A stretch of DNA of 64,000 nucleotides, taken from assembly GCA_036874045.1 (NCBI GenBank), contig CM072347.1, forward strand, positions 808,501-872,500. Reading direction: 5' to 3'. The DNA is from Cymodocea nodosa (taxonomy: Eukaryota > Streptophyta > Magnoliopsida > Alismatales > Cymodoceaceae). A program made the translations under genes and the position numbers. A model generated the notes under the pieces. That model was given only the letters and a program-made list of their open reading frames with translations, made no database searches and had not been told where the DNA came from. Numbering within the stretch: position 1 is the stretch's first letter; every line of letters begins with the position of its first letter. Positions 1-64,000 of this stretch are shown here, piece by piece.

Positions 1-961
1 CCTTTGGATCTTTGTGCTGAAGATCACGAGATGGAATTGAGAGGTTAAAAGTCTTGATGACTTTTGAAAGCATTTCCTTGTCCCCATCAGCTTCCAAGGC
101 TGCATTATATACCTGCCATAGTGGTTTAAGCACAAATTGTACGAACATAGGCTGTGGATCCTTGCTGACTCCCTCTATGGCCTTCTTCCCCACAATCATT
201 TTGCTTTTGTTGTTGAAATAACGTGGTCCCCATAATCCCTTCTTCAGAGAAGTGGTGCTCGCACCCAGTTTTGATGCATATATCTTGGCAAACTGGGTAA
301 TGCTGAAACCCCATCCATCCAATGCACAGACGAAAGCTACATTTCCTTTCTGTGGAAGGAAGGTGTCTTCCTCATCCTCCTCCATGAGATCTTGGTCCAC
401 ATCTCCACTTGGCCCAGCAAGAACTGAATCGACGTCAGAGAGATACTTCTCTGACTTATAGCCACTAACAATGCCATTCACTTCATGGACAATTCTCTGC
501 AATCTATTGTAGGCTTCCATGGGACTCAGCTTCAGCTCCGTGATCAAACGATCAATCTTGTTGAGAACCAAACATGGGGTCAGCTTCTCAACCCAAGCTT
601 GACGCAGGACAGCATGTGTCTGGATGTGAACACCTTCCACAGCATCCACCACAAGCAGCGCACCGTCACTCATCCGGGCTGCGGTCGAGACTTCACTACA
701 AAAATCCATGTGGCCGGGGGAATCAATAAGGTTGATGGAGTAGTCATCATACTTCAAGGTGATGGATGAGCTCTTCATTGTAATTGCCCGTCGCTGCTCC
801 TCATCGAGGTAGTCCATATACCTCAGCCGCCCGGCAAGTTTTGGGTGGAGAACCCCACCACCTGATGATGCAATCAAGTGGTCAGCAAGGGTCGTCTTTC
901 CATGATCAACATGCGCAAGGATGCAGATGTTACGGATTTTCCTGTTCAAACTCTCACCCAT
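1..961 (-). CDS. EFL1: Elongation factor-like GTPase 1 (EFL1/RIA1), N-terminal part, runs off the window
   Basis: EFL1 is a cytoplasmic EF-2-like GTPase. With SBDS it releases eIF6 from pre-60S subunits, the last step of large-subunit maturation. The start is the ATG at 961-959. From there 320 codons are open with no intron to base 1, so the C-terminal part lies outside the window. The G1 loop AHVDHGKT is at residues 16-23, the G3 motif DSPGH at 80-84 and the G4 motif NKID at 134-137. The stretch GGGVLHPKLAGRLRYMDYLD and the following EEQRRAITMKSSS separate EFL1 from true EF-2. An acidic insert (about residues 195-203) lies in the G domain. The gene is head-to-head with a DEAD-box helicase that also acts in ribosome assembly. 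Family assignment is confident. The missing 3' part means domains II-V cannot be checked. Confidence 0.95.
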   Translation of the reverse strand, partial: MGESLNRKIRNICILAHVDHGKTTLADHLIASSGGGVLHPKLAGRLRYMDYLDEEQRRAITMKSSSITLKYDDYSINLIDSPGHMDFCSEVSTAARMSDGALLVVDAVEGVHIQTHAVLRQAWVEKLTPCLVLNKIDRLITELKLSPMEAYNRLQRIVHEVNGIVSGYKSEKYLSDVDSVLAGPSGDVDQDLMEEDEEDTFLPQKGNVAFVCALDGWGFSITQFAKIYASKLGASTTSLKKGLWGPRYFNNKSKMIVGKKAIEGVSKDPQPMFVQFVLKPLWQVYNAALEADGDKEMLSKVIKTFNLSIPSRDLQHKDPK

Positions 962-969
962 CCTATTTT

Positions 970-1302
970 CTGAATCAAAAAGCAAGGTTCCCTTGAGACT
1001 CCCGCAGACAACGCAGACCAACAATGGCAAGAGAACTTTCTTCTACCAGAAATCAAAAAACCTCAAGGTTTACAACTTTTAGCTACGCTGCATCGACAAA
1101 GCAAGCAACAAAACCATTCACTTTACATGAACAAAGAGGAACGTAAAACATGGGATTCTAAAAACAAATAAAAACACTCCTACAGACATTCGATGACCTG
1201 TGCACAAAACCCAAAATTCGATTTCGATTTTCGACTTGTATAAACGAAAGGTGCGATGGCAATGACGGGAATCTTGTGATTTGAGTTTAGATGGGTCGTT
1301 AC
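970..1302 (-). other. Probable 5' leader intron of EFL1
   Basis: Reading the minus strand, a good donor (AAAG|GTAACG) has its GT at 1302-1301. An acceptor CAG at 972-970 lies only 8 bases upstream of the EFL1 start codon. The resulting 333-base intron would sit wholly in the leader. It is inferred from splice signals only; the polypyrimidine tract is modest. Confidence 0.4.
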
Positions 1303-2240
1303 CTTTCGAGCTTTCACTCTGTCTTCCTCGAACAAAGATAGCAATTTAGTGCAGCAGAGGTGGGTTGCACAGCGCTGAACTCTTCAAACTCCAGGATGGT
1401 CGGGAGCCGCCGCGCCGGTGTTGGTCGGACCGTCGACGTTGGAGACCGACGCCGATGGTGCCGACGCAAATCAGAGCTTTTAGGGATTGGTGGGAGAGTT
1501 GGGATGTGCTTGTGAAAATTACGACTTATCCCCAACATTTTATAAGTTTGTGTTTATGCTCTCTCTCTTTTTCAAACAAGACTGAGATTTTCACATGAAT
1601 ATTTTCAAATAAAAGTAATAAATAACTTGTTTAAATTTTAAATACAATATTTTTTAATAGAAAACAAACTTGTTTCTGATATTTACAATATTTTTTATCG
1701 TTGATATTTAACTTTGAATGTGTAATATGAGTGAGAGCGAATGTTATATAAAAAATATTTACATAAACATCGATTTTGTAAAAAACGTATTGACATAACC
1801 TGGTTGTGTAATTTATATTATTTACGTAAGTAAAGTATAGGATTATACAAGTAACAGCAAGACTTAGGTAATTTATAATGGTTATGTAAAATCATTTTAA
1901 TTGTTTGATCAAAAATAAGGATTAACGATTATGATTGAACGATGAGAATTGTTAACTTAGATTGACACTTAATGATAAAAAATGTTATAAATACCAATAA
2001 CAATTTTTTTTGTTTTCGATATATTCAAGAAAGGGAGGGAGGTATGTATCATAGGTGCTTACATTTGCATTTTTTTTCATTTTTGAAAACTTAGAAATCA
2101 CAATCTTTATAAATACACCATAAGTATGTTTTTTATAATTTTAGGGCGTATAAGATAATATTCTAATTGAAATGGGTACGTAAGCAAAATGACGTAAAAA
2201 AAGGAAGAAGCACAACTTCACCACCCAAAACGCTGAAGCC
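1303..2240. promoter_or_regulatory. Shared intergenic region between EFL1 (minus) and the RH36-type helicase (plus)
   Basis: About 1.28 kb separate the two divergent start codons. The stretch 1303-1520 is GC-richer and probably holds the EFL1 first exon and core promoter. The part 1590-2160 is AT-rich with no convincing coding sequence. Both flanking genes act in ribosome biogenesis, so shared control is plausible but not shown. Confidence 0.4.
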
Positions 2241-5200
2241 ATGACGACCGAAACCCTAGTCCCCAACGTCGACGGTGGTTTCCGCCTGTTCTCGACTTCC
2301 AGAACCCCTCCGGCCAAACCTCCCGCTGCCGCCGCCGCCGCCGCCGCCGGAGGAGCCCTGCCCGTCTCTCGTGCTTCTCGAACTAAGACCTCTTCTTCCA
2401 TTCCCACTCCCACCGCCGCCGCCGCCGCCGCTACCTTCTCCAAGCTCGGCCTCTCCCCATGGGCTGTCACCATCTGCAAAGAGCTCGGCATGAAGCGGCC
2501 CACACCCGTCCAGTCACATTGCATCCCCCGTATCCTTGCGGGCGAGGACGTGATGGGGATCGCCCAGACCGGAAGCGGGAAGACGGCGGCTTTCGCTCTG
2601 CCGATACTCCACAAGCTGGAGAAGGATCCCTTCGGGGTGTTTGCGCTGGTGGTGACGCCGACCAGGGAGCTCGCTTCCCAGCTATGTGATCAGTTCCGGG
2701 CGCTCGGGTCGTCGTTGCCCGTGAGGTGCTCGTTGGTGGTTGGTGGGATGGACATGACTACCCAGGCGAAGATGTTAATGGACCGCCCGCATGTTGTGGT
2801 TGCCACCCCTGGGAGAATCAAGACTTTGCTCCAGGAGGATCCTGATCTGCCTTCCGTGTTCTCCAGGACCAAGGTAATATATTCGTGGTTCTATTTTGAG
2901 TTGTTTTTGTTGTGCATGATCTGGGGTAGATTACTGGATTTCCAAACCGATTACTGAAGTTGTTGTATTGGGTGGAACAAGGAATAATAATGAGCTATTA
3001 TGTAATTTGTATCATTGAATCAATGACCGATCTATAACATGTATAAATTGCACTAACGATTAATCGTGATTTCTATTCAACTGAAATCATGACTAGGGGT
3101 TCATTTGGGAGAGTTTTTGGGACAATTCTTCCCAAAAACAGCTTTGCACAAAATCTGTCCCAAGCTAGACAAAACATACAGCTTCTAGGAAAAGCTTGGA
3201 TTCCAGCATATAGAAAAACAATAGTATTGTAGATTTTGTGTAAAGTTGGGTGAATACCACTTCTCCCAGAAGTTGTTATCTCTTGTAATTTTTCTCTTTT
3301 CTATCTTTGTTCATTTATTCAATTCACAATAAAACCTTGTCATAATCACGACATTTTGTCAAAAGACATTTTTCAAGTCTTTATGTGGTAGCATCCCAGC
3401 AAATCCTTGTTTATTTTGTCGTAGTGGCATCCTAGTGAATAATTTCTTCTAATTTCTGATGTCAAAAACACTCAGAAACAAAAAATATATACAAAATCAG
3501 GTAATATATTCTGTTCGACTTAACATAAACAAAAAATGTTTTGTTTTGTTTGAAAAATGAAATCACTTATGTTGAATTGATTTTGGTTATTAATTTTACT
3601 CATATTTCACTGGGCAGTATTGTATTCTACAATGATGTAGACGCTGTTTTTGGTTTTGTGTCATCAAGAAACAAATCTTAAATGAGATAGAATTTCTTAA
3701 AAAATGATTCTTACCTTACTGAAATCAATACTAGATAAGAAAAAATTTCTTAATAAATGAGTCCTATCAATCCGGAATACTTTTTAGTGGTTTTTTTGCC
3801 TATTTTTTCCATATATCTTCTTGATTTCACTTAAACCTTGCTTATCAGTCATGTCATTCTAGAGATGAATTTCCCAGGAAGGAGTCTAGGGAGAAAAAAA
3901 TTGTGTCACTTAACTGTTTGTAGAACTGCTACCGTAGAAAGACTTGGGAAATTGATGAAACCTATGGAAAGAAAGAATAGGTGGAAGTGGGATGATTTAT
4001 TAATGAAATATATGACTTCCATATATAGAGGTTACATACAATAACAATATTCCAAGTCATAATTTCACCATGTGAGGCTGACCACATGAATCTTTTTCTT
4101 CGAGTATTTGTGGTCTATTGTTAATCTTCAATTAAATTACGTAAATTTAAATATTTTCTTACAAGTTCTAACCAATCAGTTTAGTCACATTTTCTTGCAT
4201 AAAGGAGCTAGGGGTTGTCAAGTGTGTCAGTCTATTGGGATTTTCATCCAGTATTTTGATGTTTTTTTTACTCATTTAATTGACAAACTACCACATTCAT
4301 CCAAGTGTCCATTCTTCAATTAGGCCCTTGCCTCCTTCCAAATTATCAAATGATTGATGCAAGTCAAATATGATATATGTAGTTGTCTATTTGAATTCCA
4401 CATAATCACTTGCAAAGGTGACACCCTCCTACTTTGTCTTGCTTGACTACGTGATGTTGTTGAATTGGCATCACTTGTGAAGCTATGTAAATATTATGTT
4501 AATAGGAGATAAATGATTTTATTGAAATTTGACTACTTATCATTTTGGTGTTATATATGTGGAAGTAAAAATTATACCACTTCTAAGAAATCTTTGATGT
4601 GATTATTTCTTAATGAATGTTTTTTACTTGATATAAGAATTTAACATCTAATATCTTTGTTGTCATCTTATGTAGATACCTTCTTGTGTAGATTGATTTA
4701 TCTATGGTTCTCCTCAACTCAGTCTGCTTTACTTGTGATGCCCATTTTTTTTCTGAGAATTCTTTTCTCTTCTCGTCTACATATATTTGTCTGTATTATT
4801 TAAATCCTTTGCAAGTATTAAAACTTTGAAATATTATTATGTAAGTCTTCCTTTGGCTTTATGCACATTCTGAAACTTTTTTTTCCTTTTGTTCTGGCAA
4901 GTTTCTTGTTCTTGACGAAGCAGATAAAGTCTTGGATGTTGGTTTTGAGGATGAACTGAGGGTCATATTTCGGTGTTTGCCTAAAACTCGCCAAACTCTT
5001 TTGTTTTCTGCAACAAAGACAGATGAACTAGAAGCTTTGCTGGAATTGTCTGCAAATACTTCTTACTTCTATGAAGCATACGAGGGGGTTAAGACAGTTG
5101 ATTCTCTAAAGCAGCAATATATTTTTATTCCTGAGACTGTGAAGGAGGTTTATCTTGTACATATCCTATCTAAAATGGAGGATATGGGAATTCGGTCTGT

Positions 5201-8200
5201 AATTGTATTTGTTGCAACTTGCAGGTACTGCCAGCCTGCCCCATCACATATATATCATTTTTAGTATTTTCTTTTTCCTTGTGTCATAGATGAACTATTT
5301 ATTTTGGTATTCAAAATTGTAGTTAGGTTTGCTAGTTCGTTGATTCAATCACTCGTACTAAAATTTATACTGACGTGCAAAGCAGCACATTATATAAATC
5401 TAAATGACTAAATCCAACTCAGTGTTGGATTTACAATGATACGCAAAGCATTTGCTTGTGATATCCACCAACTTGTATAATAAACAATCTTGTAAATTGC
5501 TTGGTAGATAAGTTGACTTTTAGTATTGGTCTGGAGCACTATTGTTCATAGTGTTCTAGACATAGATCCCTGCACTGTCTTTTTTGTAAAAATCTGTTGC
5601 AGTTGGAAAAGAGAAAAACAAAACAGAAAATTATGAAAAAAATTAGCTAAAGTGTCCTAAAACCATGAATGGGAAAAATAGAAAAGTTCACAACTGCAAA
5701 AATTAAATTTATTTGGTGATATTTTAATACAAGTAGACATTTTGTTGAAAAGTTGATTTACTTCTCTACGTAGTTCCCATATTCCTTATTTTAACATATT
5801 ATCTGTAAAACTTTAAAAACGATTTGTTTTTCCTGTTAGGTTCCGCCACTTAGTTTATGGACGTTTGTGTATTTTATTCTGTGTATTTCAATATTTTTCT
5901 TCTAAATTTTGTTTATGACATCTGATACCAACTGCCAATGTTGTGTACTTGAACTTTCTTGGTATGCCTTTATAATCCCTGCCCCACATTTTGATATATT
6001 CTTTATCAAGGAAAAACTATTTTAGTAATATTTAGCGCACTTTTAAATGTAATTAATGTTCCTCTCTCTTCCTAAAATATGTATTTGCTATTTCAAAAGC
6101 TAAAGTGAATTTTAAAATTGAAATTTTTTTCTTCATTTCTACCATATCCAAAACTACCATGGTTCTTTTTATGCATTCCATTTTCTTTTCTAACTTATCC
6201 ATTTAAATCTCCTCATGTAAAAGTTTTTTCTTTACCTCGTAAACATTGAAGTATTGGACTAAGTTATCCATATCTTTCCAATTTTTTTGGCAGATTATTT
6301 TAAACCTACTTGTGGAGCAATGCTCAAATAATATTAACTATTTCCTCACCCATTGCAACCTTATTATACTTTTATCTTCTCTTCTTTATATCTCAAAAGC
6401 TTCCTAGAATAAATTGAAAATGCAGTGCCTTTTCTGCTGCTTTGAATGGTGGAATCAGACATTCAAGTTGGGCTAAAAAACCATATTTACACACTGCAAT
6501 TTTGTTTCAAAAAAACTAAGAAATGTGAGATATTTCTGTAAAATTTAAGGGTGCGTTTGATTTAGATTTTTAGCTTGTTGTATTTATTTTTTTTGTGTTT
6601 GGATGTAAATTCGGAATGCATCAAATATATGTGTATTTCTTGCTTAACTGACAATCTTTTTTCTGGAAAACTATTTTTCTTTACACTTGCATGGTCGATT
6701 TATTCTTTTTCTTTTGTTTATAATTTATTCAATTTTCTCTATTGTTTAATTTTAAATTTTTGTGGAAGATGGGTTGATATATTTTCCTTATCAATTTCAG
6801 GACATGTCAGTTTCTGAATTTATTATTGGAGGAGCTTGAAGTGACTGCTGTATCTCTTCATTCTCACAAGGCCCAGTCTTTGAGACTTGCTGCATTGAAT
6901 CGATTTAAATCTGGCCGGTCTCCTATTTTGCTGGCTACCGATGTAGCTAGCCGTGGTTTAGATATTCCAACTGTTGATCTAGTCATCAATTACGACATCC
7001 CAAGGTTTTTTCCTTGCTACAAGAAAATTTTCCTATTTCTTTAACCTGGGTTTTTTGCTTTACCAATCGATGTAACATGATTCTTGTTCGTTTACAGGGA
7101 TCCATTTGATTATGTACATAGGGTTGGACGAACTGCAAGAGCTGGCAGAGGAGGTTTTTCACTGAGTGTCATCACACAGGTTCGTGCTGAAATGAATATG
7201 CATCGCGTGAAACACATGTGGTTTTAAATTTTAATAATCACATTTTATGAAGAAAAGTTTTAATTAGAGTAGCATAGCTGATGCAATATTATGAACGTTG
7301 TTCTTGGATTTGGATGCTCATCTGGTTTGGTAACGATTCCAAGTAAGCTTGAGCTTCTGAAGTGCCGTTTAGTAAAGGCAGTCGAAGTCTCATTTTTCAA
7401 GATTTCCAAAATGAGGTTTTAATCTTTTTTGACCTGAGAAGCTAAATGGTGTCACTTTTAATATTTGAGATTTGTTTTTTTTTTATTATATTTTTTTGCT
7501 TATGGGTCATTCCGTTCACATTTGTTTTCTTTTTTTTCGGGTGCAGAATGACATAAATCTAATCCATGAAATAGAGTCGAAAATTGGGAAACTGATGGAC
7601 CCTTTTGATTGTAAGGAGAAGGAAGCACTTGACGACGTTACCAAGGTAGTGTTCTTAGGAAGTCATTGACTTTTTTTATTCTACATTTTCTGTACTTGCA
7701 CTCCCGAGGTAATTTTTCTTTTTAATCATATTTTCTTGGACAGCTTCTACTACAATGATATTTTTTTTTTACATACTTTTCAGTAGTTGTTTAGCTTCTT
7801 CATAAAATAGGTCTGCTATAATAGAATCAAGATTTTGGAAATCAAATAACGGTTATCTTAAGCAAAAGTTTAATTGGCAAAAAAAAGTTACGCAATGGCT
7901 CTTCAAGCATGCAGAAAATTTTGAATTAACTTGCCCTCAATGCTCTTCTGTTGGTTTTGGCCCTTGTGGTCATCACGTAGTATGCCTGATAATTCACGGT
8001 GGCGTTTACTTATCAAACGAGCTAATCTGGAACCCAAAACCCAAAAACTTTATGATTAGTTTGGTTAAACTCTTTTTGGTGCACTTCCAGGTTTTCAAGG
8101 CAAGGCGCATGGCGACCAGGAAGATGATTGATGACGGATATGAAGAGAATGCTAAGACCAGAAAAGCACAAAAATTGAAAGCATTAGCTGAGAGGGGTTT

Positions 8201-8237
8201 ACTAAAGAAGAAAAATAAGCGTAAAAGGTTAAGATAG
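2241..8237 (+). CDS. RH36: DEAD-box ATP-dependent RNA helicase, DDX49/Dbp8 class (plant RH36/SWA3 type)
   Basis: Nucleolar RNA helicase needed for 18S rRNA processing; the Arabidopsis relative is SLOW WALKER3. Exons: 2241-2873, 4902-5224, 6801-7004, 7098-7179, 7547-7645, 8091-8237. All have GT-AG ends and consistent phase, giving 495 aa, close to the plant RH36 length. Visible motifs: Q motif around residues 66-95, motif I AQTGSGKT 108-115, Ia PTRELA 140-145, Ib ATPGR 188-192, DEAD 216-219, SAT 247-249, motif V near 363-372, motif [10 protein letters not shown] 394-401, and a basic C-terminal tail ending [10 protein letters not shown]. The N-terminal 65 residues are low-complexity with two poly-Ala runs encoded by GCC repeats. 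Intron 1 is about 2.0 kb and intron 2 about 1.6 kb; neither holds another gene that I can see. Confidence 0.95.
2251..2258 (+). promoter_or_regulatory. Telo-box (AAACCCTA) at the start of the helicase coding sequence
   Basis: The exact octamer AAACCCTA lies 10 bases after the A of the start codon. Telo-boxes near the transcription start are a known feature of plant ribosomal-protein and ribosome-biogenesis genes. Here it also encodes Thr-Leu and the partial flanking codons, so it could be chance. Confidence 0.35.
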
Positions 8238-11200
8238 ACGGGTCGCATCTCAATGAACGGAGTTGACAGAGTCATGATTGGAGTGGCTGGATGCATTTGC
8301 CAGTTCCGCATTCGTGTAAATTATTTTTCCGATCACTAATCGTAGTCTATGATGCAATATATTCTCAATTTTGTAGGTCATTTTGTAAGGATTATCACTG
8401 ATATTTCTTTTTTGAATGGCTTTTCCTTCAAGTCAAGGTAGTGTTTAATTCACATTATGTAGATTATAGATTATTCCTGTGTATTTTGTCTGATTGAGGT
8501 TGCATGATTTATTCACATTGATGTACATTTTCTAATTGACAACATAATCTTATGACAGGAAAAAGTGAATTATGTGAATCATGATGTCTCTTATAGTACC
8601 GTTGATGAGTACATTGATTTTGAATACAATATCTTGTTAATGTTGTTTGATTTAGATTATTATATCATTATCATTTCATAATCTTGTACTCTATAGTTTA
8701 AGGCAAATACCACCTACAGCTTTGTTTATAAGATTTATGGATAAATCTTAAATGATAGTGTATCAATAAATTTGTCATATTTTCACATTTTTTTGAATTC
8801 ATTTTTATAAGTTTGTAAGTCAACATTGAGGAATTTGTTAGATTTCTGTGATTGGATAACGCTTATAGATTTTATAAATGTGAACAAAGATTAATAAATA
8901 TCATACAAATAATATTACCTGTAATTTTCATAAATTTCAAAATTATCTGGCCAAGTATGATTGATTATTCATGATATGATTTCTAAGATTTAGGTTTGAA
9001 ACCATGGAAAATTGATAGACTTACCGTACCATGAAGTCTACTGTGATGAATAAAAATGGGGAAAGAAATCACAACCAAGGAAAATGTTTGCTTCAAAAAA
9101 GTAAAAAAAGTTAATACCCAAATCAAAATTACCCAGATTATGCATCTTATCATGTACAGAAAAACAGAAGGAAAAGATCACTTAACACGAATCAATAAAC
9201 ACATATCTTAATGGAGAATTTCTTATAAAAAAGAACACGAACCAAACAAACCGAATGTCGAGCTTGAAGAGAAGGTGAAGCGGAAGGAAATAATTAGCTT
9301 CTTCCTATTTCTTTTTTGTTTTGATTAGTCTTATTAATCCTTTGAGAGCTTCTGTTTTGTACTTTGCCGCTTGCTGTGGCCACATAGCAAGGGTTAATTT
9401 CCGTTTTAATTTAATCTACCTCATTAAAAACGAAAAGCAAACCGAACGTCGAGCTCAGACGGCAGTGGCTTTTCTGTCGGAACGAGACGAAGAAGACAAG
9501 CCGCCACCATCAGCGTCTTCACCCTATCTGGAGTAGGCGCTGCACGAGGGCGGTCGTCGTCGGTGGTGCTGAGGTTTTTGCAGGAGCATCGCTCGAGGGG
9601 CGAGAAGAATTGCTAATATCGGTGGTGACTCTTATGAAGTTGGTAATTGAAAGTTTTATCTAAAGAACATTCTCCACTGTCCTAAAGCATCATACAGTTT
9701 ATCGTTTTTTACAAAGTTTTCTAAAGATAATTCCTGTAAATTTGATTTTGAGTAGAACAAAACAAGATATTAATACAAGCAATATTTTGATTCATATACT
9801 TATTAAACAATAGTAAAAATACTATTTCATTGATAAACAATTAGCAATAAAGAATTTTTAATAACATATAGTACAATTAATCATCTAAATATTCCACAAC
9901 ACTTAACCTACTCAAAATACTAAGATATAAAGTTAGTGATAGGTTATAAAGTTAAGTTTTTCGTAATTTCTCTATATATAATGTAAAACTACGAAATTAA
10001 TAAATTTGTAATGAACTAATGAGTGACCTATGTGTCTAGCTCAAAACTTAATTCACTAAGACAATGAATTAGCAAAAAATGAGATAACGAGTGACACGTA
10101 AACAAAAACAATCATCTTAACTCTTCAAGGTGGATTAGGCCAGGTTAGATTAACGAGTAAAATTCATTCTACTTACACCCCTAAGTCATATACATTAAAG
10201 CCATTATGACCTAGTGTTTGTTGAATGGATGAATTAGAATTGGAAAAGAAAATCTGGCTGAACTAAGCAACTTATTTAAAGTCATCCAATAATAAGTGAA
10301 AATTTTATCATGCATTTATAGTCATCCAATAATAAAATCTATACAATCACTTTTACCTATTCATATCTTTATGAACAGAAATGAATATGATACTAGAAAA
10401 AAAATAACTAATGTTAACATTAGAAAATTTACTCCTTCCAACTAATAATCCTTTGTTATTTCAAATTTTAAAAGTTAATACTGCTTTCACGTCTCCTCAA
10501 TAAACTGTGAGTGTTTTTCTACATTTTTCAAATACTTAACTAACATTCAGCATAACTTTCACAATATCATACAAAATAGCAATGCCAGAGGAACAAAATT
10601 GCTGGAAATTTAAGCTTCGAAAGCATAATGATGATCTTCTGAAGTATGTGAGTGCATTTGCATGAAGATACACGAATTTTATTGGATTGACGAACTAATG
10701 GAAAATTCTATGGCTATTTCTTTGTTTCATTGAAGTATTGATTTCGAATATTACACTTTTAAATCTCATTTCTTCTGAAATGTAAATTCAATTTTGATTA
10801 AAAGAAAAGTAGAGAATTGGAAAGCCTTGTGACGATTACTACACCTGTAAACCTAATTTTTCCCAAAGTACTGAAAACTATCTTTAATACCTGTCAGTCA
10901 TTTTATGTCACTATTAGTCAGTAGTGGCTACTTTTTGTCCGATTATGTCACTACAGAAATCACTCGGTAATTACCTCTGCTAAGATGAAATCACAAAATA
11001 ACAAATGATAGTTCAAAGTTATTATTCTAGGAAGTTTGATGAAGGAAACGAGAAAGAGAAGACAGTAGAATTGCAAAGCAAAGAATGTTCTGATGGATGT
11101 GGTGCAAGAAAGAAGTCTAATTTTTAATGAAAGCCATTTCTTTTACCTTAGTGATAATGGTGAAGGTATTTACTTTTCCTTAAAACCAAAGGCATTTTCA

Positions 11201-11482
11201 AATTTCAATGTGCCATAGTATGAAAATAGAAAGAGCATAAAAATCACAACAAAATCTGCTTCACAGAGAACAATTAAACATAAGTACCTTGTATCCAATA
11301 GAAACGGAGATGCTTGTAATCAAATGATAGTGCACCATTTAGGTTATTTATCCCTCATCTGCTATAATTTTTAGCAGAATAGACAAGCACCGGCAAAGTA
11401 AGCCGTCTGGATTTGCAACGATGAGATAAAACAACAGCACCTATCAAACATGTCGTATGCAGCAATTTCACGAAATCTCAAC
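8238..11482. other. Intergenic region, 3' flanks of helicase and SHOC1
   Basis: AT-rich and mostly without structure. Both neighbours end here, so it holds two 3' UTRs. A GC-richer island at about 9,430-9,620 contains short open frames with no recognisable protein. A short direct repeat (GTCATCCAATAATA) occurs near 10,282 and 10,321. I see no RNA gene. Confidence 0.5.
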
Positions 11483-14400
11483 CTATGTTTCCTCCCGACA
11501 CCTCTTTCTAAAGTTGCAATCTGTATTTGTGTTTCTCATGCTTGTCCAGGCCAACTTGCTTTGCTTTTCATTTCCAGTCTTGACGAATGAAAGATGCTGT
11601 GTTATTGGCAAAGCAGTGCTTATTGAATAGAAAACAAGCAACACCAATAAGTAAAAATTTTAACTAACAAAATACCTGTCTTGCTCTCTTGTCAACTGGT
11701 GTCCATGTAGGAATCAGAATCGACATGTCCTTTTTCTCAGGTTTAACTTGTTTTTCAGCTGGTTTTTTCTGATGCAACCTGGGTTTCAAATTTACATGGT
11801 CTCCTCCTTGGTACCTAAAGCTGTCAATAAGAGATGGACTCCGACTCCTGGAAACCCTAGTTTTATTTCCTGGGCTATTGATACTGTTGTGATATGTATT
11901 GCAAGCATGATGTGAAGGCATTTTATTCTCCTTGACTTTGTTGAAAAATTTAACCATCCAAGGTGATTCTTTACAAAATTTAGATGATTGGATAGAATTT
12001 GAGAATAAATTTTCGCCATATGTATTTTTAAATTTTTCTTTATCATATAACCCAAGAGTATTCTCTGCATGTTTAGGCACGGTATTATCCCATGGAAATT
12101 GTTCATTCTGCACCATTAGTAATATATCTCGTTTTGAGGCTGAACATGATGATGCATAGTTGTTCTTGCTACTTTTATTGCGATTAATTAACGATAACCG
12201 TGGTTCTCTATCATCATGAAGCTCTGGAAATGTTGGTAAGTGGGTACCACTTGCCACATCAATTCCTAAATTACCATCAATGAAAGAATGCTTGATTGCT
12301 TTGCCTATGTATTCTGACCTTCTTGAGAGATTCATAGGATGTGGTGAAATATTCTTGTCCAGAATGGAATGATTGCAGTTAATTATGTCATCAGTGAAAT
12401 TTTCATGATGGTTGAAAAGATTTGACTGGGCACTGGAATCAAGATCTTCCATTACACAAGCATTCTGTACCCCTTCACCAAAATACCTATCATCTAGGGA
12501 AAATATGGCATCCTTGGTCTTTTGAAGTTTCCTTTTTGCACTTACGCAGTGCCTTGACCGATTTGGTTGGAGGGCTTCGGAAGAATGAACAGTACCAATA
12601 TTTGCTTGACTCAGTGACTCAACACACAATAAATCATCCATTTGCAGAGCACCAATATCAAGATCTCCACTGCATTTCTGCCTTTTATTCTGGGATTGCA
12701 CTTTGCTACTATTAATATCTGAATCAATGGAAGAGCAGTCTGTCATTTCAGATTTAGATTCTCCCAGCTCCCCATATCTACAAAGAGTGCTAAACAAAGA
12801 GATGCTTTCATCCGGTATGCCATATTTACCAATAGCTTGAATTCTAAGGTCATGTGACAACTTAAGAAATTCCACTAGGTTGCCAACAGAGGACAGTATC
12901 ATATGAGCTGACAGTGGATTAATTGAAGGAAATTTTACAAGAAATGACTCCGCAAGGGTCTCTGATTCCAACATCTGTGGATAAAGTCCTTCACATGACT
13001 TTGTTGTGTGCTTAATGCAGCTCAGGATGATCTCATCAGTTGCCTCTGGAGAATATGAATAGAACAACTGTAAGTGCATGTCAAGGCTAGCAGCAGCTGC
13101 ATATAATGCATCAGATGATTCCATTACAGTTGCAAGAAAGTTGCTTTCTCCCTCAAAAACCTGAAAAGTTCAAAAACTTAAGTTTTTGCTACATGTTCTT
13201 TTGCAATAGTCGTGTAAACAGGACTACCCAGAGAAAGATGTCAAGAAGAAATGCATAGAAGATCGTATTTTGTTAGTAGAATTCAGAGACCTTTATATTG
13301 TTAAAAGGAAGAATACTATTCTAGGAAGCAACATAAAGTGAAAAACAAAATATCATGCAGATCTCTTGACCATACACAACTAGAGACAATCTTTAACTTA
13401 AACAAGAGCAAGAAAAAGTTGAAGAGGAGCAAATTTGTTGAAAACGAACAAAAAGAAAGCACATGTAAATGATCCCCCCCCGGCAGTCCCCACCTGTTAT
13501 GATGTACAGCAACTAAACTTATACAAAAATTTCTTAAAGCTTCCCAGAATGGCAAGTCCGTGGAAAATCTCCTTTCATCTTCTCTAGCTTCTTCCAAAAA
13601 ATAATTAGGAAAAACTTGTTTCTCGGCATCTTTAGAACTGGACTATTGTGTTTTTTGAAAAACTATGAATCCCTTCAAAATGGTGACGATCAACAGTAGC
13701 AACATTTAAAAAAACAAAGATATTACCACTATACAGCTTTTAAAGGAATAGCTCAGTGACATCAAAACATTAGTCGCAATGGTCTCCATATAAGTGGCTA
13801 TGCATGAACTTCCTTCTACAGGTTTATTGCTTCCAATGTTTCTTGAATTATACCACATAAGGCAAATGGACACACTGAAGATAATGTCCACAGGAAGACC
13901 AATATTTCGTTCTACAACCTGCAAACCTCCTTTCTCCAAAGCAAGAACTTTTTGGTATGAGCTTCTCCTTGACATAAGCATTTCTTTTTCAGTGGCTTGT
14001 GTATTAAAAATGATGATCGTTTTGGGGAAGGATGACATGCTAAAATCTTCAGCTTTAGCATTTGCTGAATTGGGAATACTCCATGTACTACCATCAGGAT
14101 CCACTTTGGTTTCATATTCGAATGAGGTGGGAAAATTAATCATTTCTTCAAGAGGCACAAAGAATAGTAAGTCCATAATGTTCTTGCAGTTAGCTCTATC
14201 GTTAATAATATTCAAGGAGTTAGGAATTCCCTGGTTACATTTTCACGAATCAGTAAATTGGAAATAAAAAAATTAAGTTGAAAAAGCACTCGGAACATCT
14301 ATAAGATTCAAGCATCAGAATGCATGATATAAAAAATTAGTTAAGAAAACTTTTTGTTGCTGTATTTTTGAAGCTCAAAGATAATTGTTTCAATGTGTAC

Positions 14401-17400
14401 AATTTCACTGTCGGATTCAATAAGAAGATCACTTATATCCTCATAATTTAGAATAAAAAAGGAAACCCTAAAACGTGCACAATCTGTTGTTATGTTTTAA
14501 CAAACCTTGCAATAATCGCAAGATATTGTGAAAAAAAATTAGGCAGAAAGACAAGTCATCCTTCCAAATGTATTCATACAAATATCTCTTAATCTTGCAA
14601 GATATAAGTGATTCCACGTATTTTGTTGCCTCTACTTCACTATGGCATCAAAGAATCTGATGCAATAGTTCACAAAGATAAATATTCTTGTATTTTATGC
14701 AAGCTTCTTTTCCTGTAAATAAATGTATAATATGTATGAAAGAAATGACATGAAGTTCATCTAGATATGATCATAAAAGTTACCGTCTCATCATCATGAT
14801 CCCCAATTACAGTGAAATCTTTGCAGAGTACGTTTGGGATACCACACTCGTTGAGATTCATGCTAATAAAAAAGACCCGTGGCAAACTGACCTCGACATA
14901 GATGCTAGGAATTCTAGATAAGCTATGTGGTCCTCCATATTCCAGTATAATATCAAATTTGCTGAATGGAAATGATGGAAAAAGATGTCTTGCAAAATTA
15001 TACAAAATATTGTCAAAATGATTACCTAGGATAAGTATATGATTAGAATTCATTGGGATGAATATTACAGGAAGATGAAAACAAAGAAGATACCTAAAAA
15101 AGAACACCATGATTCTAATTAAATAACAATAATAATACAACAGACATAAAATCTCTGATATTTAATAAATAAGTAAATAAATAATAATAACATTAATGAT
15201 TAAAGGAAAAATCAAACATCCAAATTGCCTTTTTTATCTTTGTCCAAGGGCTTCAACGACTTCATCATTTTTACATGAAGAGTAATGTTTCTAGTACCAG
15301 CTCATTCTATAGAACAAAATTACAGCAGTCTTGAGCAAACAAGATATGTTTCTGCTTTGCAAGAATTCATCAATGATAATCCAACAATCAAGAACTAGAA
15401 CCTTATAGTGCTACTGAATTCTTCAAGAAGTCATGATAACCACAATTTCTATAGAAGTGGCATTGGACTCAGCAAAAAATGCATTATCATTCATTTCATC
15501 ATGAATAGTTATCATAAAAAGATGCAATTGCATGAGTTAGAACCCATAGAGTTGTCAAACTAAATGTTGTACTTTGTAATAATGCAGAGTAATTTTGATA
15601 TTTAAGTTAGTCTCCAATTATAGAAAATATAATGAATGATATGTCATGCAGTTTTAATGCAGAAGAGCTTCCAATATAGGATTCATATTCATTTATATGA
15701 TGAAAAACATACTTGCATGATATAATCAAGCAATTATAGTGCAGAAGTGCTTCCAATATATAATTTGTGAATTCACCATTTTCCATCATATGCTGACGAT
15801 TAAGAGGTGCACTTGTTGGTCTGACTTCATGAAAAGGCATTTTCATGGAAGAAAGCTTTTGTTTCAGTGCCAACCAGAAGATTTGATCAGCTACAATTAA
15901 TATCTTTTTCCCATCTGAGAATGTGTTCTTTCTCAGAATCTCTTCAATGATAGACAGAGATGGATGTGATTCTATAAGTTCTTTGTCAACCTTCCTTCGT
16001 GCATCTTCTAACAATAAGAGAATTGCTCTTGCTCTTATAGACAAATGGCAATTGCATTGAGAGAAATTTTTTATATAGAGATAAGATGAATGTATGCCAA
16101 AGAAACACAAATAAAAAGTTAATTGTTTCAACATATATAGAATAATAAATGATATTGCTTTCTCATCTGTACAAGCTGAAGGAGGCTTTTTAAGATTACT
16201 TTCTGTTATCATTTCCAACAAATTTCCCTTAGACAGCCTGAGAACCTCAATATTTGTAATAGGGGAGATTGTAGCTTTTAGATTTGTCTCTTGCTGTGAA
16301 ATATGTAGGTAACATTTAGAGATAGCATCAATAAGGGAAAGCATATCATCTGACAGGCAAAGTTGAAGCACTTCTATGTCCCACTGCTTCAAAGTTAATT
16401 CATTGGAAGCACCTGGAACTGAATTTTTACCAAATGAAAGGGGCGCTTTTTCATCAGTTTCATCAATGTTTGCATCCTTTTTATTTCTCATTGATGTGCT
16501 ACGGCGAACATCTAAGAAATATTTGAGATCATTGTGCTGCGACATAGATTCAAATACAGAAGAAACATTTTTGTTACCCATCTTTGGTAATATCTCTCCA
16601 TTGGTATTTCCTTTCTTTTGATCATCAGAAGATATATCTGGAGCAGAAGTCTGTGGAGTAGCATCCCTGTGATGAGACACAGGCAGTTCCAGAGGAACAT
16701 CCATGTCATGAAATTGTATTGATCCTTCTGGACAATCACCCAAGAAACATATGTCAATAGAAGATATCTCTTGTCCACAGTAATCATCAGTAGCAACACT
16801 GCAACCATTTACCTTGGTCAGCATATCCATGAAAGTATAACAAATTTCACGACTACATGTATTTTCTAGTAATAGATGCCAATCTAGATATATCCCATCA
16901 CATGCTGACATAGGGTATGGATCTAATCTAGCTAAAACTTTTTCAAAAATGGCACATGATGATATTTTCTCTATATCATAAAAAATAACTGGTGTAGGCA
17001 ATGACTTAAACGCTTCATCCACGGGAGCAAGCTCAGAACTAACGATAAAATCATAAAACTCCCCTGCAGAAATGCTGTCATTCCTAAATGTCTTTTCAAG
17101 TTCTTCTTTTTCATTCTTTGCCAACAGACTTCCAAATGCTTCATAAGATGGGAAAGAAAGACAATCAAGTATCTGAACTTCCTGAAATTGTATAGAGCAA
17201 GGTTGCTGTAAAGAATCTTCTGTTGAACTTGCAGGGTATATTGCTGAATTATTTTCAATAAGCACAATATCTTTGAGACAAATTAACTCCAATTCCAAAA
17301 TTGACTCAAGCGAAAGAGATTTAAGTGTTTTAACACCATTGTCAGCACTAGCAGATCCAGGACAATTCTCCAAATCACTGGTATTTCCAGAAAATCGAAA

Positions 17401-19102
17401 ATCAACAGAATTTGTGAAAATATCCTCATTTTCAACTCTATGCTCTTGACGAAGCTGCAGGACCAGGAAATCAAAAGCTTCTTTAGTTGATAGATATGTA
17501 TCATTGTCCAGCCCAATTTCACTGATTTCAAAGAGGGGTGAATCCTTTTGTTGTATGATTTTCCCAACAGGTTTAGAACAAGAAATTTCCCCAGAGGAAC
17601 TCCTGCTTTCAACCATATCAAATACATCATGAAAATCTTCAATGTAATAAAGAGATTTCACAGCTTCTTCCGGATATGGAATTTCACATCCCAGTTCGTT
17701 AGTGCTAGTATGCTGAATGAGAACAAAGGTCAATCTCATTAGATAACAAACTTTGCAGTTTTAAGCAGAATAATAAAATTTGATTGGTATAATCTTCATA
17801 TATGCTAACTATTATCATGATTATTTTGTTCAGATTTTAATATGTGTTTCCTAAAATCCCAACATTTTAAGCGTGTGTTGACTAATTGAAGTTAATGATA
17901 TATATTATCTCAAATTCCTACTAACTGAATATCTTGAACCAGAAAACATGAGTTTGTAACAGCCAACCTTTGTAGAAACGGCTAAGCCCTATTATTCAAA
18001 AAAAAAAAGAACATTCCATGGAAAGCAGGACAGGTGAACATGGAAATCACCACATAGAAATGAAATCAGGATAAAGGCTTCAGCCAGGGTAATTTTTAAA
18101 AATCTTCCAACATATAATGACTAACATTTTTATTTTCTCCACAGTGAATATCTAACACACTCTGTATTTTTGGGCCAGCGAAATTCATGAAGCAATCATT
18201 GCTATTTCACATTACCCAACCAAAACATTTAAGACAAGAAACACAGAAAGAATAATTTCTAGAAAAAAAAAGCATTTTCGAATGACTAAAGTTACATGAT
18301 ACATATCAATCAAGGGGAGATGAATTCCAGTCCATTCGTCTATCTTGGCACGAGAACTTTCATTATCTCCACGAAACTACGATCAAAATAGATGAGATAA
18401 CAATTAAATTCCATATAAAAGTGACTTAGCGAGAGAAACGTGATTGAAATAGCAATCCGCTACCAAAATCTTGAAGCCTTACCAGGGCGGTGCCCATCTC
18501 CGGTATTTCAAACTGGAAAACCACATGATTCTCATCAGAAAAGCCATTTCCCTAAAAATAATACGATACAGACCTCCTCTGAGTAAAAAAATCGAGGAGA
18601 AACGCAAGTACTCCACCCCGTTCCCATACCTTCGGGATCCAGAGTCCCGTAACTCCCCGCGCAGAAACCTCTTCGTCTTCACGAAGTAAGTCTTCTACAT
18701 TCTAGAACAAAAGCACAACCGAACTGAATCACACCATAAATCAAGCATCCAACGCTTTGTAAGCACGGGAAAAGTACACATCGGCTACTGCACCTCTGAG
18801 ATCAGGAGGTTTACACCTCCAAATCGGCAGTCGTCGCCCCTACCGATCGCTTCAGGTATGACATCGGAGAGGAAACAGCAGAGAGCGGTGTCGATCGGGA
18901 GCCGCTCAAGGTCCAGAGAGAGAGGGAGGAAGTGAGCGAGACCGGGAAAGGAAGGTAGACCGCACGGCGGAGTAGGAGGGAGATCCGGAGATGGGAAATG
19001 GAGATGCGATTGCCGGAGGAGACGGTAGTAGTGGTGGTTGTTCTTCTCGTGTGGCTTCGATCTGCCGATGAAGAAGTCGGTAGCGAGGTATCGGCCTCTC
19101 AT
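11483..19102 (-). CDS. SHOC1: SHOC1 (SHORTAGE IN CHIASMATA 1), XPF-like meiotic crossover protein, Zip2 homologue
   Basis: SHOC1 pairs with the ERCC1-like protein PTD in the ZMM group and promotes class I crossovers on meiotic chromosomes. Minus-strand exons: 19102-18794, 18551-18483, 17712-15713, 14988-14784, 14230-13727, 13160-11676, 11596-11483. The phases join to 1561 aa, close to Arabidopsis SHOC1. The N-terminus MRGRYLATDFF and the exon 2 peptide FQFEIPEMGTAL are family signatures. An XPF-nuclease-like fold lies around residues 790-1030. The block SRRSSYQKVLALEKGGLQV leads to VERN (967-970), where active XPF has ERK. A helix-hairpin-helix-like segment, LAESFLVKFPSINPLSAH, is near 1098-1115. 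The long first part (exon 3, 2.0 kb) is poorly conserved, as usual for this family. The exon 1 donor (GAG|GTGCAG) and the last exon are the least certain parts; the last exon peptide (SFVKTGNEKQSKLAW) fits the family end. Confidence 0.93.
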
Positions 19103-20708
19103 TCTTCTCCTCCTCGCCGGAGTTCGGAGCAGAGCAGGGGAGCGTTAGGTTACCTCCCACCCTCGTTTGAAGCAAAAAAATGGCGCTCGCGCGGGATCAT
19201 TTATATACTCGCGGGAAGTGGCGAGCAGAACGGCTCGGTGGGCTACGGCTAGCGCGATCTCAGCCGTTGATTTCTTCTTCTTTTTTTAATTTCATGAGAT
19301 AGACGCTCGGAGGCAAGAGCTCCTACTTTTAGGTTGATATTAGATAAGTGTAAAATTATTTAAAAAAACTTTAAGTATAAAATTAAGTTACATTTTATTT
19401 ACAAAATTAAAAAAACATCCCACCTTTGCACCAAACATTGAAGATTAAATACAAAATTAAATTAAAAAGACATCTCAACATTCAAATTTAGGGAAAGTTT
19501 AAAAAAGAAAATTTTAAAAAATCTAAAAAATGAGAGAAACAAAAACTTAGAGAAAATTTTAAAAATTTGAAAATGTTAGTATACGTTTAAAAAGTTCAAT
19601 AAAGATTGAAAATTTTCAAAAATTTGAAAGTATTAGTATATATTCAAAAAGTAAAGTAATACAAATTATAAATAAATATTTTTTTATATTTTAAAGATTT
19701 TTTAAGATAATAATAAAAGATAAATATTATTATTAACAATATTTAATTGTTAATTAATATATAAAACATTTCACAATATTTTTAAAAATTTAATATTTTA
19801 TTTAAAAAATATTGCACTAAGCGAATGTTAACAAGTGATACATGAGCAAGCTAGAGTGGACAATACAAAGGTAGGGGGGCGATGTATAGGAAAAATATTT
19901 TCCCAAGTTTTTAAAGCTTTCTCATATCTAAGGCTTTCTCAGTTAAAAGAGTTAGAAACTTAACAAAGTTTTCCACAATTACCTAACACAAAAATATTTT
20001 TTTCCCTTAAATTTCCTTTTCTCCGATTTTCAAGCCTATACTAACTCCATCTTAAACGTCAAACATCTGATGACCTGTACAGTGTACATGTAAGAAAAAA
20101 TGTTTGAAGTCATTTTATCTTTTGAAGACTCTTACGTTATGCTATTAATAAACTATTATTAGAATTTTTAATGTTTTGTACGTAGAAGTAATGTATTATT
20201 TTGTTCTAAGCTCCTGGTAATATAATTAATCGTGTGATTTATAATCGTGCGGACAAAAAATAAAGTAAAATCACATGAGGGAGTCCTTGTCTTGTGCTCT
20301 TTGTTGGAGTGTGGTTATGTATTATTTTGGTCCTCCGTTAAATTTATTTTTCTAGTTTGGTCGCACAACTAATAATTTTTTAATTTAATCTTCATATCTT
20401 ATTACAAAAAAAAAAGATGAGCGAGTAAGGAAACATTTATATTAAAAAAAAAAGATGTCAGTGAGTTATGGCCTACTCAAATCAAGCTTCTTTCGTCAAG
20501 TCCGAGAAAATGGGTGTCATCGGCGGCATTTGACCGTCGACGTCGACATCGACGCTTCCGCTTCCACTGATCGTTGCATAAACCTTGCGCACCAACGGGA
20601 AGTGGCCGGAGCTCGGCCGTCGCTGACGTCCATTTATCTAAGACCACCGGACTCCGGATTTCCAGTTCATCCCGCGACATTGAAGCAGAAGATCGACCTC
20701 CTGCCCTA
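19103..20708. other. Intergenic region between SHOC1 and the HMA gene
   Basis: The stretch 19,103-19,250 is GC-richer and probably contains the SHOC1 leader and core promoter. The stretch 19,260-20,450 is very AT-rich with A-runs and no coding signal. A GC-richer stretch at 20,510-20,700 contains GTCGAC/GACGTC-type palindromic words just upstream of the HMA gene and is likely its promoter or leader. Confidence 0.45.
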
Positions 20709-21150
20709 ATGTTTCAAGTATAATATACACATTCTCCCTGTACTTCATGTTGTTATTTGATTTGCCCTAGTGATATAACAAGGATTTCTTCGTTCTCTCC
20801 TCAACCGAGAAGAAGGTGGTGGTGCTCAAGCTTCCGGCCATGGTGGACCGGAAGGTGAAGCAGAAGGCGGTGGAGGCGGTCGCCGATATCCATGGTGCGT
20901 ACTCACAAGTGAGAGAAAGAACCATGTTGGCTTGTTATTAAATTAATTTGCGGCTGCTGTTGGCTGGTTTGCAGGTGTCGACATGATCGCCGCGGACTTG
21001 AAGGACCAGAAGATGACCATCGTCGGAGAGATGGATCCGGTGGCCATTGCCAGGAAGCTGAGGAAGATCGGGAAGATAGAAATAGTAACCCTCCGCCCAG
21101 TCAAGGAAGAGAAGGAGGACGACAACAAGAAGAAAGAGGGAAAGAAGTAG
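20709..21150 (+). CDS. Small heavy-metal-associated (HMA) domain protein lacking CxxC
   Basis: Modelled exons 20709-20717, 20810-20894 and 20975-21150, giving 89 aa. A tiny first exon and short introns are typical of this plant family. The protein has the beta-alpha-beta-beta-alpha-beta HMA pattern: KKVVVLKLPA, then MVDRKVKQKAVEAVADIHGV, MIAADLKDQKMTIVGEMDP, VAIARKLRKIGKIEIVTLRP, then a charged tail EEKEDDNKKKEGKK. The metal-binding CxxC is absent; the loop reads PAMVDRK. The tail has no C-terminal CaaX box, so it is not an isoprenylated HIPP in this model. A role in metal binding therefore cannot be claimed. Exon 1 (Met-Phe-Gln) is the weakest part; the alternative start is the ATG at 20840. 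Confidence 0.75.
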
Positions 21151-21194
21151 AGTGCGCTCTTTGAGAAGCTCCCAAGTATTTTTGCCTAATTTTG

Positions 21195-21200
21195 AATAAA
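21195..21200 (+). terminator. Candidate poly(A) signal AATAAA of the HMA gene
   Basis: AATAAA lies 45 bases after the stop codon, followed by T-rich sequence. This is a normal position for a plant near-upstream element. Confidence 0.5.
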
Positions 21201-22538
21201 AGCTCTTTCAATTATACCATCTTAATTTTAATTTTTTCAATATTTGTTCTCTTGTAATTGTAATAGTTTTTCAAAAAAATGAAATTATACTTAAATAAAA
21301 ATATTTTAAATGCTTAGTTCAGACACATCAACTTTAAATAAATAAATAAATATTGTTTCTTAATAATTTTTAACTCTAAGTTTTTAAAACAATATTGAAC
21401 TCTTATTTTAAGATTTGAACTTCTTTTTTTATTGTAGACATTATACATGGAGGGTGGATTTATTTGGTTTTCAGCATCCAAGAAATAAAACCACAGAAAT
21501 TTGATTAGTTTATCATTGGCTAAAAATTTTCACTGGTTCCGAAAAAAAGGAAGAAATTTCTGAGGAGACAAAGTGTTCAAAGAATTATGTGAGATCATAT
21601 ATCATTCAGATTACAAATGATGAGCTAAATACCACCAGCATCAACAAGTGATTTAATGCATAACACCAAAGGCCACACATCTGTGAAAGCAAATTTTGGT
21701 GCTGCATCACTCAGATGTCATATATATCAATCATCATATGTCATGTCAAAGTCAAATGTGATATATTAGTTAACTTCTATTAGTTAACTTAATAAATGTG
21801 TGCAATACAAACATGAATGGTGAGGCAAGAAATGGAAGAAATGCTGACCCAACAATTTATCCATTGAGGCTGGAGGTAAAATCCACCCACCCAATTATTT
21901 CCAAGTTATTGGCATGATGCCATGGTACTTCTCAAATCAAGATCCAATCTAGTTTATAACATGGCACATTTCATTGTCATTCAGAAACAAAAGCTGCTGA
22001 GCATCCGCCTATAAAATTAAATACATGAAATATTTCTTGATGCAACTTATTATCAACAAGAATTGACTATGATCCAAATCTATCAACTATAAACCAAATG
22101 AGCCACCATTGAAAAGTTGTAGCATGAACACAACAAATAAACCCAATAAATAAACCAACAAAGAGTTCTGCTTGTGTCACCGAGATAAACAAACTTCCAC
22201 AGAACAAGATAAGCAGAAGTTGCATATCCTGCTAACTTTTCCGGTCCGCCGATGGACAAAAGCAGATTGGTGAACAATGCCGGCAGGCATTTCCTATATA
22301 CCAATGTTTATTTCCATATCATGTTTCACTCTACCTGAGTAACTTGAACCACTGCATATGAACTGTCTGGCGTGAAACAATTCCAGAAACTAAAGAAAAA
22401 CTCTTGTGCAAGAATGGGTTAGTGCAAAATGTGGCTCTTCCAGAACACAGGAATGAACACCAGGGCTCTAACAAGGCACCTATGCAAAATATACACCATG
22501 TTCCCAAATTTAGAGTGAAATTCACCTGCTGGTTGGGT
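21201..22538. other. Intergenic region with 3' UTR of the AHL gene
   Basis: AT-rich. The HMA and AHL genes converge here. The part next to 22,538, perhaps back to about 21,960, is likely AHL 3' UTR. No open frame resembles a known protein. Confidence 0.4.
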
Positions 22539-25500
22539 TCATGTTGCCAGCGGATTCCTCGTATCCATTGCACTGGATGAAGGCCACTCAGTGAGGGCAG
22601 GATTGGGATCTTGGTTTGGTTGTTGAGGATTGGATGAATCTCTGTTCTTGTTGTCGTCATCATGAACTGGAGGCTCTTGAGCAGCTCCTGGTCCAGATAT
22701 TCGCTTGATTTTGTTCTTTGATCTTACACCACCATCTACAAAACTTCCTACCATTACCTGCACGGGTATGAAGCATTAACAAACAAATTCAATAATAGCT
22801 TTTGAAAGAAATTCAGCAAGTAGTCATTCAGGCACATTTTAGACATGAGAAATAAATTGCTACAAAGGATGCAGTAAAGTATTAAATGATTTTCATCCTG
22901 GTCCAAAACACATGATACAGCCAAATAGAACCATTTTCTTGATAGTAGTGTTTTGTTTGCATTTTGAATGTAAGACACCTTTTCTTACAATGAAATGAAC
23001 GGCCGACCATGCTAACCCACATTAATAGTTAAACAATTTTACTATAGAATGAAACATCAACTGTACTTTCTCATTATTGGTTAAACAAAATCTCAAATTT
23101 GGAGGATTTTTCAAAAGTTAAATTTTAAAACAATAGATGGCATTTTGGGAATTAACAAAGATAAGGCCTCTATTTATAGAGATTACATAAAGAATATAAA
23201 CCAAATTTAACCATTGTGGAAGTAAACCCACAATACACAAATAACCTTAATGCATCATTTATTTTCACAAAACTATTGCCATTTGCTGGCCGCAGGTACC
23301 TATTTTTTATTTTAAATTTCAACAATCAAAATATACTACTACATTTTATGTCACTTAGTATTCTCTGCATGTGTTGCTAGAAAATTCTAGCAACTGATGG
23401 TCAGAGGTAAAAATGAGTTGATGAAAAAAAATAACCTGCACATCGCCAGCTGCAATAAGCTTTCCAACACCACCCCCAAGTAAATAGCCACCTGACCCAG
23501 AAAGGCACACACTAAGACCACCACTTCGGCTATGTGATCCACCATTCTCACTGAACACATATGCACCTGATAATGAAAGTATTTCATATGGTCCCTACAC
23601 AAGGATAAAAAATTGTTCATATTTCCATAACTCCATTATCTGCTCATCCTTCAAGTACGGAAAATTATGGAGATAAGAGGATTTTTCACAAGATCTGCTC
23701 TGCTTCACCATATATCAGAGATATCCCAACAGTGTAACATAAAAAATTAAAAATATGTGATCATAGGAAGAAGGAAGCATCGACAGATCCCACCATATAC
23801 ATGTGTGTACATGTTGATGGTAAATCTTGAAACGTCCACATTAATGTTGGCCAGAAAGTGTACATAAATTTTGAACATGAATCTGAAGTTATCAACAAGG
23901 ATTAATATAAAATGAAAAGTAAATTCAACAACAGTAAATGCATCAAAAAAGGTATTTCAACAACTTTATTCACCAGATAAATGAGGCCTCTCTAGTGACG
24001 TACTTGAATTGATGTGATTGCATTTTTGGAAGGTGATTTTTTGTCAGCTAGTAAACACTAGAAAGAAGAGTGGAGGAAAGGAAGGAAAGTTCCAGTTATA
24101 ACCTCAAATGTTAAAGTGCCAGTAGGAGATTTGAGAAGAGTCACAGAAGATATAAAACCAGTTGCAGATAGGATACAAACAGCTCTTGGCACCTGCTGGG
24201 AAAATGACTTTATTTTTGCAGCAACGTCCTGAACAGAGAACAGAGAAATTAAAGATGTTACTTGCCATAGGATTTGCAACACAAACAATACATTGAATAT
24301 CAAGAAGTCAACAATGACAGTATATAATAAAAGAAAAAACGTTTATTCTACATGGCAATAAAGGCAAAAGACTATAATACAAATGCATCCTGTCTAAAAT
24401 CAAGCATATGGAATGGGAAATGACATCTTCACTGATGAGATGCATATATATGAACCCTTGACAATAAACCCACATTGGTTAGAGCCTCTTGCACTATTTT
24501 CCTTTTGCCCTTTAATCACACAAGGAAGAACAAGGAGAATTATATTTAACATACCTCACCTACTGAAAACAATAAAATATGGGGAGTAAATCCTATTCCA
24601 GCAGAGGAGGAGATGCATTCACCTGAAAAGAAACAATGATTACCAGAGAAAGGCACAAGAAAAAGGTTGGTATTTTTTAATCAAGGATAGACAGAAAAAA
24701 GATACCCAGTATATAAAGAAAAACTAATGCTTGAAAACTATTATGAAATGCATAATAGAATAAATAAAAACAAATGATTTCCTTTTTCAATGAAGATTGA
24801 TGCAATAGAATTCAATGGTATATGGAGTACTACAAACAGTTCATTATATTTGCTTAGCAAGGGTAAAGAAGAAAAAGATCTTAGGTTAGTATTTCTACAG
24901 GATGTTCTCAAGAAGTGCAAAGTTTTGATTAGTGATTGGTATTTAGTATTTCTGTACAGTAGCTGAATAATAAAAATATTTTTATTAATTAAGATGGTTA
25001 GTAACTTAAGACGGTATGCTACGATAAGATGAACAAGAAGTAGATAAAAATAATGGCTATTTGGAGATATAGGCACATTGGACAAAATTGGCTTATTCTG
25101 CATGCAAATTTAAGTTCAGTTCTAGTACCTAGAGCATATATTAGACAACCATTTAGAACTCAACATGAGAAAACCTATACTTGCAGCATAGGATGATGAT
25201 AAACTGAACTACTTTCAACAAAAAATTTAGAAGCTTCTGTTGCAAAAAGATTTGTCAACTTTTAGTTTACGAAAAATTAAGAATCTCCTGTTAAAGAAAA
25301 ATTACTTCTCACCATATGCGGCCAGCTGCTGTTTTTTCCCTGATCCAGGAGGCCTTCCTCTACCCCTCTTTTGTGTTGGTGTCAGTGACCCAGGCCCTGA
25401 ATCAGATCCTAAACTAGCTCCTATCGTGGGATGCTGAGAAAGACTCAATGCTGCATTTCCATCAGGTCCATACTTCCTAGGTCTACCCCTCTTCTTCTTA

Positions 25501-25775
25501 ATCGGCTCCCCCTGTGGTGCAGTAACGGCAACCTGACTGCTAGTGCCAATACCCATATGTGGCAAAATCGAAGATGGAGACTCTCCATGCAATGTTGAAT
25601 TCGCAGAACCTCCACCAAAATTGGAAGATTGCATCAGCGTGCTTGGGTTGGGGTTAGGAAAAGGTTGGATACCTTGCAGTCCTTGGAGTATAGACTGCCA
25701 ACTGGAGGTTCCCAAGCCTTGATGCATAAAGTATGATGCAGCACCAGACATTTCCATGCCTTGTCTCCCATCCAT
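22539..25775 (-). CDS. AT-hook motif nuclear-localized protein (AHL) with PPC/DUF296 domain
   Basis: AHL proteins bind AT-rich DNA through AT-hooks and assemble by the PPC domain in the nucleus, acting on chromatin and transcription. Minus-strand exons: 25775-25313, 24622-24555, 24228-24103, 23594-23436, 22757-22539, total 344 aa, all phases consistent. AT-hook 1 (RGRPRKYGPDG) is at residues 96-106 and AT-hook 2 (RGRPPGSGKKQQL) at 139-151. The PPC domain follows: GFTPHILLFSVGEDVAAKI, then PRAVCILSATGFISSVTL, GPYEILSLSGAYVF, and GGLSVCLSGSGGYLLGGGVG. Two AT-hooks plus an intron-containing gene place it in the type II / clade B group. The C-terminus is Asn/Asp/Pro-rich. Which AHL number it corresponds to cannot be told. 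Confidence 0.95.
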
Positions 25776-25802
25776 GCATAGACCTTTTAGGGTTTTGATT
25801 CA

Positions 25803-26271
25803 CTGAATAGCAGAGAATTCTCCAATGGAAACATAGATACCAGAGAAAAAGTTATCACTATAACAACAAATGCAGTCGATGATATGCAACGGAATTGAAA
25901 CAAAGCACAAATTGGAGTTCATTGGTATTGCAAAAATGAATAGATTTGAATACCACAAAGGGACAGAACTCCATTATTGTTATAAGAAAAGGTGCAGAAG
26001 GATATGCAATACTATATCAGTAATTAAGAACTTCCATGATACTAACAAATGAATATGAATCCAAGTAGAATCACCCTGGAGAAACATGTGATTATTCATG
26101 GGCAAAATCTCTGTAAAACATAAGAAAAGATCTCGAACAATCACGAAACCACAGCAGAAGGAAGAGATAAGGACTGGAAATCAGCGCCTGGCGCGATAAA
26201 CAGAAGAGAGAGAAGAAAGAAGGACAAAACTAGATAACTGGTCCAAGAAAAAAAACAGCTTTGATTCTCAC
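25803..26271 (-). other. Probable 5' leader intron of the AHL gene
   Basis: On the minus strand a strong donor CAG|GTGAGA has its GT at 26271-26270, and an acceptor CAG ends at 25803, 27 bases before the start codon. The leader exon upstream would begin near 26,400-26,860, where the sequence is GC-richer. Inferred from signals only. Confidence 0.45.
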
Positions 26272-27699
26272 CTGAACTCCCTTCGATCGGCAATCCCAGA
26301 GAGGGTGAACAACCAGAACGGTGTGAAAAAAAAAGGGGGTGGTTTGCGGTGCCAATCTTTCACGCTCCACCCACTGGCCCTTCGAATCAACAACACACAA
26401 CGACCCACAAAGAAATCAGGAAGAAATGCACGATCGTTTGCAGATTGGTCACTCGGAATCGACAACTCCTGTCGCATTCACCCCCTTCCTTCCACCCAAA
26501 ACACGAATGACGGATCCCAGCACACACACACACATGACCAATTGGTGATGGGTAATCGAGAAGGGTCCAGAATGAGAAAGGAAAACCTCGGTGTGGTTGG
26601 GGAGGGCAGTGAGTGAAGCGAGTGGGAGAACGCGGAACGACCGAATAATGTGGCGGTGTGGGTGATTGGGTGGCAGGCTGGCCCGTTGTTTGCGCTCCTG
26701 GGAAAGGTTTGACTGCGTTACGAAGAAGAGGAGCGGTTTCCCTGAAGAGTAACACAACCGCCGCCCTGCCACCGCCGTCGTCCGCCACCTCCTCCTCGTC
26801 TCCGCTGGCGCCCGGCTCCAACGCCAACGGCAAAAACCCCAACCTCTCCGCTTTCTGCGGAACATTTTATTTTATTTATATTTCGAGAAAAATTCAACCC
26901 AATCTTGCGTTGAAAAATTCCAAGCCATCAAACAAGATATCTAATAATATTATTAATACTAATAATTGTAGCTAACAAAAATGAAATAAAAAAGAAAATT
27001 TTACTTGAAAACGTAAAATCATAATCGTAACGCCCTTATAATTATCTGAAAATTATTCACAAGTAGTATGTATGATTTCGAAATTTTATATAATTTTAAA
27101 AAAAAAATTTGGTCTTTTTTGTAAAAGTTTTGGATATATTAAGACAAAACTATTATATTTAGAAGATATAAAAATTATTTATGATTTTTTAAAGGATGTG
27201 CGAGCAAAAATGCCTCCGGAAAAGGAGAGGATGAGCCGACTCCTTCGTTGGTTCCGGGGAAGGATAAGAAAATTTCTTCTTTTTGTTTTCTTCGTTTTAT
27301 TATATTTTTGTTGAAATTTTCCTTCGTTTTACAGTACATTTGAATACATCAACATTGCAATGGTACGAGTGAACTCACACTTCCATTAGAATAAAAAAGA
27401 TTGATAGTAAAAGTCAACCATGTGATTCACAATGTCTGTATAAGCAGTGAACTTCAATTTATGTGAATAAAAGTTATATGATTTACGACATATGTATAAT
27501 GGAGAGAAAATCTATCAACATTGAAAACAAATAGATATCTTTTCTTTATAGATAGTCATCGATCTTAAATATAATATTTAGTATTGACAAATTTTAAGTT
27601 TATGTATTTAAACATAGGACAAATATTTACAATATTTTTAATTACGAGCGTATAGTTTTGTCTGCTGCTGACAGACAAACCATGGGATCGGAGAGAGGT
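26272..27699. other. AHL leader/promoter, then AT-rich intergenic DNA
   Basis: The stretch 26,272-26,870 is GC-richer, with a CA-repeat at about 26,520-26,534. It is open by chance in several frames and likely holds the AHL leader exon and promoter. The stretch 26,870-27,700 is AT-rich with nothing recognised. Confidence 0.4.
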
Positions 27700-27777
27700 A
27701 GACGTAGAGAACACAAAATGCACAATACTGTAGTAGACATATATAAATCCATATATATAATATGATGACTGCATGCT

Positions 27778-27783
27778 TTTATT
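27778..27783 (-). terminator. Candidate poly(A) signal of the left Gly/Ser-rich gene
   Basis: AATAAA on the minus strand, about 160 bases past the stop codon. The same hexamer in the same context (CCCTTGAAATAAAAGCATG) is present in the right copy. Confidence 0.5.
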
Positions 27784-27943
27784 TCAAGGGCATTCAATGT
27801 AAATACACGAGTGACACAAACGACATCAGCTTAATTTGGGGGATGAGATGGATAAGAATACGTACGTATGGATGCATGCAAGCACTGTAATATGGCATAT
27901 GTAACGCGCGTATCATAATATATATATATATATATATGAATTA

Positions 27944-28549
27944 CTACGGCGCTTTGGTAGATGCAGAGCTGGAACCAGAGGAAGATCCGTAGCCGGAGCT
28001 GCTCGATCCATCTCCGGTGGTGGAGCTGCCGCCATTGCCACTACCTCTTGCACTTCCACTGGAACGGTATCTATTGTAAGGGTCCTCCCTATTGTAGACG
28101 GACCCAGACCCACGGCCGTAACCAGATCCGGAAGCACGTGAGTCTGCAGTTCCTCTGGTGGATCCACCGCCGCGTCCGGCGGCCGTCCCAGCGCCGGTGG
28201 TGGTGCCATCGGGTGCGGCGCTTCCGGTTCCGGTTCCGGATCCGTACGCGGAACCGCCCGCGCTCCCTTTCCCCTTGCTCGACCCGCTCCAGCTTCCACT
28301 TCCCCTTCCGTACGAGTTGGATGATTCGGATCTATTTCCGGATCTTTTGTACGTGTAAGCGGAGCCCCCTCCGGAAGCGTAGCCGTAACCGGTGGCATTG
28401 CCATTCTTGCCGCTGGACGCGGAACCGCCGGCGCTGCCACTTCCTTTGCCCGCGGTCTCTCCGGTTAAGATCCTGGAAGAGGAGGCCATGGCCACGCAGA
28501 GCATGGCCAAGAGAGCGATTGCTGCCGCCGGCAAGCAGAGACGAGCCAT
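27944..28549 (-). CDS. Secreted Gly/Ser/Tyr-rich protein, left copy
   Basis: Single exon, 201 aa. The start is the ATG at 28549-28547, reading MARLCLPAAAIALLAML; an in-frame ATG two codons upstream is possible in this copy only. A signal peptide spans about residues 1-22, with likely cleavage after AMA. The mature part is low-complexity: SSSRILTGE followed by Gly, Ser and Ala repeats with scattered Tyr and Arg (GYGYASGGGS, SNSYGRGSGSW, RYRSSGSARGSG). There is no Cys in the mature part. This composition suggests a cell-wall glycine-rich protein, but no defined family domain is seen, so function is not assigned. The coding sequence matches the right copy except for one synonymous GCA/GCG change near the start. 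The gene points away from its twin. Confidence 0.85.
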   Translation of the reverse strand: MARLCLPAAAIALLAMLCVAMASSSRILTGETAGKGSGSAGGSASSGKNGNATGYGYASGGGSAYTYKRSGNRSESSNSYGRGSGSWSGSSKGKGSAGGSAYGSGTGTGSAAPDGTTTGAGTAAGRGGGSTRGTADSRASGSGYGRGSGSVYNREDPYNRYRSSGSARGSGNGGSSTTGDGSSSSGYGSSSGSSSASTKAP

Positions 28550-28673
28550 GCCCACTACGTACTCGATATATATGTAGATGAATCTATTATATATCAGGAG
28601 GAAATTAACAGCTAGCTGAGAAGATCCAGCTCGTTTAATTTGGTGATGAGGAGGAGAGCAAGGGAGCGGCGGG

Positions 28674-28681
28674 TATTTATA
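28674..28681 (-). promoter_or_regulatory. TATA box of the left Gly/Ser-rich gene
   Basis: TATAAATA on the minus strand about 125 bases upstream of the start codon, inside a GCTATAAATACC context shared with the right copy. Confidence 0.7.
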
Positions 28682-28865
28682 GCTGAGCTCTCATGGATGG
28701 AATTCCTCATAATATATTTTATATACTTGAAGGTTGAAAGTGATGATGAGTAGATCACTTCTCACGTTTGCTGATTAACTTTACTTGTATCACAATCATA
28801 TCTTGCCAACTTTGATTGCAGTTAGCTGGATCTTATTATTGTTCATGCTTGCAAAAGTATATACT

Positions 28866-29399
28866 CAATCATTATATTCTTATTGAAAACAATGACCAGA
28901 GAGCTCTATCATACATTAAAGCCTTTAATATATCTACTTTTGACCTGAAATCTTCTTTCATCTAAGGAATGTGTTTGACTTTACATTTGATCATAGCCAA
29001 AAGGCCAAGAAAGGTATAGGAATGTGTTTGAGTTTACATCTTCTACTTTATTGTGCACGATTTTCTTACCATCAAATTGCTTAAAGAATATCACCTTCAT
29101 TATTACAAATTGTCTGTATACTAGTTCCTCTTCATCCCGAAGGAAGTTAAATAAGACCCTCCATCTCATTTCATTCAACTTTACACTTGGGATCATAACA
29201 TCGTATTCACATCACCTACACCTAAAGCCCCCACACCAAACCGGAAGGACAGCCTGAGAGTATGAGTTATTTGGGTATATAAATTGACTAACACTTTCTT
29301 TATACATACATAAACAAAGTATTTATCCACTTTTTTGGTTTTCCTTAATCACAGCCTATCTACTTAGAATCAAAAGAGAAGGTGAAGGAGGTGCAGAAT
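28866..29399. other. Spacer DNA between left arm and copia relic
   Basis: AT-rich, with no recognised coding sequence or repeat. Confidence 0.4.
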
Positions 29400-29653
29400 G
29401 GAAAGATGGAGATTGAATTGGTGCTTCAAAGTAATTTTTCATTAACTTTCTTAGAAAATGATTTACAGTGTAAGATGCTTTATATATATAGTACAGCATT
29501 TACAAAGATAGTAAATACAAAAGAAATGTAACTACAATCAATCATAATCTTGATAGATAATGAATAGAATATCAAAAAATAGTAACTGACTAGTGAGAAG
29601 ATGAGTTCGTGGTCTTAGCCCAAATGCCACAAGGTAAGTTTGTGATCTTAACA
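29400..29653 (-). mobile_element. 3' LTR remnant of a Ty1/copia element
   Basis: On the minus strand the sequence after the polypurine tract starts TGTTAAGATCAC, as copia LTRs do. It contains a promoter-like CTATATATATAAAGC near 29,480-29,494. The end of the LTR is not clear, because no matching terminal inverted CA or target-site duplication could be fixed. The lower boundary is a guess. Confidence 0.5.
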
Positions 29654-29664
29654 GCCCCCCTCAA
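29654..29664 (-). other. Polypurine tract of the copia element
   Basis: The minus strand reads TTTGAGGGGGGC directly before the TGTTA of the 3' LTR. This is the normal plus-strand primer site of an LTR retrotransposon. Confidence 0.65.
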
Positions 29665-32640
29665 ACTAGTGACGAGGCATTGATCAACAGCTTGCGATGG
29701 TAATTATCAAAATACTGAGATGAAATTAGCCTAGTTAAGGGATTTGCAATTTGATCACTAGATGGAATATATTGAACCTTGAAATGTTGCTTCCTTATGT
29801 GATCTTTGAGAAAATGCACATCTATATCAAAATGCTTTGTTCAAGAATGGTGTATGGGATTGGTAGTAAGATATATAGCACTTATATTATTACACCATAA
29901 AATAGGCATGGGTGATGATATATGTAACTCTTTCAATAGTGCTTGCAACCATAAAATTTCACACGCTGTCAAAGTTAGTACCTGTGATTCAGCTTCTGTA
30001 CTTGATCGAGAGACTGCATTTTGTTTTCTTGAGCACCATGAGATTAGATTTTGCCCATAGAAGATACAATAACCAAAATGAGAATAACAATCATCTAGAT
30101 CTCCTCCCCAATTTGCATCGCTAAAGGCTTGGAGATGGCAAAATGTTGAATGTTTATATCTCAAACCATGATTGGGTGTATCCTTTAAGTATCTAAGTAT
30201 TCTTTTGGCAGCTTTAAGATGTTCTATGGTAGGAACTAAAAAAAATTGGCAGATCTTGTTCACAAAATATGCAATGTCAAGGCAAGTTATGCACAAATAC
30301 TGAAAGGCTCCAACTAAGCTTCAATATTCTATAGGATTTTGAAGAGGATTGCCACTGATTTTGGTTAATTTGGTTGATGCTGCTATTGGTGTGCCATAAG
30401 ATTTAGCTTCATCCATCTTAAACCATTTCAAAATATCTACTAAATACTTAGATTGAGAAAGATGAAGACTTTGTCCATTGCGTGTAACTTGAACACCTAG
30501 AAAATAGTGTAAGTCACCTAGATCTTTTAAGTGCAAAGGTGTTGGTGAGAGATTGAATTGAATATTGAATATCATCTAGATTAGACCTAGTGATAATGAT
30601 ATCATCTACATATATTAAGATATATGTAAATGATGAATCATTCTTCTTGATAAAGAGAGAAATGTCACTCTTAGATTCCTGAAAATGATCCTTCAACAGA
30701 AAAGCTTGTAATTGATTAAACCAGGCTCTAAGGGCCTATTTTAATCCATAGACCGAACATTGCAATTTACATACATGATTTGGAAATTTGGGATCAATAA
30801 ATCTAGGTGGTTGATACATATAAATATCTTCTTCAATATTACCATGCAAGAATGCATTAGAAATGTCTAGTTGGCGTATAATCCATCCATTATTAAATGC
30901 ATTGGAGTATTATTTTGTTGAGAGCATGTGGAATGACATGGCAAAATAATTTCTAGATGTATGACATGACTAAATTTTTCTACATCTATGGAAGGAGAGT
31001 TATGAAGCCAAGAATTGAGAAAAAAATCATTCTCATTAAATGTGGCGTCGTGTGATATATATATATGTGTTGATGCTTAGGAGAAAAGCATAGATATCTT
31101 TTATGAGTAGTAGAATAACCAAGAAATATGTAAGGAACAGTCTTATAATTGAATTTATGATTGTTGTATGATCTTAGGTTTGGAAATCACTTACATCCAA
31201 ATACTCTAAGTGATGTATAATTAGGAATTGTATGAAATAGGATGTCAAGTGGGCTTTTGTTGTTCAACTTAGGAATTGACATTTGATTTATTAGATGGAC
31301 GGCTATTTGGAATGCCTTTGGCCAGAAATATTGTGGCAAATTTGTATAAGCTAGTAAGGTTAAGTCGATATCAACTATATGTCAATGCTTTCTTTCTGTT
31401 GATCTATTTTGCTCATGAGTATAGGGACAAGCAAATCTTTGTTGGATGTCATTTTCATGTAAATAAGTTTTGAATGTCAAGAACTCTCCTCCATTATCAC
31501 TCTATAATGTTTTGATACTCTTCTCCAATTATTTTTCTATATAAGTTCTAAAATTGATGAATGTTTGAAGTGCCTTGGATTTGCAGCCTAAAGGAAATAA
31601 TCATGTAAAATGTAAACTATTATTGGCAACTATAGATAGAGTTCTTTGTTGATTGGGGTGTCCCAATCATGTATGTCATACATCCATGGAAGTTCTAAAG
31701 GTCAACATAACTTGTGCAGATCTAAATCTATCATCCTGCTTTGATAATTGATATAAGGAATTACTAGCATAACCTTGTCATACTTGTTGATGTGTTGCCT
31801 AATCCTTAATAGAGAATCCAAGATTGTCAAATTCAATATTCATTAGATTATCTTGACAGAACATATAAACTAAGAGTAAATTTTTCTAGATATCTAGTAC
31901 AACTAAAATATCTTTGAGAAAAATGTTATCAGCATTAGTTGCTACGGTTGAGTTTCTAGTGTGCATGATGGGGAGCTACACATCATTTGCCCTAGCAACT
32001 GAATCAGGCCCTGCAGATGGAGCACTAATAGAGAGATTTACAATATCATTAGTGACATGATGTGTGGCTCTTGAATCAAAATACCACAAAGAGTTTTCGC
32101 CAACTGTATTGCCCTTATAAGTATAATTCACATTTGAGTTTGCATGAGTAAGAGCATATACTTGCATATCTAAGCATTTAAAACAATTTAAAGCAGAATG
32201 CCCTACTTTACCACATATCTGACATTGAATTTTGTTGTCATTATTACTAGAATTGTTGTTATTGCAATTGCCCCTACCGCTAGCTTGATTGCATCCTCAT
32301 CCTCCTCTCGGACTGTGGTTACGATTGCTGGAAATAAAGTTCACTAAAGGAGGAGGATGTAGTTGATAACGGTGAAATTGCACTTCATGATTGAGTAATA
32401 TACCTTGCAAATCTGCAAAAGAGAGAGCTGAGACTTGGGTGGTAAGACTGGTTATCAGATATTCATACTCTGATCCTAAGCCTCCAAGTAGATATAAAGA
32501 AACTTCTTCATTTAACAATGTTGTTCTTGATACAACAAGGTTGTCAACAAGAGAGGTTGCATGAGTGATATAATCACTCATGGATAATCTTCCTTTCTTT
32601 AGACTTTGTAGCTCAAATTTAAGTTATAATAGTTGAGGTG
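29665..32640 (-). mobile_element. Decayed Ty1/copia retrotransposon body (gag-PR-INT-RT-RNase H)
   Basis: Read on the minus strand from 32,640 down, the domains come in copia order. A gag fragment is at about 32,581-32,297. A CCHC zinc knuckle (CQICGKVGHSALNC) is near 32,226-32,185. The protease start WYFDSRATHHVT is at about 32,088-32,053; the usual DSGA is DSRA. Integrase traces with YIFLGYS lie near 31,130. Reverse transcriptase runs about 30,950-30,320 with YVDDII near 30,610, followed by LKDLGDLHYFLGVQV. RNase H runs about 30,296-29,690 with AFSDANWGGDLDD and SRSSTEAE. Stops and frameshifts break every domain junction, so it cannot be active. It sits in the spacer of the inverted duplication. 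Confidence 0.92.
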
Positions 32641-34319
32641 TATTTACACCTATTATCAAGCACTTACTCCTGTAAGAACTTTAGAGTTAATTATGTTTAG
32701 ACAAAAGTAGAACCAAGATGGATGACTATTTGGAAAGTTATCGTGCAATGTCTATAGACAGTAATGCTAGCTCTATTTAAATGTTGACAAACTATAGGTG
32801 TATAACATTTACCCAATTTACGTGTCAACATTGCGGACTTTGTCTCAGTTAGTAATCTCAATTAAATTAGTAGATGGGGTCACTTAAGGTACCTTCAACT
32901 AATTAAGAATCTCTACGGAATAAAATATGTGATATTTGGAGAAATCTATCATGTCAGGGCCTAGCAATGCCTGTTATAAGTTTTTATCTTCTTAGATATT
33001 TATGGTGTATATCAGGTCGTTTGGATATTCATTGAGACTTACATGTTATTACTTTTATAGATACTTTTAGAAGATAAAAAAATAAAAAATAAAAAACTTG
33101 TTAAAAAAATATATAAAAAAAAAAACTTGTTAATCTAAAGTAGATTAATTCACCACTTGGCACGACACCTGTGGGGTTAAGGAAGAAAATATCCTAACTG
33201 ATTAACAACCGATCCTATCGGCACAAAGAGACATTCGATACTGATGACATGATGCCAAGAGAATACAACATTTAGCTCTGATTCCAAAATCAAGAGATAT
33301 AAATCACGCATATAAATACTAAAATGTAATGCATGCATGGTAACGTAATATTAATACCTGAAGTGGTACATTTTCATTTCATAAACATGGTAATGTTAAT
33401 TTTATACATCATAATGGAGTCCAGGCTAACAAAAAATATAACATGACCTTGTATCAGAATGGTTAAGGAGTCTCACCATCCATTTGACTATGAGTTTCAA
33501 TTTCCTAAAAAATTAGGGTTCATGAAGTACTTTACAAAAAATAACAAGCTTAGCAATAAACTCCATGGTCGTTTTCTTGAAACTCTTTTGCCTTTGTTGC
33601 TAAGCGTGAGCATAACGTACGTAAAGATTCATCATCCTCTATAATCAATTATAAATGAATCATTAGTTTGACAAGAGTTGCGAATGATTACTAAAAGATA
33701 ATTTTATTAAGGAAGACGGCCATAACAACACTTACGCAAAGTTGGCGAAACATGTTTGCGGTGGAAGTAAAGTTGAGAATTAAATACTTTTAATTATATA
33801 AATCATCATGATTTACAGAACGAATATATTAGCATGAATAAGTTTGATATAATTGATTAAAGGAAATAATAAAGTGCATTATTTTTTATTTTATCTTTTG
33901 CAGATAGAGATCTATTAACTACTTTAACTTTTAACAATTTTTTAATATTAATAATAATATTTTAGATGAAAGAACATCTAAGCTAAAAGTATATATTTTA
34001 AAAACTTCAATGTACATTAAAGACGAGAGTTTGTATGTCATTATATGTTATTTAAGGTGAATATAACGAATGAATGAATGATTTTACAAATATGGATGAG
34101 ATATATATATCATTCCAATAACGAAGGTGATATACTTTAAACAATTCAATAGCTAGAAAATCGTGCATGATAAAGCAGAAGTCGTAAACTCAAACACATT
34201 CTTTAGATGAAACAAAACAGTATTTAAGTTAAAAATAGAAATTTTAGAAGTTTTAATTCACTTTAAAGATTGGAAACTTGTTTATCATTGTTTTTAATAA
34301 GAATATGATGATTGAATAG
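32641..34319. other. Spacer DNA upstream of the copia relic
   Basis: AT-rich and without recognised genes. A primer-binding-site-like word lies near 33,270-33,283: the minus strand reads TGGAATCAGAGC, one base off the usual initiator-Met primer site TGGTATCAGAGC. I could not find a 5' LTR matching the 3' one. The sequence 33,060-33,135 is A-rich. Confidence 0.35.
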
Positions 34320-34490
34320 ATACTTTTACGAGCATTGACAATAATGATAATTGGCATTGAAGTTGGCAAGATATGCTTGTGATACAAGTAAAGTTAATCA
34401 GCAAACGTGAGAAGTGATCTACTCGTCATCAATTTCAAACTTCAAGTATATAAAATACATTATGATGAACTCCATGCATGGGAACTCAGC

Positions 34491-34498
34491 TATAAATA
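34491..34498 (+). promoter_or_regulatory. TATA box of the right Gly/Ser-rich gene
   Basis: TATAAATA 116 bases upstream of the start codon, in the same context as the left copy. Confidence 0.7.
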
Positions 34499-34606
34499 CC
34501 CACCTCTCCCTTGCTGCTAAATATCCACCAGCTATACAAGCTCGTCAGCTGCTCCCTCCTGATATATAACAGATTCATCTACATATATATCGAGTACGTA
34601 GTCGGC

Positions 34607-35212
34607 ATGGCTCGTCTCTGCTTGCCGGCGGCGGCAATCGCTCTCTTGGCCATGCTCTGCGTGGCCATGGCCTCCTCTTCCAGGATCTTAACCGGAGAGA
34701 CCGCGGGCAAAGGAAGTGGCAGCGCCGGCGGTTCCGCGTCCAGCGGCAAGAATGGCAATGCCACCGGTTACGGCTACGCTTCCGGAGGGGGCTCCGCTTA
34801 CACGTACAAAAGATCCGGAAATAGATCCGAATCATCCAACTCGTACGGAAGGGGAAGTGGAAGCTGGAGCGGGTCGAGCAAGGGGAAAGGGAGCGCGGGC
34901 GGTTCCGCGTACGGATCCGGAACCGGAACCGGAAGCGCCGCACCCGATGGCACCACCACCGGCGCTGGGACGGCCGCCGGACGCGGCGGTGGATCCACCA
35001 GAGGAACTGCAGACTCACGTGCTTCCGGATCTGGTTACGGCCGTGGGTCTGGGTCCGTCTACAATAGGGAGGACCCTTACAATAGATACCGTTCCAGTGG
35101 AAGTGCAAGAGGTAGTGGCAATGGCGGCAGCTCCACCACCGGAGATGGATCGAGCAGCTCCGGCTACGGATCTTCCTCTGGTTCCAGCTCTGCATCTACC
35201 AAAGCGCCGTAG
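34607..35212 (+). CDS. Secreted Gly/Ser/Tyr-rich protein, right copy
   Basis: Single exon, 201 aa, protein identical to the left copy. The start is the ATG at 34607. The longer open frame upstream is leader sequence and starts before the TATA-predicted transcript. There is a signal peptide (LPAAAIALLAMLCVAMA) and then a Gly/Ser-rich mature chain ending SSASTKAP. The short flanking tract CCTCCTGATATATAA...GTAGT in the leader is shared with the twin with two base changes. It is transcribed away from the twin and from the copia relic. The function is probably structural or cell-wall, by composition only. Confidence 0.85.
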   Translation: MARLCLPAAAIALLAMLCVAMASSSRILTGETAGKGSGSAGGSASSGKNGNATGYGYASGGGSAYTYKRSGNRSESSNSYGRGSGSWSGSSKGKGSAGGSAYGSGTGTGSAAPDGTTTGAGTAAGRGGGSTRGTADSRASGSGYGRGSGSVYNREDPYNRYRSSGSARGSGNGGSSTTGDGSSSSGYGSSSGSSSASTKAP

Positions 35213-35372
35213 TAATTCATATATATATATATATATATTATGATACGCGCGTTACATATGCCATATTACAGTGCTTGCATGCATCCAAACATTCGTATTC
35301 TTATCCATATCATCCCCCAACTTAAGCTGATGTCGTTTGCGTCCCTCGTGTATTTACATTGAATGCCCTTGA

Positions 35373-35378
35373 AATAAA
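35373..35378 (+). terminator. Candidate poly(A) signal of the right Gly/Ser-rich gene
   Basis: AATAAA about 160 bases after the stop codon, conserved with the left copy. Confidence 0.5.
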
Positions 35379-35440
35379 AGCATGCAGAAATTATATATAT
35401 ATGTCTACTACAATATTGTGAATTTTGTGCTCTCTGTCGT

Positions 35441-36286
35441 AAGCATCGACCTTATTCTCTGGGTCCATATATATATGTATGTATATGTATATGGCACTTC
35501 ACTTTACACCTCACAAGTTTCCAAACATCTTCCGCTGGCTTCCTTTATATATGGCTATTCATTCTCTAGATTCTTTCTTTTTTAGACAATTTAGATTAAT
35601 AGAAATTATAATATTTTTTGTTAAAAATATCTCCTCAATATTCCGCAAAATTTCCAATTTTACTCCTCCATAGAAAATTCAATTACAATCACTGGTCAAA
35701 GGTTACAACATGGCGAGCTCTAGCCGCCGATCGATTTTGCTACCGTCAGGAAATGGGCATTTTGGAGTTTTGGATTTGACTCGGCTTATTTGATTCTCCC
35801 TGTACTCTTGTGATTCACAATTAAAAAATTTAATTTAATCTTTAATTACTTCTTTTTCAAAAAAGAATTCTCGAAACATCAGCATAAGAAGGTTTTGACC
35901 AACACTTAGCGGTTCAGAGAAGTCGAGTGCTCACTCAATCAAATCTGTTGATCGCAATCCATCAGGCTGTTATAACAATAGGTGTTGCATATAATTAAAA
36001 ATATTTTTACTATGTTATGCACCTTAGTATTTAATACTATAAGTGAAAAATAAAATTAGGAGTCAAAAATATTTCTCTTGATGAAAGTTACAAGTTATCG
36101 TTGTTTAATTAAGTTACTACAATTGATTGATACAAATATTTATCTTGATTACATTAATCAAAGCAGAGTGACCAAATTACCAGTCAGTAAGATTTTTTTT
36201 CCTTTTGTTTATAATTGATAGGACAATAAGAAGAAGGGGGAGGACTGGACTAGAACATAATTTGCCAAAAATATCGGACTTGTTCA
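35441..36286. other. Intergenic DNA between the right Gly/Ser-rich gene and ERF
   Basis: AT-rich, with no recognised feature. The part next to 36,286 is probably the ERF 3' UTR. Confidence 0.4.
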
Positions 36287-36961
36287 TCAAAAACAAGAGG
36301 TGGTGGACGATTCTGATATTCTCAGAATTTCCTCGAGATAATCCGCGCCCAAATCCTCCAACTCCACCACCGAACGCTCCTCCTCCTCCGCCGCTGCCGC
36401 CTTGGTTAGTCCCTTCCTCCCTTTCCTCGCCGCCATGCTCTTCCTCCTCATCGAGTTTCTCCTCTTCAACTCCATCGCCGGCGACGACGACCCCTTCCAG
36501 TAGCTGATGTCGCGGAGTGACTCCTGGACGGCCTCCACGGGAAAGTTGAGGACGGCGGAGATGCCCCTCATCGAGAAGGCAGCCTGGTCGTAGGCCATGG
36601 CAGCCTCCTCCGCCGTGTCGAACGTCCCGAGCCAAACCCTCACCCCGTTCCTTGTAGAGTCCCGGATCTCCGCCGCGAACTTCCCCCACGGCCTCCGCCT
36701 CACCCCTCTGTATACCTTACTCTTTCCCTGCTGCTCTGCTTCCCCCGCCTCCACACCCACCATTTCGTCCACTGGCCGGGAGTGGGAGTTTGCGGTGGCC
36801 TCCGCCAGGACGCCGAAGAGGAGCATCTCCTGCGAGTCGTTCTCGTTGAATGGGAGGGACTCCGGCCACCAGGCGGCGGAGGAGGAAGAAGCGGAGGAGG
36901 AGTAGTCGGGGGAGGAGTAGGAGAATTCCGAACTAAGCGAGTGGGTCGAGAAGATATCCAT
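36287..36961 (-). CDS. AP2/ERF transcription factor, group IXc (ERF1/ORA59-like)
   Basis: Single exon, 224 aa. The AP2 domain spans residues 84-141: [19 protein letters not shown], then [20 protein letters not shown] and [15 protein letters not shown]. The AAEIRD signature marks ERF type, expected to bind GCC-box DNA in the nucleus. The N-terminal region is Ser-rich and acidic ([20 protein letters not shown]), and the C-terminus carries [18 protein letters not shown]. The latter is the CMIX motif of group IXc members such as ERF1 and ORA59, which combine ethylene and jasmonate signals in defence. A basic linker ([19 protein letters not shown]) may act as a nuclear signal. The upstream region carries a TATA box, paired TGACGTC sites and a G-box. 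Confidence 0.95.
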
Positions 36962-37043
36962 CGAGAGCTGGTCCGCCGTTTTCCGTCTGCTGGGCGGTGA
37001 TGTGTCGCCGGAAGTTTGGAAACTTCGGCTCCAACCCCGAGGG

Positions 37044-37051
37044 TTTAAATA
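37044..37051 (-). promoter_or_regulatory. TATA-like box of the group IX ERF gene
   Basis: The minus strand reads TATTTAAA about 85 bases upstream of the start codon. Confidence 0.5.
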
Positions 37052-37164
37052 GACCTGATCCTCGCAAGCTGGCTCCTTTATGTGGCTAAAATGATAAAAA
37101 AATATTAACCAGCCAAAAAAAAAATAGAAAAAATATTAACCTTGTAACGTGTCGGCGAAATAAG

Positions 37165-37170
37165 CACGTG
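37165..37170. promoter_or_regulatory. G-box CACGTG upstream of ERF
   Basis: Exact palindromic CACGTG about 205 bases upstream of the ERF start codon. This is a typical bHLH (MYC) or bZIP target. Confidence 0.5.
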
Positions 37171-37211
37171 ATCCAAATGCTTCGCAGGCGGCGAGGTGGG
37201 CCAAGTCGTGA

Positions 37212-37233
37212 TGACGTCGCCATTATGACGTCA
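37212..37233. promoter_or_regulatory. Paired TGACGTCG/TGACGTCA (as-1-like) element upstream of ERF
   Basis: TGACGTCG at 37212-37219 and TGACGTCA at 37226-37233, 14 bases apart start to start. This resembles as-1 elements bound by TGA-class bZIP factors. It sits about 250-270 bases upstream of the ERF start codon. Confidence 0.55.
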
Positions 37234-40200
37234 GCAACGAATGAGTTTTCTGTTATTTGGATTCTGAGAAAATGAGTTTTATTATCATGTCGGGCTTTTA
37301 GTTTTGGTTTTATCAGCTTTTTTTTTTGTTTTTGCAAAATTAAGATATTATCTACATGTTTCCAATCTCAATCCTAACCTTCCATTTCTACGAGTTTCAA
37401 ACACACGACCATAAGAGACGATAAAGAATTTTCTTACCACTTAAGCACACAATCTCATATTATTTTACCAGCAATTGCCAACAAAAGTTTAAATTTTTTT
37501 TATTATTAAATAAGGAAAAGCCAAAGAAATGTACGTTTGAGGAGGAATTCTTACAGGACTGTATACTATGATGGTTAGAAAGTCTTTCAACGTTCCTTTT
37601 GAGTACAAGTTTAAATTTTATAGAAATTATTATTCAAAACTTATGAAATACATAATTGTATTTCTCGGTCATCTCATCAAGTCAATATACTTGATGAATT
37701 TCTTTATTGAAACATATTTAATCATTGGATCATTAATTATATCGAATATCAACATGTAATTTACTTTTACTTTTCCTTCTTCCACAATATCACAAGCATA
37801 GTGATGGTGTTGTTATTATTAGTCCTTCACCATCAAATAATTATAAAAAAATTTATTAGTGTTTTTATATATTTTTCTCTTGAATTATTACCTTCGCTAT
37901 TAATGAGATTGATTATTATTTTGTTGTCACGATATATGCCTAAGTGGTCTATCTATCAGATTAAGATTTAAGTCGTTCAAAAATCTTCTTATCTAAATAA
38001 CATATGTAATAGTTATATTTTAAGCAATAAATTTAACTTATTGTGTGTATCTTGTATCATGTTCTTGCTTCTTATTATCGTAAAGCAAAGTACAACCATC
38101 AAAGATGAATTAGTGTTTTGAAGTATACTTATACCATTTTTGTTACTTTTAAAAACGACACATGTATAATCAAGAACATTACTTAAGCCCTTTCACTTGA
38201 TAAACAAGCTTGTGGCACAATGCTCATTTCAAGTATTTTATGATCCTTTTAATGTCTTCCCAAGGTGTTAGTTTAGAGTTACTTTGATACCTATTAATCA
38301 TATTTATTAAAATGTTAAGTTAGTTTAATGTACAATATAACAAACATTAAACTTTTAATTGCTTGAACACATGATCATTTTTCAACCTTTTTCCATATAC
38401 ATAGGATGAAAGTGTTGAACACAATTTTACATTTCAAATATTTCAATAATAAGTAAAAAATTTATAACCAAATAAACCTTTTACGTAACAGGTAAACTTA
38501 TATTTTAATGTTTTTACGTTCCAATTTATTTTTAAGTTAACTTGGAATGAAAACATAAGCTATAAATCCTCTTTTGATTTTGAAACCTCCTTCATAAATT
38601 AAGTTTTTTTTTTTTTAAAAAAAAAGGCTACAAATCCTCATTTTCTAAATATTTTTTAAAATATTTTAGAAAAATATTACAAACACCTATAAATATTTTT
38701 TTTTAAAAAAAATGAAATTATAAGAGAGAAATATGAATGTAGATATTACAATTATTTTTTATACTTATCTAAAATTAATATATTAAATTCATTTTTAATA
38801 TATGATTTTATTTTCCTTATAAATCACGTAAATACGTCATCTGTTCTCGTTTTCTTGACGTCACAATATTTTTAATACTATTTTACTCGTCAATCGTACA
38901 TTTAATATGACACAGTGACTCATAAATACAATTGTTACTAATTAATTATTAAGAGTGATGAGGTGGTTATTCAGACAGGGCAGACTTGACGTGGGTTCGT
39001 GACGATGCCCACACGTAAGATTTTATTTTTTCGTAAAATTTAAAATTTGAACTCGTTTTTCGTAACCGTACTATTGGTTACTTATTTATCTTCTCATTTA
39101 TAAAAAAAGAAGAAGCAAAAATCTACCTACGGTACGTACATTTTTTTTTCAAAATTAAAAGATAAATAAATAAATAAAACTTCAATTATAAAATTACTAC
39201 TCTACGTAAAACTTCTAAATCAAGTCTCGCCCGTAATGTATTGTATTAAAAATCTTTATCATTTTGTTAACTCCTTTGGTACTTTCAATTTATGAATCTT
39301 CAATTTTATTTTGTCATAATAAATGCATAGAAAATAGGTTGTTACCAAAAAAAATAATAATACATAAAACTTCTCAAGTGAAAGTGACGTGGGTATATTC
39401 CTCAGGTGATCACTCGAAGACAAAAGCTTGGCGGGCGGTGGGTCCCTTTCGCCCATCCCAATTATTGTGCCAAGTCTGACTTTGAGTACCATATAACGTT
39501 AATTGGATAAGGTGGCCACGTGTAATTGAGCATTATATTACATATATTTATATAGGTTTCGTTATGTTGACACACTTTTAAATGATCATAATGCAAATAT
39601 AAAATAAAATAAACGGAGTTTATTATAAAAGTTGGGAAGCGAAAGGCATTCCAGTTTTATTTTATTGCGTATTAAGTGAACCATATGACGTGGATGGTTG
39701 ATAGAGACGTTTGCGTAACTATTATTTCGTACCAAGCGTAAAAAAATACGCTAATTTTTTAATAATTATTATTATTTCAAACTGGCGTGTGGAATTATTC
39801 TATTTTTTTAATAACGTATTATTTATACGAAGCGTATTTTTTACGTCAGGTTAAAAACGCTACGATTTGAAGTAAAAAAGGTCAAATAGAAAATATTTTT
39901 TTGTAACTTTTTTAAAAATACCAGCTTATTTCGTATGTTAGATTAATAACCATTATAAAAAAAATCTCCAATAATAATAAGTTGAAGATTAGGGGCAATA
40001 TTATAACTGTTGGGGGTGGAAACTGGAAAGGGGAAAACGCTGGGGGTAAATAACGATAAAAAAATAATTTGCGTTGCGTTGGAAGTTTGACTATTGACCG
40101 GTCAAGGCGACCTTCGCAAAGCGGTAGTGGGGAAACCTTTTTTGTGCCCCCTTTGTTGTTATCGAAGTTTATAAAAAATTGAGGGTCTTTTTACATATTC

Positions 40201-41641
40201 TTGAAAAGTAACGGATTATTTGCATGTGAAATTGAATTCTTGCAGGTTACTAAAAAAAAACGAAAATGTCGCACGAGGTAATTTTTTATCCATTGAAATT
40301 TTGGTATTTTCTGCAAATTTTCAGTACTCAATATTCATCAACGTTACGAATCTTTTTTTCTTTTTGATTAAAAAATTTTCACTAAAATGTTGGCGTTGAT
40401 ATCACCAAAGAAGTTGATTCTAATCTATAATTCCTTCTTCTTCTTCTTCTTTTTCTTTCTTTTATCATCTTACTTTACTTTTTTTACCAAAAAAAAAATT
40501 ACACCAAGCGAGAATGGTTCCGGATGATAGATAGATAACGAAATTTTTGGAGGGGCAAGACGTAAAATTTCACCTCTCGGGCGAACCGTACGTATACCTC
40601 TCGCCGGTCAATCGCACGCAAGCAAAGCTAATAGTTCAAGTTGGGCAGAGTTCAGCTGTGGTTGTCAAAAAAATTATTAAAAAAATGGGCGAAGACTTTG
40701 ACGGAGTCTGGCGAAGCCCATGGGCCCGCTGCCGAGCGTGCACGCACACGAGTGGGTGGGCCGACGAAGAAAGGAGGAACCTCAAAAGCAAGCGAACCTT
40801 TTGACCATCCACCACCGCTTGTCGCCATTAATTACATTTTTCAGCTGTAGATTAAATAAAATTATCCGCTAAGTTTAGTTTAAGCACTTGGGTTTTGAAC
40901 GCTGGTTTGTCCCCTGGCGGTCGCTGGGTGAGGTGGAGACGTCGTCGCCTGTACATAATACTTCAGTTTATCATGAACGAAACAAACACTGCAATGATAA
41001 TAATAGAAAACAAACAAAAAAAATTATTAAAATATATTTAGACATGAACAACAGGTAATTAAGATCAATTCTTACTTCATCGCCCTTCTCTCTCTCTCTC
41101 TCTTTTATTATATATATATATATAACCTTCACTTAACCATTTAATATCAACACCTCTGCGTCCGTAAGCATCTACGCATACACGAGCCTTCAACAATAAT
41201 TCGAGTTATAAAATTATCTTCGACAAGTGTTGCCTTTACCTTATTCGAGTTATATTTTACATGCATCTCAGTATCATTAACTTTTTACGTATGTTTGTGT
41301 TTTACAAGCAAGCGCTCTAAACTGTAAAGTATAGTTAGGCAAAGGGAAGCGACGAGGATCGTAGCCGTCCAACATGCTTGGGTTGGATGGATGAGCATAA
41401 ACTTGGTCCAACATGCTTTTATGCTGACTATTGACCGGTCTACATACATAAACGGTATGATCAACCCTTCATAAAGTAATCAAATCTGGTAAAAAGGAAT
41501 AGATAATGTACGTGGTATGACGACGAAACCCCTCCACATGCACTCGTGCGGTCTTGCTGATAAAGCGAGAGCAAAGCTGAGCAGACTGAAAGGTTTGGCA
41601 GGGAAGGGAGACACCAATCTCTACTTTTCCACTAGTTATAT

Positions 41642-41644
<3 letters not shown>
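37234..41644. other. Gene-free AT-rich interval, proximal part
   Basis: No coding sequence recognised. There are islands of higher GC near 40,520-40,810 and 41,340-41,600. The word TGACTATTGACCGGTC occurs exactly twice, at about 40,088 and 41,425; it contains a W-box (TTGACC) and, at the first site, the palindrome TTGACCGGTCAA. CT and TA microsatellites lie at about 41,088-41,124. Confidence 0.4.

Positions 41645-41645
<1 letters not shown>

Positions 41646-41688
<43 letters not shown>
41646..41688. repeat. (TG)n(AT)n microsatellite
   Basis: An uninterrupted TG run to about 41,678, followed by AT repeats. Confidence 0.9.
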
Positions 41689-41904
41689 GGTATTGAAAGG
41701 TAGCTATAAAAAAAGTCTTACCAACGGCTTGGACTCTAGGTGAAGTCCAACTCTGAATGGAATTTTAAATGATTCTTGATTGAGATGTGCATGTTCTCTG
41801 TGGGCATGTTTGGTTGGGAAACACACAGCTCCCAATGTGGGAATCATGTGAGTTGCAATGGTTCGGGAGTTGCATTTGGTAATGTAGTTCTTGAAATTCG
41901 AGGA

Positions 41905-41921
41905 GGGGGGGGGGGGGGGGG
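41905..41921 (+). repeat. Homopolymer run of 17 G
   Basis: Seventeen consecutive G on the plus strand, preceded by GAGGA. Such runs can form G-quadruplexes and are unstable in length. Confidence 0.85.
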
Positions 41922-43906
41922 TTTGTATGTGATTACTAAAAAGCCCAAGACTAGAAAATAATAAATTACTTGGTAGGTATTATTAATGTGTATTATGGGA
42001 AGAAAGAAGAACGTTTTCAAGTACATGGATGGTCATGAATTGTCATCTTAACATTTCAGAAGAAATTTTAATTGCTTGAATTTTTATTTTTATTTTTTAT
42101 TTTTCATTTGCTTTCTATTAATGCTGTAATAAAGTAAGACGAGTTAATTTGATGGAATTGTATGAAAACAAATTTCATAGGTTAATAATCATGTAACTTG
42201 TTTTCTTGAAATGGTACAAAATGAACCATAACGAAGGCTTTGGTTCGCATAGGGGCAAAAATGTCTTTTAACATATACTACAATTAATGTATAGTCATAT
42301 ACTAAAAGATGTGGAAATTGAATCAAAGCTTATGTAATGGTAGATTTCTTTGTTTACTCTTAACTAATCTTGAGCTAAAATTTTACATGCATTCATTTGA
42401 TTCAAATAGAAGACACCCATAAGTAAGTATAGAATAAGCTACCAATTTTTTTATTTTAAAAATGTTAAAATAATCTGATACTAAAAAACATGGAAATTAA
42501 ATTTGAACTTATATAATGATGGATTCCTTTAATCATTTGTTAATTAATTTTGAATTAAGATTTTACACTCTAATGATTCATGTCAAGATGATTCACTCTC
42601 ATGGCTCCTCTTTAGTCTTTTTCTTGTTAAATTAACATGAGTGCATAAATTTTTTTATACCAAACTAATGTTAATTTATTATTCAACCATCAACAGCTTG
42701 TGGTTGGTAAAGCTAATTTTTTCTCACCATATGATAAGACCACTGATGGAAGAAGAAAGTCATGGAGTCAAACATTCAAATAAAATCATTATTATCGATC
42801 TGCAACAACAACAAAAAAGTTTCAATATGATCTATATTGTTGGTGATTGTTCACTAAGAAATTCAAATACAATGAGTTAGGATCCAAATATTTTTGTATG
42901 AGTAACACAAAAAATCAAATCGGAATATTTAAACCGGGCAAAATTTATGTAAGCAACTACATAAATTTTGATCTATAAATTAATACACTGAGAATAAAAG
43001 TAACCATATGGATATCATCATTATATCCCTATAAATACATGGTACGATTTATTTTTACTTAAATTAAAAATTATTGATCATCTATCTAAATATATTAACA
43101 TCGGCTAATTTCCAGTTTATGTGCAATTATTTTAAAAATACATCTATCTAAATATATTAAGATAACCATTTATCTTTAGAATGCTTACTATATATGCAAT
43201 TATTTATAGTGGTTTATTTTTGGTATGTCATTTTGTATCTTCTGTGAATCGTATAAATGTGTTATACTTCGTTATTTTTAATCATATTGTTGTTTTTTTG
43301 TTCTCTATAAATTATATATTTAATATCGAAAAATAACACGTTGAAGCTTCTTAAAAAAACTGTTGTGAATGTCTTCAAGAAAAATAAACTCAATAGTTGA
43401 ATTAATCAAAATAAGGGTATTCATATATTTTTGTAATCAACAAAAGGATCACTACTGCTGATGCTATCAAAGGACATGCAATGGTATAATAAGGCAGTTT
43501 GTCTTCTTCTCCAACTTGTTAATGTCTTCAATATGAATTTAGATGAAAACATTTCATTATCAGATCAAGCAATGGAGGTGAACATTGAGAAAATAACAAA
43601 TGGTGGCCAAAAAAAAGGCACAGATGTATTTGATTTTCTCAGATATGAAGTTATATATAATAATAATAAATGAATTGCATTTAATTTAAAGACCTAATCT
43701 AGAGAAATTTATTTGAAGTCTTTAATTTGATAGACTACTTCAACATATATGAGTATTAGATTTTACTAAAGTTAAGTCAGAAAAGGGAATTATGCCTTCT
43801 GTATATTGATATGGGCTCCTCAAATTAATTTCCCAAAGAACATAATTATTCTTCCATTTTTGTGCATGGAATATTCCATGCAAACAACATACACATTCTC
43901 TTCTTG

Positions 43907-43959
43907 GTCTCTTTCTTCTTCTTCTTCTTCTTCTTCTTCTTCTTCTTCTTCTTCTTCTC
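43907..43959. repeat. (CTT)n microsatellite
   Basis: A pyrimidine tract with about 14-15 uninterrupted CTT units. It produces long false open frames of Ser/Phe/Leu on one strand and Glu/Arg/Lys on the other. Confidence 0.9.
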
Positions 43960-44689
43960 TCTTCCATGTTGGTCTTTCCTCTTTCACTCCTTTTGTCTCT
44001 TTCTTTTCTTTTCTACTCTTAGACTTTGGGATGGATGCCACACTAGGCTTAGGGTTTTATATATGACTTCCATGTAGAACTTAACCATGACTAATTTATG
44101 CTTGATGCCATGCAGACCCCAGTCAGAAGTGCCACATCTAATTCAACATGTTGAGGATATTTTATGCATGAACTCAACTTGTCCCACTCTCATGTTGTAA
44201 AGGTTGCTTATAATTATAACTTAAACACAAGGGCCTAGGGTTGAAGATTTGAGCATGAGGTCTGGTTCGGAATGTGCAGGAAGCGAAGAACTGTCAGTGA
44301 TTAAGTTAATAAAACAATGCAAGATTAGATTTTGAGACACCAAATCTTTTCGTGTAATGGTTATAATACCAACTTCGTCAGCCATTATTCAAAAAGGACT
44401 TAAGACAACCACATCGAGACCTTTCGTAATCTCAAAGCACCTGAAGTTACAATGTGTTAATGATTTCCTATATATATAATAAGGGGGGTGATATACATGA
44501 AATATAAAATTTTTAGAAATATGAAACATATGTATTTGGAATACAAAAAATAATTAATTATGTATTTATTTATTTATTTCAAATATAAGATACCAACTTA
44601 TAACAAATGGTTTAATTAAAATATGTTAAATACTAAATGAAATTAGCATATCTTAAGTCATAGATAGTTAAGGTGAACTTATAATATTT

Positions 44690-45440
44690 TAGATAAAGAG
44701 AAAGGATATCTAAAATATAAATGAAGACTCTTTAGATGTAATGTAAATATCTAAGGTTTGAAGAATATTAAATTACTCCTAAACAAAAGTATACAATATG
44801 TATAAAAAATACAAAACATCAAATGCTCTTAGATAAGAGCTTCTTAAATCATCTACATTACCTATGTTTTAATATAAAATATCAAAATATTTAAAAAAAT
44901 TATTAAAATATTCTTGGATAAAAGTTTAAATTATTTGATTTATAAATATATCATCATTAATGCAAGTGTCAAATTTTAAATACTCCTAGATATAAGTATA
45001 AATTATCTACAAAATTTATATTTTTACTCAAATAAAATATCAAATGTCAAAATATTTACAAAATATTAAATACTCCTAAGCAAGAGTATAAAATGTTTAT
45101 AAAAATATATAAAATATTAATTACTCCGAGATATGAAGTTAAACTATTTAAATTTTTACTTGAATATAGAACTATGTATTCAGGTAATGAAAAAATTAAT
45201 TGTTCCTATATACAAGCTTAAGCTACTTAATATATGAATATGTTGATATAAATAATGATATATTAAAATGTTAAAATGCTTCCAGATAAAAACCTAAATT
45301 ATCCATATAATATATATTTTAGAATTAAATGTAAAATATCGATGTACATTAATTACCAAAATTAATTTTTTTTAAAATTGCTACCAAATATTTAAAATAT
45401 TAAACATTCCTTGGTAGGAGCCTAAGGTATTTGACATTTC
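44690..45440. repeat. Degenerate tandem-like repeat, TACTCCTAGATAAGAGTATAAA family
   Basis: Several diverged copies of a block. Each starts with ACTCCTA-A-AAGAGT-TAAA and is followed by AT-rich sequence with AAATATCAAAATATTTA. Copies are near 44,774, 44,838, 44,930, 44,982, 45,074, 45,126 and 45,280. Spacing is irregular, about 50-110 bases. No protein is encoded. Confidence 0.55.
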
Positions 45441-45839
45441 TTTGTAACAGTATGAAAAGTCTGGCTATAGATTTAGGATATTTTCTGCTATTTTTTTTTA
45501 TTTACAAATGATAATGAAATTTGATTTATTCAGATATATTTGATGTGATTCATATAATGTATATGAAGTATACTTCTTATGAAAAAGTGTAAGATACGAG
45601 ATTAGTTGTTAATTCTTGAGAGATGTTCTGACGTACATATATAATATATATATACCCTAAGATGCATAACAAAAATAATATATATTTCATATTGAGAGGT
45701 AAAAAATATCAAGAAAAACTCACGTTAAACAAAAAATTTAGAATTTCTCTAGAGGTTTTGTAAAATTATTACAAAAATCATTGACTTCCACATGTAAATG
45801 ACCTAAGTAGAGATGTAAATTGAATTAAGCCCAATCATG

Positions 45840-46240
45840 CATGCTGGTCAAATTTGATATGCGTATGTTGATGACCAGCTTGGTACAACCTTTTAGGCTA
45901 TGTTGGGTCGCTCACCTGTGGAATTAAGTTGTGTCAATACAATTTGACATGAGTACGCATGCCAATATGGAACAATTGAGCTTGTCTTAAATTCCAATGT
46001 CTAATTGAATATTTCAATGGCGTAGTATGACAACAAGTCATTTAAATGTTTTCGTAAATTGGGATAGCCCAACTTTGATATGATGTAATTGTGTTGTTGA
46101 CTAACCCCATATGATTTTTCAAACTAGGTTGGGCCACTTGCTAGTGGAGCTAAGATATATCAACACAGTTTGGTATGAACATGTGAATTGATACGACCCA
46201 ATTGATATTTTCATAAATTTGGATGTTTGATTTGATATTT
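45840..46240. repeat. Diverged tandem duplication, period about 229 bases
   Basis: Blocks with GTTGGGTCGCTCACCTGTGG (near 45,903) and GTTGGGCCACTTGCTAGTGG (near 46,131) share further flanking similarity: TCAATACAATTTGACATGAG against TCAACACAGTTTGGTATGAA. Confidence 0.6.
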
Positions 46241-46277
46241 TGATTATTCTAACAACAAGTCAGCAATTATGCTTTTT

Positions 46278-46557
46278 AGGAAATCAGATGTTTTGATTTC
46301 CTATTTCCATGACTCATTTTGAAAACAAGCCAGCTGATAAGCTAATGCCTACTTTTCCTAGGAAATCGAATACTTGATTTCCCATTTTGGTGGTCTAATT
46401 TAGATTGGAGAAGAGTTAGAAAATAAAAGCAATTTAAAGAATATTAAAATAGACTTCTAATAATCAGTGTCAATGGCTCATTTTGACAATATGACCTATT
46501 TTGATAATAAACTAATCAACGACTACTTGTTTTAGGAAATTAGACGTCTGATTTCCT
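46278..46557. repeat. Three spaced hairpins, AGGAAATC-loop-GATTTCCT
   Basis: Hairpins at 46278-46302, 46360-46383 and 46534-46557. Each has 7-8 bp stems and 8-9 base loops. The third is almost one continuous palindrome, because its loop AGACGTCT is itself palindromic. They lie in a degenerate repeat with GCTCATTTTGA and CTAATG-CTACTT words between them. Confidence 0.65.
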
Positions 46558-46799
46558 ATTTTAAATGTTCATTTTAATACAATCATATCATATTATTGGT
46601 TAATACAACATAAATAAAATCGAACCATGACCCTCTTTATTTCACCTATTACACAATATAACATAACACAAATGAGTTAGTTAACACGGTACAACTCCTT
46701 AACACCTGTAGACCTAAGTAGTCTTCACAAAGAGTTGTATTTTAGCATTCAACTAGGTTAGTTGTTACCTTAGGTTTATGTGTGTTAAATATATTATAA

Positions 46800-47312
46800 T
46801 TAAATAAAACAATATATTATACTTTAATTATATTAATAATATATACTTTAATTATAATTAATTTTAAATAATAAAATAATTAATTAAACAATAATAGTTC
46901 CTATATTACTTTCCTAACTTTCAAATGGGGGGAAGTCTTAAAACTTGAAATCTCTGGTCTTTTATTCTTATGTGACGTAATCTAGGAAGCTTGGAAAACT
47001 TTTCCAACTTTCTAATTCCTAATTTTCTAAAGTATTATATGTGACGCACAGAAAGCTAGGAATTAGAAAATTAAGAAAATTTTATTAACTTTTTGAGATT
47101 TGTGCCATATAAGAAAGTTAGAAATAAATGCTCAACTTTCCTACTTATAAAAGATTAGATATTCCAAACTTCTAGACTTCTATTTATCTGAAAGTTGAGA
47201 AAGTAATATAGAAATTATCTTTGTTTAATTATTTATTTTATTATTTAAAATTAATTATAATTAAATTATATATTGTTAATATAATAAAAGTATAATATAT
47301 TATTTTATTTAA
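46800..47312. mobile_element. Foldback element, about 510 bases, candidate hairpin MITE
   Basis: The outer arms 46,800-46,924 and 47,188-47,312 are inverted copies of each other at roughly 90% by eye. Inner segments also pair, for example 47,007-47,028 with 47,050-47,072, so nearly the whole element folds on itself. There is no coding capacity. A target-site duplication cannot be fixed because both flanks are AT-rich. Confidence 0.7.
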
Positions 47313-48078
47313 TTAAAGTATTATATTATTTAAATTATTACTTTGTAATATACTTTGTATAATATAGTATTGTTTTAATTAAAATTACTTCGTATATACT
47401 TTAATTAATATAATTAAAGTATATATTGTTAACATTGTTTTATTTAATTAATTATTTTAATATTATTTTATTATTGTTAATATTATTTAATTTTATAATA
47501 TTAAAATCATAAATATTATTATTTAATATATAATATTAAAATTCCAATTATTATATAATTTTCTTAACTATCGGTAATACAAATAACTTCAAAATCTACT
47601 TTTCAACTTTTTAACTTCTTCGAAAGTACAAACAGGCTTTAGGTATCACAAACAGAACATTAATACTCTAAAGAGGAAGTTTCCTTTGGTATAAATGTCA
47701 AAAATACACAGAAAATGTCAAGGTCTCTTTAATTATATCAACTAAGGGTGGATGATCTTAACTTTTCCTTTTAGACAACGACAACTATAAAATATTTTTA
47801 TCAATATTAATTGAGAAAGATATTCCTGACACTCTACGTAATATTTTAATCTCAGTTTTCGATGACTTGACTCCGAGGATCGAGGAACGATGCCAACGGA
47901 AGCAAAAACGCCCGACTTACCAACTTGACGGCGGCGACTTGGCTGACACAATAAAAAAAGCACACGTGCGTATTATGCAAGTGGGATGGACGGTGGAGTT
48001 TTGATTGGATATGGCTGGACAACCAGCAGACATGTGTTGATATTTGTTATTTTAGACAACGACAGATTAGTCGATAAA
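47313..48078. other. AT-rich DNA, then distal ERF upstream region
   Basis: 47,313-47,560 is almost pure AT. GC rises after about 47,860. No gene recognised. Confidence 0.4.
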
Positions 48079-48164
48079 CGTCGATGGGGGCAGCGACAGA
48101 ACGTCGATGGACATCGACAAACCACATGGCGATGTACGAGCTCTCAGCTACGTCACGTCGATGG
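48079..48164. promoter_or_regulatory. Three CGTCGATGG direct repeats upstream of the second ERF
   Basis: Exact CGTCGATGG at 48079-48087, 48102-48110 and 48156-48164, about 160-245 bases upstream of the start codon. They are a candidate binding-site cluster; I do not recognise the motif. Confidence 0.4.
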
Positions 48165-48268
48165 CCGAAGCGGCTTCGCTGTGAAGTGTACGTCATGCAT
48201 GTGATCTAAGCAAACGTTGCTCTCGAAAGCAAGTCGTGGTGATCGAATCTGATTAATAAATATTATTG

Positions 48269-48275
48269 TATAAAT
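48269..48275 (+). promoter_or_regulatory. TATA box of the second ERF gene
   Basis: TATAAAT 49 bases upstream of the start codon. This implies a very short leader of about 20 bases. Confidence 0.55.
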
Positions 48276-48323
48276 TACCTGGTCATGGCGCTGTAGAGTT
48301 CAAATTGAACCACCTTCACCATC

Positions 48324-48746
48324 ATGGAGGCTTCTAAGGGTCCAGGCGGTGGCGGTGGCGGTGGCGGTGGCGGTGGCGGCAAAGAAGGAAGAGCAGTACG
48401 GTACCGAGGAGTCAGGAGACGACCGTGGGGGAAGTACGCCGCCGAGATTCGAGACTCCACACGCCACGGTGCTCGTGTGTGGCTCGGCACCTTCGACACC
48501 GCCGAGGAGGCGGCTAAGGCATACGACCGGGCGGCGTACGCCATGCGAGGTTCCAATGCGGTTCTCAATTTCTCCAGGGACGGCGAACCACCCAAACCGC
48601 CGGAACCACCACCGTCCTCGCCGTCTCTGCTCCGGCCGCAAGACGGGGAGAGGTCGGACGTGATAGTGCTGGAATGCCTCGACGACAGGCTCCTGGACGA
48701 GCTCCTCCTTCAACCTCCCAACGATGCAGAGCCCAAGAAGCAGTGA
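48324..48746 (+). CDS. Small AP2/ERF transcription factor, group IXc (ERF095/096/098-like)
   Basis: Single exon, 140 aa. The AP2 domain spans residues 27-84: [54 protein letters not shown]. The short length and the C-terminal [16 protein letters not shown] are typical of the small group IXc members ERF095 (ESE1), ERF096 and ERF098 (TDR1), which act as activators in ethylene, jasmonate and stress responses. A run of 12 Gly (residues 8-19), encoded by alternating GGC/GGT, lies directly before the DNA-binding domain. A Pro-rich stretch follows it. The start is fixed by the CACCATCATGG context after a TATA box. A second group IX ERF lies 11 kb away in opposite orientation. Confidence 0.94.
48345..48380 (+). 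repeat. (GGCGGT)n coding microsatellite in ERF
   Basis: 36 bases of alternating GGC/GGT encode 12 glycines. It is likely length-variable between individuals. Confidence 0.85.
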
Positions 48747-50452
48747 AGGTCCATGCCGTCTGTGGATCTCTCACCCTCCATCGTCAAGAAACGACAGCTT
48801 CTTCCTTTTCATGTTGAGATCAAAACAGGGGAAGGTTATGCAGAAAGCTTCTGAAAACAGAGCATTCTGTTGAGAACCAGAGAAAAGCTTATTGATTGAT
48901 TGACTCAAATTATTTAACGGGATTCACAGCTGAGCTCGTTCGATTCTTATAGCATTATTTGTTTTGGTGATTTGAATAAAACTTATATGTATTGATGTTA
49001 GTATTTTAAATAAAAGTTAATTTAAACTTTCCAGTATTGATGTGTAAGGTATATATGATGGAATTCAATTTGAAGGGCGATGCGATCCTCTGTTTCCAAT
49101 TCACAACGTCTAAACATCTCACTGAATAACATCGTATGATATAAAATATTCAAATAGAGGTTTTGTTAATTAATGGAAAAGGAATTTGAATTTTATTTAA
49201 TTTTTAGAGTAAAGATATCAGTACAATTTTTTAAGATAAATATATATAATCTAAATTCTCTCGTATCTTTTAAGATAAATATATAAATTTAAATACATGG
49301 TTCAACTAACGTGACCCATTAAAATTCTTTTAAAGGGTTGTTTAACAAAATGTAGAGACATCCTTGCCTTTTTTTTTATTTTAAAAATTATTTTTTAGTT
49401 CTTATTTTTCAATTTTCTTTAACAAAAATTTGTAAATTTTCCAAAATCACACCAAAATATTTCTACCCTCTTTCTTGATTCTTCACTTCCAACAAATATT
49501 AAAATAGGCTAAAAAGATGTAACTGCTTTTTTCTTTTCCTTTTTGTAAATTTCAATTTTGGCAATATAATTTAAAATAATCAAAAAAAAATTATTTATTT
49601 ATTATCTCTTGATGTTGTAACAATGTCTTAGACATGAATTAGCATGTATGGATTGCATCATTGAAACGTTTGAACATGACATACATGGATTGTTCATATT
49701 TGTAAATAATTTCAACCATTGTAGGCTCTTGATGCACCAAAGTTACTTTAAACTAAGATTGACTAATACAACAACAATAAACTGTGCACAATTCAATACT
49801 TCTGTTGTTAAATGGTACTTTTTAAATACTAATTTCATTTGACCCACCTTAATCAACCTTGAAATCCAATTCAACTCTATGTTAAGAAGTCCCATACAAA
49901 ACTTTGAAAAATTAGTGGTAGTTCAATATGTGGATTCCACACCACATCTTAGAGGTTGAGTCGTTGAGATCTATTGATAATTTCAACATTTACATCAAAA
50001 GTAATATTTTTTGTTTAGAAATAAGTAATGTTTAAAATCTTGTAAAATATTAAGAAATAATATTATTTTTATTAAGCTATGTACAAAAAAAAAAAAAAAA
50101 AAAGCTAAGGACAAAAATACACCAAATATAGAAAAGGATAGAAAATTTAAACTTAAAAGAAAGAATAGATTTGATAAAGTGATACCATGACTATCATTAA
50201 AAAGGGAAAATCATATTTTAAAAGAATAATTACAATTAATTTTTTTTTTTTGACATTTAATATCGACGTCTTTTTCAACTGTGAAAAAACGGAAGACAAA
50301 AATTTAACCAATTCGGGTCTGGAATACGTCGAATTAGGTCAGAAATTTTCAAATTAGGTCACATTTCAGAAACACAGCATCGGATCGGCTCTCGAGAGAG
50401 GAGGAGGCACCGGAGCTCCTCGGGGGAGGGCGTGGAGGCCCGTGGAAGGGAG
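48747..50452. other. Intergenic DNA between ERF and the palmitoyltransferase gene
   Basis: AT-rich with A-runs near 50,088-50,103. The last 80 bases before 50,453 are GC-rich and probably form the leader of the DHHC gene. No other gene recognised. Confidence 0.4.
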
Positions 50453-53400
50453 ATGGCGGCAGCGACAGAGCCCAGGGCGAGGAGAAGAATCCTGTCATTA
50501 CCTGTCCTCGCCGTGGTCTCCCTCATTGGATTCGTCTACTACTCCACCCTCTTCGTCTTCCTCGGCCGGCAGCTCCACGATGGCCGCCTCCTTGGTACCA
50601 TCGGGTTGCTTCATGCTGTCCCCTTCACGTTCCTTGCCTGCATGTGCCTTGTCTCCTTCTTCGCCGCGGTTCTCGTTGACCCCGGTCATGTGCCTCCTTC
50701 CTACTCCCCCGAGATGGAGGACCCACCTCCGAGAGCCGTGAGTTATTCGTTGTGCTTTGCTGTTTTAGAACTGTGATTTGGATTCTTGTTGGCGAGCTTC
50801 GGGTCTTCTGGTTCACTTTTCGAGCATGAATTACGTTCGGGATTCGAATTTGTTGACCCTGACTATGTACTGGGTTCTTGCCAACACTTATCCCAAAAAT
50901 TAGGGAAACCTGAGAGTTTTACGAGAGATGGTACCTTTGCAAATTGAAAAAAAAAAAACAAAACAAAACCAGGACTCAGGATCTTTGAGTAACGGTGGGA
51001 ACCTTCTTCTACTGATAGACATGGTTGCCACTTAAATTTTGATAATTTCTACTGTGATCTAAGTAGATTTCGTGTGTGACTTTCTCCTCTCTAGTTTCCA
51101 CACACCGAGTGGTCGTGTGATGTTGAAGCTCGTTGAGCCTATCTCTCTCTCTTGCATGATTTCTGTCTCCTTCGCTAGTGGTAACTGGTTCAGCTTGTGC
51201 TACAGACGTGCATACTGTTCTTTTGATTATATCCTGTCTGTATATAATCTTATTTTTGAAACTCACGTTGAGGTGATAAAGACCATAGTTGATGAAAGTT
51301 CTGCATTATGAATGCTTACCTTTACAATAACCCAAAATTTATTTTCAATTTATATAAAAGTAAGCTACTTTTTTTATGTATGTACTGTTCTGGATATACT
51401 ACTTATTCAAGATATTCAATATTTATCCTTCATATTTGTACGTATCAACAGGCTATGAAGCCAAAACACTGTGATAGGTGTTGCACCTATAAACCTCCAA
51501 GGGCACATCATTGTCGTGTGTGCAAAAGATGTATTTTAAAGATGGTAGGTTCTGTATTCCAGTTTCTGATTTCAATGGACATAAATCAGTGTTTTTCAAT
51601 TGTCAATCCAGTTCAAACTTGTATGGTACTTTTTGACTAAATCATATTGTTGGTTTCAGGATCATCATTGCTTGTGGATAAATAATTGTGTGGGCTATAG
51701 GAACTACAAGCCTTTCATTATCTTCGTTTCATATGCATCTGTTGCATCATTATACTCCACGGTAGTTGTTGTACCAAATCTTAGAAGAATGTCCATGTAT
51801 AATGTATCACATCTACTATGTTAAATCACCAAGCTAAAACTTTTAATTTTACAACTTGGCAGGTGATATTTTTAAAAGATGTCTTTCATATTGAACAACA
51901 TGTAGTGCTTCCCTATTTGTTCTTCTATGTAAGTATGCTTCCTTCTTTATTTGCTACAGATGATCACTTAGAAAATTACTTGTTATTAGCAGTTATGCTG
52001 GTGATAATGGTTTCATTGTAAAAAAAAAAAAGAATCGAGTTACTATGGGTAATCAAGTAAATTTCCAAGTCCACACAAATGCATGAGTGAATTGTAACCC
52101 TAATGAATGCCAAAAAGTCAAAAAGAAAATTATGGAAAACACTATTCACATTGTATCACCACCTAGTTTTGTAAAAGCAGAAATGAGGAAAAACCATGTT
52201 AATTATATAAAAAGACAAATATGAGTTCAAGCTGTGAAAAAGAGATGATATCTATGACCCCTACAACTAGAGGTGGGTAAGAACCTAGGATATGCATGTG
52301 GAAGATATTAGGCATGTCCACACACTTCAGAAGAATCAACTTCTCAAAGTTTTTTGTTCACATAAAAATATAAAGTGAAACAGCATGAAAATGGTCATTT
52401 AAATGTTTTTCGATCTGTTTCATTTTTGGTAATAGTTTGGAAAAAAAGGGTCTTTTTCCCCTAATATTCTAAGAAAAGAATGGTCATTTTTTCCCTATTT
52501 GGCCATTAAAATGTCTATTTTAACTTTTTAGACTTCATTTTTAGTTGTTTTCATTGATATAACTATTTTGCTACTTATTTTGTTGTTTAGAACTTTAATT
52601 GTACTTTTATGTATTTATTATTCAAGTATTTGAGTGACAATTGCACATAATAAAAATATATCCTTGAAATTGTAGTATAATCTAATTTAATTAAAATTGA
52701 TTTTGTTCAATTATTTTGATGATTGTGATACTTGCATATTTGTAAAAATATTTATATTTATTCATATTTATTTATATATATATTTTTTTAAAAAAACTCT
52801 TTGAACCCTTTTTTAGGAATGTTTTAAGTTTCAATTCGTATGATGTTTTTTTCCTGTTCTTACAAAATTGATTCTAATGAGCGTTCCTTTTTTTGATGTA
52901 AACAAGTTGGAAATACTTTGTATGGACAACTGTCCAACAAGAAACGTGAAGAGATTGAGTAGGAGTTCCAATCAAAAGTACCACTCAATGAAGTGGAATC
53001 CTAGCCACTGTCATGGTAGTGCATGCCAGTCAGAGATGGCAAAACAACTAGCTGACAACCAAAATTTTGAAATTTTCACGCACACATATTCTTTCTTCTC
53101 ATGTTCATCATAGATGATGGTGGAGAGGATGCTTTCATGGGGTTGAGGATTGGGATGCAATTTATGTGGTTAAGAATGGCTTGGATGGGTGGTGGTGGCT
53201 AGTGATCCTAATAAACTAATGCCTAACATTAAGGGAATGTCACACGGGTTCAACAAGTGAGAGACACTCTATTGCTTGCTCTTGATAGTAACCACTTCCA
53301 TATATGTGGGCCATTAAATGCTTGATAAATTATAATGTCTATTTGAATTTTATATATTGTGAAAACAAAAAAGAATGATAATTACCAAAGGAGTCTTGTT

Positions 53401-55016
53401 ATCACCTTGGGTTACTGGCTAAGCCAGGTGATGGGGAATTGCCTTAACAAGTTTCTAGGTGGTTGGCTTCAATCAGATGATTGTCTTAGGTTGCCTTGAT
53501 ACACTTTAATTGCTTTAATTACCTTATTGAAATTTTATACTTTTAATGGTATTTCTTTTTATCTTTTGGTGTTCTAGTTTCCTCTTATGTTCCATACTTC
53601 TATTTTCTATTTTATTTCCTTAACATCTCTTTCTTCTTCATTTAATTCTTCTCTATTTCAATACTCTCTTCATCTCTTCTTGGTGCTTAGTTATTGACTC
53701 TCTTTTCCTTGTCCTTTTTATCTTCATTTTCTTCTTTTTTAAATTTTTCATGCAAATACATGAGTTTATGTTTTCTTATTCACAAATACATAAAAAAATG
53801 CATTTTTTATCTCTCTCTACATTTTCTTTTCACATACACGCAAAAAGAAACTATATATACAACTAAAATCCTTTTTATTTGTTAGAATTTTTAAAATATT
53901 CAGTATTATATGATATGATTAGAAGTTATATGTAAAGTACGCTGACCTCAATATTGCACTTTTATCATAATTTCTATAGAGCATTCAATAGCATTATCAT
54001 CTACTTGAATGAATAGTTCATTATGGTTACTTTGCACATATATTTCCTTTTTCATTGGTTATCACCTTCAATTGTGGACTATCGCCTCACTTTTTGCCTC
54101 ATACCTCATCTAATTAAATTTTTTATAATATGATTAGAAGGTATATATAAAGTATGCTGACATCAATATTGCATTTTTTTTACCTAATAATTTTTACAGC
54201 ATTTGGTAATATTATGAACTAGTTGAATGAATAGATCATTATCATCGTGTTACACATGTACTTTTCTTATTGTTTATCACCTTAGGATAACTTGGTGCTT
54301 GAAGTAAAATCAGGCACCTTTTTAACTATGCATTTGTCTATGATAAAAAGAACAAGTGTGGCTTAAGCTTTATGTTCATCATTATCAGCCTTTTATAGTG
54401 ACTTGTGATGACATTGTTGGATAACAAACAAAAACAAATTTCTACCTCATGCATGCAGCACCATCATCCGTGACTATTAGTCTTTTTGTACTTCTAGTAC
54501 TTTGTATTATATTTTTGTCATTCTGAGTAGAAATAATAAATGTTTATCAGATTCTATGTGGTTCAGTCTACATTCTGTTGAGCTTGATCTTGGGAAGTCT
54601 CCTTGGTTGGCATATCTATCTCATCTGTCGAAACCTCACAACGATTGAGGTGAGACATAAGGCAGTTGCAGTTCCTGTGTTTTATGAACAAATGCTTCCT
54701 GTCAGCTAATATGATCATTTTTATTAGCGTCGTGGGGAAATAAGAGCTATTTGGCTGGCCAAGAAAAGTGGACAGAAGTATCGGCATCCTTTCAATGTTG
54801 GTTTGAGTAAAAATATTGCATTGGTAGTACAATTGTTTCAAATTCCATCTAATGTTTCTTTGCACTTTAAGTGCTTCCTATTCGTGCTCTTCCGTTAATA
54901 AACGCCCATTGGATTCCTTATATCAGGTGTTAGGTCCAAATATGCTGAAATGGCTTTGGCCCTTCGCACTAGACCACCTCAAGGATGGCTTGCAATTTCC
55001 AATATATCATGACTGA
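50453..55016 (+). CDS. DHHC-type protein S-acyltransferase (palmitoyltransferase), plant PAT15/PAT16-like
   Basis: Membrane enzyme that attaches palmitate to cysteines of target proteins. Exons: 50453-50737, 51452-51544, 51660-51761, 51863-51928, 54551-54649, 54728-54823, 54927-55016, giving 276 aa. Four membrane segments are expected: about residues 13-35, 46-68, 145-165 and 175-205. The cysteine-rich domain starts [20 protein letters not shown] at 102 and reaches the catalytic DHHC at 127-130, followed by [19 protein letters not shown] (the TTxE motif) is at 212-215. The C-terminal [12 protein letters not shown] matches the plant PAT16 group. In-frame GTG sequence upstream is not used; the ATG at 50453 fits. 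The ACG|GTAGTT donor of exon 3 was chosen because it aligns with the family; a later donor is possible. Intron 4 is 2.6 kb and carries a diverged tandem repeat. Confidence 0.92.
53911..54290. repeat. Diverged tandem duplication inside intron 4 of the DHHC gene
   Basis: Two copies with a 215-base period. TGATTAGAAG at 53916 and 54131 is followed in both by similar sequence: AAGTACGCTGACCTCAATAT against AAGTATGCTGACATCAATAT. Similarity continues to ACTTGAATGAATAGTTCATTA against AGTTGAATGAATAGATCATTA. Confidence 0.7.
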
Positions 55017-56616
55017 CGCTGCATGTTCGGCTAGCTAGATCATTACTTTCAAAGCTAAGATGTGCATCTCAGTCTTAAACACAAAGCTTGTAATCAAAGT
55101 ACAGAAGAGCAGCATCTTCACGAGATGTTTCAACTTGGCAAAAGATGATATTGTAGAGTTGTTGGTTGTGTCCTCTGCATACCCCTTGCTATTTTTCTCT
55201 GAAGTCTACAATTCCCTGGGGGCTTAAGAATGTATTGTCCTTTCATGTATATCTATCTAATTGTTGGTAGTGGTAAGGTATAACTTCCTTCTTGGACAGA
55301 ATGAAATTACAGAAAAATGTATTTGTTGGTGGCTACAGATACTTTCCTTTGGGTACATAAAATCTAGGTAGGTCATTAAAACTTCAGAATGGTTTTTAAC
55401 GACTTAGGTTAAATCATGAAAGTCTAACCTAAGGAAATCCCTAGACTTTAGTATTAGGCATGATGTCCCCATGACAAGGTGCTGCCTGTTGCAATATGGC
55501 ACGGCAGCATTAGCTTCATGTAGTATGATTCCATCCACTGTAGGCACATCTCCATCTCTTCTTCCTGCTCCCTTTCATTCATTGTATCCCTATATATACT
55601 CATTTTCCCTAGGTGTTGCTATTTTTTACTTTTGATTTAATCTATTGTGATACATGGTACCCTTTGTGATGCATTCATTCTTTTGAAATATATAAAGTAC
55701 TTTTACAGGGTTTTTTTATGGCTATGAAATGCGATTCATATCTAAAGTTTCACAGGTTTAGTGACATATTGATCTTGAACATTTTTTGTTGATATCAGCA
55801 GAAAGAGAGAGAGAGAGGTGGGGGGGTTAAAAAAAGTGTTAATGACTAAAACTTAATTTAAGTTACGAATCACTAAAACTTAAATTTACATAAGATGAAT
55901 CTTTATATTCAATATTTCAATTGATTCTGAATTGAAGTTTCACGTAAATTTATGTACATTCATTCAATCAAAAAAAATTTGTAAACCTAAAATAATACGT
56001 CAAAGTAAAAGTAAACGTTAAAATAATCGAAGCTAAAATAATATATAATAAATCTCTTCTTAACAATTTTACATAAACTTCCCAGTAAAGTAAACCTCCC
56101 ACATGATCTCCCTCTTGAGAGTTTTAACCATATTGATCGTCTCTCCAAGTTGGTCATCTCTCCCTTCTAACTTCAACGAGTGAGTCATCTCTCCTTCTTC
56201 TTGTACGGTCATCATCTTGTACAGTCATACATAAGTAGTAAAACAAATGACATGAAAAGGAATAGTTAATGGCATTCAGACACAGCCATACCAGCTCTGG
56301 CGTAAAATGTCAGATGAAATCAAGCAAGAAAAAGGAAGTAATATAACCATGATGAAATTTACAAGTGGAGGCTGCTGCATTTATACAATTTCCCAAGGAT
56401 CTATAAGTTTGACAGTCTAAGATTTATGAGAAGCATAAAAAAAGGGGACAAACTACCGTTAATTCCTACACATGATCTGTTTGAAATGTTTATTCTACCG
56501 ATGATTTAGATACAAAAAAGGGGAAAAATCTATAAACTTCAAAGGAATAACCGTTCAACAGCTAACAATACTCCAGCCGGGGGGGCTTTTTACCCACACA
56601 AAGCTGTCAGTGATCT
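55017..56616. other. Convergent intergenic region, 3' UTRs of the DHHC and Pumilio genes
   Basis: 55,017 to about 55,450 is probably DHHC 3' UTR; the part near 56,616 is Pumilio 3' UTR. A purine microsatellite GAGAGAGAGAGAG is near 55,805-55,818. No gene recognised. Confidence 0.4.
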
Positions 56617-59600
56617 TCATTCGAGGGCCCTGAAGATGTTCTCAGGTGCATTTCTACAATGCCCCAAGAGTGTGGAGTTAAATTCTGCCCACCAAGAATC
56701 TTACATGACAATAATATTCTGCAATTGAAAAGGTGATTGCGAACATCGTGGCACAACAATAGAAAACACATAAAGAAGCAAGGGTTTAATCCTTGCCATG
56801 GGTTTATTATTACCTCCAGTGGTGATCAGCTTTTCAACGCGAGCTATGATATGCTTTGCAAATGTATTCTTCTTCAGTTCGTTCAAGTGTCCCCTAACAA
56901 GCGAAAGGATCAGTCGACGACTTTGGTCGTTGCATGTCTCAAGAACTTTCTGCACAACATAGTTCCCATACCGATCTTTCATCATTACCTGCAAATGATG
57001 GGATCAGAAAAAAGTATGTGGGAAACTATAATCTAGAAGAGGTGAGAAAAAAAAAAAAAAAAAAAAACCAAGTAAAAAGCATGTGAATCAGAGATGGATC
57101 CTTTGCAAGAACCAAAAAAAAATTGAAGTTTAACATGTATCTATGCCATACTCTCTCTTCCATCTCATGACTGACAAAAAAGGAGAGTTTTCGAGTGTGT
57201 CTTACAAGAGCCTCAATTCTCATGACATTTATGTAATGCAGAAATGAAAAAGAAGAAAATAAAGAAGTGAAAAATGAGGACATATGAGGCAAGGCAAGGC
57301 CGTAAACTACCTTTAAGGATTCACTGTTGTCTGATGGATCAAGGATTTCACGTATGAAAAGCTGGCACTCATCGGGAGTTGCAACTTCTAAGCATTTTTC
57401 AACAACATTGGATGCATGCTTATGTTGACTCAAATGAACAATCTTTCCTAAAAGCTTTATGATGATAGCTGACCTTTCTGATTGTTCACTGTATTTGAGG
57501 ACATGCTGAAACAAGTTAAACATTTGAAAGAAAGAAAGAAATCAGCTCTTCATTGGGGAAGGTACTGTAATATCATTTAAGTAGAATAAAGATAGAAATC
57601 AGAAAAAGAAGGACAGATAGTTAAGAAGTCCTTGTATATGAAGAAGAATTACCAACCAAAAAGGGAAAAGGAAAAATACACCTATGAGGTTGAGCTATGG
57701 ACTTCTGTAATCATCCATACAAGCATGTCCATTGATGTAACAATGAAAAATGTTGCAAGGACATAAGATACCTGAACAACATAATTCCCATACTGATCTT
57801 GTGCCAACACACTTGCAGACTGCAGTATTTCACTCGTAATCATACCTCTGGCCTCTCCATCAGGAAAGCATTCCAGGATCCTCTGTGAAAATGGAAAAAT
57901 AATAGAAAATCAGAAGCAACAGCTATGCAAGATTTATGATGGGAAATACCAAGGCCGGGAAGGTAGTTGATTATAGTGTCTTCATCATGTGATAATGATA
58001 AAAACCAAAGGAAGTACGTAACTTGCCACATGTATGCAGCTAACCTATTATTTCTCATTCCATAACGGAAACAGGAAGAAGATGGATACCGATACATTTG
58101 CCTCTTTCCTTAAAGAAATTTATTAAGGAGATGGATACCTGAATAACGCGACAGCCATATGGATGAGTGGACAGAGAAGCAACTTGTCCATGAAAAGATG
58201 ATATTACAAACTCAGTCCGGGCTTTTGGAACGCACTCTATGCATTTCTGTATCACATGGTTCCCATTCAGATCACAGGCACATTTCACGACAAAACCATC
58301 AAGCTCGGAGATCATTTCAGTTTGTTGCGCCTCATCTAGCACATCCAGAGCCTTGACAAAATACACCCAGATGCACAAGCCCCATATATTATTAGCTTAA
58401 CATAATGGTGTTGAGAAACTAGACAAGTATGATCAGTAAGAATCCAAAAGAAAAGAAAAGAAAAGAAAAACTTTAATAAAGAATTATCTAGAATCATAAT
58501 ATCGGATCGATCATTTAGCTACTGATGAGAATAGGGAACTTCTACGGGACCCATCATCATTCTCTCAAAGAAATAACATTCTTTTAGTAATAAGTAGTTG
58601 TCTTTAGATATAAGTCGTAGCATTCATGTATTTAAATCAATGGTTAAGATCTAAAGATTTTGATATCTAAGAAAATTTAAAAATACAATACATTCTTCCA
58701 TAAGAATAATGTACAATCCTTAGAATGTACAAATAACATAAACTTATAGGTCCATAATAAAACACACACACACACACATACATAAGCTGGTGTGTGTGCG
58801 TTAATAAATAGATAGAGAGGACACATGCATAAAGCTGGAAACTAAAATAAAATAAAATTTACGAATTCAATACAACACCCAAATTTTGGGGAAACAAGAA
58901 AAATCATGAACAAAAACATAAATAGGGGCAGAACAGGTTGATGATTAACTAAGTGATGCTAATTGTATTATTGTGGATACCAAATGCAATTTGTCTCAAA
59001 AAAAACCTGATTCAGGATTTCATGCACAAGTGTACCTTGAAATTAATTTATTTTAAAATTGTATAAACATGGTTTAATTTATTTTTCTGCAGTCTAACGA
59101 AGAGAGAATCATGCAGAAGAATCAAATGTCCATATCAACATAAAACTACAAATAAAAACAAGTGAATATATCCATACTTTCTGAATTACTCTGCACCCAA
59201 ACACTTGTAGACTAAGTGGTAAAACATAACCTGCAATCTGAGAAGCCAGCTTTCCCCTCTGAGACCTAGTACCCATCTCGAAGAGCTGTCATGTTCAAGA
59301 AAACATGTAAAATTGAATGTTCAGCACAATAAATTGCATGGAGAAATCATATGAAATAATGCATACCTTTTGTATAACGTAATTACCGAAAACATTTACC
59401 ACCATCTCAAGAACATGAGGCAGAATTGCTGAGAAGATCTTATTTATCTCTTCAGTTGAGGCAGTCTCTAGTTTCTGTTGTATAAATCGGCTTCCACATT
59501 GATCAGAGCTAGATGGAAGTAAACAATTTTTATATCCATATTCCTTGGTGCCAAAAAAATGTATTTAAGTGTAAAAAATGAATGTATAAATAAATACAGT

Positions 59601-61580
59601 ACCTAAATTCAACTATGCCATCCACAATGCCCGAAAGTTCAGTATTTATTGTATTACTTCTTCTATACACTTCCAACAAAGATGAATTGGAATCTGCTTT
59701 ACCACTTACAGATGTCCAGGATCCTAAAGATGCAGGATTTGAATATCTGTTTGAAGATGAAAATGGGGTGGATCGTTCACTCTGTGACAAAAAATATTCA
59801 GACATCAATGGAGAAGCACAGCTTGTCAGACACCGCTGCAAAGGATGACCAAGAGTAACATTTCCAGTGCACATGCCATTTACATTGGGTATTCCAGAAA
59901 GCAGATCCTCCCCATACTGCATTTTCTGTGGTGCAAAAGAAGGCTCGATTAATGCATTTCTGTATTTAGTATGCGCACTAAAAGATTGTCCATGGTTCCT
60001 TGTTGCATGATCATCAATGGTTTGGGTAGGCTGTAAAGCCAAATGAAGTCCTTGTACTTGCTGACCATGCAATGAGTCCTGCAAAGCTGCTGATACTGCC
60101 AGTCCTGCACTTCTGGTGTAGTACTGCGTTCCCATACACCTTCTTAAATTAGCACCTGGTTCACAGTGATGATGGAAACAAATTCATGAATACAATGGTA
60201 AAGCAACCACATGAGGATTAAGAAGTAGGTACCAGTAAAAGCCTGTACCAATCCGATTATTCATGATTCCTTGCAAATGGGCAATCATGTTACGCCCAAC
60301 ATGGTGATGATCTGAAAGGTGATTCAGAGTGCCATGCCCAAATGAACCATGCTGCAATAAACGTATATTTGGATATACATTGCCAAAGGATGCTGTATGA
60401 TAATGTTCCTGTTCATCAACTGGAAACCTTGGAATATTTACATCAAATTGAGATGGAGATCCTTTTGTCTCATACGGTTCTTTGTTAAGCTTGTCCATGC
60501 CACCATGTAGAAGATAGCGTTCTTGTTGAGGAACACTAAATAAAGACCCAGAACTTGAAGTGAACCGTTGACAAAACTGAGTACTTACATCATTTCTCCG
60601 TTTCAACCATACAGTATTATTTGACAGACTCAAACCTGACATCTCAGCTGCAATATTACCACAGGCACCAGCCAGGTTAGAACAAGAAGCACTGGTGAGC
60701 AAATTCCTTCCAGTATGGTAGGAAAGATTTGGGCTTCGAGTCCCCTGGATCAACTGGGCACCAAAAGAACAATACTTTAAATGAGATGAATCCACACATT
60801 TGATGTATGGGAACGCTGAATTCATTATTGAAACAACCACAGTTCTTTTTGAAGAATCCACACGAAGATCTCTTAACTGTGAGATATTATAATTGGCTGA
60901 TCCACTGGAAAATCTTGACTAACGTTGAATGTTGTGTTACCTGAGTCTGTCGGGGCACGGTTCTACTGCCACCAACGTCATCGAATGGCCTGCAACTCGT
61001 AATTGGTATCCAAGTCCCATCCTACACACCACACAAGTTCGGAAACTTTCAGCATTTCCAAAAGTAAGAATTGACACGAAAAGGCAAACAAAAGTGTCGC
61101 TTGCGCATTCCTTCAGACAGGAAGCAGACCTCGGCCATGAGAACCATTGGGTAAAGAGTAACTAGTGCAATGCTAGGCAGAAAAACGGCCAGGTATCCAG
61201 CGGCCAACGAGGGGGAGGAGAGGGAGGTGGAAGAGAAGGTCCAGCATAAGCGCGCAGGCCAAACGACCACCAACCTGGTCTATGTAGCACCGATCCCCGT
61301 GACGTAGGGTCGATCTGGGAGTACCAAAGGACGGCTCCTGCTGCGTGGGCGTGGGTGCCTGCATCGCCATGAAGCTGTCCATCATCGGAGGCGCGCTGTT
61401 GCACCACTGCTGCACGTCGACCCAACCTCCGGCGCCGCCGCTACCACCTTCTTCTTCTTGCTCTTCTTCTTCTTCTTCTTCTTCTTCTTGATCGACCAGT
61501 GGGTGCACTTCCCCCTCAATCTCGACGAGCTCGCCGACGTCGGCCGTTGGCACCTTGGAGTTGCACTTGACAGCCACCAT
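56617..61580 (-). CDS. Pumilio/PUF RNA-binding protein with eight canonical repeats
   Basis: PUF proteins bind 3' UTRs and repress or destabilise mRNA, usually in the cytoplasm. Minus-strand exons: 61580-61275, 61021-60941, 60876-60249, 60155-59603, 59508-59367, 59285-59178, 58351-58139, 57882-57772, 57505-57311, 56988-56814, 56684-56617. All phases join to 859 aa. The N-terminus has an acidic tract (about 32-44) from a GAA/GAG microsatellite and long low-complexity regions. The eight repeats carry SRFIQ, NYVIQ, CRVIQ, NHVIQ, CRVIQ, NYVVQ, SNVVE and NYVVQ. This set equals the canonical Pumilio code, so UGUANAUA-type targets are expected, as for Arabidopsis APUM1-6. Intron 2 is only 64 bases. 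The last exon is uncertain: it rests on GGAG|GTAATA and GGGCAG|AATT signals, and read-through of exon 10 would end near 56,701. Confidence 0.92.
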
Positions 61581-63512
61581 GGCGGGGGTGCCAGCGACGT
61601 GAAGGAGCGACAAGCGAGCAAGAAAAGGACTACCCAGATGGGAAGAAGGCCCTCCTTCCTTGGAATCCCTGCACCAGAAGAAGCGATCCGGAAACAAAGA
61701 GCTTGGCAGGAGAATAGGAAGATATGATACGAATGCAGACACGTCCTTTCGTCCTTCTTGCTCTTCTTTCCTTCGAAAATATTTATAATTTAAAATATTA
61801 TAAATATTCATCTTATAATTTAAATATATTAATTTAAAAATATATGAACAACGAAAGTTTTTTCGTTTATTTTAAATTCAATCATCATTATTTTTTATAA
61901 TATTTATATATATTTATCTTTTTATTTATTTAAGATACAATCTTTGGTTTCGATAGCTTTTAAGTTAATATATCTAAAATAAATACATGTGATATTTTTA
62001 ACCATGAGTGTTTAAAACATTGAACTCTTCAAATATGTTATGGAAAAATGTTGTTGTAAATAATTACAGTTACATAAGTACTTATTCTATGATTTGCTTA
62101 CATGCTTAAAATCTATAAATAACAAAAATTACATATAAAATAAATATTTGTAAAAGAAATACATTTGTTTGCTTTAGATGCAATCTTCACCAATTTTGTG
62201 ATTTAAATACATCAACTTAAAATTCGCAAATAATGAATATTGCATTTGAAACAAATAAAGAAAAGATGTCCTTTTGATTTCCATGAAATCTTGATTTAAA
62301 GTTGATATATCTAAATTATAGAATGACCAACTATAAATGCGTTTACAACATTGAAATTCTCAAATTTATTAAAAAAAATGTCAATGTAGATACTTATAGC
62401 TAAAAATATTGTAGGTACTTATTATATATCAACTTAAAAAAGATATCTCTCCTTTGTTAACAAATAGATGTCTTCTTTGTAACTAACCATCAATTTCATT
62501 ATTAAAGATAAAATTACACTTCATTTCTAAAAGCAGATTAGTTGAACTAATTCTTTTCTTTCACCTGTTTTTATATATGATAAAATCTTTTATTAAATTA
62601 CATAATTTTAAATTTTCTTTTCTTACATTTCATTGCTAAGTAATTTTCTAAAAAAAGCTATAAATACACTTTAGTGAGTGTAAAAAAATAATGTAACCTT
62701 TTATTTCATTAAAATTTTGAATTTAAATCCATACGATATTACTATCATCAATAAAAAAATTGGGCGGAGACCTTTTTTTTCCAACGTCGCCAATATCGCC
62801 GACAAATTTAAGGAATAATTATTTAAGCCGCTTTATTTGCTTTGACCAAAAGCATGAACCTTGTCATGCAAAGATACAGAATACCATTCATAATGTTGAA
62901 GTTATTTTATTTTTTAACTAAATTCTCCTTATATAATTAATTAAGATTTAAATTAATGTAAAGGTAAATGTAAAACTGCTCGAAATCGTAAAAAAAAAAG
63001 ATTGAAATTTACGTAATTTAAACGAAGATTTGATGACGGATAAAAATATGTAAAAGAAAAAAAAAAATTCATGTGATCAACTTGACGTTGTAAAATTATA
63101 AGTCAGATTATTATTGTTGTTGTTGTATATAATTAATTAATTTATAGTATAATCCAGTCATGTATGTGTTTCAGGTATGGTTTAGTTAAGATTTTGGGGA
63201 GCTCAAATGAAAGAGGATCTTGATTTTATTAAGTAGAATTTAATGCTGAGAAAATGTTGGATTATTTGATGTTGTGCCTAACATACATGTTTGGAAGAGA
63301 ATAATAAATGGCTTTGGATTTTGACATGAAAATCAAAGCTTAAGTTAGGCTACTACCCACCCATATTTAGTACCATTAAATAACTTCAAAATTTATTGTA
63401 TTATACTAATACAATAATATAACTTCAATTATACTACCAATATTAATATAGAATGATTATAATATTATAATAATTTACTTAATAATATATAGAGGATGGT
63501 AACAATGTAAGT
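61581..63512. other. Pumilio leader/promoter, then AT-rich flank
   Basis: 61,581-61,740 is GC-richer and likely holds the Pumilio 5' leader and core promoter. Beyond it the sequence is AT-rich with no recognised gene. Confidence 0.4.
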
Positions 63513-63536
63513 ACCTACAGTAAAATTACCGTAGGT
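63513..63536. repeat. 24-base near-perfect palindrome
   Basis: The outer arms ACCTAC and GTAGGT pair perfectly. Apart from one mismatched pair and a two-base centre, the rest also pairs. It could be a hairpin or a transposon end. Confidence 0.5.
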
Positions 63537-64000
63537 GCCTTTTAAGAGGGTTTTGTACGTAAGAAAAAGTGGTGGAAGAAAGTAACAAAAAAATATATAA
63601 TATATTTGTATTGACAAAAAGTGAAAGAAAATAAAGAAAAATATATATAATGAGAGAAAATGTATTTGTTACTTTCTGAGTACACAAACGGATCATTTTA
63701 ATGTTGACCAAAAGACAACATCTCTTCTTTCTTTAAGATTGAGATGGAGAGGAAGGGAGAAGTTGAGTTGAAAATAGTTGAAAGTGGGGAGTAGGGGAAG
63801 GCAGCCAAGAGTGCGAGTGAGAGGGACAAGGGATTTAATAGAAAGAATGACTTAGATTAAATCTCAACCATCTGATGTTTGTTAGTGGCGCCTACATCTT
63901 CATTTCACTTTAATATATATTATATGTTATAATAATATTAATTATACTACCAACATCGCATAGTGTTGGTATCTAATATTGCTACTATTCCACTAAACAT
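63537..64000. other. AT-rich end of window
   Basis: No gene recognised. The word ATTATACTACCAA occurs near 63,428 and again near 63,939, which may mark the ends of a small repeat. Confidence 0.3.

Follow-up and report, generated by a model that had tools for sequence, protein, structure and literature searches.

A probable tract of recent gene conversion within an older inverted gene duplication of a plant genome

Gene conversion of nearby inverted paralogs is a process already known. Among its described cases are the hsp70 genes of flies, for which Bettencourt and Feder (2002) is reportedly a further reference. The sections of PMC3071340 that deal with these genes describe pairs in an inverted "basic unit" whose coding regions have been homogenised by conversion, with a homogeneity that fades away from the coding sequence. 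The hsp16 modules of C. elegans and other adjacent paralogs, as presented in the relevant part of the review PMC3966223, are likewise close inverted paralogs, identical inside and diverged outside, and are read there as the outcome of conversion. The same part cautions that, where identical genes have unrelated flanks, the gene only may have been duplicated recently. Our literature search found no close plant parallel for an inverted pair with conversion.

The pair studied here lies in a 64-kb window (the whole stretch of DNA analysed, positions 808501-872500 of sequence C21) of what is probably a flowering-plant genome, totalling 374.6 Mb over 28 sequences. Its two genes, A and B, are divergently transcribed (A leftward, B rightward) and are carried by inverted arms of approximately 1.3-1.4 kb each, whose limits depend on the aligner at both ends, separated by a spacer of approximately 5 kb. 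The features are as follows.

27706..29104, minus strand: left arm of the inverted duplication, an inverted match to 34117-35435
34117..35435, plus strand: right arm of the inverted duplication, an inverted match to 27706-29104
29105..34116, minus strand: spacer with reverse-transcriptase element remnants
27944..28549, minus strand: coding sequence of gene A, 201 aa, intronless, with a hydrophobic N terminus and a Gly/Ser-rich remainder
34607..35212, plus strand: coding sequence of gene B, 201 aa, intronless, encoding the same protein as gene A
28674..28681, minus strand: TATAAATA, a probable TATA box for gene A, called from the motif alone
34491..34498, plus strand: TATAAATA, a probable TATA box for gene B, called from the motif alone
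27918..27937, minus strand: (AT)10 microsatellite in the 3' UTR of A, equal in length to that of B
35219..35238, plus strand: (AT)10 microsatellite in the 3' UTR of B, equal in length to that of A

The shared protein is composed of about 24% Gly and 23% Ser. Its N terminus is hydrophobic (GRAVY of 2.0 across 23 residues), the part that follows is basic (pI 10.1), and a Pfam search with the protein gave no match. An AATAAA motif is found close to 27784, on the side of gene A. Other Pfam domains among the open reading frames of the window are GTP_EFTU, DEAD helicase, AP2 and pieces of Pumilio/NABP. A larger gene array was rejected, with only two copies in the window and three in the genome search, the latter count being a lower bound.

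The spacer holds two adjoining pieces of RVT_2 (Pfam; 30514-30909, minus strand), which we take to be the sign of a copia-type element, and an open reading frame (31976-32296) with what we presume to be a zinc-knuckle-like motif, which had no Pfam match. Self-comparison with E values up to 1 revealed no LTRs from which this element might be dated. Parts of the inner arms and the spacer resemble a dispersed repeat that recurs on three or more other sequences of the genome; they lie at 28901-28965 (approximately 28842-28965 by a wider estimate), 33776-34032 and 34214-34329. The arms are collinear on both sides of the region of highest identity, implying that the original duplication was older and larger than this region. 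These homologous flanks rule out that the gene by itself was recently duplicated. We also rejected the whole arms as a fold-back or haplotype artefact of assembly, the DNA outside them being unrelated between the two sides, and a gene-carrying mobile element, since the arm ends, inspected by eye, showed neither terminal repeats nor target duplications.

The alignment of the arms comprises 1,319 columns with 105 mismatches and eight indels. All eight indels are outside a block of low divergence.

27869..28585, minus strand: left copy of the low-divergence block, a putative conversion tract of 717 nt with two mismatches and no indels
34571..35287, plus strand: low-divergence block, right copy, partner of 28585-27869

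An initial annotation, made from the letters of the window, had proposed a conversion tract of about 730 bases inside older inverted arms, with outer coordinates 27870 and 35286, and had suggested aligning the arms to follow divergence along their length. Each of these coordinates falls one base inside the ends of our best block, whose near identity is indeed flanked on both sides by older, collinear homology, and divergence is not uniform: a two-rate model (2/717 mismatches in the block, 103/602 outside) improved the log-likelihood by 77 over uniform divergence. Two MAFFT settings gave identical figures. The arms agree without a break over up to 654 nt, a length not approached when the 105 mismatches were permuted 20,000 times (maximum of 163), in a test that weights all sites equally, though the block is mostly coding.

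The block spans part of the leader, the entire coding sequence and 75 bp of the 3' UTR. The arm alignment gave the same single difference among 606 coding bases (GCA/GCG, synonymous) that had been annotated. It also agreed with the reported near identity of about 50 leader and 75 3' UTR bases, with 2/51 differences in the core leader (28600-28550) and 0/75 in the core 3' UTR (27943-27869), including the (AT)10 repeat of equal length. The agreement of all reading frames, listed alongside, is true, but it is a consequence of the DNA identity and adds no evidence of its own. Outside the 5' edge, the leader carries the indels that had been described, with 16/42 differences in its near part (28656-28601), and the promoter (28824-28657) differs at 17/166 positions, a figure close to the 10/96 counted before. 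On the 3' side beyond the block, differences amount to 7/57 (27868-27812), 0/43 (27811-27769) and 6/48 (27768-27706). The core had been called sharply bounded, a description to be qualified in two respects: a stretch of 48 nt within the promoter (28795-28748) is identical, and so are the 43 nt at 27811-27769, 57 nt past the 3' boundary, the latter making the 3' edge less clean than the 5' edge. Identity in the block is nonetheless higher than in homologous DNA on both of its sides, and extends to silent and untranslated sites, as expected of interlocus conversion.

Could the two genes have stayed alike with no copying between them, through purifying selection acting at the level of protein, codons and RNA? 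Coding sequence makes up 606 of the 717 bases of the block, and both open reading frames are intact and encode one identical protein, as selection would have it. Yet only 1 of approximately 160 synonymous sites differs, against about 15 expected from the divergence of the flanks (P = 1.9e-6), and the deficit persists when zero amino-acid change is permitted (P = 3.8e-6 with the flank rate, or 0.003 if that rate is halved). Codon use is not extreme, given a GC3 of 0.62 in the coding sequence. Among non-coding positions only, we counted 2/126 differences in the core versus 30/314 in the best-aligned flanks (Fisher test; P = 0.002); these flanks, used in the tests, are 28824-28657 and 27868-27706, and the part resembling dispersed repeats was excluded. 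Selection on the protein would also leave unexplained the 75 identical nucleotides of 3' UTR with their microsatellite.

A third member of the family weighs against selection as well. The protein search of the genome identified at least three genes (A, B and one paralog), the paralog being located on the same sequence as A and B, approximately 664 kb away, with 50% identity in protein and 64% in DNA. It thus differs at half of its residues, and of the 99 codons that keep the same amino acid as in A, 48 are different codons. The comparison of A with this paralog over 198 codons gave a dN of 0.47, a dS of 1.10 and a dN/dS near 0.42, values that are approximate because the protein alignment is of low complexity and dS, at about 1.1, is near saturation. 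With this dN/dS and the flank rate, 33 differences would be expected in the coding sequence of the pair, and one is seen. The divergence of the paralog and its dN/dS point to weak constraint on the family. It is not plausible that protein or codon constraint has restricted 606 bases to a single change, and we consider selection without copying extremely improbable. The initial annotation had reached the same view of protein selection, which the synonymous sites, the 3' UTR and this one diverged paralog now support.

The same pattern could be produced by the assembly, if the sequence of one core had been used to fill or polish the other, or if the second copy were not as drawn. The identical run of 654 nt is longer than a short read, and the assembly is scaffolded, several of its 28 sequences being sized in round multiples of 2,500. 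Nevertheless, there is no N anywhere in the window, the flanks on either side differ between the copies, and close to the 5' edge of the block there are two private differences. Mis-mapping of reads would hardly erase the approximately 30 to 70 differences of cores diverged by 10%, and wholesale gap filling would be needed. An artefact of this kind is, in our opinion, improbable. The block is best read as the product of recent interlocus gene conversion, a reading that we hold with high confidence.

The pattern is read directly off the alignment; from it we infer the copying event, its recency and the route of repair. An ancestral gene, with at least approximately 500 bp upstream and approximately 240 bp downstream, would have been duplicated in inverted orientation, after which the two copies would have diverged by approximately 10% or more and gained indels and, in the left arm, a small retro-insertion. 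The old retroelement between the copies may predate or postdate the duplication. Much later, one copy may have served as repair template for the other, with approximately 717 bp copied over, and the simplest route would be that a break was repaired by homology between inverted copies lying near each other. Divergence is 0.28% in the block (95% upper limit of 1.0%) and 9.6% or more in the flanks, suggesting that no more than roughly one-tenth of the time since the duplication has passed since the homogenising event; the flanks on the two sides are possibly under partial constraint themselves, which makes this ratio conservative. If dated by its coding sequence, the pair would seem brand new, and it is the flanks that reveal an old duplication.

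The retro-insertion is one-sided and datable, and lies in the flank of the block.

28985..29017, minus strand: 5' fragment of U2 snRNA (U2 nt 1-33), 33 nt, left arm only
29018..29037, minus strand: upstream 20-nt direct repeat (target-site duplication), one mismatch to the downstream copy
28965..28984, minus strand: downstream copy of the 20-nt direct repeat, partner of 29018-29037

Relative to the right arm, the left arm has 53 extra bases, corresponding to the 33 nt of U2 and one copy of the 20-nt repeat. The right arm carries a single repeat copy (34184-34203) and no insert, and therefore represents the empty site. The insert matches nt 1-33 of plant U2 snRNA at 30/33 positions, and the best of 200 shuffled windows matched at 24/33. 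Its score with the Rfam U2 model is 30.7 bits (gathering score of 46), with an E value of 1.2e-4 when 301 bases were scanned and of 0.025 for the whole window; a scan of the window at the Rfam gathering threshold found nothing. The fragment starts at nt 1 of U2, ends internally and passes directly into the second repeat with no A-tail, and it has a target-site duplication with an empty site. Judged by these sequence features, the insert is a "tailless" retropseudogene.

We found at least 16 matches to U2 in the genome (46 of 23,124 candidates scored), including three long ones and ten short 5' fragments. Three of the 16 listed matches were left out, and the ten short fragments, together with the copy of the window, gave the 11 fragments examined. 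Under our extension rule they end at U2 nt 35-43, and BLAST against genomic U2 placed the ends slightly differently for four of them (L010-L013). Direct-repeat scores reached at least 13 in six of the 11 fragments and at least 9 in eight, compared with at least 9 in 3 of 110 mispaired upstream and downstream flanks used as a control (maximum of 11). By these scores, the putative target duplications are convincing in six of the 11; three others (L010, L018 and L021) have no convincing repeat. In seven of the eight cases scoring at least 9, the repeat starts within the last 2-10 nt of the fragment, an overlap expected if the RNA primes through short matches to the target, although it is partly a consequence of how fragment ends were defined.

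With the U2 retro-insertion and remnants of a reverse-transcriptase element close by the block, the template of conversion might have been a cDNA (reverse-transcribed mRNA) instead of the DNA of the other gene. The block is contained in the probable transcript, as marked out by the TATA boxes (28681 and 34491) and the AATAAA near 27784, but it ends before both likely transcript ends. The diagnostic loss of introns is impossible in an intronless gene, and DNA-templated conversion requires no added assumption. We regard a cDNA template as very improbable, and there is a correspondingly slim chance that the tract records RNA-templated conversion through the reverse-transcription activity behind the left-arm U2 fragment.

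On the favoured reading of conversion, this pair is a clean, short and well-bounded case of concerted evolution between head-to-head plant paralogs. With promoters that have drifted and proteins that are identical, it is also a situation in which expression alone could diverge. The U2 insertion and its empty site point to a small plant family of such insertions, of which there are few plant reports. According to the portion of PMC5322556 that describes them, tailless retropseudogenes occur mostly in therians, and also in a lizard, with eight derived from U2 in Zea mays, and we found no further plant report in the open-access literature. The left-arm insert shares with those U2 retropseudogenes the U2 5' end, the internal cut, the absence of an A-tail and the target-site duplications, and differs from the mostly therian cases of that portion in belonging to a plant genome, one with at least six convincing cases. 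The fly hsp70 genes, in the sections of PMC3071340 mentioned above, form multi-gene clusters studied with population data, whereas we describe a single plant pair of another gene in one genome. The flanks of hsp16 are, in the corresponding part of PMC3966223, completely diverged, unlike those of A and B, which are still alignable and thus exclude a recent gene-only duplication. The collinear homology of these flanks answers the caution raised there for the nematode paralogs.

The U2 snRNA fragment in one arm of the inverted duplication, which carries one copy of the Gly/Ser-rich gene per arm, is a tailless retropseudogene, and its insertion into the left arm postdates the duplication of the arms. 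The features at the arms are as follows:

29037-28965: 33-nt U2 snRNA 5' fragment with 20-nt direct repeats on both sides, left arm only
28901-28965, 33776-34032 and 34214-34329: dispersed repeat, length about 55-275 bp, at the inner margin of each arm

The right arm presents the empty site for the U2 insert at 34184-34203. Comparison with other sequences of the genome revealed that the dispersed repeat has 75-83% identity to copies on C13, C12, and C5. At the left arm's inner end (29075-29110), 36 of 36 bases match a site on C11, to which the right arm is 91% identical over 33 bases.

At least 10 short U2 5' fragments besides that of the window are present in the same genome (L010-L013 and L017-L022), half of which (5/10) are flanked by direct repeats scoring 13 or more as putative target-site duplications. 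One further candidate short U2 5' fragment was found on C9. The 3' limits of the short fragments lie near U2 nt 35-43. Their branch-site-pairing region reads AAGTGTA in all except L018, L021, and the fragment of the window, and AAGTCTA in L004 and L005, the two top-scoring full-length U2 loci among the candidates scored. Since the U2 candidates of the genome were scored only in part, these two loci are not necessarily its principal U2 genes.

The window also contains the following:

46797-46965 and 47147-47315: inverted repeat, 169 bases per copy
36287-36961: AP2-domain gene
15607-17739: 710-aa ORF

The copies of the inverted repeat, which is MITE-like, are 85% identical and separated by 181 bases. 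Part of the AP2-domain gene recurs in opposite orientation at 48387-48532 (76% identity). No Pfam match was found for the 710-aa ORF, which may be similar to the plant meiotic protein SHOC1.
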